From the NCBI RefSeq assembly GCF_018063565.1, contig NZ_JAGPBB010000022.1, positions 1 through 46,364 on the forward strand: a stretch of DNA of 46,364 bases, written 5' to 3'. This DNA is from Rhodoferax sp. Its GTDB lineage: Bacteria; Pseudomonadota; Gammaproteobacteria; Burkholderiales; Burkholderiaceae_C. The notes beneath the pieces were generated by a model. That model saw only the letters and a program-made list of their open reading frames with translations. It had not been told where the DNA came from and ran no database searches. Below are positions 1 through 46,364 of the stretch, one piece after another. The position numbers and the translations under genes are program-made. Positions within the stretch are counted from its first letter, which is position 1. Every line of letters starts with the position of its first letter.

Positions 1-2
1 TG

Positions 3-1097
3 CTCAACTGCCTGACCGCCAATGTGGCTGCCGTGGTTGACAAGAAGCTCGTGCTGTCCAAAGAAGTGAACGGCGACCTGGGTTACGCCTGGCTCAAGAC
101 CAACTACGCCGGCTCGGGCGCGATGAAACTGCGCGAGTGGCGCGCCAACGAGGTGCTGGTGCTGGAGCGCAATGACAACTTCTACGCCGACAAGTCGAAG
201 CTGGCCCGCGTCATTTACCGTTTCAGCAAAGAATCGGCTACGCAACGGCTGATGCTGGAAAAGGGTGACGTGGATGTGGCGCGCAACCTGTCGCCGCAAG
301 ATCTGGCTGCGGTCGCTGCCAACAAAGACATCAAGACAACAGCCACCCCCAAAGGCACGGTGTACTACATCAGCCTGAATCAAAAGAACCCGGCGCTGGC
401 CAAGCCCGAAGTGCGCGAAGCCTTCAAGTGGCTGGTGGACTACTCGGCCATTGGCGACACCATTATCAAGAACATTGGCGTGGTGCACCAAAACTTTTTG
501 CCCGTGGGCTTGCTCGGTGCCAGCACCGTCAACCCCTACAAGCTCGATGTGGACAAAGCCAAGGCACTGCTGACCAAGGCCGGCTACCCGAATGGTTTCA
601 AGGTCACCATCGATATGCGCACCATTCAGCCGGTGCAGGGTATTACCGAGGCCTTCCAGCAAACCGCCAAGCGTGCCGGCATTGATGTTGAGATCATCCC
701 CGGTGACGGCAAGCAGGTGCTGACCAAGTACCGTGCCCGCACGCACGACATGTACATCGGCCAGTGGGGCGCTGACTATTGGGACCCGCACACCAATGCC
801 GACACCTTCGTGCGTAACCCCGACAACGCCGATAACGCCAAAGCCAAGCCTTTGGCCTGGCGCAATGCCTGGGACATCCCGGAGCTTACCAAGCAGGCGG
901 ATGCCGCCGTGCTGGAGCGTGACCCGGCCAAGCGTAAAGCCATGTACGAAAAGATGCAGGCCGAGTTCCGCGCCACCAGCCCGTTTGTGATGCTGTATCA
1001 GCAGACCGAAGTGGCCGCTTACCGCACCAATGTGGATGGCCTGCGCATTGGCTCAACGTCTGACTCGACCTACGTTTACCGCGTCTCCAAACGCTGA
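3..1097 (+). CDS. ABC transporter substrate-binding protein, SBP_bac_5 (peptide/opine) family, 5'-truncated
   Basis: The reading frame is open to the window start, so the N-terminus and signal peptide lie outside; about 364 residues are visible against a usual 500-540 for the family. Family features are the extended-lobe body with KGTVYYISLNQKNPA, the REAFKWLVDY stretch and the TKAGYPNGFKV segment typical of DppA/OppA-like periplasmic binding proteins. It should deliver an oligopeptide-like or opine-like ligand to the permeases that follow. The exact ligand cannot be read from sequence. It is separated from the permease genes by a terminator-like hairpin, which fits the usual excess of binding protein over transporter. 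Confidence 0.9.
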   Translation, partial: LNCLTANVAAVVDKKLVLSKEVNGDLGYAWLKTNYAGSGAMKLREWRANEVLVLERNDNFYADKSKLARVIYRFSKESATQRLMLEKGDVDVARNLSPQDLAAVAANKDIKTTATPKGTVYYISLNQKNPALAKPEVREAFKWLVDYSAIGDTIIKNIGVVHQNFLPVGLLGASTVNPYKLDVDKAKALLTKAGYPNGFKVTIDMRTIQPVQGITEAFQQTAKRAGIDVEIIPGDGKQVLTKYRARTHDMYIGQWGADYWDPHTNADTFVRNPDNADNAKAKPLAWRNAWDIPELTKQADAAVLERDPAKRKAMYEKMQAEFRATSPFVMLYQQTEVAAYRTNVDGLRIGSTSDSTYVYRVSKR

Positions 1098-1110
1098 AGT
1101 CTGAAGCGCT

Positions 1111-1138
1111 GGGCACCGCCTGCGGGTGGTGCCCTTTT
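1111..1138 (+). terminator. Hairpin plus T-run between binding-protein and permease genes
   Basis: GGGCACC (1111-1117) pairs with GGTGCCC (1128-1134). Three more pairs (one G-U) extend the stem to about 10 bp with a TGCG loop, and TTTT follows directly. It lies 13 bp after the binding-protein stop codon and ends just before the permease start, so it probably acts as a partial terminator that lowers expression of the membrane and ATPase genes. Confidence 0.7.
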
Positions 1139-1143
1139 GATTC

Positions 1144-2160
1144 ATGAAAATCTCCCGCGCTCTGGCGCGATTTATTTTTGCCATTGTCCTGACCTACCTG
1201 GGTCTGCTGGCGGTCACCTTCTTTATCGGTCGGGTGATCCCGATCGACCCGGTGCTGGCGGTGGTGGGCGACCACGCCCCCGAGCATGTGATTGCCCGGA
1301 CGCGCGAAGAAATGGGACTCAACAAACCGCTTTACGCCCAATTCGGCATTTACGTGACCAAGGTGTTGACGGGCGACTTTGGCACCTCGGTGCTCACCTC
1401 CAACCCGGTGCTGCAAGACATCCGCCGCGCATTCCCCGCCACCTTTGAACTGGCCACACTTGGCATCCTGATTGGCGCGGGTTTTGGGGTTCCGCTGGGC
1501 GTGTGGGCGGCGGTGCGCCGAGGTGGCGTGGCCGACCAGGTGGTGCGGGTGATGGGGCTGATCGGTTATTCGGTACCGATTTTCTGGTTGGGCCTGATGG
1601 CGCTGGTGCTTTTCTACGCCAAGCTCGACTGGGTGGCCGGCCCCGGCCGCATTGACGTCACGTATGAATATATGTTCACTGCCACGACCGGCATCCTGTT
1701 GCTTGATACCGCCATGCAAGGTCAGTGGGAGGCGTTTCGCAATGTGTTTTCGCACCTGATTCTTCCGGCCTCGCTGCTGGGCTATTTTTCGCTGGCCTAC
1801 ATCAGCCGCATGACGCGCTCGTTCATGCTCAATGAGCTGAGTCAGGAATATGTGGTGGCGGCACGTGCCAAAGGTCTGAGCGAGGCACGCATTATCTGGC
1901 GCCACGCACTGCGCAATGCGATGGTGCCTTTGGTGACGGTGATCACGCTGTCTTATGCCGGACTGCTCGAGGGTTCTGTGCTGACTGAAACCGTGTTTGC
2001 CTGGCCGGGTTTGGGCCTGTACATCACCAACTCACTGCAAAACGCTGACATGAACGCAGTGCTGGGTGGGACGATTGTGGTGGGGTCGGTGTTTATCGGG
2101 CTGAATTTGCTGTCTGACCTGCTTTACCGCACGCTGGACCCAAGGACGCGCGCGCGATGA
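1144..2160 (+). CDS. ABC transporter permease, DppB/OppB type
   Basis: The 338-residue inner-membrane protein has about six hydrophobic segments. The binding-protein-dependent transport signature lies near the C-terminal third (EYVVAARAKGLSEARIIWRHA), where the EAA loop docks on the ATPase. The N-terminal ARFIFAIVLTYLGLLAVTFFIGRVIPIDP pattern is the usual first helix and periplasmic loop of DppB-like permeases. The ATG at 1144 directly follows the T-run of the preceding hairpin and no clear Shine-Dalgarno site is seen. The stop codon overlaps the next start by ATGA, so the two permeases are translationally coupled. Transport of peptides, opines or similar ligands is inferred from the family. 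Confidence 0.92.
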   Translation: MKISRALARFIFAIVLTYLGLLAVTFFIGRVIPIDPVLAVVGDHAPEHVIARTREEMGLNKPLYAQFGIYVTKVLTGDFGTSVLTSNPVLQDIRRAFPATFELATLGILIGAGFGVPLGVWAAVRRGGVADQVVRVMGLIGYSVPIFWLGLMALVLFYAKLDWVAGPGRIDVTYEYMFTATTGILLLDTAMQGQWEAFRNVFSHLILPASLLGYFSLAYISRMTRSFMLNELSQEYVVAARAKGLSEARIIWRHALRNAMVPLVTVITLSYAGLLEGSVLTETVFAWPGLGLYITNSLQNADMNAVLGGTIVVGSVFIGLNLLSDLLYRTLDPRTRAR

Positions 2161-3092
2161 GCTGTACGCCAGAAATGACGATTGCCCAGGCCGGTGGCCT
2201 GCATGCCTGGCTGATGTCGGAGCACCCGGCCTCGCGCCGGCAGGCAGCGCTGGGCCGGGCGTATGGTGCGTGGCGCACTTTTGCGCGCAACCGCTTGGCC
2301 ATGGCTGGTTTGCTCATCGTTGTGTTGCTGGTCGGGGTGGCGGTATTTGCGGATGTGCTGGCGCCTTTTTCACCGTTCCAGGGTGATTTGCGCACCACCC
2401 GATTGCTGGCTCCCTCTGGTGTGCACTGGTTTGGCACGGATGATCAGGGACGTGACATCTTGTCGCGGCTGATCTACGGCTCGCGCATTACCTTGTTTGT
2501 CGTGGTGCTGGTGGCGGTGCTGGCGGCGCCCATTGGCCTGCTGGTTGGCACGGTCGCGGGCTACGCTGGGGGTTGGGTGGATGCCGCGCTGATGCGCATC
2601 ACCGACATTTTCCTGGCCTTTCCACGGCTGATTCTGGCGCTGGCCTTTGTGGCGGCACTCGGCCCAGGCATTGAAAATGCGGTGATTGCCATCGCCATCA
2701 CGTCCTGGCCTGCCTATGCGCGTCTGGCACGTGCCGAGACGCTGACGATACGCCAGACCGACTACATTGCCGCAGTCAAACTGATCGGTGCCTCTCCCTG
2801 GCGCATTGTGTTTCGGCATGTGATGCCGTTGTGTGTGTCCTCCGTCATTGTGCGCGTCACGCTTGACATGGCGGGCATCATTCTGACCGCTGCTGGCTTG
2901 GGTTTTCTGGGTCTGGGCGCGCAACCCCCCAGTCCGGAGTGGGGCGCCATGATTGCCAATGGTCGTCACTATGTACTGGACCAGTGGTGGGTGGCCGCCG
3001 CACCCGGTGCAGCGATCTTTTTGATCAGTCTGGCGTTTAACCTGCTGGGCGATGGCCTGCGCGATGCGCTCGACCCCAAGGGAGTGAAATGA
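2157..3092 (+). CDS. ABC transporter permease, DppC/OppC type
   Basis: The 311-residue partner permease carries a cytoplasmic N-terminal extension, a first helix near residues 50-70 and the DppC-type loop HWFGTDDQGRDILSRLIYG. The EAA motif is around QTDYIAAVKLIGASPWRIVFRHV, and the conserved GLGFLGLGAQPPSPEWG lies near the C-terminus. It should form the heterodimeric membrane channel with the upstream permease. The start overlaps the upstream stop (ATGA) and the stop overlaps the next ATPase start (ATGA), giving a tight operon. Confidence 0.92.
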   Translation: MSCTPEMTIAQAGGLHAWLMSEHPASRRQAALGRAYGAWRTFARNRLAMAGLLIVVLLVGVAVFADVLAPFSPFQGDLRTTRLLAPSGVHWFGTDDQGRDILSRLIYGSRITLFVVVLVAVLAAPIGLLVGTVAGYAGGWVDAALMRITDIFLAFPRLILALAFVAALGPGIENAVIAIAITSWPAYARLARAETLTIRQTDYIAAVKLIGASPWRIVFRHVMPLCVSSVIVRVTLDMAGIILTAAGLGFLGLGAQPPSPEWGAMIANGRHYVLDQWWVAAAPGAAIFLISLAFNLLGDGLRDALDPKGVK

Positions 3093-3946
3093 ACCAGACC
3101 GCGCCGTCGCAGGAGCCGATGCTGGTCGTGGATGACCTGCGTGTGTCTTTCCCAAGCCGTGATGGGGGTTGGGTGGAGGCGGTGCGCGGTGTCTCGTTCA
3201 CCTTGGGGCGTGAGCGGCTTGGCATTGTGGGGGAGTCGGGCTCGGGCAAGTCGCAAACCGGCCGCGCCATCTTGGGCTTGACCGCCCCTGAAGGGCGGGT
3301 CAGTGCCAAGCGCCTGGCCTTTAACGGCGTGGACCTGCTCAACTGCTCGCCCAAACAGCGCCGCGAGCTTCGTGGCGGACGCATCGCCATGGTGCTGCAA
3401 GATCCCAAGTTTTCGCTCAACCCGGTGATGACCATTGGTCGCCAGATCATGGAAACCCTGCAGGCGCACAGCCGCGTGTCGACTGCCCAGGCACGGGCAC
3501 AGGCGCTGGCCGCTCTGGCGTCGGTGCAGATCGATGACCCCGAGCGCGTCTTCAAACTTTATCCACATGAGGTTTCGGGTGGCATGGGTCAGCGCGCCAT
3601 GATTGCGATGATGTTGATTGCCAAGCCTGACTTGTTGATCGCCGATGAACCGACCTCGGCGCTCGATGTCACCGTGCAATTGCAGGTGTTGCAGATTTTG
3701 GATGCTCTGGTGCAGCAGCGCGGCATGGGCCTGATTTTTGTCTCGCACGACCTGCGCCTGGTGTCTACCTTTTGCGACCGCATTCTGGTGATGTACGCTG
3801 GCAAAGTGGTCGAGGAATTACCTTCGGGCAACCTGGCACACGCGCGACACCCCTACACCCAGGGCCTGCTGAACTGCCTGCCCAAGCTGGGTGACGACCG
3901 CCACCCCTTACCCACGCTGAACCGGCAGCTGGAGTGGGCGCAATGA
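3089..3946 (+). CDS. ABC transporter ATP-binding protein, DppD/OppD type
   Basis: The 285-residue ATPase has Walker A GESGSGKSQTGRA, Q-loop VLQDPKFSLNP, signature VSGGMGQRAMIA, Walker B LLIADEPTSALD and the switch histidine in FVSHDLR. The C-terminal ARHPYTQGLL segment is typical of the oligopeptide/dipeptide subfamily. The linker (VSGGMGQ rather than LSGGQRQ) is the usual D-type variant. It overlaps both neighbours by ATGA and should pair with the following F-type ATPase to power the transporter. Confidence 0.92.
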   Translation: MNQTAPSQEPMLVVDDLRVSFPSRDGGWVEAVRGVSFTLGRERLGIVGESGSGKSQTGRAILGLTAPEGRVSAKRLAFNGVDLLNCSPKQRRELRGGRIAMVLQDPKFSLNPVMTIGRQIMETLQAHSRVSTAQARAQALAALASVQIDDPERVFKLYPHEVSGGMGQRAMIAMMLIAKPDLLIADEPTSALDVTVQLQVLQILDALVQQRGMGLIFVSHDLRLVSTFCDRILVMYAGKVVEELPSGNLAHARHPYTQGLLNCLPKLGDDRHPLPTLNRQLEWAQ

Positions 3947-4725
3947 GTCAGATGCGCGCCGGCTTGAATGCGGTGGGGCTGCAGGTGAAAAACCTGCGCG
4001 TTCGTTTTGGTGAGTTTGTGGCGGTGGCGGACAGCTCTTTTGAGGTGTTGCCTGGTGAGAGTTTTGGCATCGTCGGTGAGTCGGGTTCGGGCAAGTCGAC
4101 CGTGCTGCGGGCCATTTGCGGACTGACCCCCATGGCCGGTGCGGTCAAACTGCTGGGTGATCCCGGTGCAGTTTTGCCCGCGCCGGGAAGCAAGGCGTTT
4201 CGCCGTCTGGTGCAAATGGTATTTCAAGACCCCTATGGCTCACTGCATCCGCGCCACACGGTGGACCGCATTCTGGCCGAGCCGCTGGCGATCCACGGGC
4301 TGGACGACGAGCAGGGTCGTATCGAGCGCGCTCTGGACGAGGTGGGTTTGGGTAGCGGTTTCCGGTTTCGTTACCCGCATCAGCTCTCAGGCGGGCAGCG
4401 CCAGCGCATTGCGGTGGCGCGCGCGCTGATTCTGGAGCCGCAGATTCTGCTGCTCGACGAGCCCACCTCGGCACTGGATGCTTCGGTGCAGGCTGAAGTG
4501 CTGAATTTGCTCGAGGATTTGCGACGCCAGCGGGGTTTGACCTTCATCATGGTCAGCCATGACCTGGCGGTGGTGACACACCTGTGTGAGCGCTTGATGG
4601 TGATGCAGCGCGGCAAGACCGTTGAATTGCTGGACTCGTCGGATCTGGCGGCACACCGCGTCAGCGACCCCTACACACAGAAGCTGATGGAAGCCTCTGC
4701 GGGCTTTCAACGCGACCGTTGCTGA
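3943..4725 (+). CDS. ABC transporter ATP-binding protein, DppF/OppF type
   Basis: The 260-residue ATPase has Walker A GESGSGKSTVLRA, Q-loop MVFQDPYGSLHPRHTV, signature LSGGQRQRIAVARAL, Walker B ILLLDEPTSALD and switch His in MVSHDLAVV. An in-frame GTG exists at 3934. The ATG at 3943 is preferred because it makes the same ATGA overlap with the upstream stop as the other genes of this operon. It is the last gene of the transporter operon and ends 12 bp before the NRDE gene. Confidence 0.92.
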   Translation: MSQMRAGLNAVGLQVKNLRVRFGEFVAVADSSFEVLPGESFGIVGESGSGKSTVLRAICGLTPMAGAVKLLGDPGAVLPAPGSKAFRRLVQMVFQDPYGSLHPRHTVDRILAEPLAIHGLDDEQGRIERALDEVGLGSGFRFRYPHQLSGGQRQRIAVARALILEPQILLLDEPTSALDASVQAEVLNLLEDLRRQRGLTFIMVSHDLAVVTHLCERLMVMQRGKTVELLDSSDLAAHRVSDPYTQKLMEASAGFQRDRC

Positions 4726-4737
4726 GTCGGTTGTGCC

Positions 4738-5508
4738 ATGTGCCTGATCGCCTGGAACTGGCAGCCAGACAGCCCGTGCCCTTTGCTCCTGATCGCCAAC
4801 CGGGACGAGTTTTATGCCCGTCCAACCGCTGCCTTGCACCTCTGGGCGGATGCACCGTTGGTGGCCGGTCGGGATTTGCAGGCAGGCGGAACCTGGCTTG
4901 GCGCGAGCCTGAGTGGGCGTGTGGCGGCGCTGACCAATCACCGCGATCCCGCCATGACGCGGTCCGATGCTCCGTCGCGGGGTGAGTTGGTCAGCGCTTT
5001 CTTGCAGGGCGAGATGGGCGCGCACGACTATCTGACGCAGCTCAGCGATCGGGCGCCCCGCTACAACCCTTTCAATTTGCTGGTGTTTGATGGGCGCGAA
5101 TGCTTAGGCTTGCAAAGTCACCCGGCGCGGGTAATGCGTTTTATGCCCGGTGTGGGTGCGGTGTCCAACGCCCGTTTTCATACCCCATGGCCCAAGCTGG
5201 TGGCGATCCGGGACGGCCTTCGTGAGTTGCTGGAACGCGGGGGCGAACGTGATGCTGATTTGATGGCCCTGCTGCAAGACCGCCAGGTTGCCGCTGACGC
5301 TGATCTTCCGGTCACCGGCATTGCGCCCGCGCTGGAACGCGTGCTGTCGGCCCGCTTCATTGCCACACCCGACTACGGTACCCGTGCCTGCAGTGTGCTG
5401 CGTCTGGAAGGTGCGCAGATCAGCTTTCTGGAGCACAGTTTTGATGCACGGGGTGCGACCGGAGAGGCCCTTCAGCGTTGGTCAATTGCTACCAGAAGAG
5501 TATCTTGA
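4738..5508 (+). CDS. NRDE (TANGO2-like) family protein
   Basis: The 256-residue protein begins MCLIAWNWQ, with the family-typical Cys2, and carries the diagnostic LIANRDEFYARPTAAL motif near residues 21-36. AGGTWLGASLSGRVAALTNHR follows. Members are soluble proteins linked to heme or redox handling and to eukaryotic TANGO2; the biochemical role is unsettled. It starts 12 bp after the ABC ATPase stop and may be read through from that operon without a functional link. The last residues look poorly conserved. Confidence 0.85.
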   Translation: MCLIAWNWQPDSPCPLLLIANRDEFYARPTAALHLWADAPLVAGRDLQAGGTWLGASLSGRVAALTNHRDPAMTRSDAPSRGELVSAFLQGEMGAHDYLTQLSDRAPRYNPFNLLVFDGRECLGLQSHPARVMRFMPGVGAVSNARFHTPWPKLVAIRDGLRELLERGGERDADLMALLQDRQVAADADLPVTGIAPALERVLSARFIATPDYGTRACSVLRLEGAQISFLEHSFDARGATGEALQRWSIATRRVS

Positions 5509-5557
5509 AAATCAATTGGCCATTTGGCTGAAGGCGAAAAATTGTGAAAATTCCGGG

Positions 5558-6142
5558 TCAGACCAATTGCAGAAATTCCAGTACTTCACCGAGGTGCTGT
5601 TCGTAGTCACTCAAGGCGTGGTCACCGGCGTCCAGCAATTTGATCCTGGCAGCGCTGTAGTGCTGGTGCATTTCACGCCAGTCCAGCACCTCGTCGCCTT
5701 TGGCGATCACAGCGAAATAGCGCTCGGGGCGACTGATGTGATCGAGTTCCATGGCGTGAAGTTCGTCGATGTAATGGGGCTCCAGCACGAAGTGGGTATC
5801 GGGTTCGTGCCACAGGGTTTGTTTTCCGACATGTGGCGCGAGATCACGGGCCGGGCGAACCGCCGGGTTCAGAAGCACCGCCCTGCAGCCCAGTTGCTCG
5901 GCCAGCCAGGTCGCATAGAAACCACCCAACGAAGAACCCACAATGGCCGTCGTTCGGCGGGGCCAATGGGTGATGGCGTCCATCACGTCCACCATGGCTT
6001 GACCCGGTGACGCCGCCAGCATGGGGCAGTGCCAGATGGCTGAGGGATGGCGCTGGCGTACTGCCGCCGCCGTCATTCGCGCTTTGTTGGATGCCGGCGA
6101 AGACAGAAAACCGTGCAGGTAGAGAAGGTGGGTGGTGAGCAT
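5558..6142 (-). CDS. yqiA: YqiA-type alpha/beta-hydrolase esterase
   Basis: From the ATG at 6142 the protein is 194 residues, the normal length of YqiA-like esterases. The start gives MLTTHLLYLHGFLSSPAS, with the family LYLHGF strand at the N-terminus; an in-frame ATG 21 bp upstream would add seven unconserved residues. Nucleophile elbow GSSLGG places Ser71. The acid is probably in AKGDEVLDW and the His in DAGDHALSDYE. It is predicted to be a cytoplasmic carboxylesterase acting on small acyl esters. It is convergent with the NRDE gene. Confidence 0.88.
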   Translation of the reverse strand: MLTTHLLYLHGFLSSPASNKARMTAAAVRQRHPSAIWHCPMLAASPGQAMVDVMDAITHWPRRTTAIVGSSLGGFYATWLAEQLGCRAVLLNPAVRPARDLAPHVGKQTLWHEPDTHFVLEPHYIDELHAMELDHISRPERYFAVIAKGDEVLDWREMHQHYSAARIKLLDAGDHALSDYEQHLGEVLEFLQLV

Positions 6143-6424
6143 GGCAGTCCGATAAAAAATCACTTTAAATCTTTAAATACATTGAAAAACATTGAAAAAT
6201 ATTAAAATATGGTCATACCGCGCCACAAGTCTTGCGCTGTGGCCTGGAAAATGTTTCCTGCTTGCGCGATTCTGCCCCAGAGCGCGCGGGCCAACCGATT
6301 GGTGTATCGGGTGGCATGTTGAAATTTCTTGAAGCGAGTTCCTTTGAGTCAAATCCTGATCGTCGGTGACCATTCCGATGGGGCTCAATCAAGTCAAACC
6401 CGAATGGTGGACCCGCGTCTAGGC
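6143..6424. other. Intergenic region with AT-rich tract and hairpin, no gene recognised
   Basis: The 282-bp gap between the yqiA start and the end of the AEC carrier has an AT-rich stretch (about 6164-6210) with the direct repeat cattgaaaa occurring twice; this could hold the yqiA promoter on the minus strand. A hairpin GCCACA/TGTGGC (6222-6227 with 6238-6243, 10-nt loop) follows. The rest has only short unconvincing open frames. A small RNA or remnant cannot be excluded. Confidence 0.4.
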
Positions 6425-7342
6425 TTACCCAACGGCTGACCGCAAAAACCCCAAAGCCAATGGCAGACTGACCATGCCCGCCAATGTTGATAGGGTGACC
6501 AGTGCTGCCACATAGGCACCGTCATATCCCATGCGTGCTGCCAGCACATAACAGCTTGACGCGGTAGGCAGGGCAGAGAACATCAGCAAAATTGTGGATT
6601 GCACCGATGTGAGACCCAGCGACCGCGCGACCACAACCGCGATCAAAGGCATCAGCAAATGCTTGATTAACAACAGCGCGGCACCCATGGATTTGGCATG
6701 GTTCAGCGCGCCGAGTTGCATGCCCGCGCCCGCTGCCATCAATCCCAAGGCCAGTGAAGCACCACCAATGCGGCTGACTGTGGGTTCCAGCCAGGCTGGA
6801 ATCGTGAGGCCCGCCAGATTGGCCAGCAGGCCGCTGGCGGTGGCGATGATCAGCGGATTGCGCAGCAACTCCCTCACAAAGCCACGTTGGCCATGCCGTG
6901 CCATCGGCCACACAGCCGCCACATTCATGAGCGGTACGATGACACCAATCAACAGCGCGATCACGGCCAACCCTGGTGCGCCGGCCAGTTTGTCGGCCAG
7001 CGCCAGGCCAATGAAGGAGTTAAACCTGAAAGCCACTTGTGCTGCACCGGCATGTTGGCGCGCGGCAAAGTGACGGCGCAAACCCGGTACATAGGGCAGC
7101 GCATAGGCCAGTGTGATCCCGCCCAGGGCCAACAGCCATCCCGCCCCGACCAGGTTGCCAGCCGTCCCGAGGTCCAGGGGGCTTTTGATGATGGACTGAA
7201 ACAGCAAAACCGGGAAGAACAGAAAGTAGACCAGTTGCTCCACCTGCGCCCACACCGGGCGGTTCAGTGGCGTGAAGCGGCACACCAGGTAACCGATCAG
7301 GATCAATGAAAAATCGGGAAAGAGCAGTTGGAAAAAGTTCAC
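6425..7342 (-). CDS. AEC (auxin efflux carrier) family transporter
   Basis: The GTG at 7342 gives a 305-residue protein starting at MNFFQLLFPDFSLILIGYL, where family homology begins. The open frame runs further upstream, but that part is antisense to xerD and has no family resemblance, so it is excluded. About ten hydrophobic segments are present. Family marks include the NSFIGLALAD stretch in the first half and the conserved small-residue helix near LGLMAAGAGMQLG in the second. Members export or import organic acids such as malate or malonate; the substrate is unknown here. It is divergent from xerD with only 18 bp between starts. Confidence 0.85.
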   Translation of the reverse strand: MNFFQLLFPDFSLILIGYLVCRFTPLNRPVWAQVEQLVYFLFFPVLLFQSIIKSPLDLGTAGNLVGAGWLLALGGITLAYALPYVPGLRRHFAARQHAGAAQVAFRFNSFIGLALADKLAGAPGLAVIALLIGVIVPLMNVAAVWPMARHGQRGFVRELLRNPLIIATASGLLANLAGLTIPAWLEPTVSRIGGASLALGLMAAGAGMQLGALNHAKSMGAALLLIKHLLMPLIAVVVARSLGLTSVQSTILLMFSALPTASSCYVLAARMGYDGAYVAALVTLSTLAGMVSLPLALGFLRSAVG

Positions 7343-7360
7343 CCGGCGAGAATAGCAGCC

Positions 7361-8287
7361 ATGGCACACCCGACATTCAGCATGGCGTCCGAACCCGATT
7401 CCGTCATTGACAGCTTTGTGGATGCGTTGTGGCTGGAAGACGGACTCGCCAAAAACACCTTGGCCGCGTATCGACGCGATTTGTGTCTGTTTGCCGCCTG
7501 GCTGGCGTCCCAGGAATGCAGCTTGCTGCAGGCCACGCAGGATTACATCAACGGCTATTTCGCCACCCGGCACTTTGAAACCAAGGCCACCACCGCCAAT
7601 CGCCGCCTCACCGTGTTGCGGCGCTTTTTTCACTGGGCCTTGCGCGAACGTCTGATTGGCACGGACCCGACACTCAAGATGCTGGCGGCCAAGCAGGCAC
7701 AGCGAATGCCCAAGACCCTGACCGAAACCCAGGTGGAAATGCTCCTGGCAGCACCCGATGTCAGCATGGCACGCGGCGTGCGGGACCGCTGCATGCTTGA
7801 ACTGATGTACGCCAGCGGCCTGCGGGTGAGCGAACTGGTGACACTGCGGGTATTCAATATCAGTCTGGGTGAACAGGTGCTGCGGGTGTTTGGCAAAGGC
7901 AACAAGGAGCGGCTGGTCCCTTTTGGCGAAGTGGCAGCGCTGTGGCTGACGCGTTACCTGGCGCAGCCTCGCGCCGAGTTGCTGGGCGGTCACCAGAGTG
8001 AGGATCTGTTTGTCACGCAAAAGGGCAGCACGCCGGGTACTGCCATGAGCCGGGTTGCATTCTGGATGCTGGTCAAAAAATACGCTTTCGCGGCAGGCAT
8101 TGCGGTGCCGATGTCACCGCACACACTGCGCCATGCGTTTGCGACCCATCTGCTCAACCATGGTGCAGATTTGCGTGCCGTGCAACTGCTGCTGGGTCAT
8201 GCCGATATCTCCACCACCACCATCTACACCCACGTGGCGCGTGAGCGCCTCAAGCAATTGCACACCCGCCATCACCCCAGGGCCTGA
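7361..8287 (+). CDS. xerD: Tyrosine recombinase XerD
   Basis: The 308-residue recombinase resolves chromosome dimers at dif together with XerC. The N-terminal SAM-like domain (about residues 10-110) carries GLAKNTLAAYRRDLCLF. The catalytic domain has Arg155 in YASGLRVSELVTL, Lys in FGKGNKERLVPFG, HTLRHAFATHLL and the tyrosine in STTTIYTHVARERL, with the XerD-typical end LHTRHHPRA. Start choice: ATG 7361 or ATG 7382 (301 residues, closer to E. coli length) are both possible; a TTG at 7328 is less likely because it overlaps the divergent AEC gene. Confidence 0.93.
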   Translation: MAHPTFSMASEPDSVIDSFVDALWLEDGLAKNTLAAYRRDLCLFAAWLASQECSLLQATQDYINGYFATRHFETKATTANRRLTVLRRFFHWALRERLIGTDPTLKMLAAKQAQRMPKTLTETQVEMLLAAPDVSMARGVRDRCMLELMYASGLRVSELVTLRVFNISLGEQVLRVFGKGNKERLVPFGEVAALWLTRYLAQPRAELLGGHQSEDLFVTQKGSTPGTAMSRVAFWMLVKKYAFAAGIAVPMSPHTLRHAFATHLLNHGADLRAVQLLLGHADISTTTIYTHVARERLKQLHTRHHPRA

Positions 8288-8301
8288 CAGGGCAGGCTGT
8301 C

Positions 8302-9570
8302 TCAGCCACCCGCCGTGGTGAGTGTTTCGGCCCAGACCAGCGCCTGCAAATGGGCCCAGTTCACCTGGTCCCCGGTCAGTTGCAGAGCCATCGCGTTTTC
8401 GGCAAAGGGCTGATCCGAGGCGTTCTCACAGGCCAGCGTCAACTGCAAAAAAGGCGCCAGCTCGCCGCGCTGGTGCAACAGCGCATCGGTCACCGACTGG
8501 GGCAGCGAGATACCTGCCAAGGCCTGGTCAAGCGGCACCCCCAGCATGGTGTCCAGCAAGGAAAACACACCGACCACAAAAGCGTTGTCACATTCCTCGG
8601 GGGGCAACAGTTCTGCCGCCAGCAGTTCCATCAGCCGGCCCCGCACCACCGCCACGTGGCCTACCGCAGGCGAAACGCTGCTATCGCCTGAAGTGGTCAT
8701 CAACAAAGCGGCCCAGCGAAACAGTTTTTTCAGTCCCAGCAGCATGACAGCGTGGCGAAACGAGGTGATTTCGCAGCGCAAACCGAAGCCGGCCGAGTTG
8801 ATGAAACGCAACAGATTGAACGACAGCGTCGGGTCACGCTTGAAAACTTCCTCGATGTCGGTGGTGCTGGCTTGCTTGCGGACCAGGTTGATGAGTTGCA
8901 CGATGGCCGCCTGGGCCGGGCGCAGGCTTTGTCCCTTGATCATCACGGGCCGGGCAAACCAGTATCCCTGGAACAAGCACATACCCGCCAGACTGGCATG
9001 TTCAAACTGCTCGGCACTTTCAACTTTTTCTGCAATCAGCTGCGCTCTGCTGGACTTGTCGAGTTGGCGCGTGAGGCCAAACAGCTGCGCTTGGGTGAAG
9101 CAGCTGATGTCGATCTTGATGAACGAGGCCAGTGCCAGCCACGACGCGTAGGCTGGTGCCAGCACCCGGTGGTCAAAGGCCAGACGGAAACCGCGTTTGT
9201 GGACCGCGGCCAGGGTTTGTTGAAAGGCGTCAATGTCTTCGGCGCTGTCCTGGTCAATGGTCAAAGCGGGTATTTCCAGCACCACACGCTCCGGGTCAAT
9301 CAGCTCCAGGTGACCCCCGGCGAGCGTTTGGTGGGTGCAGTTGATGAAGAGGGGCTTGCGTGAACTCTGGATCTCACTGTCGGCAGCGCACAGCAGGTTG
9401 AATATCAGGGCAGCATCACTGGCGGCGCTGAAGCTGGACCCAACTGCTGAGCGATCAAACAGCTCATAACCGAAAACCGCACGTTTGGCGTCCAGGATCG
9501 GTTGCCGCGCAATGGCCAGCGTTTGGCCGGGTGGTGCGGCGTTTTGCGGCGCTGCGGTCGGTTGGTTCAT
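8302..9570 (-). CDS. Degenerate EAL plus HDOD domain signalling protein
   Basis: The 422-residue protein has an N-terminal EAL-like domain (about residues 20-215) and a C-terminal HDOD domain (about 215-405). The EAL signature is FGYELFDRS instead of E-A-L, and the usual DDFG is replaced by FDHRV, so cyclic-di-GMP hydrolysis is not expected. EKVES and FQGYWFARP are retained, the pattern of YuxH-like proteins. The HDOD part starts at the KQASTTDIEEVFKRDPTLSFNLLRFINSA segment, typical of this non-catalytic HD-related fold used in regulation. The start overlaps the stop of the DUF455 gene by 4 bp, so the two are co-transcribed. Function is probably ligand-sensing or protein-binding. Confidence 0.85.
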   Translation of the reverse strand: MNQPTAAPQNAAPPGQTLAIARQPILDAKRAVFGYELFDRSAVGSSFSAASDAALIFNLLCAADSEIQSSRKPLFINCTHQTLAGGHLELIDPERVVLEIPALTIDQDSAEDIDAFQQTLAAVHKRGFRLAFDHRVLAPAYASWLALASFIKIDISCFTQAQLFGLTRQLDKSSRAQLIAEKVESAEQFEHASLAGMCLFQGYWFARPVMIKGQSLRPAQAAIVQLINLVRKQASTTDIEEVFKRDPTLSFNLLRFINSAGFGLRCEITSFRHAVMLLGLKKLFRWAALLMTTSGDSSVSPAVGHVAVVRGRLMELLAAELLPPEECDNAFVVGVFSLLDTMLGVPLDQALAGISLPQSVTDALLHQRGELAPFLQLTLACENASDQPFAENAMALQLTGDQVNWAHLQALVWAETLTTAGG

Positions 9571-10436
9571 GATGTCAGTCCGGTCCTGTCAGTCAATTTT
9601 CTGGAAGCGACACCGGGTGTAGCACATAAGGCGTCCAGTTCGTCGTCGGCAAAACCTGCCGCCCTGCGGGCGTCAAGGTTGAACGGGCCTTTCAGGACTG
9701 GTGCACCGTACTGTTGGGCCAGACGGGTGTAGGCAACGAGCGGGTCAAGCCCTCGCTGCTGGCAGACGAAGCGGTACCAGTGGTTGCCGGTGGCCACGTG
9801 GCCAATCTCGTCCCGCAGGATGATGTCAAGAATCTGCGCCCCGCGCAGATCGCCGACCGAGACCAGTTTCTTCCTGATGGCAGGTGTGGCGTCGAGTCCT
9901 CGCGCCTCCAGCGTGCGTGGTACCAGCGCCAGGCGTGCCAATACGTCATCACGGGTGCGCTCGGCCATGTCCCATAGGCCATCGTGCGCGGGGAAGTCGC
10001 CATACCGGTGACCCAGCGTCATCAGGTGATCGGCCAGCAACTGGTAATGCAGCGCCTCTTCCTGTGCCACACCCAACCAGTCGCGGTAAAAGGCCTCCGG
10101 CATGTGGGGGAAGCGCCAGACAATGTCCAGCGCCAGGTTGATGGCATTGGCTTCAATGTGCGTCAGTGCATGGATCAGGCTGGCATGACCTTGCGGCGTG
10201 CCCACCGCACGGTGGCTGAGCGCGCCGGGTTGCACCAGCAGCGGCCGCTGAGGGCGACCCGGCACCGCGAGGCTTGGGTGGATCGACTCATCACACCCAA
10301 GTGCTTGCGCGCCTGCATCTAACGCGCTGACGGCGCGGACTTTGTCGTCAAGCCGGTCGAGCTGCAACAGGGACAGCGCTTGCTGGCGCAGACTGTTGCC
10401 GGCCTGCATGGCCATGGGTTCAGGAGATATCTGCAT
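9567..10436 (-). CDS. DUF455 ferritin-like protein
   Basis: This 289-residue protein belongs to the DUF455 family. Putative iron-ligand motifs spaced as in ferritin-like four-helix proteins are HIEANAINLALDIV, EEALHYQLLADHL and RDEIGHVATGNHWYRF. The N-terminal segment RPLLVQPGALSHRAVGTPQG is the family's conserved entry motif. Members have been compared with the tRNA hydroxylase MiaE, but no substrate is established. It is upstream of and overlaps the EAL-HDOD gene by ATGA. The gene is divergent from the carbonic anhydrase gene, 77 bp apart. Confidence 0.85.
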   Translation of the reverse strand: MQISPEPMAMQAGNSLRQQALSLLQLDRLDDKVRAVSALDAGAQALGCDESIHPSLAVPGRPQRPLLVQPGALSHRAVGTPQGHASLIHALTHIEANAINLALDIVWRFPHMPEAFYRDWLGVAQEEALHYQLLADHLMTLGHRYGDFPAHDGLWDMAERTRDDVLARLALVPRTLEARGLDATPAIRKKLVSVGDLRGAQILDIILRDEIGHVATGNHWYRFVCQQRGLDPLVAYTRLAQQYGAPVLKGPFNLDARRAAGFADDELDALCATPGVASRKLTDRTGLTS

Positions 10437-10513
10437 CAGGGTGTTTGCAAGAGGTCGCCCGACGGTATCCGGACATCCCTACAATTCTAGGTAAACAACG
10501 ACAAAGGACCGTG

Positions 10514-11038
10514 ATGGCAATCTATGAGCTCGATGGTGTGGTACCGCAGCTGGCTGAGTCTGCCTGGGTGGCCGATAGCGCCGAAGTGATGGGCGAGGTG
10601 TCCCTGGGCGAGGAGGTGGGCATCTGGTTTGGTGTGGTGGTGCGCGGTGATACGGCCCCCATCTGTATTGGTGCGCGCACCAACATCCAGGATCTGTGCG
10701 TGTTACATGCTGATGTCGGCCAGCCGTTGACCATTGGTTCGGGTGTGACCGTCGGGCACCAAGCGATGTTGCATGGTTGCACCATCGGTGATGACAGCCT
10801 GATTGGCATCGGTGCGGTGGTGCTCAACGGTGCACGCATCGGCAAGGGTTGCCTGGTCGGTGCCGGGTCTTTGGTGACCGAGGGCAAGGAGTTTGCCGAT
10901 GGCAGCATGATCATCGGCAGCCCCGCCAAAGCGATACGTCAGCTGACACCCGAGCAGTTGCAGGGCCTGCGCGAGAGTGCCAGCCACTACGTTGCCAATG
11001 CGCGCCTGTTCAAGGCGAGTTTGCACAAGATCGCCTGA
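10514..11038 (+). CDS. Gamma-class carbonic anhydrase family protein (YrdA-like)
   Basis: The ATG at 10514 gives a 174-residue left-handed beta-helix protein starting MAIYELDG. Hexapeptide repeats run through most of it. The presumed metal ligands are in LHADVG and VGHQAMLHGC, and VRGDTAPICIGARTNIQD is the family core. An upstream in-frame ATG at 10445 adds unconserved residues that extend towards the divergent gene, so it is not used. The family includes trimeric zinc/iron carbonic anhydrase-like proteins such as YrdA and PaaY; activity is not assured. The sequence tacaattcta at 10480-10489 may serve as a -10 region but has no good -35 partner. It is followed 9 bp later by hslO. Confidence 0.88.
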   Translation: MAIYELDGVVPQLAESAWVADSAEVMGEVSLGEEVGIWFGVVVRGDTAPICIGARTNIQDLCVLHADVGQPLTIGSGVTVGHQAMLHGCTIGDDSLIGIGAVVLNGARIGKGCLVGAGSLVTEGKEFADGSMIIGSPAKAIRQLTPEQLQGLRESASHYVANARLFKASLHKIA

Positions 11039-11047
11039 AAGGCCAGT

Positions 11048-12028
11048 GTGTCTGAAATTCACAAGTTCCTGTTTGAGGGAGTGCCGGTGCGGGGTGTGCT
11101 GGTGCGCCTGACCGATGCCTGGACGGAGATTCTGCGTCGACGTGCGGGCAACACCACCCACGGTGCGTTTCCGCCCGCCGTGCAGCAATTGCTTGGCGAG
11201 ATGACCGCTGCTGCGGTGCTGATGCAGTCCAACATCAAGTTTGACGGCGCCTTGGTGCTGCAGGTTTTGGGTGACGGGCCGGTCAAGCTGGCGGTGGTGG
11301 AAGTTCAGCCCGGGCTGGGTCTGCGCGCTACGGCGACCGTGAACGGTGAAGTCGCCGCGGACGCCCGCTTGAGTCAGATGGTCAACCTGGGCCGCCAGGG
11401 GCGCTGCGTCATCACGCTGGATCCGCAAAATCGCCAACCTGGCCAACAGCCTTACCAGGGCGTAGTGCCATTGGTGGACAGTGCCGATCAAACGCTTGAA
11501 AAGCTCAGTGATGTGCTGCAGCACTACATGCATCAGAGCGAGCAGCTCGACACGACCTTGGTGCTTGCTGCCGATGACAAGGTGGCCGCTGGCCTGCTGA
11601 TTCAACGGTTGCCCACTCAGGGCAGTGGCAATCTGTCGAACATTTCAACCGGCACCGATGGGGTTGACCCGTCCGAGGACTATCGACGCATCGCGTTGCT
11701 GGCTTCCAGTTTGAAGCGGGACGAACTGCTGACACTTGACGCCACCACGGTGTTACACCGCTTGTTCTGGCAGGAGGATCTGCGGCGTTTCGATCCCGTG
11801 CAGGGTGCACCGGCACCCCATTTCGCCTGTAGTTGCAGCCGCGATCGGGTCAGCAAAATGCTGGTTGGGTTGGGTGCGCAAGAGGCGCACAGCATCTTGC
11901 AGGAAACCCAGGTGATCGAGGTGGGTTGTGACTTTTGTGGTGTGCAATACCGTTTTGACAGCGTCGACGTGGAGCAGCTGTTTCACCAACCCGAACAGCG
12001 CCCACCCTCGGGCGCGGCGATTCACTGA
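11048..12028 (+). CDS. hslO: Hsp33 redox-regulated chaperonin
   Basis: The 326-residue chaperone starts with GTG (MSEIHKFLFEG). It acts in the cytosol under oxidative stress as an ATP-independent holdase. The C-terminal zinc centre is intact: Cys261 and Cys263 in ACSCSRDRV, then Cys294 and Cys297 in CDFCG. The N-terminal domain has the family motif HGAFPPAVQQLLGEM. Length is slightly above the roughly 290 of E. coli, as usual for betaproteobacteria. It follows the gamma carbonic anhydrase gene closely and ends 4 bp from the convergent zapA gene. Confidence 0.93.
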   Translation: MSEIHKFLFEGVPVRGVLVRLTDAWTEILRRRAGNTTHGAFPPAVQQLLGEMTAAAVLMQSNIKFDGALVLQVLGDGPVKLAVVEVQPGLGLRATATVNGEVAADARLSQMVNLGRQGRCVITLDPQNRQPGQQPYQGVVPLVDSADQTLEKLSDVLQHYMHQSEQLDTTLVLAADDKVAAGLLIQRLPTQGSGNLSNISTGTDGVDPSEDYRRIALLASSLKRDELLTLDATTVLHRLFWQEDLRRFDPVQGAPAPHFACSCSRDRVSKMLVGLGAQEAHSILQETQVIEVGCDFCGVQYRFDSVDVEQLFHQPEQRPPSGAAIH

Positions 12029-12032
12029 GCTC

Positions 12033-12365
12033 TCAGAACAACTGGTCGTCTCGGTTGAGAGCTTCATCCAGCCGTTTGCTCAGGGCGGACAACTTGCGGG
12101 ATACCTCAACATCACTGTCCGTGGCGGCGCGTGCCTGGCCCGTTGGGGTACTGGTTTGCAGCGCGTGCTGGTCCGACAGGTCAAACGCCAGATTCAGGGC
12201 CGCCAAAACGGCAATGCGGTCACGCGCACGCACCTTGCCGCTGTCGCGGATCTTGCACATGGCCAAATCCACCCGTTGCACCGCTTCGAGCAAACGCGCA
12301 TCACCACCGTCAGGACAACCCAGAAGGTAGCTTTGACCCATGATCTGAACTTCAAGCTGTTTCAT
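12033..12365 (-). CDS. zapA: Cell division protein ZapA
   Basis: This 110-residue protein has the ZapA head domain (MKQLEVQIMGQSYLLGCPDG, then VDLAMCKIRDSGKVRARDRIAVLAALNLA) followed by a C-terminal helix that dimerises. It promotes FtsZ protofilament bundling at midcell. Its start overlaps the stop of the upstream coiled-coil gene (ATGA). In many proteobacteria 6S RNA lies downstream of zapA; here only 4 bp separate it from hslO, so no 6S RNA is at this site. Confidence 0.9.
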   Translation of the reverse strand: MKQLEVQIMGQSYLLGCPDGGDARLLEAVQRVDLAMCKIRDSGKVRARDRIAVLAALNLAFDLSDQHALQTSTPTGQARAATDSDVEVSRKLSALSKRLDEALNRDDQLF

Positions 12366-12604
12366 GCGCTGGCCTGCGGGTGGGGGCTAGCGACCTTGTT
12401 GTCCGACATTTCTGGCAGCCGCTCAAGCAGCACATCCACGCGGGCGCGAGCCGCGCTCAGGCGCGATTTCAGTGAGTCGCGCTCCTGCGTCAGGCTGTCG
12501 ATTTGCCGGTAAAGCAAAGCGTTGGTGCGCGTCAGCTCTTCGTAGCGCAACAGCAGGCGCTCCACGCGTTCGGTAAGCAGATCAAGTTGTGACGGGTCTG
12601 ACAT
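12362..12604 (-). CDS. Small coiled-coil protein, ZapB-like
   Basis: From the ATG at 12604 this is an 80-residue, mostly helical heptad-patterned protein (LDLLTERVERLLLRYEELTR, then LYRQIDSLTQERDSLKSRLS). Such short coiled-coil genes commonly precede zapA in proteobacteria and are described as ZapB-like or DUF904-type. Upstream in-frame residues to 12637 look unconserved. Location and ATGA overlap with zapA support a division role through partner binding, by inference. Confidence 0.75.
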   Translation of the reverse strand: MSDPSQLDLLTERVERLLLRYEELTRTNALLYRQIDSLTQERDSLKSRLSAARARVDVLLERLPEMSDNKVASPHPQASA

Positions 12605-12652
12605 AGCGCAGATTGTAGGGTTTCGGCAAGTTGACACGACTAGAATCTTGAC

Positions 12653-12858
12653 CGTTGGTGCTCGCGGTGTGGTTCACATGCCGCAGTTCAACGGGAAGCA
12701 GAAGGGCGATGCGGGCAACCGCGGGCCTAACCTGCGCTGCCCCCGCAACGGTAAGTGGACGAACCCTGAACGGTTCCGCTGTGATCGAGGCCACTGGGTG
12801 TTTGCCAACACTTGGGAAGGCGATGACGGTTGATTCCACCAGCCCGGATACCGGCCAA
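12653..12858 (+). promoter_or_regulatory. Cobalamin (adenosylcobalamin/B12) riboswitch
   Basis: Conserved elements occur in order: GCTGCCCCCGCAACGGTAAG (12736-12755), GCCACTG (12790-12796) with GGGAAGGCG (12814-12822), and the B12 box AGCCCGGATACCGGCC (12841-12856). These match the cobalamin aptamer core. It lies in the leader of btuB. TAGAAT at 12641-12646 is a plausible -10, putting the RNA start near 12653, but the -35 is weak. High B12 should shut off the btuB gene and probably the transport genes behind it. Confidence 0.93.
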
Positions 12859-12890
12859 CACGGTGGTTGTGCACACCCTGCGCAACCGTG
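12859..12890 (+). promoter_or_regulatory. Expression-platform hairpin of the cobalamin riboswitch
   Basis: CACGG (12859-12863) can pair with CCGTG (12886-12890), and TTGTGC (12867-12872) with GCGCAA (12880-12885), leaving a short bulge. It directly follows the B12 box. No T-run follows, so control of translation or a Rho-type mechanism is more likely than an intrinsic terminator. Confidence 0.5.
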
Positions 12891-12943
12891 ACGCCCAGGC
12901 GCTGTCGGGGACGACGGTGAGGGTCTTTTGTTCCCGGTTTGTC

Positions 12944-14830
12944 ATGAAATCTCTTGTTTTCTCCCAGTGCAAGCCTGCACCCTGGTGCCTGGCAGTTGCC
13001 ACTATGGCATTTGTTGCATCGCTGCCCGGTCATTCGGCGGCGCAGTCCGTCGCCCAGCTTGATCAGGTGGTGGTCACCGCCACCCGCATTCCGACCCCTA
13101 TCACCGAAGTGATCGCCGATGTGTCGGTGATCGACCGCAGCGTGCTCGATCAGGCCGGGCAAACCTCGCTGCGTGATGTGCTGGCACAACTGCCTGGCGT
13201 GCAACTGTCCAGCAACGGTGGTTACCGCGCTTTGTCCAGCATATTCCTGCGTGGCGCGTCAGCGGCTCAGACGCTGATTCTGGTGGATGGCATCCGCATC
13301 GGCTCTGCCACTGCGGGTGGGGCGGCTCTGGAAAATATGCCGCTTGAACGTATCGAACGCATTGAAATACTGCGCGGTGCCGCCTCGGCGCTCTATGGCC
13401 CTGACGCCGTGGGTGGCGTCATTCAGATTTTTACCCGAGATGCCAGCGACACACCACAAGGTGCGGCCCATGCTGGCGTGGGTTCGGATGGTCAACGCCA
13501 GATCGGTGCGTCGCTGCGTGGGCGAACCGGTGTCCTGGGCTATAGCCTGGGTGGCTCGCGTGAAAAGGGCAAAGGCATCAGTGTCATCAGCAACAGTGTC
13601 AGCGGCAATTTCAATCCCGATGCGGATGGGTTTGACGTCAGTAGTGTCGATGCCAGTCTGAAGGCACAACTCTCGGCACAGCATAGCGTGAGCCTGGGTT
13701 GGCTGCGCAGTGAAATGGACTACCAGTTTGATGGCACCGCCTACCCCAACCCGCTGGGCCTGAATCGCCTGACCACCGACGCCTGGGCCAGACCGGCCCT
13801 GCAGCAGTTCCATCTGAGCTGGGACGCCCAGTGGTTACCCACGTGGAAGTCAAGTCTGAAACTCGGTCGTAGCGATGATGATTCGGTCAGCGACTACCTG
13901 CGCGCCACGGACGGTGCGCCCAATGGCAGTTTTGCCTTCAATACCAAACGCCGACAGCTGAGCTGGCAAAACGAGCTGGCTCTGGCCGACGATGTGTTGA
14001 CGCTGCTGCTTGAACACCGCAGCGAAGCGGTGGACAGCAGCACCGGCTACACCGTCAAGTCGCGCGATATCAACGCCATGATGTTCTCTTACGCACTCAA
14101 TCGTGCCAACTGGAACGCGCTGGCGGTGCTGCGACGCGACGACAACTCCCAGTTTGGCGGCTTCAACAACTGGGCCCTGTCGGGCGGCTACAAGCTCAAT
14201 CCGAACCTGCGTGCCGTGGCCAGTCTGGGCACCAGTTTTCAGGCACCCAGTTTCAATCAGTTGTATTACCCGGGCTTTGGTAACCCGGTGCTGCAACCGC
14301 AACAAAACCGTGCCACCGAGCTTGGTTTGAAGTACCAGCAGGGCAAAGCTTCTGCTTCGGCGTTGCTCTACCACAACGAAATTGAGGGGTTTATCACCCC
14401 GGTCACCAACGAGCAAAGCAGTCTGGCGGTTTTGCGTGGTTTCACGCTGGCACTACAGAACCAGCACGGCGATACGGTGTACAGCGCCTCATACGACTAC
14501 GCCGACCCCCGAACACAACCCAACGCGTTGCGTTTTGTCCGCGTTGCGCGCCATGTGATGAATCTGCAGGCACGGCACCAGGGCGGTGCGCTGGGCTGGT
14601 TTGGGGAGCTCAGGTTTTCCAGTCACCGCGAGGACAACAACCTGAGTTTCAGTGGTCGTGATGTGTTGGCGGGTTATGGCCTGCTCAATCTGGGCGTCGA
14701 CTGGAAGATCAGCCCAAAGCTGAATCTGCTGGCACGCCTGAACAATGTCACGGACACCCAGTACATGCTGGCCAACAGCTATCAAATGCCGGGCCGCAAT
14801 CTGTTCGTGTCGCTCCACTGGGCCAGTTAG
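12944..14830 (+). CDS. btuB: TonB-dependent vitamin B12 receptor BtuB
   Basis: The 628-residue outer-membrane receptor starts at ATG 12944. It has a signal peptide ending near HSAAQS, a TonB-box-like VVVTATR (residues 42-48) and a plug domain with QLPGVQLSSNGGYRALSSIFLRG. The 22-strand barrel ends in the aromatic-terminal FVSLHWAS. Family motif MLANSYQMPGRNLFV is BtuB/FepA-like. The riboswitch in its leader and the btuFCD genes behind it make cobalamin the substrate with high probability. Codons between 12830 and the ATG overlap the riboswitch and are not part of the gene. Confidence 0.93.
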   Translation: MKSLVFSQCKPAPWCLAVATMAFVASLPGHSAAQSVAQLDQVVVTATRIPTPITEVIADVSVIDRSVLDQAGQTSLRDVLAQLPGVQLSSNGGYRALSSIFLRGASAAQTLILVDGIRIGSATAGGAALENMPLERIERIEILRGAASALYGPDAVGGVIQIFTRDASDTPQGAAHAGVGSDGQRQIGASLRGRTGVLGYSLGGSREKGKGISVISNSVSGNFNPDADGFDVSSVDASLKAQLSAQHSVSLGWLRSEMDYQFDGTAYPNPLGLNRLTTDAWARPALQQFHLSWDAQWLPTWKSSLKLGRSDDDSVSDYLRATDGAPNGSFAFNTKRRQLSWQNELALADDVLTLLLEHRSEAVDSSTGYTVKSRDINAMMFSYALNRANWNALAVLRRDDNSQFGGFNNWALSGGYKLNPNLRAVASLGTSFQAPSFNQLYYPGFGNPVLQPQQNRATELGLKYQQGKASASALLYHNEIEGFITPVTNEQSSLAVLRGFTLALQNQHGDTVYSASYDYADPRTQPNALRFVRVARHVMNLQARHQGGALGWFGELRFSSHREDNNLSFSGRDVLAGYGLLNLGVDWKISPKLNLLARLNNVTDTQYMLANSYQMPGRNLFVSLHWAS

Positions 14831-14840
14831 GAGTGTCGTC

Positions 14841-15758
14841 ATGACCGGTCATGCCTGGTGCTGGTGGCTGCGCGGCAAAGCCCGCGTGGTGCTGCTGTGG
14901 CTGGGTATGGCGCTGTCAGCACCGTCACTGTGGGCGTATGCGGTTACCGACGACCGGGGCGTGACACTCACCTTTGACAAGCCACCGCAACGCATTGTGA
15001 GTTTGCTGCCATCGCTGACGGAGACGGTGTGCGCACTTGGCCAGTGCCAGCGCCTAGTGGGGGTGGACCGGTATTCCAATTACCCGCTGCAGGTGCGTCA
15101 GTTGCCGCAGCTCGGTGGTGGGCTGGACCCCAATCTGGAAGCCATCGTGGCCTTGCGCCCTGATCTGGTGCTGATGGCCACCTCGACCCGGTTGGGCGAG
15201 CGACTGCAGGCGCTGGGCCTCAAGGTGATGGCCTTGGAACCAAAAACCCATGGCGACGTGCAACGTGTGTTGATCGCCATCGGGCAGGTGCTGGATGTTC
15301 CGCATGCGATGCAGGTCTGGCGTGACCTGGACGCAGGCGTGGTGGCGGCGGCCCAGTCTTTGCCAGCGGCGGTGCGTGGTGCGCGGGTCTACTTCGAAGC
15401 CAGTCAAGGCCCCTACGGTGCCAGCGAGGCATCGTTCATCGGTGAAACCCTGGCGCGCCTGGGTGTCAGGAATATTCTGCCGCGCGAGCTGGGGCCGTTC
15501 CCGAAGATCAATCCGGAGTTTGTGGTGCGGGCCAATCCGGACCTGATCATGCTCAGTGCGCGCAGCGCCGATGGTCTGTCGCAGCGCCCCGGGTGGCACA
15601 GCATCCGGGCCGTGCGGGAGCAGCGGGTGTGTGTTTTCACGGCCGAGCAGGCCGATATTCTGGTGCGCGCTGGCACCCGTTTGGCCGACGCAGCACGGCT
15701 GATGGCGAATTGCTTGCGCGAAAAGGCACCGGCGACAGGGATGAAGGGCCCGCCATGA
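14841..15758 (+). CDS. btuF: Cobalamin-binding periplasmic protein BtuF
   Basis: The 305-residue class III periplasmic binding protein has a signal peptide (first 32 residues, ending near LWAYA). Two lobes carry RIVSLLPSLTETVCALG and GVDRYSNYP in the first, and the long connecting helix near LVLMATSTRLGERLQALG. It delivers B12 to BtuCD. ATG 14841 lies 10 bp after the btuB stop. Its stop overlaps the btuC start by ATGA. A longer frame upstream overlaps btuB and is not used. Confidence 0.9.
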   Translation: MTGHAWCWWLRGKARVVLLWLGMALSAPSLWAYAVTDDRGVTLTFDKPPQRIVSLLPSLTETVCALGQCQRLVGVDRYSNYPLQVRQLPQLGGGLDPNLEAIVALRPDLVLMATSTRLGERLQALGLKVMALEPKTHGDVQRVLIAIGQVLDVPHAMQVWRDLDAGVVAAAQSLPAAVRGARVYFEASQGPYGASEASFIGETLARLGVRNILPRELGPFPKINPEFVVRANPDLIMLSARSADGLSQRPGWHSIRAVREQRVCVFTAEQADILVRAGTRLADAARLMANCLREKAPATGMKGPP

Positions 15759-16837
15759 GCCGTCATCAACCACGCATCGTGCTGTTGTGGCTGCTGGTGC
15801 TGAGCCTTTTGGCGACGGTGGCGGGGCTGAATGTGGGCAGCGGTGGCATGGATCTGCTGGCCGGTCAGTGGTTGCAAGCCGGTGCAGACCCCGCTGAAAC
15901 AGCGATGTTGCAGCAGATTCTGCTGGACATCCGACTGCCGCGCACACTCGGCGCCTGGGTGGCCGGTGCCCTGCTTGGGCTGGCCGGCGCGGTGGCGCAA
16001 GGCCTGTTTCGCAATCCGCTGGCCGACCCGTTTTTGCTCGGTAGTGCCTCGGGCGCGTCGCTCGGTGTGGCGCTGGCTTTGGTGGGCATAGGTGGCAACC
16101 TGGCATTGGCGGGACCGACGGCCCTGCCCGGTGGTGTGATGGTGAGCATGTTCTCGGGCAGTCTATGGGTGCGCCTTGGGCTCACCGGCGCTGCTTTCGC
16201 TGGTGCGGCCCTGGCGGTGCTGCTGACACTGGTGCTGTCACGCGGCGTGCAGCACACCCTGCGGCTGTTGTTGTCGGGGGTGATTGTTGGCGTGGTGCTG
16301 GGGGCCTTGACCCAGTTGGTGTTGCAGTTTTCACCCGAATCCCTGCAGTCCATGCAGGCATTTATGTTGGGGTCGAGTGCTTTTGTCGGCTGGACTGCCT
16401 GTGGCCTGATGCTGGCGATTTGGCTGCCATGTCTGGTGCTGGCATCGCTGCTGGGGCGGGGGCTGGATGGTTTGAGTCTGGGCGAGGCCACCGCGCAGAG
16501 TCTGGGCGTGTCATTGGTCTGGCTCAGGTTGGCTCTGGTGGCAGTTTTGGCCCTGGCCACCGGCACGGCGGTGGCGCAAACCGGCTTGATTGCCTTTGTT
16601 GGTCTGGCCGCGCCGCATCTGGTGCGCTCGGCCGTGGCGACCACCCATCGTTGGCTGATGTTGCTGGCCAGCCTGGTGGGCGGCTTGCTGCTGACGGCGG
16701 CAGACACGCTGGCGCGCGGCCTGATTGCGCCGCAGGAACTGCCGGTGGGGGTGCTGACCGCCGTGCTGGGTGGTGGTTACCTGCTCTGGTTGATGCATCG
16801 TCGACGCCGCACTCTGGCCGCAGGAAGCGGGCAATAG
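15755..16837 (+). CDS. btuC: Cobalamin ABC transporter permease BtuC (FecCD family)
   Basis: The 360-residue FecCD-type permease has about ten hydrophobic segments. Family motifs are IRLPRTLGAWVAGALLGLAG near residue 70, QGLFRNPLADPFLLGSASG, and GLIAFVGLAAPHLVR, the coupling-loop region. ATG 15755 overlaps the btuF stop. It forms the membrane channel for B12 with BtuD. It ends 4 bp before btuD, in a stretch that contains a 32-bp repeat. Confidence 0.9.
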   Translation: MSRHQPRIVLLWLLVLSLLATVAGLNVGSGGMDLLAGQWLQAGADPAETAMLQQILLDIRLPRTLGAWVAGALLGLAGAVAQGLFRNPLADPFLLGSASGASLGVALALVGIGGNLALAGPTALPGGVMVSMFSGSLWVRLGLTGAAFAGAALAVLLTLVLSRGVQHTLRLLLSGVIVGVVLGALTQLVLQFSPESLQSMQAFMLGSSAFVGWTACGLMLAIWLPCLVLASLLGRGLDGLSLGEATAQSLGVSLVWLRLALVAVLALATGTAVAQTGLIAFVGLAAPHLVRSAVATTHRWLMLLASLVGGLLLTAADTLARGLIAPQELPVGVLTAVLGGGYLLWLMHRRRRTLAAGSGQ

Positions 16838-16841
16838 AGCT

Positions 16842-17606
16842 ATGACTAATATAGCTATAAGTGCAAATGGAGTATGCGCTAGCATTGAAAATGTTCAGAT
16901 TTTGCACAACCTCACACTGGCGCTGCCGCGTGGCCGCTGGACCTGCATCGTTGGCCCCAACGGTGCCGGCAAGTCCACTTTGCTCAAGGTGTTGGCCGGA
17001 CTTTTGCCTTGCACCGGGCAAGTCGGTTTGCTTGGTCATTCCATGCGCAGCCTGACCGATCGCGCCCGTGCCCGGCAACTGGCCTGGCTCGGGCAGAACG
17101 AAGTTTCAGGGGATGATTTGACGGTTTGGGATGTGGTGATGTTGGGGCGCCTGCCCTATCAGAACTGGCTGGCTGGCCCGACTGCTGCCGACACTGCAGC
17201 AGTGCAATGGGCGCTGCAGGTCGTGCAGGCATGGGCGTGGCGTGCCCGCAGCTTGGGGCAGTTGTCGGGTGGTGAACGCCAGCGCGTGTTGCTGGCGCGT
17301 GCCCTGGCGGTGCAGGCGCCGGTGCTGCTGATGGATGAGCCGCTTGCCAATCTTGATCCACCCCACCAGGCCGACTGGCTGGCCCTGGTGCGTCAACTGG
17401 TGGCGCAGGGCACCACGGTGATCAGTGTGCTGCATGAAATTTCGATGGCGCTGCACTCGGACGAACTGGTGATCATGGCAGAAGGCCGGGTGCGGCATCA
17501 GGGTGGCAGCGCCGATGGAGCGACACACCGTGCGCTGGAGGCGGTGTTTGATCAACGGATCGCCATCTATCCGTTGGCGCAGCAATGGGTGGCATTGCCG
17601 CGATGA
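16842..17606 (+). CDS. btuD: Cobalamin ABC transporter ATP-binding protein BtuD
   Basis: The 254-residue ATPase has Walker A GPNGAGKSTLLK, Q-loop LGQNE, signature LSGGERQRVLLARAL, Walker B VLLMDEPLANLD and switch His in VLHEIS. It powers B12 import with BtuC. The first 14 or so codons coincide with a copy of the 32-bp repeat, so the N-terminal residues (MTNIAISANGVCAS) probably derive from the repeat rather than the original gene. The stop overlaps the cobQ start by ATGA. Confidence 0.9.
   Translation: MTNIAISANGVCASIENVQILHNLTLALPRGRWTCIVGPNGAGKSTLLKVLAGLLPCTGQVGLLGHSMRSLTDRARARQLAWLGQNEVSGDDLTVWDVVMLGRLPYQNWLAGPTAADTAAVQWALQVVQAWAWRARSLGQLSGGERQRVLLARALAVQAPVLLMDEPLANLDPPHQADWLALVRQLVAQGTTVISVLHEISMALHSDELVIMAEGRVRHQGGSADGATHRALEAVFDQRIAIYPLAQQWVALPR
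16851..16882 (-). repeat. 32-bp Comamonadaceae-type intergenic repeat, copy 1 (inside btuD 5' end)
   Basis: Read on the minus strand it begins CTAGCGCA and ends ATAGCTAT over exactly 32 bp. It matches the copy at 21967-21998 at 21 of 32 positions, with both 8-bp ends identical. It overlaps the first codons of btuD. Confidence 0.7.
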
Positions 17607-19138
17607 GTGCCACGGTTGTCCAATGGCAGGAGCCAGCCAGGACGTTGGCGACTTGCATCATGGTTTTGGGCACCACCAGTGGTGCCGGCAAAAGCTGGCT
17701 GACCACCGCGCTGTGCCGCCTTTACGCGCGCCAGGGCTTGAAGGTGGCCCCCTTCAAGGCGCAGAACATGAGCAACAACGCGCGGGTGGTGGCCAGCGAC
17801 CAAGGGCTGGGTGAAATTGGCAGTGCCCAGTACTTTCAGGCGCTGGCTGCCAAAACCGTGCCGGATGTCCGCATGAATCCGTTGCTGCTCAAACCCGAGG
17901 CTGACAACCACAGCCAGGTGGTGCTGCTGGGGCAGGTGAATGCCGAACTGACCGCCCTGCCATGGCGTGCCCGCAGCGAGCATGTCTGGCCGCTGATTGC
18001 TGCTGCGCTGGACGCCTTGCGCGCTGAGAACGATCTGGTGGTGATCGAGGGCGCAGGTTCACCCGCCGAGATCAACCTGCACGATAGTGACATCGTCAAC
18101 ATGCGTGTGGCTTTGCACTGCAATGCCGCCTGCCTGCTGGTGACCGACATTGACCGGGGCGGTGCCTTTGCGCATTTGTACGGAACCTGGGCGCTGCTGC
18201 CGCAACACGAGCGCATTTTGATCAGGGGTTTTGTGCTCAACAAATTTCGCGGCGACGCCGCCCTGCTGGCACCGGCACCGCAAATGCTGCAGGACTTGAC
18301 CGGCATTGCCACCGTCGCCACCTTGCCGATGTGGTGGCACCATGGTCTGCCCGAGGAGGACGGGGTTTTTGACGACCGGTCCGTCAGTGTCGGTGCAGTG
18401 AAACTCACGGTGGCCGTGATCGCCTATCCGCGCATCAGCAATCTGGACGAGTTTCAACCGCTCAAAAATATCCCTGGCGTGCGCCTGATGTGGGTGCGCA
18501 GTCCGTCACAACTGGCCGGACTGCAGGCCGGTGACTGGATGGTTCTGCCCGGTTCCAAATCGACTGTGGCCGATTTGCTCTGGCTACGGCATCAGGGGCT
18601 GGATGTGGCCGTGGCGGCACACGCCGCGCAGGGTGGGGCGGTGCTTGGCATTTGTGGGGGCTTGCAAATGCTGGGTGAAACACTGGTTGATCCCGTCGGC
18701 ATGGATGGCTCCGCGCCTGGCCTGGGCTTGTTGCCCTTGCAGACCCGGTTTGCACTCACCAAGTCGGTTCGCCACACGCGGTCGGTTTTCAGTGACTCCA
18801 TGGCGGGTGCTTCGGCTCGGCCATGGTCGTCTTTGGCGGGTGTGAGTGTCTCGGGTTACGAGATTCACCACGGTCAGACCGTTGCCGTCTCTGGCACGCA
18901 TCCGGACGCATGCCAGGAGGTATTGCCGGGAGGTTTGGGCTGGCAAAACGCCGCTGGCAACGTGTTGGGGCTGTATTTGCACGGGTTGGTGGAGGATTCG
19001 AACGTATTGCGGGCACTGTTTGCTTCTGAATGCAGCGTGTCCGTTCCCACACTCGACCGTGTTTTTGACGGGTTGGCGGATTTTGTGCAACAGCACTTTG
19101 CACCCGGTTTTTTGCATAGCTTGCTCAGCGAAAGATAA
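17603..19138 (+). CDS. cobQ: Cobyric acid synthase CobQ
   Basis: The 511-residue glutamine-dependent amidotransferase amidates the corrin side chains at positions b, d, e and g (adenosylcobyrinic acid a,c-diamide to adenosylcobyric acid). The N-terminal dethiobiotin-synthetase-like domain has [17 protein letters not shown] and [12 protein letters not shown]. The C-terminal class I glutaminase has Cys351 in [11 protein letters not shown] and histidines in GYEIHHGQT and [12 protein letters not shown] 17603 gives ATGA coupling to btuD; an ATG at 17585 would add six residues. It is the only corrin-synthesis gene in the window. Confidence 0.92.
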
Positions 19139-19175
19139 CAGCGATTCGGGTGAACTTGCCAGAAAGCTGAGGGGT

Positions 19176-19826
19176 TTATGACGAATGCGGACGAAGCATC
19201 GTTTTGGGGGTGAAGTCGCACTGTGCCGCCACCTGGCACTCCCAGCACCGCGGTGTTCTGGCCTGGCACACATAGCGGCCATGCAGGATCAGCCAATGGT
19301 GGGCATCGCGCAGGTAGGCACTGGGAACCCGCTGCAGCAGGGCATCTTCTACGTCGCGGGGTGTCTTGCCGGGTGCCAGACCGGTCCGATTGCTCAGGCG
19401 CAAGATATGGGTGTCCACCGCCATGGTGGGCTCGCCAAACGCCACGTTGAGCACCACGTTGGCGGTTTTGCGGCCAACTCCCGGCAATGCCTCCAGTGCC
19501 TCGCGGGTGCGCGGCACCTGACCGCCATGTCGGTCCAGCAGCATCTGGCAGGTTTGCAACAGGTGACGCGCCTTGGCGTGGTACAGGCCAATGGTGCGGA
19601 TGTGTGACTCCAACCCGGCCAGACCCAGGTTCAATATTTTTTGCGGCGTGTTGGCCACCACAAACAAGCGGCTTGTGGCCTTGTTGACACTCACATCGGT
19701 GGCCTGAGCCGATAGCAAAACGGCGGTCAGCAGCTCAAACACGCTGGCAAACTCCAGCTCGGTCTGAGGCTCCGGGTTGGCCTGGGCCAGGGTGGCAAAA
19801 AAAACCTCGATGTCCCGCGTCTGCAT
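19176..19826 (-). CDS. nth: Endonuclease III
   Basis: The 216-residue DNA glycosylase/AP lyase for oxidised pyrimidines has helix-hairpin-helix LPGVGRKTANVVL with Lys120, catalytic Asp138 in VDTHILRLSNR, and the [4Fe-4S] loop Cys187-X6-Cys194-X2-Cys197-X5-Cys203. All key residues are present. It starts 4 bp after the stop of the HDOD gene on the same strand and is convergent with cobQ. Confidence 0.94.
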   Translation of the reverse strand: MQTRDIEVFFATLAQANPEPQTELEFASVFELLTAVLLSAQATDVSVNKATSRLFVVANTPQKILNLGLAGLESHIRTIGLYHAKARHLLQTCQMLLDRHGGQVPRTREALEALPGVGRKTANVVLNVAFGEPTMAVDTHILRLSNRTGLAPGKTPRDVEDALLQRVPSAYLRDAHHWLILHGRYVCQARTPRCWECQVAAQCDFTPKTMLRPHSS

Positions 19827-19830
19827 CGGC

Positions 19831-20631
19831 TCAAGCCACGTTGATGAACGAATCGCTCGACGGGAAACTGCGCCTCATCCAATCCACATCCAGCGCCAGC
19901 TCGGCGATCACATCCTGCGGCAGGGTGTCGACCGTCTCGGCCTGTGCTTGCAGGGTATCGGCCAACAGGCCTGCCAAATGGATCACCGCCCCCATGCGTG
20001 AGAAAGCTTGCTCCACCAGCGGATCGTAGGCACGCTCCAGGGCTTGTACCATCAGCATCGGGAAGTTCCAGCGCCGTGCCAGCTCGGCGGTGATCTGGCC
20101 CTCCGAGAAACCGATCAGGCGTTTCTCGCGTTCCCAGCGACTCCCCGGCCAGGTGGGTGCTTTTTCAATTTCGATTAAAGCTTCCGGACGGGATTGGGCA
20201 ATCAGCAACTCACCCAGACGAAGCATCATGCCGGTCAACCAGGCCTGGCCAGCGTCCATGTCCAAACCGCCAGCGAGCCAGCGCGCATAACCTGCGCAGG
20301 CCATGCTGCTGCGCCAGAATTCCTGCGCATCGAGACCGGGAATCGGTGGAAAGGCATAACACAGGCTGGCACCCAAAGACAGGCTGCGCACCTTGGCCAT
20401 GCCGACCATCTGGATCGCCTCGTCGATCGAGCCAACGCCGCGCGGCAAGCCGAACTGTGCGCTGTTGGCCAGCCGAAGCAATTTGGCCACCAGCGCCGGG
20501 TCTTTGGCGAGGATGTCCGCCACTTCCTGCACCCCGGCGTCCTCGTCATTCAGCGTTTTCACCAGCGCCTGTGTGACCTGTGAGATGGACGGCAGTTTGA
20601 CCGTGGCAAAAAAAGCGTCGAGGGAGTGCAT
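19831..20631 (-). CDS. HDOD domain protein
   Basis: From ATG 20631 the protein is 266 residues, starting MHSLDAFFATVKLPSISQVT. An HDOD domain fills the first two-thirds (EVADILAKDPALVAKLLRLANSAQFG, then EAIQMVGMAKVRSLSLG). It has no catalytic partner domain, so it is probably a regulatory scaffold. It is directly upstream of nth (4 bp), which suggests co-transcription; a functional link to base excision repair is not implied by the family. Confidence 0.85.
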   Translation of the reverse strand: MHSLDAFFATVKLPSISQVTQALVKTLNDEDAGVQEVADILAKDPALVAKLLRLANSAQFGLPRGVGSIDEAIQMVGMAKVRSLSLGASLCYAFPPIPGLDAQEFWRSSMACAGYARWLAGGLDMDAGQAWLTGMMLRLGELLIAQSRPEALIEIEKAPTWPGSRWEREKRLIGFSEGQITAELARRWNFPMLMVQALERAYDPLVEQAFSRMGAVIHLAGLLADTLQAQAETVDTLPQDVIAELALDVDWMRRSFPSSDSFINVA

Positions 20632-20762
20632 GAGGATGTCCTGTTGAAGTATGCAGCTTATCAGAGACAATTTACCCCAATTCGTTGCCTCTCAACGCCG
20701 TAACGGACCCGACCTGCCGCCCGGACCACAGATATTTTGTTACTTACCTTTCACCAGACACC

Positions 20763-21950
20763 ATGCAATTTGCTGACCGCCTCCAGAACGTCGAAACCTC
20801 GGCCATTCGTGAACTCTTCAAACTGTTGGGCAAGCCCGGCATCATCAGTTTTGCCGGGGGGTTTCCGGATCCGGCGCTGTTTGACGCCGAGGGTATTGCC
20901 ATGGCCTCGCACGCGGTGCTGGCGGACAAGCCTGGCCCGGTCCTGCAATACGGTGCCACCGAAGGGTATCAGCCCTTGCGCGAAGCCATCTCTGGTTTTA
21001 TGGCGGGCAAAGGCAGTACCGTGGGGCCGGACGGGTTGATCGTCACGACCGGCAGCCAGCAGGCGCTGGATCTGATTGGCAAAACCATGATCTCGCCCGG
21101 CGACAAGGTGATTGTGGAGGCACCCACCTTCCTGGCCACCATTCAGTGCTTCAGACTCTACGGTGCCCACATCATTGGGGCACCGATCGACGCCGACGGT
21201 GTGGATGTGGACAAGCTCGAAGCGCTGATCGATCAACACAAGCCCAAGCTGGTTTACCTGATTCCGACCTTTGGCAACCCCAGCGGTGCCACCTTGAGTC
21301 TGGCGCGGCGGCAACGGATTTTGCAGATGGCGGTGCGCACGCGCACCCTGGTGGTGGAGGACGACCCGTACGGTGAGCTGTACTTTGACCAGCCGCCGCC
21401 GCCGAGCCTGCTGGCCCTGAGTGACAGCGTGCCGGGCAGTCGCGACTGGTTGGCGCATTGCGGCTCCTTCAGCAAAATCCTCAGTCCGGGCCTGCGCGTG
21501 GGGTGGTTGATCGCACCGGCGGCCTTGCTGGCCAGGGCCACCATGTGCAAGCAGTTCAGCGACGCCCATACCAGCAACCTGACCCAGGCCATCTGTGCAC
21601 ACTATCTGACCTTGAACCGGCTCGACGCCACGCTGGCGGTGGTGCGTGCCACCTACGCCGAGCGCGCGCGTGTGATGGGGCAGTGTTTACAGCAGACGCT
21701 CGGGGCGGCCATCGCCTTTGACGCGCCGCAAGGTGGCATGTTCTTTTGGGCCAGGCTGACCGGCGCGACAGGCCAATGCGCCCTTGCGGCCGATTTTGCC
21801 AAGCGGGCGATTGACCGGGGTGTGGCCTTTGTACCCGGTGCCCCGTTTTACGCCCATGACCCGGATCTCGCCACCTTGCGGCTGAGTTTTGCCACCGCTG
21901 ACCTGGGCCGGATCAGCGAGGGGATTGATCGTTTGCGATCCGCCATTTGA
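20763..21950 (+). CDS. PLP-dependent aminotransferase, class I/II (2-aminoadipate/LysN-like)
   Basis: The 395-residue fold-type I enzyme starts at ATG 20763 (MQFADRLQNVETSAIRELFK). PLP Lys238 is in GSFSKILSPGLRVGW. Other marks are GGFPDPALF near the N-terminus, TTGSQQALDLIGK, PTFGNPSGATLS and VEDDPYGELYFD. The GFPDPALF start and lack of an HTH domain match the LysN/multifunctional aminotransferases acting on 2-aminoadipate, aromatic or branched-chain amino acids; the substrate is open. The leader up to the divergent HDOD gene is about 130 bp. Confidence 0.87.
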   Translation: MQFADRLQNVETSAIRELFKLLGKPGIISFAGGFPDPALFDAEGIAMASHAVLADKPGPVLQYGATEGYQPLREAISGFMAGKGSTVGPDGLIVTTGSQQALDLIGKTMISPGDKVIVEAPTFLATIQCFRLYGAHIIGAPIDADGVDVDKLEALIDQHKPKLVYLIPTFGNPSGATLSLARRQRILQMAVRTRTLVVEDDPYGELYFDQPPPPSLLALSDSVPGSRDWLAHCGSFSKILSPGLRVGWLIAPAALLARATMCKQFSDAHTSNLTQAICAHYLTLNRLDATLAVVRATYAERARVMGQCLQQTLGAAIAFDAPQGGMFFWARLTGATGQCALAADFAKRAIDRGVAFVPGAPFYAHDPDLATLRLSFATADLGRISEGIDRLRSAI

Positions 21951-21966
21951 TTGGCAAAAATTGCCT

Positions 21967-21998
21967 CTAGCGCAATTTCCAAAAAGCTTGATAGCTAT
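21967..21998 (+). repeat. 32-bp Comamonadaceae-type intergenic repeat, copy 2
   Basis: It begins CTAGCGCA, ends GATAGCTAT, and is followed by CAAAAAAA. It sits in the 56-bp gap between the convergent ends of the aminotransferase and the diguanylate cyclase. The tail AAGCTTGATAGCTATC contains short inverted repeats and may help terminate transcription. Confidence 0.75.
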
Positions 21999-22006
21999 CA
22001 AAAAAA

Positions 22007-23890
22007 CTAGGTCTGGTGGGCAAAGCTGATCCGGTCGCGCCCCTCGCTTTTTGCCTGGTACATGGCGACATCGGCCCATTTGGTCAGATCCTCGGGGCTG
22101 GCGTTGTCGCGGCTGCCAAAAATGACCAGCCCGATGCTGGCGGTGCAGCGGTGCGAGACGGGTTGCCTGTGCGGGTCTCCGGAATGCACCTGCAGCGTAT
22201 AGGGTTCCGCCAAGCTGGCAAGGATCTTCAGGGCCACCGCGTGGGCGTGTTGCTGTGAGGTGTCGCGATCGGCATCAAGTTCGGCCAGCAGTACCACAAA
22301 CTCATCGCCACCAAAGCGCGCCACCGTGTCGGTTTCGCGCACACAGCTTTTGATCCGGTGTGCCGCTTCAACCAGTAAACGGTCGCCGACCGAGTGGCCA
22401 TAGGTATCGTTGATGGGTTTGAAGTTATCCAGGTCAAGAAACATCAAGGCACCGTAAACCGGGTTGCGTCGGTTGGCCATGATCGTCTGGCCCAACCGGT
22501 CGTCGAGCAAACGGCGGTTGGGCAGACCGGTCAGGTTGTCGTAAAACGCGAGTTGGCGAATTTCGTATTCAAGTCGCTTGCGCTCGGTCACATCGCGTAT
22601 CGACACATGAATGGCAGCGATGCCATCAAACTCGATGGCGGTGCCTTGCACTTCGACGTCGATCACCGTACCGTCAAGCTTGAGGAATTTTGCCTCGGCA
22701 ATGGGGTCCAGGTCTTCACCCTGCTCGATCTGGCTCATGCGCTGCTTTTGCTGCACCAGGCTGTCTGGGTGGATCAGATCCTGGGTGGATCGGCCCGACA
22801 GCGTGTCCGCATCGGGCGCACCAAAAAGTCTCACTGCGGCCGGATTGGCGTACAGAATCCTGGTGTTTTGGTGCACCAGGATGGCTTCGGGTGTCCACTC
22901 GATCAGGGTACGGTGACGTTTCTCGCTCTCCCGCAGCGCCATTTGCATTAATTTGCGTTCGGTGATGTCCTGTGCGATGCCTAGCGCATGGGTAGCTCGG
23001 CCGTGCGCCATGTCCAATTCGGCGCGTTGGCGGATCCAGCGGACCTCATCTTTCAGCAGGATGCGGTGCTCGCAATCGAGCAGTCCGTCTTTCAGCGCGT
23101 GATGCCATTGCTGTAATAAATCGGGTTGGTCATCCGGATGCACCATCGCAAAGTACTGCGACAGATGGATCGAGGAGCCGGTCGGCAGCCCCAGAATGGC
23201 ACATCCCTGAACTGACGGGGTAATGTGATTCGCAGCAATGTCAACCACCCAGCTGCCAATTTTTGCCACTGCCTGCGCTCGTTCCAGCAGGTCGCTGTTT
23301 TGCTCCAGCAGACCCGTATACTCAGTCAGTTCGTCGCTGAGTTTGTTGAGGTCCTTCAGTCGGAGCTGATACGCCCGCAGGATGAACACCACCAGCACCG
23401 AGGACAGTGCATAAACCACCAGACTGTGCAGGGCATAGATTGCAGCACTGGGCAGACCGTTGTCCTGGATCAGCTCCAGACGCTGGGCTACCCACAGTCC
23501 CAAGGTCAGTCCGGCCACCAGCAGCGTCAACGTGAGGGCGGCGCGCACATGGCTGAGCCAGCCGATACTCAGGATCAATACCGGGTAGATCACCATGACC
23601 GGAGAGCGTACGCCGCCGGTAAAGGCGGCGATGCTGGTGGTCACGGCACACACACCGTACACCAGCACCTGACTGGCCAGCATCGGCTTGCCCAAGCGCA
23701 AAATGACCCAGGCACAAATACCGACGGCAAGCATCAACAAAGGGCCAAACAGATTGACCCGGGACTCGGACAGGGACGCCCCCAATGTCAGCATGGTGGC
23801 GAACGACCCGACCACCAGCACGGCGATCGCATACCTCAGCAGCACCGCTGAACGCTCAGTGTCTATCGAGATATGGGTCTGGTAGCGCAT
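22007..23890 (-). CDS. Membrane PAS-PAS-GGDEF diguanylate cyclase
   Basis: This is a 627-residue protein. An N-terminal membrane domain of about six hydrophobic segments (residues 18-175) is followed by a short coiled coil, two PAS domains (about 205-315 and 320-445) and a GGDEF domain (about 450-625). GGDEF near residue 527 is intact (RFGGDEFVVLL). A product-inhibition site RETD lies five residues before it, so active, feedback-controlled c-di-GMP synthesis is expected. It starts 57 bp after the amidotransferase stop on the same strand and may be in that operon. Confidence 0.9.
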   Translation of the reverse strand: MRYQTHISIDTERSAVLLRYAIAVLVVGSFATMLTLGASLSESRVNLFGPLLMLAVGICAWVILRLGKPMLASQVLVYGVCAVTTSIAAFTGGVRSPVMVIYPVLILSIGWLSHVRAALTLTLLVAGLTLGLWVAQRLELIQDNGLPSAAIYALHSLVVYALSSVLVVFILRAYQLRLKDLNKLSDELTEYTGLLEQNSDLLERAQAVAKIGSWVVDIAANHITPSVQGCAILGLPTGSSIHLSQYFAMVHPDDQPDLLQQWHHALKDGLLDCEHRILLKDEVRWIRQRAELDMAHGRATHALGIAQDITERKLMQMALRESEKRHRTLIEWTPEAILVHQNTRILYANPAAVRLFGAPDADTLSGRSTQDLIHPDSLVQQKQRMSQIEQGEDLDPIAEAKFLKLDGTVIDVEVQGTAIEFDGIAAIHVSIRDVTERKRLEYEIRQLAFYDNLTGLPNRRLLDDRLGQTIMANRRNPVYGALMFLDLDNFKPINDTYGHSVGDRLLVEAAHRIKSCVRETDTVARFGGDEFVVLLAELDADRDTSQQHAHAVALKILASLAEPYTLQVHSGDPHRQPVSHRCTASIGLVIFGSRDNASPEDLTKWADVAMYQAKSEGRDRISFAHQT

Positions 23891-23947
23891 GGGCCCTTCA
23901 TGGTGGCGGATTCGACCAGCGACACATCGTGCGTTTTGCCCCGGATT

Positions 23948-25744
23948 CTACGTTCGACCCACACGATCCACATGCACCTGCAGCCACCACTCCAGCAGCG
24001 CAAGGTGCCACAGTTTGCTCCCGTTGATGCGGGTGAAGTGCTCAGGCGCCTCGGGTGCTGCCAGCAGCCTGTCTACATAGTCGCGCTGGTACAGGCCGCG
24101 CGCCAGGCAGGCAGGCGACATCAGAATGTCACGCATCATCTCCAGGAATGGCCCGCGCACATAGCGCAGCGCCGGCACCGGGAAATAGCCTTTGGGCCGA
24201 TCGATCACCGAGTCCGGGATCAGGCCCCTCGAAATCGCCTTCAGCGGGAACTTGCCACCTTCCTTGAGTTTGAGTTCCGGCGGCATTTTGGCTGCCAGCT
24301 CGACCAGCTCATGGTCGAGAAACGGGGTGCGTACTTCCAGCGCCCAGGCCATCGGCATGTTGTCAACCCGTTTCACCGGGTCGTCCACAATCAGCGTGGT
24401 GGCGTCAAAGCGCCACACCTGATCCAGAAATGTATCAGCGGCAGGCTCAGACAGTCTGCTTGCTACCAACTCAGAAGTGACATCCGCAATCTGGTAGGGC
24501 GCTGTGACCATTTTTAGGTACTCATCATGGTCCCGGTCAAAATAGTGCGGGGCAAAACGCTGCAGGGGTGTGCCGCTGCTGGCGTCCATCTTGGGGTACC
24601 AGAAGTAGCCGCCAAACACTTCGTCAGCGCCCTGGCCCGACATCACCACCTTGACCTCTTTGGACACCCGCTCGCCCAGCAGGTAAAAGGCAATCACATC
24701 GTGGCTGACCATGGGTTCGGTCATTTGTGCCACCGCTTCCGGCAGGCGCGCCATCACCTCGCTGTTGGGAATGCTGAATTTGTGGTGGCGGGTTTTGAAA
24801 TGCGCCACCACCTGGTCGGAATACTCAAACTCGTCGGCTTTTTCGGCGCCGCCACCCAGGTCTTCAAAGCCAATCGAGAACGTACGCAGGTCTTTCACAT
24901 GTTCGGCCAGCAGACCCACCAGCAGGCTCGAATCGAGCCCGCCCGAGAGCAGCACGCCTACCGGCACATCGGCGGCGAGCAGCCGGCGCTCGACACTCCG
25001 GTCCAGGTAGGCGCGGGTTTGTTCCAGCCATTCCTGCTCGGACGGCGCAACCTCGGGCCGGGTGGCGTCGAGCGACCAGTAGCGCTGCTGCTCGACGCTG
25101 CCGTCGGGGTTAAATACCATGGTGTGCGCAGGCGGGAACTTGCGCACGCCTTTCAAGATGGTACGCGGCGCCGGTACCACCGTGTGCAGGGTGAAATGGT
25201 GATGCAGTGCCACCGGGTCGAGTGTGGTGTCAACCCCTCCGGCGGCCAGCAGCGCAGGCAGGCTGGAGGCAAACCGCAGGCGGTGGCAGTCCTGGGTGAG
25301 ATACAGCGGTTTGATGCCAAAGCGGTCGCGCGCCAAAAACAGCTGGCTGCTGCGCTGGTCCCAGATGGCAAAGGCAAACATGCCCTTGAAACGCGTCACG
25401 CACTGCTGGCCCCAGGCGTGATAGGCCTTGAGGATGACTTCGCTGTCACCGTTAGAAAAAAACTGGTACCCCTGCGACTGCAGTTCCGTGCGCAGTTCGC
25501 GGTAGTTGTAAAGGGTGCCATTGAATACCAGGGTGAGCTGCAGCGTGGCGTCGACCATGGGTTGGTGCGCGTGGCTGGAGAGGTCGATGATCGACAGGCG
25601 CCGGTGGCCGAAAGCCAGTGGACCGTCGCTGTAGGTACCCGCATGGTCCGGCCCCCGGCGCGCCAATTGGTCCGACATGTGGCCAATCGCCGCCATGTCA
25701 GGGGATTGGCCGTCAAAGCGCAGTTCGCCACAAATGCCACACAT
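23948..25744 (-). CDS. Asparagine-synthetase-type amidotransferase, N-acetylglutaminylglutamine amidotransferase-like
   Basis: The 598-residue protein has an N-terminal class II glutaminase domain starting MCGICGELRFDG, with Cys2 as nucleophile and RRLSIIDLS, FNGTLYNYRELR and GDSEVILKAY. The ATP-pyrophosphatase domain has SGGLDSS at residues 267-273. YSDQVVAHFKTRHHKF, EPMVSHDVIAFYLL and SGQGADEVFGGYFWYP match my memory of the family that makes the terminal amide of N-acetylglutaminylglutamine amide (AsnO/TIGR03104), rather than plain AsnB. It uses Gln and ATP to amidate a carboxylate. The start overlaps the ATP-grasp gene's stop (ATG at 25744), so the two act together. The usual GNAT-ATP-grasp partner is not here. 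Confidence 0.8.
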   Translation of the reverse strand: MCGICGELRFDGQSPDMAAIGHMSDQLARRGPDHAGTYSDGPLAFGHRRLSIIDLSSHAHQPMVDATLQLTLVFNGTLYNYRELRTELQSQGYQFFSNGDSEVILKAYHAWGQQCVTRFKGMFAFAIWDQRSSQLFLARDRFGIKPLYLTQDCHRLRFASSLPALLAAGGVDTTLDPVALHHHFTLHTVVPAPRTILKGVRKFPPAHTMVFNPDGSVEQQRYWSLDATRPEVAPSEQEWLEQTRAYLDRSVERRLLAADVPVGVLLSGGLDSSLLVGLLAEHVKDLRTFSIGFEDLGGGAEKADEFEYSDQVVAHFKTRHHKFSIPNSEVMARLPEAVAQMTEPMVSHDVIAFYLLGERVSKEVKVVMSGQGADEVFGGYFWYPKMDASSGTPLQRFAPHYFDRDHDEYLKMVTAPYQIADVTSELVASRLSEPAADTFLDQVWRFDATTLIVDDPVKRVDNMPMAWALEVRTPFLDHELVELAAKMPPELKLKEGGKFPLKAISRGLIPDSVIDRPKGYFPVPALRYVRGPFLEMMRDILMSPACLARGLYQRDYVDRLLAAPEAPEHFTRINGSKLWHLALLEWWLQVHVDRVGRT

Positions 25745-27054
25745 CAGATCGTTCCTTGGTCAGGCACCACGATGACCGGCGCAAAGCCGCCGCCCTGGGT
25801 GCGAAAGTTGGTGGTCTGTCCTGCGTACATACGCGCGGCCAGCAGTTGCACCTGGCCACCATAGGTGTAGGCGCGAATGTCAAACTTGAGGTCAGTCAGC
25901 ACGCCATCCACTTCGATCATGCGCGCAGCAGGTGGCACCAGGGCCTGGGCCACAAAATCGCCCACCAGGATATCGCCCCAGACACGGCGTGTCAGCTTGT
26001 CACCCCGGTACGCTGCCTTGGCACCGTACCCCGCCACCGGCTTGAAAAACAGGTCGCGCCGTTGTGACCACAGCGCATCCGCCTGGTCATGGGTAACCAG
26101 CCGGGTTCGGGGTACCGTGCGGCCTAGCAATAGACGGTCTGCGCTGCTGGCGCCCCAGGTTTGCAGAAGCTCGTCCTGGCTGAGTGCCACCAGATTGCGC
26201 TTGTCGGCCAGCAGGGCGTGGGCGCGCGGGTGCGGTGTCAGCACCACGGCACCGGTTTCATAGGCCTGTCGCAAGGGCCGGTTCTCCGGTTCTTCCAGGT
26301 AGAAATCAGTGAGACGGTTGTAGATCATGTCTACCGGTGTGTTCTGGTACTGCAGCTGGTCGTCGATCCAGCTCAACTCGCTGGGGTCGGCAATATGGGC
26401 GGTCACGCCGTGTGAGGCAAACAATTGTTGAAACAGCGTAAATTCCGGTGCCAGATACTGCGCCGTCGGGTTGCGGTCCACAATCAGCACGTTGCGCCAA
26501 GGGGAACCGCCACGCTGCAACTGCCATTCGTTGGCAAACATCGCAAAAAGGGCGTGATGAAGGCTCTCGTGTTGAAGGTTCGATTGAAAAGCCAGGTTCA
26601 GCTCGTCGCAACAGGCTTCCTGCGCGCGTGCCAACGCTGCATTGAGGAGCAGGCCGCCCGCATTGGTGTTGATCTCGATCAGTTGTGGGCCGAGGGCGCT
26701 GAGGTGAAAGTCATAACCCATGCAGGCCGCAAGCGGCCCCCAGCGGTGTTGCGCGACGGCATCGGCCCGGTCCAGCGCCTGCGCCTGGAAACCGGGTAAG
26801 GACGCGACCCGCTCGATGGCAGCCACAGCGGCCTCGATCTGCCCCTGCACGCGGTCGGACATGAACACCACGCTGCTTGAAAACAGGTTGGGGCGGGTGT
26901 GGCTGATGTCGTCCAGCAAGCCCTTCAGGCTGGGGTCTGCCTCCAGTTGCTCCCGCAGGCGTTGTGTGTTGAGGGTGCGGCAATAGCAGTCTCGGTTCAG
27001 CGCTTCAGCAGAACTGGGGCGCAAGGCAGGTTCGGGGAAGTGGGCAGTGGTCAT
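25744..27054 (-). CDS. Circularly permuted ATP-grasp ligase-like protein, function unknown
   Basis: From ATG 27054 the protein has 436 residues (MTTAHFPEPALRPSS). Upstream in-frame codons overlap the divergent leader and look unconserved. The ATP-grasp elements are present in rotated order. The terminal block GYDFHLSALGPQLIEINTNAGG-like element (Asp115, Glu127, Asn129) is in the N-terminal third. VDMIYNRLTDFYLE and LLADKRNLVAL are central. The ATP-binding FFKPVAGYGAK (Lys338) and the FDIRAY...AARMYAGQTTNFR element (Asp392, Arg394, Arg408, Asn416) close the protein, where RimK-like enzymes have DIR...R...N before their EVN motif. Such enzymes join a carboxylate to an amine. No GNAT domain is present. 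It is translationally coupled to the amidotransferase. Confidence 0.7.
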   Translation of the reverse strand: MTTAHFPEPALRPSSAEALNRDCYCRTLNTQRLREQLEADPSLKGLLDDISHTRPNLFSSSVVFMSDRVQGQIEAAVAAIERVASLPGFQAQALDRADAVAQHRWGPLAACMGYDFHLSALGPQLIEINTNAGGLLLNAALARAQEACCDELNLAFQSNLQHESLHHALFAMFANEWQLQRGGSPWRNVLIVDRNPTAQYLAPEFTLFQQLFASHGVTAHIADPSELSWIDDQLQYQNTPVDMIYNRLTDFYLEEPENRPLRQAYETGAVVLTPHPRAHALLADKRNLVALSQDELLQTWGASSADRLLLGRTVPRTRLVTHDQADALWSQRRDLFFKPVAGYGAKAAYRGDKLTRRVWGDILVGDFVAQALVPPAARMIEVDGVLTDLKFDIRAYTYGGQVQLLAARMYAGQTTNFRTQGGGFAPVIVVPDQGTI

Positions 27055-27119
27055 GAAAACGTGGCAAATTCGGGGCCGCCACGCGCAACGGTGGTCGCCC
27101 GGCGTGACAGGGACTGATT

Positions 27120-27148
27120 TTGCCTCAGACGCGCTCTGCGAGTACGAT
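27120..27148 (+). promoter_or_regulatory. Possible sigma-70 promoter of the thioredoxin-like gene
   Basis: TTGCCT (27120-27125), 17 bp, then TACGAT (27143-27148). It lies 57 bp upstream of the TlpA-like start in the 151-bp divergent leader. Confidence 0.35.
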
Positions 27149-27205
27149 GTGCGACCAGCATGCGAATTCCCCCCAACCAAACCCGTCAACCGCAGGACCC
27201 TCCAG

Positions 27206-27790
27206 ATGAACCCAGTGCTTTTTTCCAGCCGTCGTCGCAGCACCGTAGGACTTGCTTTGGGATGGCCATTGGGTCTTTTTCTGGGGGTGAACCGAGCAGC
27301 GCTGGCGCAGTCGACGCCGGCGGGTGCGGCAATGCTCAGTCCGGCGCAGATGGAACGCATGGCAGGCGCCTTGCCCGCCACCGGCAGCCGGATTGCTTTG
27401 CCTGAAGTGGCGCTGCTGGGGGGTGGGCAGTTCCGTCCGGCACAAACTGCCGGGCAGGTGACGGTCATTTACTGGTGGGCCAGTACCTGCCCGTTTTGCG
27501 CCCAGCAAAGTCCCGAGATACAAAAACTCTGGCAAAGTTATCAGGGCAAAGGTCTGCAGATGCTGGCCTTGTCGGTGGACCGCCAGCCCGAGGAAGCGTT
27601 GGCGTATCTGAACAAGAAGGGGTATACCTTCCCATCCGCCTGGGTCAGCGCCGAGGTGCACCGGCGTCTGCCCAAGCCACGGGGACTGCCGGTCACGCTG
27701 GTCCTCGGGCGCGACGGCAAAGTCTTGCAGGCCGAAAAAGGCCAGATGTTTGCCGAAGACGTGGCGCAAATTGCCCAGTGGATCCAGTAA
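27206..27790 (+). CDS. TlpA/ResA-like periplasmic thioredoxin
   Basis: The 194-residue protein starts at ATG 27206. The N-terminus carries SSRRRSTVGLALGWPLGLF, a twin-arginine-like signal cleaved near ALAQS. A thioredoxin fold follows with YWWASTCPFCAQQSPE (redox CPFC) and PRGLPVTLVLGRDGK, containing the cis-proline. It probably reduces or exchanges disulfides in exported proteins, for instance c-type cytochromes, several of which are encoded nearby. It is divergent from the ATP-grasp gene and convergent with the sulfide dehydrogenase genes. Confidence 0.85.
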   Translation: MNPVLFSSRRRSTVGLALGWPLGLFLGVNRAALAQSTPAGAAMLSPAQMERMAGALPATGSRIALPEVALLGGGQFRPAQTAGQVTVIYWWASTCPFCAQQSPEIQKLWQSYQGKGLQMLALSVDRQPEEALAYLNKKGYTFPSAWVSAEVHRRLPKPRGLPVTLVLGRDGKVLQAEKGQMFAEDVAQIAQWIQ

Positions 27791-27802
27791 GCAGCGTGCG
27801 GC

Positions 27803-29224
27803 TCAGGCAAAACTGTCGCCCATCAAGGTGGTGAACCAGGTGTTCATCTGCCTGAAGTTGTCGCTGCTGATGGTCGCCGCCTCGGTGGCTTTGGCACCCA
27901 CCGTGTTGCCACCATTGGCGGCCACCACCATTTTGCGATTGACGCCATCATATTGGTAGACCGTGGATAGCCATGACGCCGTGCTGGCGGTGATGGGTGA
28001 ATAGCAGGCGGAATTCGCCACCGGTGCCGGATCGGGTTGCTGCCCGCCGAGCAGGCGGATGATGGCGTCGGCGCAAATTTTGGCTTCCTGGTTGGCCACG
28101 TGCCCGGCTTTGGGCATGGCGCAACTGGCGGCGTCGCCAATCACGTGAATGCCGGGCGCGGTGGTGGATTCGTAGCTCAGCACATTCACCACACACCAGC
28201 GCCCATCCGGCTTGCCGCTGGCATCTTGGCTGTTGTTCAGCCCGGCATTGTGCAGCCAGCCACCGGTGCTTGCACCGCGTGCGCGTTGCGGTGCGATCGG
28301 GTTGACGACCTGCGCCTGAATCGACTGTGCGGTCTGCAATCCGTCTTTGTAAGTCACCACCTTCGTGTCGGGGTTGACGGTGATGCCGCTGATACCCGGG
28401 CGATAGTCAATCACCCCCTTGTGCAGCGTGCCAAAGGCGTAGCTGAAATTGTCAACTTCGGCCTGAATGCTGGCGTTTTCATCCAGAATGATCACTTTGG
28501 AGCTGGTGCCGCTGCCAAAGCGCGTTTTCAGGAAATCAGCCACCAGGCAAGCCCGCTCATAAGGGCCGGGTGGGCAGCGGTAGGGCGCCTTGGGGATGGT
28601 CATGACAAAAACCCCGCCATTGACCATGCCAGCAATCTGGCTGGCCAGCAAGGTCGTTTGGGTACCCGCGTGCCAGGCATGAGGGGTCTGGTTGTCGTAG
28701 TGGCTTTGACTCAGGCCGTAAGCGTTGTCAAACTCGATGCCGGGTGCCAGTATCAGTCGGTCGTAGGCCAAGACGCTGCCATCCGATAGTGTGACGGTCT
28801 TGGACGCCTTGTCGATCGACTGCAACGCAGCGTGTTTGAGCGTGACGCCGTATTTGCTGCTCAGATTGGCATACGAATAGGCCAGGCTTGCCACATTGCG
28901 CGAGCCATTGAGCACCAGGTTGCTCATGATGTTGGAGGTGTAACTGGCATTGGGCTCAACCAGCGTCACGGCGATGCCGCTGCCACCCCAAAGCCGCAAG
29001 TATTTGGCCACGGTGGCACCGGCCATACCTCCACCGACGACCACAACGCGGGCACTGAGCCCGGTCGTGGCCGCTGTCACGGTGGTACTGCCCGAACTGC
29101 TACCGCCAGAATCGTTGTCGTCATCGGTGTGGCCAAGCACCGGCACCAGACCGGCACCGAGTGTGGCCATGGCCGTGAGCAACCAGCGGCGACGATTGGG
29201 CAAAGTTTTAAGGTTGTGCTGCAT
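27803..29224 (-). CDS. fccB: Sulfide dehydrogenase flavoprotein (flavocytochrome c, FccB/SoxF type)
   Basis: The 473-residue periplasmic FAD protein has a Tat signal (NRRRWLLTAMATLGAG) and then an unusual Asp/Ser/Gly/Thr-rich linker (residues 31-55). FAD-binding VVVGGGMAGATVAKYLR is near residue 60. FCSD-type motifs are TSNIMSNLVLNG, PYRCPPGPYERACLVADFL and VIGDAASCAMPKAGHVANQEAK; the Cys in YRC and in ASC are the likely redox disulfide. It oxidises sulfide and passes electrons to the cytochrome subunit. It starts 15 bp after the cytochrome gene on the same strand. Confidence 0.9.
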   Translation of the reverse strand: MQHNLKTLPNRRRWLLTAMATLGAGLVPVLGHTDDDNDSGGSSSGSTTVTAATTGLSARVVVVGGGMAGATVAKYLRLWGGSGIAVTLVEPNASYTSNIMSNLVLNGSRNVASLAYSYANLSSKYGVTLKHAALQSIDKASKTVTLSDGSVLAYDRLILAPGIEFDNAYGLSQSHYDNQTPHAWHAGTQTTLLASQIAGMVNGGVFVMTIPKAPYRCPPGPYERACLVADFLKTRFGSGTSSKVIILDENASIQAEVDNFSYAFGTLHKGVIDYRPGISGITVNPDTKVVTYKDGLQTAQSIQAQVVNPIAPQRARGASTGGWLHNAGLNNSQDASGKPDGRWCVVNVLSYESTTAPGIHVIGDAASCAMPKAGHVANQEAKICADAIIRLLGGQQPDPAPVANSACYSPITASTASWLSTVYQYDGVNRKMVVAANGGNTVGAKATEAATISSDNFRQMNTWFTTLMGDSFA

Positions 29225-29239
29225 GTTCAGGTTCCTGAT

Positions 29240-29653
29240 TTATTGGTTGAGGTAGGCGGCAATGGCATCAATCTGCGCGACGGTATAACCCTGCACATGC
29301 GCCGCCATGATGTTGCTGTTGGCGGCTTTGGTCAAAAATTCTTTGATCTCACCTGCACTTTCACCCCGGATGTTGTCAAAACCACCGGTCCCTTCAGTGC
29401 CGTGGCACTGGAAACAGTTGGATGCCAGCAGTCGGCCGCTGGTATTGCCGACCTGAACCGTCTGGGTGGGAGAGCCCGGTACGACGGGCGTGGTGGGTGT
29501 CGTCACCACAGGGGTTGGCGCAGTGGCCGAGTTTTCGTCGCTGGTGGTGGTGCTTCCACCGCCACCACCACAGGCAGTCAGCAGGGCAGCGGTGAGGGCC
29601 AGGATCGACAGGCGGCAATGAGATGCTCGGCGTGGGGTTGCATCGGGATTCAT
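29240..29653 (-). CDS. fccA: Cytochrome c subunit of flavocytochrome c sulfide dehydrogenase, lipoprotein
   Basis: From ATG 29653 the protein has 137 residues. A type II signal ends in the lipobox LLTAC with Cys28, so it is membrane-anchored. A Gly5 tract and a Ser/Thr/Pro stalk (about residues 29-65) follow, then one c-type heme site CFQCH (Cys80, Cys83, His84), with Met116 in SNIMAAHVQGY as candidate sixth ligand. The final QIDAIAAYLNQ is the usual class I cytochrome end. It is directly followed by the FAD subunit, so it serves as its electron acceptor. A lipid anchor and stalk are not usual for FccA. Confidence 0.85.
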   Translation of the reverse strand: MNPDATPRRASHCRLSILALTAALLTACGGGGGSTTTSDENSATAPTPVVTTPTTPVVPGSPTQTVQVGNTSGRLLASNCFQCHGTEGTGGFDNIRGESAGEIKEFLTKAANSNIMAAHVQGYTVAQIDAIAAYLNQ

Positions 29654-29682
29654 GAGGCTCCTTAAGAATGGTCGGGTCGGTT

Positions 29683-29701
29683 GACGGCATGACTTGCCGT
29701 C
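29683..29701. promoter_or_regulatory. Perfect 7-bp inverted repeat upstream of fccA
   Basis: GACGGCA (29683-29689) and TGCCGTC (29695-29701) flank a 5-bp centre. It lies 30 bp upstream of the fccA start in the 168-bp divergent leader shared with the phosphatase gene. It could be an operator or a leader hairpin; no T-run follows on either strand. Confidence 0.4.
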
Positions 29702-29732
29702 GGTGCACAGGACTGAATTCTTGCGATCTGTG

Positions 29733-29749
29733 CTTAAGAAGGACTTAAG
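29733..29749. promoter_or_regulatory. Two CTTAAG direct repeats spaced 11 bp
   Basis: CTTAAGA occurs at 29733 and 29744, one helical turn apart; a third CTTAAG lies at 29661, just upstream of fccA. The 11-bp spacing is typical of tandem sites for OmpR/PhoB-type regulators, which is inference. Either divergent gene could be the target. Confidence 0.35.
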
Positions 29750-29821
29750 AGCGCGCTCGGCGGCTCTTCTTTCAAGGCTGGCATAGTGCCGATAACTTTC
29801 AAGACACAACAAGGAAGCGCC

Positions 29822-30301
29822 ATGACTTATTCGGTACTGTTTGTCTGCATGGGCAATATCTGTCGTAGCCCGACTGCAGAAGGTGTTTTTGCCCACCGGG
29901 CGCAGCAGCACGGGCTGGCTGACCGGGTGCGCGTTGATTCGGCGGGTACCCACAACTACCATCCCGACAGCCCGCCTGATGCACGTTCACAGGTGCATGC
30001 CAGGCAACGCGGGTACGATTTATCGGCGTTGCGCGCCCGCCAGATTGCTGACGACGACTTCGTTTCCTTCGATCTCATTATGGCGATGGACTGGGACAAT
30101 CTGGCTTTGTTGCAGGCCGCCTGCCCACCACAGCACCAGCACAAGCTGCGCCGTCTGACCGAGTTCTGTCAGCGGCACGACAGCCCGGTGATACCCGACC
30201 CGTACTACGGTGGACACCAGGGCTTTGAGCAGGTACTGGATCTGGTGGAAGATGCCTGTGATGGTCTGCTGGCGCACGCGCGTGGCCAATTGAGAGTTTG
30301 A
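29822..30301 (+). CDS. Low-molecular-weight protein tyrosine phosphatase
   Basis: The 159-residue protein starts at ATG 29822. The P-loop VCMGNICRSP gives nucleophile Cys9 and Arg15, and the general acid Asp is in PDPYYGG. SAGTHNYHPDSPPDARS and LIMAMDWDNLALL are family-typical. It is a cytosolic phosphatase, often tied to exopolysaccharide tyrosine-kinase control or general dephosphorylation. No tyrosine kinase gene is near. Residues upstream of the chosen ATG are not conserved. Confidence 0.9.
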   Translation: MTYSVLFVCMGNICRSPTAEGVFAHRAQQHGLADRVRVDSAGTHNYHPDSPPDARSQVHARQRGYDLSALRARQIADDDFVSFDLIMAMDWDNLALLQAACPPQHQHKLRRLTEFCQRHDSPVIPDPYYGGHQGFEQVLDLVEDACDGLLAHARGQLRV

Positions 30302-30508
30302 AAGTCGATCCGAACACCAACAGAGCCGCATCTGCAAACGCCGGCAACGGCAACCGAAATCAACGGGTGCCAGGGTGGCGCGGCGGTGCGGTTTGCCGTG
30401 ATCAATCATCCATTGCCAATGATAATGGCGGCGTCAGAAACTTGGAGTGCAGGGCTTGATGTCAAGGCGTGCTTTGGGGTGGGCAGAGTTTGAAAGGGAT
30501 CGCTGGCT

Positions 30509-32512
30509 ATGAAGCTGAGAAAGGCATCGAACTGGTTTTCCCTGATTCTGCTGGGGGCTCTGATCGCCAATGCACTCATCATGCTGCAGGTGAAACAGGC
30601 CCACGACCAGGCTGTTGCGGCACAGGAGCACAGCCGCCAAGCCATTGCGCTGATCAATGAGATGCGGCTTGAAAGCGAACAGCTCGCACATCTGGTGCGC
30701 GCCTACACGGTCACCGGGGAAGCACGCTACTTGCTCTATTACTACGACATCATTGCGATCCAAAAGGGTGAAAAATCGGTGCCGCAGGACTTTGACCCGG
30801 GCACTTACTGGGATCGGGTCATTGCTGGCCGGCAGGTTCACGCCCTGCCCAAATCGGGCCTGAAGCGTTCACTGGCCCAGCGTATGCAGACTTTGGGCTT
30901 TAGTGCGCGGGAGCTCGACAGCTTTCACTCGCTGATTCGTGCTACCGAAGCTCTGAACAAGATCGAGCAGGTGGCATTCGCTGCCACCCAGGGACTTTAC
31001 GACCCCCATAAAAAGCAGTTTGTTTCAGACGGAACGCCCGACCTGAAGTTTGCCAGCGGGTTGGTACACGGGCCTCAATACATCGCGCTCAAGGCCATCG
31101 TCTCGGATGCGATCCGCAACCTCTCCCACCAAGTTGGCCAGCGGACCGATGATGAAGTCGTCCAGGCCACCCAACAGCTTGATCAGATGATTTCACGTTC
31201 GTTGATGTTCATGCTGGGGACATTGCTGGTGGTCAGCGTGGGGTATGCCGTTGTGTTGCGTTCAGTATTGCGGCCGCTGGACCGCATTGGCAAAACAGCA
31301 GGCAAACTGGCGGGCGGCGAATACGCCACCCGCTCCGATGTAGGGCATGGGGTGGACGAAATTGTGGCGCTCGGTGCTGCCATGGACGGTATGGCCCAGT
31401 CGATACAAGACGACATCACGCACCGCGCTGTCATTCAGGATGAACTGGAAAAGGCTCGCCAACGTGCCGAGGAGGCAACCCACGCGAAGTCGATGTTTTT
31501 GGCCAATATGAGTCACGAGATCCGAACCCCCATGAACGCGATCATCGGCATGGCGCATCTGATCCTCAACAGCGAACTCACACGACGTCAGCGCGATTAT
31601 GCCGGGCACATTCACAGGGCCGCTCAGTCCCTGCTGGCGCTGATCAACGATATTCTTGATTTTTCAAAAATTGAAGCCAACAAGATGGAACTGGATCTCC
31701 AGCCGTTTCGCGTGGAGCAGGTGATTGACAGTGCGCTGAGCCTGCTTCGATTGCGAGCGCAGGACGGTCAGGTCGAACTGCTGCTTGAGATTCCCTCGCC
31801 GCTGCTGTCGGATGAGAGTGTTGTGGTCATGGGCGACGCCATGCGTCTGGGGCAAGTTTTGACCAATTTATTGAGCAATGCCATCAAATTCAGCCCTTTG
31901 GGTCAGGTTCGATTGCGGGTGCTTGTTCAAGAGTACAGTGAAAATCAGCTGATCCTTCGTTTTGAAGTCGAAGATACAGGCATTGGCATTTCGCCTGAAC
32001 AAAGGGAGCATCTGTTTCAGGAGTTTTCGCAGGCTGACGGCTCAACTACACGGAAATTTGGCGGCACCGGCCTGGGCTTGGCGATTGCCCGGAAATTGGT
32101 GGAACTGATGGGGGGGCACATTCAGGTTGAAAGCGAGCTTGGCAAGGGCTCGCGCTTTTACTTCAGCGTCCAGTTTGACCTGGCTGACAGAGTGGCACAT
32201 CAAGAACGGCCGGAGCCGTCTTTTGCAAGCGTGGTGGAATTGCCGGGTCTTGCGACGGCTGGTTCAGGTCAAGCGCCGGCGTCAGTTTCTGCGTCTGGTT
32301 CCAGAACGCTGCCGGCCTGTTTGCCGCGCCTGCGGCAGCTTCTGGGCGAAGGCGACAACCAGGCCGTTCACTTGTGGCGCACGCACACGGTGGCGTTCGC
32401 CGCTATATTGGAACCGTTTGACATCCAGCGCATCGAGAATGCACTGAGCCGATTTGACTTCGATACTGCGCTGGAAATACTTGCGACCTTAACGCCGAAT
32501 GACCATGACTGA
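30509..32512 (+). CDS. Membrane sensor histidine kinase
   Basis: The 667-residue protein has TM1 (about residues 8-28), a large mostly helical periplasmic sensor (about 29-228) with [20 protein letters not shown], and TM2 (about 230-250). HAMP follows, then a short coiled coil, HisKA with His336 in [11 protein letters not shown], and an HATPase with [17 protein letters not shown] and [13 protein letters not shown]. The C-terminal 65 residues ([12 protein letters not shown]...[13 protein letters not shown]) resemble the tail that follows receiver domains in hybrid kinases, yet no receiver is present. It overlaps the HD-GYP response regulator by 14 bp, its probable phosphorylation partner. Confidence 0.88.
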
Positions 32513-33614
32513 CGCCGTACTTCATGACTCGGGCCTGGCCCGTCCAACGTTGCTGATCGTTGACGACACACCGGCCAACCTGACGGTGTTGGCCGATCTG
32601 CTGCAGGAGGACTACCGGGTCAAGGTTGCCAACAACGGTATCAAGGCGCTGCAATACGCGCGTGCCGCCCCGCCCGATTTGGTATTGCTTGACATCATGA
32701 TGCCGGGAATGGATGGTTACGAGGTTTGCCGTCAACTCAAGTCTGATGCCACGACACGGAATGTTCCGGTGATTTTTCTTACCGCCAAAGTGGCCATCGA
32801 AGACGAGGAGCGCGGCTTTTCTGTGGGGGCGGTCGATTTCATCCACAAACCGATCAGCCCACCGATTGTGGCTGCACGGGTGCGCACCCATCTGGCCATG
32901 AAGCATTGGCAGGACTTCATGCGGGACAAAAACCATTGGCTCGAACAAGAAGTCCAGCGTCGCCTGTCGCAGGTACATCGCCTTCAGGATGCATCCATTT
33001 ACGTCATGATCTCCCTGGCCGAGTTCCGGGACGAATGCACTGGCAACCACATCCGGCGTACCCAGGAATATGTGCAGCTGCTGGCACGGCAGTTGGCCTT
33101 GTTGCCTCGGTACACCACGCTGTTGACACCGGACTATGTGGAGATGCTGGCCAAATCCGCGCCGCTGCATGACATTGGCAAGATTGCTATTCCAGACCAC
33201 ATCCTGCTCAAACCCGGCAAGCTCGATGCCGCAGAGTTCGCCATCATGCAAACGCATGCCGAACGCGGCTACGACATTCTGCAGCGAGCCGACAATTTCA
33301 TGGGCGATCAGGGTGAGTTTCTGGATATCGCTCTGGACATTGCCCGCCACCATCACGAAAAGTGGGACGGTTCCGGCTATCCGCACGGCCTGGCCGGCGA
33401 GGCCATACCGCTGACCGCACGTCTGATGGCCCTGGCCGATGTTTATGACGCCCTGCACAGTGCGAGACCCTATAAACCCGCGATGACACATGCCCAGGCA
33501 GCAGATATCATTCTGCAAGGTCGCGGTCGTCATTTTGATCCGGAGATTGTGGACATCTTTATTGCCAATGCGGCAGCTTTTGTTGAAATCGCCGACCGTT
33601 GGCCCGATGCTTGA
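32499..33614 (+). CDS. Response regulator with HD-GYP c-di-GMP phosphodiesterase domain
   Basis: The 371-residue protein has a receiver domain (about 15-130) with Asp65 in [13 protein letters not shown] and Lys in IHKPI, a linker helix, and an HD-GYP domain (about 160-365). HDIGK is at 224-228, the signature GYP at 293-295 in [13 protein letters not shown], and [15 protein letters not shown] follows. All catalytic residues are in place, so c-di-GMP hydrolysis controlled by phosphorylation is expected. Two ATGs (32499, 32505) are possible; both overlap the kinase stop. The next gene, a porin-like protein, follows after 35 bp. Confidence 0.92.
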
Positions 33615-33649
33615 GACCCATTACCAGCCAAATTCATCGCCCTCTCATC

Positions 33650-34936
33650 ATGAAACCACTGCTGCTGGCACTGCTTGGCCCTTTGTTTTGCATCTTGCCC
33701 GGCACGGGCTATGCCGTGGACTTTGCCGTTTCCGGCTTTGGTACGCTGGGTTATGCCGTTTCTGACCAGCCGTTCAACTATCAGCGCTTCATTGATAACA
33801 CCGGCACATTGACTCGGGACAGTCTTTTCGGAGTGCAGCTGGACACCCAGTTCACACCGCAATGGAGCACCACGGTGCAGGCCAAAGTGGCTCCGTCGAT
33901 CAAGAACGACAGCCGTTGGGATGCAACACTTTCGTGGGCATTTCTCTCCTGGCGACCCAGCAATGACTGGTTGATCAGAGCTGGCAAATTGCGCGTTCCC
34001 GGCTATCTGAACTCCGAAAATCTGGATGTTGGCGCCACGCTGGATCTGGCCCGCCAACCTCTGGAGGTGTATGCAACCTCACCGATCGTCGATATGACAG
34101 GGGCCTCGTTCAACAAGACCTGGGGCTTCGAGAATAGTGAGTTGAGCCTGGACGGCTATTGGGGCAAGGGCAAGACCGAGCTGCGCATCCATGTGCGCGA
34201 TGGCATTCCCGGCTTGCTGGCGGCAGGTGCGAATTTCACGCCCTTGAATGCTGAGGGCACAGGGCTTCTGCTGACCTATCGTCCTGGAGAGAGTGTGTAC
34301 CGGGTCGGATATCACTTGGCTTCGGTTGAGCGCACGGATGGGCAGGAGTGGCTGGAAGATCCCAATTTTGTTGCCCTGGCACCCGGCATTGGTTACTACA
34401 ACTTCCAGCCGGGTCCTGGAATCCGCAGTACCAAGAGCCTTGATTTCACACTGTTCAATTTGGGTGCCGATCTGGATCTCGGGCAAAATATTCGTCTGAC
34501 CACCGAGTACGCACGCCGCCGCAGCACGACCGGAAATGGCGGTGGCATCGATACTGACGGTGGCTATGTGTCTTTGCGCAAACGCATTGGCAAATGGACG
34601 CCTTACCTTTATTGGGCCAGTTTGCGCACCGAAAGCGCTTCACTTGAGCGCTACCAAACCTTCAACACCACCACGGTGCCCGCAGCGCTTGTGGGGCCGG
34701 CGGCCGCCGTGATCAATGCATCGCAGCGGGCCGGCGCCGATTTTTATCAGGCGTTTGATCAGGTCTCCTGGGCCATTGGCACCTCTTATGCACTGAGTTC
34801 GACACAAAAAATCAAGACCGAATGGGTACGCACCCGTGTTGGGGTTGCCAGCAGTCTGGTCGATGCACCAGCAGGCGGCAATGTCAGCCATAAGAGCATC
34901 CATGTGTTCTCGCTGTCGTACAGTTTCGTGTTCTGA
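33650..34936 (+). CDS. Porin-like outer-membrane beta-barrel protein
   Basis: The ATG at 33650 gives a 428-residue protein with a signal peptide ending near GTGYAV. FAVSGFGTLGYAVSD is a typical first barrel strand. Alternating hydrophobic strands run throughout and the C-terminal Phe (SLSYSFVF) fits Bam recognition. It resembles general or anion-selective porins and is close in order to a periplasmic phosphate-binding-like protein. The substrate is unknown. It is downstream of, and probably co-transcribed with, the kinase and HD-GYP genes. Confidence 0.8.
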   Translation: MKPLLLALLGPLFCILPGTGYAVDFAVSGFGTLGYAVSDQPFNYQRFIDNTGTLTRDSLFGVQLDTQFTPQWSTTVQAKVAPSIKNDSRWDATLSWAFLSWRPSNDWLIRAGKLRVPGYLNSENLDVGATLDLARQPLEVYATSPIVDMTGASFNKTWGFENSELSLDGYWGKGKTELRIHVRDGIPGLLAAGANFTPLNAEGTGLLLTYRPGESVYRVGYHLASVERTDGQEWLEDPNFVALAPGIGYYNFQPGPGIRSTKSLDFTLFNLGADLDLGQNIRLTTEYARRRSTTGNGGGIDTDGGYVSLRKRIGKWTPYLYWASLRTESASLERYQTFNTTTVPAALVGPAAAVINASQRAGADFYQAFDQVSWAIGTSYALSSTQKIKTEWVRTRVGVASSLVDAPAGGNVSHKSIHVFSLSYSFVF

Positions 34937-34948
34937 GGGGGCGGAACC

Positions 34949-35365
34949 ATGAAACCATTCCGTCACCTCATGTTCACTGTGGCAATTTGCTGTGTCTCTG
35001 TTTCAGCCCTGGCGCAAAACGTCGCCGTCATTGGACACCCGTCATTGCGTAAGCTTGATTTGGTCACGATTCAAAAAATTTTCACTGGAAGGGTGATCGA
35101 GGTGAACGGCATCGCCATCGTCGCCGTCAATCAGGTGCCTGACAGTCTGGTTCGCAGCCAGTTTCTGGCGGCTTACCTCAGTCAGGACGAAGAAAAGTAT
35201 CAAGCGTATTGGACCGTACGCAAGTTCATCGGCAAAGGAAGCCCGCCGAAAGACCTTGCAGCATCCAGTGAGGTCATTGACTTTGTCCAGTCGCACCCTG
35301 GTGCCATCGGCTACATTCTGGACAGCGATGTCAAACAGAATATCAACGTGCTGAGCCGTAAATAG
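34949..35365 (+). CDS. Small periplasmic phosphate-binding-like (PstS-type, single-lobe) protein
   Basis: The 138-residue protein has a signal peptide cleaved near SALAQ. VAVIGHPSLRKLDLVTIQKIFTG and FVQSHPGAIGYILDSDV are typical of short type 2 periplasmic-binding domains annotated as phosphate ABC substrate-binding-like. It is too short for a full two-lobe PstS and has no permease genes beside it. It starts 12 bp after the porin gene. Context suggests a ligand-binding or sensor-accessory role for the upstream histidine kinase rather than transport. Confidence 0.75.
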   Translation: MKPFRHLMFTVAICCVSVSALAQNVAVIGHPSLRKLDLVTIQKIFTGRVIEVNGIAIVAVNQVPDSLVRSQFLAAYLSQDEEKYQAYWTVRKFIGKGSPPKDLAASSEVIDFVQSHPGAIGYILDSDVKQNINVLSRK

Positions 35366-35545
35366 CCTGGCAGGTTTGACTCAAATGCCGGTGTGTATCC
35401 GTCTTTGATCTGGCTGATGGAGCCAATCCAATGACGACGACCTCCATGCGCCTACAACTTCTCGACGATCACGACCCGATGTGCAGCGGGTGCCGGGCCT
35501 TTCGCTCGGTCTGCCCCCGCTGAAGGTGATGGACCCCACCTGCCC
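35366..35545. other. Intergenic region, nothing recognised
   Basis: The 180 bp between the phosphate-binding-like gene and the small hypothetical gene shows no convincing terminator, RNA gene or repeat. Confidence 0.4.
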
Positions 35546-35854
35546 ATGACCCCCAGTTTTGTTCCGCAAGAGTTTGACCGTGTCATGGGCTGCACGCCGG
35601 CTGACCTGTTGTCGTGGTTGCCGGGGGCATTACCCGCCGCCGTCTTGAAGCTGGAGCCAGACCATGCCCGCTGCAGCGCGACCTGGCCGGACGGTGTGTT
35701 GAACTTGTGTTGGGCGGTTTTGCCGGATGCGCGAATTGCCTTGTTGACGATACCGCGATTGAGGCTGTGTTTTACGTACAGCGGGCTCAACGATGCGCGG
35801 CGTTACCAGGTGCAACGCCGCTTTGATCTGGGCACCCAACGCGGCGGTGGGTGA
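35546..35854 (+). CDS. Small conserved-looking hypothetical protein
   Basis: The 102-residue frame starts MTPSFVPQEFDRVMG and contains LLSWLPGALPAA, LNLCWAVLPDARIALLTIPRLRLCF and the end FDLGTQRGGG. The LPRLRV-F-Y and FDL-TQRGGG pattern recalls a short protein I have seen in other Burkholderiales, but I cannot name a function. No signal peptide or membrane helix is evident. It is isolated, with 180 bp on each side. Confidence 0.55.
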   Translation: MTPSFVPQEFDRVMGCTPADLLSWLPGALPAAVLKLEPDHARCSATWPDGVLNLCWAVLPDARIALLTIPRLRLCFTYSGLNDARRYQVQRRFDLGTQRGGG

Positions 35855-36037
35855 ATTGATTCACCCTGGGTGCATGTTTCTGGCCTATGGGTCGCCTGCC
35901 TTGCCGCCATCGGCGCGAAGGCCTTGCCCATCAGGTTGTCTCCTGCGCAGTGTAAGAAATGCAGGGTCATGCACGACTATGTCCGCATAAGGTGCGCATT
36001 TGTTGCCATCATCAGGTGAACTCCAAAGCCACCAGCC
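35855..36037. other. Intergenic region before the fusion reductase, nothing recognised
   Basis: The 183-bp leader has no clear promoter, hairpin or riboswitch motif. No strong Shine-Dalgarno site is seen before the ATG at 36038. Confidence 0.35.
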
Positions 36038-38188
36038 ATGAAAAAAATTCTGATTCTCCTCACCGCGGTCGTGCTGGTTATTGGCTTCTTTGTGCTGGAT
36101 CTGAACCAGTACCTGACTCTGGATGGTTTAAAGGCCAGTCTGGGGCAGTTTGAAGCGCAGCGTGCCGCGTCACCGCTGCTGGTGGGTTTGGGCTTTTTTG
36201 CCGTCTATGTGGTGGTCACCGCCTTGTCACTGCCGGGTGCAGTGATCATGACCCTCGCGGCGGGTGCCCTATTTGGCCTGGCGGTGGGCACCGTCATCGT
36301 GTCATTCGCCTCCAGCATCGGTGCCACTTTGGCTTTTCTGGCGTCTCGTTATGTGTTGCGGGATTCCATACAACGCCGTTTTGGCGAGCGGCTCAAGGCC
36401 ATCAACGACGGCATGGCCAAAGATGGCATGCTCTATCTGTTCACGCTGCGACTGGTGCCAATCTTCCCCTTCTTTCTGGTGAATTTGCTCATGGGTCTGA
36501 CCCCTGTGCGCACCCTGAGTTACTACTGGGTCAGCCAGTTGGGCATGCTGGCGGGCACCCTGGTCTATATCAATGCTGGTACCCAGTTGGCGCAAATTAC
36601 CAGCTTGTCGGGCATTGTGTCGCCTGGTCTCTTGTTCTCGTTTGCGCTGCTCGGTGTGTTTCCCATGTTGGCCAAGCAATTCATGGGCTTTTTGCAAGGT
36701 CGACGGATCTACGCCAAATGGCAACGTCCGGACAAGTTTGATCGCAACCTGATCGTCATTGGCGGTGGTGCCGCTGGCCTGGTGACGTCGTACATTGCGG
36801 CGGCAGTGAAGGCCAGGGTCACCCTGGTCGAGGCACACAAGATGGGTGGCGATTGCCTGAACTATGGTTGTGTGCCCAGCAAGGCACTGATCAAGTCGGC
36901 CCGTATCGCCAACCAGATGCGTCACGCCGGAAACTATGGCTTGACGGCAACCGAGCCCGAGTTCAGTTTTGGCAAGGTCATGGCCCGCGTGCACGAGGTC
37001 ATTGCGGCAGTGGCACCACACGACAGTGTGGAGCGCTACACCCGGCTGGGCGTCGAAGTGCTGGCGGGCTACGCAAAGATTGTCGATCCCTGGACGGTGG
37101 AAATCCACTTGAATCAGGGTGGCACCCAGCGTCTGACCACCCGTTCCATTGTCATTGCAGCCGGTGCTCGCCCCTTCGTGCCACCGTTGCCCGGCCTGGA
37201 TGACGTGGGTTACGTCACCAGTGACACACTGTGGGACGAGTTTGCCAAGCTCGACACCCCACCGGCGCGCCTGGTTGTTTTGGGGGGTGGTCCGATTGGC
37301 TGTGAGCTGGCGCAGAGCTTTGCCCGCCTGTGCTCCAAGGTGACACAAATCGAGATGGCACCACGCATCATGATGCGTGAGGACATCGAGGTGTCTGACC
37401 TGGCGCGCGATGCTCTGACCCGCGATGGTGTTGCGGTGTTGACCAGCCACAAAGCCTTGCGCTGCGAGCGTGATGGCGAGCGCAAAGTCATTGTCGTGGA
37501 GCACCAGGGGCAAGAAAAACGCATTGAGTTTGATGCCCTGCTATGCGCCGTGGGTCGCGTGGCGCGGTTGCAGGGGTACGGACTGGAAGACTTGGGTATT
37601 CCCACCCAGCGTACCGTGGCCGTGAACGACTATCTGGAAACCCTGTACCCCAACATCTATGCGGCCGGCGACGTGGCTGGCCCGTACCAGTTCACCCACA
37701 CCGCCGCGCACATGGCCTGGTACGCTGCGGTGAATGCGCTGTTGGGCGATTTCAAGAAGTTCAAGGTCGATTATTCGGTGGTGCCGTGGGCCACCTTCAT
37801 CGAGCCCGAGGTGGCACGGGTAGGACTCAATGAACAAAAGGCCAAGGAAAAAGGCATCGCCCATGAAGTCACCCGGTACGGCATCGACGACCTCGATCGC
37901 GCCATTGCCGATGGCACAGCGAACGGTTTTGTCAAAGTGCTGACGGTGCCAGGCAAAGACCGCATTCTGGGCGTCACCATCGTGGGTGAACATGCCGGTG
38001 ACCTGTTGGCCGAATTTGTGTTGGCGATGAAACATGGCCTGGGTTTGAACAAGATCCTGGGCACCATTCACACCTACCCAACGCTGGCCGAGGCCAACAA
38101 GTTTGCAGCGGGTGAGTGGAAGCGCGCGCACGCCCCACAAACCGTGCTGTCATGGCTGGCGCGGTTTCATACCTGGAAGCGAGGCTGA
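36038..38188 (+). CDS. TVP38/TMEM64 (DedA-like) membrane domain fused to FAD disulfide reductase
   Basis: The 716-residue fusion has an N-terminal membrane domain (about residues 1-225) with the SNARE-associated/TVP38 features FAVYVVVTALSLPGAVIMTLAAGALFG and LRLVPIFPFFLVNLLMG. A pyridine nucleotide-disulfide oxidoreductase module (about 240-705) follows. FAD site is VIGGGAAGLV. The redox disulfide Cys273/Cys278 is in GGDCLNYGCVPSK, NAD(P) site VVLGGGPIGCELA, and AAGDVAGPYQFTH. The C-terminal HTYPTLAE retains His and Glu of the usual catalytic dyad, though the usual HPT is altered. It is related to mercuric reductase and dihydrolipoamide dehydrogenase but lacks an HMA or lipoyl domain. Substrate is unknown. 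The DUF547 gene follows after 5 bp. Confidence 0.88.
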   Translation: MKKILILLTAVVLVIGFFVLDLNQYLTLDGLKASLGQFEAQRAASPLLVGLGFFAVYVVVTALSLPGAVIMTLAAGALFGLAVGTVIVSFASSIGATLAFLASRYVLRDSIQRRFGERLKAINDGMAKDGMLYLFTLRLVPIFPFFLVNLLMGLTPVRTLSYYWVSQLGMLAGTLVYINAGTQLAQITSLSGIVSPGLLFSFALLGVFPMLAKQFMGFLQGRRIYAKWQRPDKFDRNLIVIGGGAAGLVTSYIAAAVKARVTLVEAHKMGGDCLNYGCVPSKALIKSARIANQMRHAGNYGLTATEPEFSFGKVMARVHEVIAAVAPHDSVERYTRLGVEVLAGYAKIVDPWTVEIHLNQGGTQRLTTRSIVIAAGARPFVPPLPGLDDVGYVTSDTLWDEFAKLDTPPARLVVLGGGPIGCELAQSFARLCSKVTQIEMAPRIMMREDIEVSDLARDALTRDGVAVLTSHKALRCERDGERKVIVVEHQGQEKRIEFDALLCAVGRVARLQGYGLEDLGIPTQRTVAVNDYLETLYPNIYAAGDVAGPYQFTHTAAHMAWYAAVNALLGDFKKFKVDYSVVPWATFIEPEVARVGLNEQKAKEKGIAHEVTRYGIDDLDRAIADGTANGFVKVLTVPGKDRILGVTIVGEHAGDLLAEFVLAMKHGLGLNKILGTIHTYPTLAEANKFAAGEWKRAHAPQTVLSWLARFHTWKRG

Positions 38189-38193
38189 TTGGC

Positions 38194-39018
38194 ATGTTGA
38201 AGAGACTATTTTTTGCCCTGATGGTGCTCGCCGGTCAGGCCGGTGGGGTGAGGGCCGAAGGGCCAGACAGTGCCGCCTGGGACGGCTTGCTCAAGAAACA
38301 TGTGCGAACCTTGCGCAATGGCCAGGCCAGCGCGGTTGATTACGCGGGCCTGAAAACCGATCGTGCCGCCTTGCAAGCTTATCTGGCCAGCGGCGCCAAA
38401 GTGAGCCGAACCGAGTTTGACGGTTGGGGCAACCCGGTGCAGCTGGCGTTTTTGATCAATAGTTACAACGCCTGGACGCTGGAACTGGTGCTGACGGCTT
38501 ACCCGGGTGTCAGATCCATCAAGGATCTGGGCTCTTTTCTCCAGTCGCCCTGGAAAAAGCGCTTCATCCCTTTGCTGGGCGAAACCCGGTCGCTCGACGA
38601 TATCGAACACGGCCTGATCCGCGGCTCGGGCCGCTACAACGACCCACGCATCCACTTCGCGGTGAACTGCGCCAGCATTGGCTGCCCGGCACTGCGTGCT
38701 GAAGCCTATGTGCCCGAACGCCTGAGTGCCCAACTGGACGACGCGGCGCAAAAGTTCTTGTCGGACCGAACACGCAATCGCCTTGAATCGGAAGCGCTCA
38801 AGGTCTCCAGTATTTTCAAATGGTACAGGTCAGACTTTGAACAAGGATGGCGTGGCGCCCATACCCTGGGTCAGTTTTTGGCGCTTTACAGCGGCGCTTT
38901 GGCGCTCACGGCCGACCGGCTCGGTCCATTGGCAGTTGGCAAGCTTGACATCTCGTTTCTGGACTATGACTGGCAATTGAACGACATCCGCCATGCCGTA
39001 CCCGTGCTTCAACGCTGA
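38194..39018 (+). CDS. DUF547 domain protein, exported
   Basis: The ATG at 38194 gives 274 residues with a signal peptide (cleaved near GVRAEG). The DUF547 core has NPVQLAFLINSYNAWTLELVL, RSLDDIEHGLIRG and HFAVNCASIGCPALR; the His/Cys/Cys pattern is conserved and might be catalytic. Family function is unknown. It starts 5 bp after the fusion reductase and is probably co-expressed. A frame starting further upstream overlaps the reductase and is not needed. Confidence 0.8.
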   Translation: MLKRLFFALMVLAGQAGGVRAEGPDSAAWDGLLKKHVRTLRNGQASAVDYAGLKTDRAALQAYLASGAKVSRTEFDGWGNPVQLAFLINSYNAWTLELVLTAYPGVRSIKDLGSFLQSPWKKRFIPLLGETRSLDDIEHGLIRGSGRYNDPRIHFAVNCASIGCPALRAEAYVPERLSAQLDDAAQKFLSDRTRNRLESEALKVSSIFKWYRSDFEQGWRGAHTLGQFLALYSGALALTADRLGPLAVGKLDISFLDYDWQLNDIRHAVPVLQR

Positions 39019-39030
39019 TGGCGTCGATCG

Positions 39031-39059
39031 GGGTGGGTGCGGTAACCACCACCCCACCC
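39031..39059. terminator. GC-rich hairpin between convergent genes
   Basis: GGGTGGG (39031-39037) pairs with CCCACCC (39053-39059). It lies in the gap between the DUF547 stop and the end of ynjD. No T-run is present, so termination strength is uncertain. Confidence 0.4.
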
Positions 39060-39087
39060 GGCCCATGCGCGCTGCAAGGCGGCACGC

Positions 39088-39735
39088 TCACACCTGGCCG
39101 CCTTGCCAGTCTGTGATTTCAATCACGCGACCCCCGGGCGGCACGTCGGCCGGGTCATGGGTGACGAGCAGGGTGGGAATGCGCAAACGCGAGATGTGCT
39201 CAAACACAAAGGCGCGAAACTGGGTTCGCAGGACGGCATCGAGCTTGGAGAAGGGCTCATCCAGCAACAAGGCCTGGGGTTCGGCCAGCAGCGTGCGCAT
39301 CACACTGACGCGCGCCCGTTGACCACCCGACAGCGTGGCCGGATCCCGGTCCTGAAAACCAGCCAGACCCATGTCAGCCAGCGTGTCCACCACGCGCTGG
39401 CGGCGTTCATTGGCTGCCTTGAAGCGTGCCGGCAAGGCAAACGCCAGGTTGTGGCCGACACTCCAATGGGGAAACAACAGGTCGTCCTGAAACAGCAGAC
39501 CAATGTGACGCGCTTCGGTGGGCAGCCGGTCGCAGCGTGTGCCGTTCAGCCACAGCTCACCGCTGGCAGCAAAGTGCGGGTCCAGGTCGCCAATCAGCCA
39601 GTTCAGGAGGGTTGACTTCCCGGAGCCCGACGCCCCGCTCACCGTCACGACCTCACCCGGCTCGACACGCAACGACAGCCCCGAAAACAAGGGGGTGGTG
39701 GCATGGGAAATGCTCAGATCGCGGATTGTCAACAT
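39088..39735 (-). CDS. ynjD: ABC transporter ATP-binding protein YnjD
   Basis: From ATG 39735 the protein is 215 residues. It has Walker A GASGSGKSTLLN, Q-loop LLFQDDLLFPHWSV, signature LSGGQRARVSVMRTL, Walker B LLLDEPFSKLD and switch His in LVTHDPAD. DLLFPHWSVGHNLAFALP is typical of YnjD/ThiQ-like ATPases. It is the last gene of the ynjBCD operon, 1 bp after ynjC. An upstream extension overlapping ynjC is not conserved. Confidence 0.88.
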   Translation of the reverse strand: MLTIRDLSISHATTPLFSGLSLRVEPGEVVTVSGASGSGKSTLLNWLIGDLDPHFAASGELWLNGTRCDRLPTEARHIGLLFQDDLLFPHWSVGHNLAFALPARFKAANERRQRVVDTLADMGLAGFQDRDPATLSGGQRARVSVMRTLLAEPQALLLDEPFSKLDAVLRTQFRAFVFEHISRLRIPTLLVTHDPADVPPGGRVIEITDWQGGQV

Positions 39736-39736
39736 G

Positions 39737-41353
39737 TCAGCGCAGTCCCTTTCGATGCCGCCCGAGCCCATAGGCCGCCGCAGCCGCCAATGCAAAAACC
39801 GCCATTGGCAGCGCAACTTGCAACAAAGCCTGCACCGCCAGCACGCGGCGGTTGCCACCCGCGCTCAAGGCCACCGCCTCGGTGGTGACGGTGATGAAAC
39901 GGCCACCCCCGGCAAACAGGGTGGGCAGGTACTGCGCCACACTCACTGCAAAACCCACCGCCAGCGTGGCCAAAATCGGCCGTGCCAGGATCGGCCATTT
40001 GACGCGCAGGCAGGCGCGCCAGGGTGCATTGCCCAAGGTCCGTGCGCTGGTCAGCAGGCGCTGGTCAAACGCTCGGTACGGCCCGATCAGCGTCAGCACC
40101 ATGTAGGGCAGCACCCACAACAGGTGACTCCAGACCAGGGCCAGCGCACTGCCGTCCAGTTGCAAATGCAGCAGGGCAGCGTATTGAGCGGCCACCAATG
40201 GCAAGGCCGGTACGATCAGTGGCAGGTAAAGCCACCCAGTCAAGCGCTGTGGACCCCATTCCAGCCAGATCAGCACCAGCGGCAAAGACAGCAGACTTGC
40301 CGCCGCGGCCAGCCACAGGGTAGTCCAGAAGGGCAGCAAGTCGGCCTGTTGCCAGGTGGCCATGGACACGGCAGCGGGCAGCAGGGCCGGGAAAAACCAG
40401 CTTTGCGCCACTGACCAAAGCAGCAGTACCGCCATCACGGCGTAGCCCACCCACACCAGGGGGATCGGCACCCAGAGCCAACGCCAGCCGGTCCCGGGCT
40501 GACGCTGCCCGTCCGGGTAAGGCCGATGATGTTGGCCCAACCACCACAGCGTCCGCACGCCGAGCACACCCAGCAACAACAGCCACAGCAAAACCATGGA
40601 TGCAGCACTGCCGCGTGCCTGCATGGCGGGGTCAGGGTCGGTCAGCCAGCGCCACACCAGCACCGCCAGGGTTGGCGGTGTACCCGGCCCCAGGATGACG
40701 GCCATGTCCACCACCGACAAGCCATAGGCAAACACGGCCAGCAGCGGCCAGGCCATGCGTGGCAACACCTGGGGCCACAGAATCAGCCGCCAGGCTTGGC
40801 TGCGGTTATAGCCCAGCGAGCGCGCCATTGCCATCTGTCGGGCCACCGCCTGCTCCCCCAACACCGCAGCCAGCACCCAGAGCAAAAACCAACTCTCCTT
40901 GATCGCCAGCGCGAGTGCCAGACTCAAGGCATAGGGGTCTTGCACGGTGACCCAATCGGGTGGACTGGTCCAGCCAACAAAATGCGCGACAGCCCTTGCC
41001 AGCCAACCAGAAGGCGCTATCAAAAAAAATATTCCGACGGCAAATGCGGCGTGTGGTACCGACAGCAACAGGGGCAAGCGGCGCTGCAGCCGCATCCACC
41101 AGTGACCGGGGTAGTGCAGAGTAGCCAGCCAAACGGCCACCCCACCCGCCAGCATCGTGCTCAGCACGCTGGATAGCACGCTGGCCCGCAAGGCCAGCGG
41201 CCACTGCGTGTCGTGCCACAGCGCCAACCACACGCTGGCATCCATGGCGGGTGCCAGAGCCCAACCAAGCCCCGGCAGCAGCGGGGCAAAGATGAGCAGC
41301 ACAGGCAAAGCCGCCAACCGCGCGCGTTGGGTGTCCGCTAGGGGCTTGTCCAC
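39737..41353 (-). CDS. ynjC: ABC transporter permease YnjC (double permease)
   Basis: The 538-residue protein has about twelve hydrophobic segments and two permease halves. EAA-type loops are MAMARSLGYNRSQAWRLILW in the first and SARTLGNAPWRACLRVKWP in the second. The fused double-permease length matches YnjC of E. coli. It forms the channel with YnjD. The substrate is not known for the family. It starts 18 bp after ynjB. Confidence 0.88.
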   Translation of the reverse strand: MDKPLADTQRARLAALPVLLIFAPLLPGLGWALAPAMDASVWLALWHDTQWPLALRASVLSSVLSTMLAGGVAVWLATLHYPGHWWMRLQRRLPLLLSVPHAAFAVGIFFLIAPSGWLARAVAHFVGWTSPPDWVTVQDPYALSLALALAIKESWFLLWVLAAVLGEQAVARQMAMARSLGYNRSQAWRLILWPQVLPRMAWPLLAVFAYGLSVVDMAVILGPGTPPTLAVLVWRWLTDPDPAMQARGSAASMVLLWLLLLGVLGVRTLWWLGQHHRPYPDGQRQPGTGWRWLWVPIPLVWVGYAVMAVLLLWSVAQSWFFPALLPAAVSMATWQQADLLPFWTTLWLAAAASLLSLPLVLIWLEWGPQRLTGWLYLPLIVPALPLVAAQYAALLHLQLDGSALALVWSHLLWVLPYMVLTLIGPYRAFDQRLLTSARTLGNAPWRACLRVKWPILARPILATLAVGFAVSVAQYLPTLFAGGGRFITVTTEAVALSAGGNRRVLAVQALLQVALPMAVFALAAAAAYGLGRHRKGLR

Positions 41354-41371
41354 AAGGCGAAGTACCTCACT

Positions 41372-42547
41372 TCAACGTGCGCCGTAACGTCTGAGCCATT
41401 CGGCCTCCAGGGCTTCCACCCAGCTGGCGTGCGGCTCCGGCAAGGTGGGCACCACTTCGGTCAGGGCGCCGGGCGCTGTCTGGCGGATCCGGGCCTGGGC
41501 GGCGGGCGGAAGTTTGCCGATGTCCAGCACTGTGCCGTCGCCCCAGACGGCAATGTCGGCCTTGTGCGTTTGCGCCTCGGCAGAGAGCAGAAAATTGGCA
41601 AACACCTGCGCGGCGGCTTTGGCGCGCGCATTGACAGGTATGGCGACGAAATGCACGTTGCCGATGGTGCCTGCGGTGAAACCAAAACTGTAGGCGCTGG
41701 CGGGCAGTTGTTGGCTGGCGATCAGATTGGCGGCCTCGTTGGGGTTGAAGGTGATCGACAGCTTGAGCTCCCCATCGCCCAGCATGCGGTGCATCTCGGC
41801 GGCGCTGGCGGCGAAGGTCTTGCCCGCTCGCCAGAGATGCGGGTGCAACTGGTCAAGGTAGGCCCACAGGGGCTGTGTGGCGGTGGCAAAGCCTGCTGGC
41901 GTAACGGCTTGTTGCAAGGGAGCCGAATTGGGCGTCAGCGCCAGCAGCATCTGTTTGACAAAAGTGGTGCCATGAAAATCCGGCGGTTGTGGGTAGCTGA
42001 CGCGCCCCGGATTGGCCCGGGCAAACGTCAGCAGCTCGGCAGCTGAACGCGGTGGCGTGGGTGTTTTGGCCCGATCAGCGATGAACGTGAGCTGGGCGGT
42101 ACCCCAGGGCGACTCGTAGCCCTCGGTGGGTACCGAAAAATCGGTTCGTACCGGTTTGTTCAAGTCCACCAGGCCCCAGTTGGGCAGACTCTGTGCCCAT
42201 GGGCCGAACAGCAGACCGTTGTTTTTGAGGTTGCGGAAGTTTTCACCGTTGACCCACAGGAGGTCGATCGAGCCGTCGCGGGCTCGCCCGGCCGCCAGCT
42301 CGGTCTGTACCCGCTTGACGACTTCTGCCGCATCGGTGATCTTGACGTGCCGCACGTCGATACCATAGCGCGCTTTGGCTTCCTTGGCGGCCCAGGCAAT
42401 GTAGTGGTTGCTGGCCTCGCTGCCCCCCCAGGCATTGAAATAGACAGTCTGCCCTTTGGCTTCCGTTTGAATCTGTGCCCAGTCGGCGCTGGCCCCGGTG
42501 GGCGCAACCAGACTGAGCGCGAGGGTGGCAAGCGTTAAAAATTTCAT
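41372..42547 (-). CDS. ynjB: ABC transporter substrate-binding protein YnjB
   Basis: From ATG 42547 the protein is 391 residues with a signal peptide ending near GASAD. QTVYFNAWGGSEASNHYIAW and LLWVNGENFRNLKNNGLLFG are YnjB-type motifs. It should be the periplasmic receptor for the YnjCD importer. The ligand is unestablished; thiamine-like compounds are sometimes proposed, but no TPP riboswitch is seen in the 230-bp leader. Confidence 0.88.
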   Translation of the reverse strand: MKFLTLATLALSLVAPTGASADWAQIQTEAKGQTVYFNAWGGSEASNHYIAWAAKEAKARYGIDVRHVKITDAAEVVKRVQTELAAGRARDGSIDLLWVNGENFRNLKNNGLLFGPWAQSLPNWGLVDLNKPVRTDFSVPTEGYESPWGTAQLTFIADRAKTPTPPRSAAELLTFARANPGRVSYPQPPDFHGTTFVKQMLLALTPNSAPLQQAVTPAGFATATQPLWAYLDQLHPHLWRAGKTFAASAAEMHRMLGDGELKLSITFNPNEAANLIASQQLPASAYSFGFTAGTIGNVHFVAIPVNARAKAAAQVFANFLLSAEAQTHKADIAVWGDGTVLDIGKLPPAAQARIRQTAPGALTEVVPTLPEPHASWVEALEAEWLRRYGAR

Positions 42548-42777
42548 GCAGAATACTCCGTGGGTGAACGATTTTGCTGTTTGGTCGCCGAGACGAGGCA
42601 AAACCTTACAGTCGAGGGTGGAATCAGTGTCGATGATTCACCCCATTGTTGCCTGCCAGACGAATTTGCCCCTGCGCCAAGTTCTTGTCATCCAGCGTGC
42701 CAAATTTCAGTGCACGGTCCAAGCGTACACCCGCGTTTTCCGGCGGATTGGCGGACGCCAGGCGCTACCATAGCGAC

Positions 42778-43380
42778 ATGAAACAAGCTCAGGACGACAT
42801 GGACAGTGATGCAAGCAGTTTTGCGCTCACCCTGATCACCACCCGCCAGACCATTTTGCCCAAGCGCCTGTTTGCACCCGGCCCCAGCGCGGATCAGGTG
42901 AGGGCAATGTTCCTTGCCGCTGCCGCAGCGCCGGATCACCGCACTGTTTTGCCGTGGCGGTTTGTGCTGGTACCGACCACGGCACGCGCCGCACTGGCCG
43001 AAGTTTTTGCGCAGGCCCTGATCGAACGCGATCCGGATGCCGCGGCGCAACAAGTTGAACAGGCGCGCGAAAAGGCCTTTCGGGCACCGTTTCTGGCGCT
43101 GGCAATCGCCCGGTTGGGGCCATGTGAACCCGATGTGGAGCCGCTGGAGCGCATGGTGTCACTGGGCGCGGCCATTCAAAACCTGTTACTGATGGCGCAC
43201 AGCATGGGTTTTGGCAGCAGTCTGACCAGTGGCCTGGCCATGCGCAGCCAGGCGCTGCGTCAGCTTTTTGGCCTGGTCGACGGCGAGCAGGCGGTTTGTT
43301 GTGTCAATGTGGGCACTGCAGACCGACGCAAGCCGACCCGCCTGCGCCCCGACCCCGGCACCTTTGTCAGCAGCCTGTGA
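42778..43380 (+). CDS. Nitroreductase family protein
   Basis: The ATG at 42778 gives 200 residues, in the range of small YdjA-like FMN nitroreductases. It has TTRQTILPKRLFAPGPSADQVRAM, AAAAPDHRTVLPWRFVLV and GAAIQNLLLMAHSMGFGSSLTSG, the flavin-binding and dimer elements. It reduces nitroaromatics, quinones or similar acceptors with NAD(P)H; the physiological substrate is unknown. It is divergent from ynjB. Confidence 0.85.
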   Translation: MKQAQDDMDSDASSFALTLITTRQTILPKRLFAPGPSADQVRAMFLAAAAAPDHRTVLPWRFVLVPTTARAALAEVFAQALIERDPDAAAQQVEQAREKAFRAPFLALAIARLGPCEPDVEPLERMVSLGAAIQNLLLMAHSMGFGSSLTSGLAMRSQALRQLFGLVDGEQAVCCVNVGTADRRKPTRLRPDPGTFVSSL

Positions 43381-43406
43381 TCGGACAAGAACCGCAGGAC
43401 CACACC

Positions 43407-44831
43407 ATGCCAACACCGGACTCAATCGTGGCTTTATCCGACCCCTGCGTCGACGGCGTCCCTGCCTGCCTGCCGGCGGACGACCCGTTGCGCGCTGTGC
43501 TGCACAACGAGGTCCACGCCCGACCCACGGCGCGCATCCATTTGCCGGCGCTGATCATTGACATTGCCGTCATTCATGATGCTGTCACCCGTGAGGCGGC
43601 GTGTGCCCACCTGCAGCGCTTGCCAGGCCATGCCGATCTGCAGCCAGCCCAGCTGCGTGACAACTTCCTGCGTTTGCGTGGCGAGCGCTTCAGCCTGCGT
43701 TGGGAGCGCCACACCGAGTTCAGTCGGTACACGCTGGTGCAAGCGCTGCCTGAGGCCGCGCAACTCGACGTGGCCGAGCCCGAGCTGATGTCGGCCTTGG
43801 CACTGCCGGCGGGCTGGCTGGCACAAATCCCTGGGCGCACCGTGTCGGCGGTGCAGCTGGTCATGCTCAACGCCGCGTTGGACGATCCGCAGCGTCTCAT
43901 GGGCCGCGCCATGCGCTGGCTCGGTGCGCGCAGCGTGGTGGCATCGCTGATGGGCAGCAATGCGTTCAACGCAGCAGAGCAGGGCAGTGCGGGTCCGATC
44001 TCGCCGCATTACCGCCATCCACTGGGGCATTCATGGGTGCTGACGCAGTTCCAGCTGCAGCGCGACGGCTTCGAGCGCATGCTGGTGATTGCGCCTGAAG
44101 GTACCAGCCCGACCCGGGCCGGGCGCATCGCCAGCCGCTTGCTGGAGCTTGAAACCTACCGTTTGATGGCGCTGCGTGGCCTGCCGGTGGCCAAGGCGCT
44201 GGGGCCATTGCTGACCCGCTCTGAAACGGCGCTGGCCGAAATCACGGCGCGCCTCGAAAACAAAAGCGCGTCGGACCAGGAGCTGCTCGACACCCTGGTG
44301 GCGCTGGCCGCCGGTGTGGAGCGCGCCATTGCCGAGAACGTCTACCGGTTTTCCGCCACCCAGGCTTATTACGCCCTGGTGGGGCAGCGCATCGCCGAGT
44401 TGCGGGAAAAGGCCATTCCCGGTACCCAGATGATTGGCGAGTTCATGCAGCGACGGATGTCGCCAGCCATGGCCACCGTGGTGGCGACGCAGCAGCGCCT
44501 GACTTCGCTGTCAGAGCGGGTGGCGCGCACCAGTGACCTGCTGCGCACCCGGGTCGATATCGCCACCGAGGTGCAGAACCAGCAACTGCTGGAAAAACTC
44601 ACCCGTGGCCAGGCGCTGCAGCTGCGCTTGCAAAGCACCGTGGAAGGCTTGTCCATTGCGGCCATCTCGTACTATGTGATCAGTCTGCTGTTGTATGGTG
44701 GCAAAGCCCTCAAAGCGGCGGGTGTGCCGCTCAACCCCGAGATGGCTGCGGGTGCCATGGTGCCGGTGGTGTTGTGGGCGGTCTGGCGGACCACCCAGAA
44801 GATCCACGCCAGATTGCACGATGGGCATTGA
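43407..44831 (+). CDS. DUF3422 family membrane-anchored protein
   Basis: The ATG at 43407 gives 474 residues. The N-terminal NEVHARPTARIHLPA motif and LRWERHTEFSRYTLV are DUF3422 marks. A long helical stretch (QRLTSLSERVARTSDLLRTR) precedes two C-terminal hydrophobic segments (AAISYYVISLLLYGGKAL, and the stretch AAGAMVPVVLWAVWR), the usual membrane anchor. Function unknown. It starts 26 bp after the nitroreductase gene. Confidence 0.85.
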   Translation: MPTPDSIVALSDPCVDGVPACLPADDPLRAVLHNEVHARPTARIHLPALIIDIAVIHDAVTREAACAHLQRLPGHADLQPAQLRDNFLRLRGERFSLRWERHTEFSRYTLVQALPEAAQLDVAEPELMSALALPAGWLAQIPGRTVSAVQLVMLNAALDDPQRLMGRAMRWLGARSVVASLMGSNAFNAAEQGSAGPISPHYRHPLGHSWVLTQFQLQRDGFERMLVIAPEGTSPTRAGRIASRLLELETYRLMALRGLPVAKALGPLLTRSETALAEITARLENKSASDQELLDTLVALAAGVERAIAENVYRFSATQAYYALVGQRIAELREKAIPGTQMIGEFMQRRMSPAMATVVATQQRLTSLSERVARTSDLLRTRVDIATEVQNQQLLEKLTRGQALQLRLQSTVEGLSIAAISYYVISLLLYGGKALKAAGVPLNPEMAAGAMVPVVLWAVWRTTQKIHARLHDGH

Positions 44832-44851
44832 TTTTGATGTGAAAGTGGCCT

Positions 44852-44883
44852 CTAGCCCAATAGCAGTGAGATATTATTGCTAT
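44852..44883 (+). repeat. 32-bp Comamonadaceae-type intergenic repeat, copy 3
   Basis: It begins CTAGCCCA and ends TTGCTAT over 32 bp, and matches copy 2 at 19 of 32 positions. Its ATAGCA and TGCTAT arms form a hairpin. It lies in the 90-bp leader of the hotdog thioesterase gene. Confidence 0.65.
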
Positions 44884-44921
44884 GAATTTGCAATTTTTTC
44901 AGCAATCAACCAGGAGACAGG

Positions 44922-45386
44922 ATGAAAGCCTTCCAAGAGTATTACCCGGAGAATCTCGCCCACTGTTACGGTTGTGGTGCCAAAAATGAGCACGGTCACC
45001 GTATCAAGACCTATTGGGATGGCGACGAAACTGTCACCCGATTTACTCCTGAGCCCTACCATACCGCCATTCCGGGCTTTACCTACGGCGGCTTGCTGGC
45101 CTCGCTGATTGACTGCCACGGCACCGGCACCGCCGCTGCGGCCATGTACCGCCAGGCCGGGCGCGAGATGGACACGCTGCCGGCGTTCCGGTTTGTCACC
45201 GGCTCACTCCATGTGGACTACCTCAAACCCACCCCCATTGGTGAAACGCTGGAAATTCGTGGCCGCATCAAGGAGATCAAAGGCCGCAAGGTGGTGGTGG
45301 AAGCGACGGTGTACGCCGCTGGCGTGGCCACCGCCAAAGGTGAGATTGTGGCAATCCAGATGCCGGATAATTTTGGCGCGGCTTAA
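44922..45386 (+). CDS. Hotdog-fold thioesterase (PaaI-like)
   Basis: The 154-residue protein has a CYGCGAKNEHGHRIKTYW opening, GFTYGGLLASLIDCHGTGTA, which carries the PaaI-type active-site helix with an acidic residue, and the strand LHVDYLKPTPIGETLEI. It probably hydrolyses acyl-CoA thioesters. A good Shine-Dalgarno site (caggagacag) lies just before the ATG at 44922. The acyl substrate cannot be read from sequence. Confidence 0.87.
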   Translation: MKAFQEYYPENLAHCYGCGAKNEHGHRIKTYWDGDETVTRFTPEPYHTAIPGFTYGGLLASLIDCHGTGTAAAAMYRQAGREMDTLPAFRFVTGSLHVDYLKPTPIGETLEIRGRIKEIKGRKVVVEATVYAAGVATAKGEIVAIQMPDNFGAA

Positions 45387-45476
45387 GCCGTGCCCCCTCG
45401 GATCGCAGCCGCTTGATTTGCGTGGAAAGTGCTGCTTTACCCCTTGATGATTGGTTGACCCATCGGAGATCCCAAA

Positions 45477-46058
45477 ATGAAGACAAATTTCGTCACCATG
45501 GCTGGCACGCTGATCGGTGCCACCCTGCTGTTGGGCCTGTCGGCACAGGCCGACGACGCCGCGCTGCTGGAGAACGCGCGCACCGTGGCAGGTGCTGTGC
45601 CACCAAAACTGCTGGATGTGCTGAACCAGGAAATTGCCAAGGACGGCGTGGTGTCGGCGATCACCGTCTGCAACGAAAAGGCCCCCCAGATGGCCAAGAA
45701 CGCCTCTGAGCAGACCGGATGGGCGATTCGCCGTGTCAGCCTGCGCAATCGCAACCCCAAGGCAGTGCCAGACAGTTGGGAGCGTGCCGGCCTTGACGAC
45801 TTTGACCGTCGTGCCGCTGCCGGTGAGGCACCTTCAGGTCTGGAAAAATTTGGTGTGGTTGAAACCGATGGCCGCAAGGAGTACCGATACATGAAAGCGT
45901 TGCCGGTTCAAAGGGTTTGTGTGGCCTGCCACGGCCCGGCGGCCTCCATCAAGCCCGAGGTGGCCGAAAAGATCAAGGCGCTGTACCCGGACGACAAGGG
46001 AGTTGGCTACGAGCTGGGCCAGATTCGCGGTGCCATCACCATCCGCAAGGCGATGTAG
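45477..46058 (+). CDS. DUF3365 c-type heme-binding periplasmic protein
   Basis: The 193-residue protein has a signal peptide ending near SAQAD. The DUF3365 domain covers LENARTVAGAVPPKLLDVLNQ, NEKAPQMAKN, RNRNPKAVPDSWE and RYMKALPV, and the heme site CVACHG is close to the C-terminus. Such single-heme domains occur alone or as sensor modules for redox or nitric oxide-like signals. Shine-Dalgarno cggagat is 7 bp before the ATG. Confidence 0.87.
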   Translation: MKTNFVTMAGTLIGATLLLGLSAQADDAALLENARTVAGAVPPKLLDVLNQEIAKDGVVSAITVCNEKAPQMAKNASEQTGWAIRRVSLRNRNPKAVPDSWERAGLDDFDRRAAAGEAPSGLEKFGVVETDGRKEYRYMKALPVQRVCVACHGPAASIKPEVAEKIKALYPDDKGVGYELGQIRGAITIRKAM

Positions 46059-46067
46059 GGCGGTCAA

Positions 46068-46086
46068 CACCGGGCGTCCCGCGGTG
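46068..46086 (+). terminator. Possible hairpin after the DUF3365 gene
   Basis: CACC/GGTG and GGG/CCC stems around a CGT loop, interrupted by a 2-nt bulge, lie 10 bp after the stop. No T-run is present. It may serve as a bidirectional end with the convergent repeat-protein gene. Confidence 0.3.
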
Positions 46087-46113
46087 TGATGAGGGTCGCG
46101 GGGCGAGGCTCGT

Positions 46114-46364
46114 TCATTTCTTGCCACCGCCTCCCTTGCCGCTACCACCTTTGCCGCTACCGGAAGAACCTGAGCCCGATCCAGACGATCCAGACGATCC
46201 AGACGATCCAGACGATCCAGACGATCCAGACGATCCGGACGATCCGGACGATCCGGACGATCCGGACGATCCGGACGATCCGGACGATCCGGACGATCCG
46301 GACGATCCGGACGATCCGGACGATCCGGACGATCCGGACGATCCGGACGATCCGGACGATCCGG
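46114..46364 (-). CDS. Gly-Ser-Ser repeat protein, C-terminal part
   Basis: The minus-strand frame is open from the window end to the TGA at 46114-46116, so the start is outside. It encodes a run of Gly-Ser-Ser triplets (two slightly different 9-bp codon versions), then SGSGSSGSGKGGSGKGGGGKK. The change from GSS repeats to Gly/Ser/Lys and a clean stop supports this strand. Function unknown; the tail is disordered and basic at its end, as in some low-complexity surface or nucleic-acid-binding tails. The gene is convergent with the DUF3365 gene. Confidence 0.6.
   Translation of the reverse strand, partial: GSSGSSGSSGSSGSSGSSGSSGSSGSSGSSGSSGSSGSSGSSGSSGSSGSSGSSGSSGSSGSGSGSSGSGKGGSGKGGGGKK
46178..46364. 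repeat. 9-bp tandem repeat array, GATCCAGAC then GATCCGGAC
   Basis: Six perfect copies of gatccagac (46178-46231) are followed by 14 perfect copies of gatccggac and a partial copy to the window end. The two versions differ by one base and are not mixed. It encodes the Gly-Ser-Ser tail on the minus strand. Confidence 0.9.

Follow-up and report, generated by a model that had tools for sequence, protein, structure and literature searches.

A glutathione-synthetase-like ligase coupled to a TIGR03104 amidotransferase in Rhodoferax, a candidate module for an amidated thiol peptide

The window, the 46,364-nucleotide stretch of Rhodoferax sp. DNA analysed here, encodes a ligase and an amidotransferase in tight succession, and we propose, with a probability of a little under 40%, that together they form a two-step module for an amidated glutathione-like thiol peptide in metal handling. 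The proposal starts from the coupling of the genes, the fold of the ligase, the group to which the amidotransferase belongs and the surroundings of the loci, all established at the level of sequence, from which we infer the in vivo chemistry, substrate and role of the pair. The ligase would use ATP to turn a small carboxylate into an acyl phosphate, as its predicted fold and motifs suggest; this substrate, for which gamma-glutamylcysteine or another glutathione-type thiol peptide is the likeliest choice, would be joined to an amino acid. The AsnB-type amidotransferase would then draw ammonia from glutamine, as expected of its family, and convert the C-terminal carboxylate of the ligase product, activated with ATP, to an amide. 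The resulting amidated glutathione-like thiol would serve in handling metals or metalloids, a role that we suggest because many relatives of the ligase adjoin cation, arsenic or copper exporters. The features of the locus are the following.

25744..27054, minus strand: ligase (P0001), 436 aa, a eukaryotic-glutathione-synthetase-like circularly permuted ATP-grasp by predicted fold, with no Pfam, NCBIfam or PHROG match
26980..26988, minus strand: ligase Cys23-x-Cys25 (C23 in 65 and C25 in 71 of 75 aligned rows)
26653..26676, minus strand: ligase motif E127-I-N129-T-N-A-G-G134 (E127 and N129 in 75 of 75 rows), proposed Mg/acyl-phosphate site
26608..26613, minus strand: ligase Cys148-Cys149 (C148 in 72 and C149 in 71 of 75 rows)
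26023..26043, minus strand: ligase motif K338-P-x-x-G-x-G344, proposed ATP-binding loop
25780..25821, minus strand: ligase motif G412-QTTNFRT-x-GGGFA425, a near-invariant C-terminal stretch of inferred role
25742..25746, minus strand: TGATG stop/start junction with one shared base, spaced alike in 29 of 31 loci
23948..25744, minus strand: amidotransferase (P0002), 598 aa, AsnB-type, TIGR03104 superfamily, grouping with members that lack the NAGGN (N-acetylglutaminylglutamine amide) partner
25244..25606, minus strand: glutaminase (GATase_7) domain of the amidotransferase, Pfam match
23978..25018, minus strand: Asn_synthase domain of the amidotransferase, with the SGGLDS loop

The NCBIfam and Pfam searches gave no acetyltransferase match in the ligase. 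Searching PDB with phmmer returned a single chance-level match, and comparison with PDB by sequence profile found no relation, including to glutathione synthetases. The best Foldseek matches of the predicted model (pLDDT 85.8) are the human, yeast, plant and soybean (homo)glutathione synthetases, aligned across the whole chain (E 4e-15, probability 1.00), and lower-ranked matches are the pseudodipeptide ligase Cp1B, glutathionylspermidine synthetase and YgiC/YjfC. The predicted structure thus confirms the ligase as a permuted ATP-grasp of the glutathione synthetase superfamily, and the first-pass annotation was right in describing an ATP-grasp protein of 436 residues without an acetyltransferase part. 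As a permuted ATP-grasp predicts, the E-x-N motif lies N-terminal to the KPxxGxG loop. We take the former to have a Mg/acyl-phosphate role, as in glutathione synthetases, and the latter presumably binds ATP; K338, P339 and G344 are near-invariant in the 75-row alignment. The activity of glutathione synthetase proper (gamma-glutamylcysteine plus glycine) is one candidate activity for this enzyme.

Both reading frames are intact, and the stop codon of the ligase and the start codon of the amidotransferase have a single base in common, an arrangement shared by 29 of 31 related loci (like the exporter, ars, glutaredoxin and control counts below, this one includes close relatives, and the loci are not independent). 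The coupling noted in the first-pass annotation therefore stood, while its ATGA overlap gave way to a TGATG junction; its suggestion that the pair could act on another peptide agrees with so tight a coupling. The conserved junction argues for joint action of ligase and amidotransferase. Downstream of the pair is a PAS-GGDEF protein and upstream a divergent redoxin-domain gene; among these neighbours in the window no M42 peptidase was seen, as had been stated before, and the pair itself has no metal or arsenic gene next to it there. In the genus, 36 genomes were compared (this one included). Of these, 14 have an amidotransferase over its cut-off and one has a broken copy that falls slightly short, and each of the 15 carries the ligase as an immediate neighbour on one contig. 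Rhodoferax antarcticus is among the bacteria with the pair (L038). Of the 25 genus genomes with a ligase, 10 lack the amidotransferase. At class level 369 genomes were searched, and with the best three first-look candidates scored per genome the TIGR03104 cut-off is passed in 165 of them and that of TIGR03103 in 13 (class-wide searches overall scored the best three or four). A ligase match occurs in 17 genomes of the class and is weak in three of these (E 2e-6 to 3e-4).

Along its full length the amidotransferase fits TIGR03104 (985.5 bits, cut-off 570.1), which bears out its earlier likening to the NAGGN enzyme, and its Cys2 is presumably the glutaminase nucleophile. This model lumps two groups of amidotransferases, and a match to it does not by itself establish NAGGN synthesis. 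We call partnerless those TIGR03104 amidotransferases without the NAGGN partner, a grouping by gene context that is not one clade in the tree; they occur in roughly 150 of the 369 sampled gammaproteobacterial genomes. The 15 NAGGN amidotransferases form one clade (support 100) and the enzyme of the window falls outside it. It sides with the partnerless group at 13 of the 15 columns that separate the two, and its identity is 49-58% to the 15 NAGGN members and 61-73% to the 34 partnerless members. According to the available part of PMC8070244, the NAGGN pathway consists of AsnO (TIGR03104) and Ngg (TIGR03103), encoded at PA3459-PA3461. No GNAT-ATP-grasp gene turned up elsewhere in the window's own genome (92.8% complete), where all eight TIGR03103 candidates were scored and the best reached 22.6 bits against a cut-off of 569. 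Lacking a TIGR03103 partner and having an amidotransferase from outside the NAGGN clade, the pair was rejected as a member of the NAGGN pathway, in keeping with the first-pass annotation. That annotation holds in part, for its observation as for its interpretation.

The neighbours of ligase relatives may point to metals. In 20 of 70 ligase loci a cation diffusion facilitator gene of the same strand lies at most 350 bases upstream, and Acr3/ArsA/ArsC/ArsR-type genes are found in 18 of the 70, close relatives included and with identities verified on representatives. At one locus (L073) ArsJ plus its GAPDH follow the ligase, and at another (L147) a copper-type P-ATPase lies 3 bases upstream of it. 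Among 14 more distant ligase loci (L107, L109, L140-L150 and L152), 10 have no labelled metal or ars gene. No cation exporter or ars genes were found at 44 amidotransferase loci without the ligase (34 partnerless and 10 NAGGN), controls that are unmatched and come from other lineages. This comparison omits four loci whose ligase was missed by the gene caller (L041, L071, L082 and L151) and the fragment L108, counts both L056 and L153, which are apparently the same stretch, and scores L037 as lacking the amidotransferase, here only, since its contig ends inside the gene; the caller also left the amidotransferase out of its cluster in 4 of the 34 partnerless and 2 of the 10 NAGGN loci. The ligase was not met as an ars gene in the literature among the best matches listed. 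The compatible-solute role favoured by the first-pass annotation fits poorly with ligase relatives that adjoin export genes for cations, arsenic and sometimes copper, and with partnerless amidotransferases that keep company with glutaredoxin and glutathione-amide-type reductases. We dropped an osmolyte role for the pair because no neighbour supports it. The two-step thiol module is favoured, besides the metal-related neighbours, by the conserved CxC and CC cysteines of the ligase and by the thiol context of the partnerless amidotransferases.

The same thiol context allows another explanation, which we consider unlikely, namely that the amidotransferase amidates bulk glutathione to glutathione amide and that the ligase is a separate metal-stress enzyme merely encoded in the same operon. 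The amidotransferase does group with partnerless members (nearest L103 and L105), the ligase is often found alone, and the partnerless group has links to glutaredoxin and to reductases with Glu21, a marker of glutathione amide reductase that we verified on structure 2r9z. A Grx4-type glutaredoxin is encoded at 25 of 34 partnerless loci versus 0 of 15 NAGGN loci. Glu21 is present in 39 of the 42 partnerless genomes where a glutathione reductase was found (57 were sampled, 54 of the class and 3 of the order), in 2 of 22 genomes lacking TIGR03104 proteins altogether (47 sampled, 23 yielding the locus and one dropped for a gap at the column) and in none of 8 with only NAGGN-type TIGR03104; a second reductase of one genome (G092) was left out. 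For three tested reductases from partnerless genomes the best PDB match is 2r9z itself. On a tree of 64 of the 80 fetched reductases, in which NAGGN genomes were pooled with genomes lacking the enzyme, Glu21 and the partnerless amidotransferase each change 6 times, and three independent pairs on supported branches average 1.8 in the same direction and 0.0 in the other, which is not significant. The association across the class is largely that of one reductase clade with shared ancestry.

Against amidation of bulk glutathione, the one-base junction with its argument for joint action is conserved, Grx4-type glutaredoxin is absent from all 74 ligase loci, and the genus reductases that turned up show Arg21. 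Of the 12 ligase-amidotransferase genomes of the genus that were tested, only 4 yielded a reductase (E up to 1e-84), and glutathione amide itself is unsupported there because all four carry Arg21. None was found among the 18 of 22 candidates scored in the window's own genome, and no reductase was found in the same-order partnerless genomes G049, G055 and G059. These reductase and glutaredoxin results weigh against the two-step thiol module as well, as do the shared ancestry behind the Glu21 association, the ligases that occur without an amidotransferase, the distant ligase loci with no labelled metal or ars gene, the absence of such genes next to the pair of the window and the unmatched controls. 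A wider reading, which we regard as doubtful, would have the partnerless TIGR03104 enzyme as the widespread amidating enzyme of glutathione amide, coupled in Rhodoferax-like bacteria to the new ligase family to give a new amidated metal-binding thiol.

It is improbable that the amidotransferase just supplies free asparagine as an ordinary asparagine synthetase with no relation to the ligase. The enzyme passes the asparagine synthase model TIGR01536 (440 bits, cut-off 267.1) and may be the only AsnB-type enzyme of its genome, since the two other TIGR03104 matches there were too weak for listing. However, it has only 27% identity to Escherichia coli AsnB, and its coupling to the ligase is conserved. 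Asparaginyl-tRNA synthetase (AsnRS) does not reach its cut-off in any of the 15 amidotransferase-bearing genomes of the genus, this one included, so that the amidotransferase would not be needed for Asn-tRNA; in the class it is likewise rarer with TIGR03104 (11 of 165 genomes) than without (43 of 204). The low identity agrees with an enzyme distinct from plain AsnB, as the first-pass annotation has it, but plain AsnB keeps a low probability, since the tree is silent on whether partnerless members make asparagine.

We also judge it quite unlikely that the pair makes a non-thiol amidated peptide natural product or metallophore. Cp1B, a ligase of the same fold, makes pseudodipeptides (available part of PMC12568646), and AsnB-like enzymes amidate peptide C termini (available part of PMC13060819), but no further biosynthetic gene recurs in the neighbourhood tables as close to the pair as the cation exporter, a weak indication in tables where most clusters are unnamed. 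Very unlikely, finally, is the initial idea of an NAGGN-kind solute, a dipeptide amide from a different ligase, which the common superfamily and the ligase-plus-amidotransferase logic recommend but the placement of the amidotransferase outside the NAGGN clade, its partnerless-like columns and the metal-related rather than osmotic neighbours of relatives oppose.

If the wider reading is right, the N-acetylglutaminylglutamine amidotransferase family is misnamed in most genomes that carry it, and amidated glutathione would be widespread and not confined to purple sulfur bacteria. The amidating step of glutathione amide would gain a candidate enzyme, none being named in the portions of the literature on that system that were covered. 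Arsenic and metal resistance neighbourhoods would likewise gain a ligase family that has no model in NCBIfam, Pfam or PHROG.

Several known systems resemble the pair in part. NAGGN AsnO and the amidotransferase belong to the same superfamily and agree in length and in their glutaminase and synthetase domains; NAGGN clusters differ in that the window pair has no GNAT-ATP-grasp over the cut-off and no visible M42 peptidase. As in the glutathione amide system of purple sulfur bacteria (reductase 2r9z), genomes with partnerless amidotransferases mostly carry Glu21 reductases, although none was seen in the window's genus. In arsenic resistance clusters, ArsA, Acr3 or ArsJ genes adjoin the ligase in relatives, unlike the window pair, which has no neighbouring ars gene. 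CP_ATPgrasp_2 (PF14403) gives weak matches in 4 of 29 ligase family members (best E 0.00018) but none in the ligase of the window itself. Closest in predicted fold are the eukaryotic-type glutathione synthetase and glutathionylspermidine synthetase (PDB 8fbz, 3kal and 2io8), which are permuted ATP-grasps across the whole chain with the same order of the E-x-N motif before the KPxxGxG loop. Among the 50 matches listed, the ligase reaches a TM-score of about 0.6 at best, with 9-15% identity, and it is set apart from both enzymes by its CxC and CC cysteines.

The pair of coupled genes in the window comprises the following features:

25744-27054, minus strand: ligase gene, product P0001, 436 residues
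23948-25744, minus strand: amidotransferase gene, product P0002, 598 residues
gene junction, minus strand: TGATG, in which the ligase stop and the amidotransferase start share one base

Both genes are present where the first-pass annotation placed them, and both lie on the minus strand. They do overlap as it proposed, but by the single base of TGATG and not by ATGA. The TGATG junction is kept in 29 of the 31 loci where both genes were measured, the exceptions being the related loci L071 (a 2-base gap) and L045 (disturbed frames). At about 3031-5938 of L045, ligase and amidotransferase lie in one frame with the amidotransferase interrupted, which may be an assembly error or decay. Downstream of the window pair is a PAS-GGDEF protein, and upstream are a divergent redoxin-domain gene and then a flavocytochrome c sulfide dehydrogenase-like flavoprotein. 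The latter and an adjoining small protein (29240-29962; a CxxCH haem-type motif by eye, no Pfam match) occupy 27803-29962.

P0002 scores 985.5 bits against TIGR03104, the model of the N-acetylglutaminylglutamine amide (NAGGN) amidotransferase. When the best three candidates per genome were scored, this model was over cut-off in 165 of the 369 sampled gammaproteobacterial genomes and TIGR03103, the model of its GNAT-ATP-grasp partner, in 13, or 14 when matches at E up to 1e-150 are counted. The TIGR03104 name, N-acetylglutaminylglutamine amidotransferase, is probably wrong for most carriers; by sequence the group is already known, but it is probably misnamed. L106, from a genome of the same order, holds a genuine NAGGN operon. 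P0002 shares 61-73% identity with 34 TIGR03104-type proteins that have neither the NAGGN partner nor the ligase (hereafter partnerless), 49-58% with 15 members beside TIGR03103, 33-34% with two other AsnB-like proteins and 27% with E. coli AsnB. In a 63-row tree with a distant outgroup, the 15 NAGGN proteins group as a single clade (support 100). The 11 ligase-linked amidotransferases also make up a clade (99), whose nearest neighbours are two partnerless proteins from the same order (support for the join 100) and which sits among the partnerless rows; these themselves do not come out as one clade. At the 15 columns that set NAGGN and partnerless proteins apart, the ligase-linked ones side with the partnerless group in 13 cases and with the NAGGN group in 2. 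The lower identity to NAGGN members, the place outside their clade and these columns rule out P0002 as a NAGGN enzyme. Three genomes (G073, G215, and G416) each encode one NAGGN-type and one partnerless protein, which fits two different functions. In another locus of the order that lacks the ligase (L103, 3614-9994), the amidotransferase is flanked, judging by eye, by a GGDEF gene on one side and by DapD-like and aminotransferase genes on the other.

A Grx4-type monothiol glutaredoxin was detected in 25 of the 34 partnerless loci, directly downstream of the amidotransferase in 20 of the 30 with resolved gene calls, and in none of the 15 NAGGN or 74 ligase loci. This arrangement is seen at L160 (5979-8200), where the glutaredoxin gene is directly 3' of the amidotransferase, and in 19 similar loci, often with sodB nearby and, by eye, argD and argF. 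Glutathione amide is reported to be the main thiol in Allochromatium vinosum (PMC6336425), was undetected there in a later study (PMC4213376), and has a reductase that is distinguished by a Glu21 replacing Arg21 (PMC8877833). We scored residue 21 in reductases found with TIGR01421 and checked the column on 2r9z, a glutathione amide reductase of solved structure. Of 57 partnerless genomes tested, 42 yielded a reductase, and Glu21 is present in 39 of these, versus 2 of the 22 genomes lacking TIGR03104 proteins altogether (Fisher 2e-11) and none of 8 whose TIGR03104 proteins are all of the NAGGN type. The tested genomes belong mostly to different families, yet their Glu21 reductases fall largely into a single clade. 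The reductase tree shows 6 changes for each trait, and the three independent pairs on supported branches (on average 1.8 agree and 0.0 disagree) are too few for significance. Within the Glu21 clade, the residue is missing in 3 of 5 rows without the partnerless enzyme versus 2 of 42 with it (Fisher 0.006). Taken together, the link between the partnerless enzyme and the Glu21 reductase is suggestive and short of proof. No gene for the amidating step is named in the part of the literature found on this thiol.

In the window's own genus the evidence runs against the glutathione amide reading. Of 12 genus genomes tested that have both ligase and amidotransferase, four yielded a reductase at E up to 1e-84, all with Arg21 (the one checked is of the TIGR01424 type), and the window's genome yielded none at that threshold among the 18 of 22 candidates scored. 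Supplying free asparagine for tRNA charging is unlikely to be why the amidotransferase is kept: AsnRS (TIGR00457) is over cut-off in 0 of 15 genus genomes that have the amidotransferase and, across the class (54 of 369), is rarer with TIGR03104 (11 of 165) than without (43 of 204).

The ligase was identified in 27 of 60 near-relative genomes, a set that contains the window's own; 25 of the 27 belong to the genus, for which 36 genomes were searched. In the class, 17 of the 369 genomes gave a match, three weakly. Among 70 ligase loci read with a homemade gene caller, a same-strand cation diffusion facilitator (CDF) overlaps the ligase or ends at most 350 bases upstream in 20, and an Acr3, ArsA, ArsC-like or ArsR-type gene lies nearby in 18 (23 counting a SaoE-like permease). 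None of these genes was found at 44 control loci where an amidotransferase stands without the ligase, though these controls were drawn from other lineages. Representatives exceed NCBIfam cut-offs for CDF (256 bits), Acr3 (397), ArsA (908), ArsJ (617) and ArsJ-linked GAPDH (580), and fall below them for the ArsC-like and SaoE-like proteins. An ArsA-cluster gene ends 10 bases ahead of the ligase in L072, a copper-type P-ATPase 3 bases ahead in L147, and ArsJ-linked GAPDH and ArsJ follow it in L073. Several observations count against a metal or arsenic link: the P-ATPase of L075 is of the magnesium type, no labelled metal or ars gene was seen in 10 of the 14 more remote loci (L107, L109, L140-L150, and L152), and no metal gene lies beside the window pair. 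The ligase is also carried by a metagenome-assembled record titled Bordetella parapertussis (L065), a title that may be misassigned.

On the most economical reading, the ligase would make a peptide apart from the bulk glutathione pool, which the amidotransferase would cap with an amide and which would act in metal or metalloid stress. The cap would be optional, since 10 of the 25 genus genomes with the ligase lack the amidotransferase. With catalytic copper, glutathione amide is reported to oxidize sevenfold more slowly than glutathione (PMC6336425), which offers a chemical reason for an amide in a metal setting. We have moderate confidence in the substrate class of this ligase-plus-AsnB-type amidase route and low confidence in its exact product.

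No curated model covers the ligase family in the libraries searched: P0001 has no match in NCBIfam, Pfam, or PHROGs, and a few of 29 family members gave weak ATP-grasp matches (best 0.00018, to CP_ATPgrasp_2). Nor was the family met in a limited literature search on ATP-grasp enzymes associated with arsenic or metals. Across 75 aligned rows, E127 and N129 are invariant, and there is almost no variation in the KPxxGxG region or the GQTTNFRTxGGGFA stretch. The cysteines of two pairs, C23/C25 and C148/C149, are each conserved in 65-72 of these rows. In an AlphaFold2 model built from 29 sequences (mean pLDDT 85.8), short strands 26-28 and 145-147 could bring these pairs together. Foldseek searches of the model against PDB placed human, yeast, plant, and soybean (homo)glutathione synthetases at the top (E 4e-15), settling the permuted ATP-grasp fold proposed at first pass. 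Lower matches were Mfla_0391, glutathionylspermidine synthetase, YgiC/YjfC, and Cp1B, which joins a dicarboxylic acid to an amino acid to give pseudodipeptides (PMC12568646). The ligase is a remote relative of these structures, as TM-scores reach about 0.6 at most and identities lie at 9-15%.
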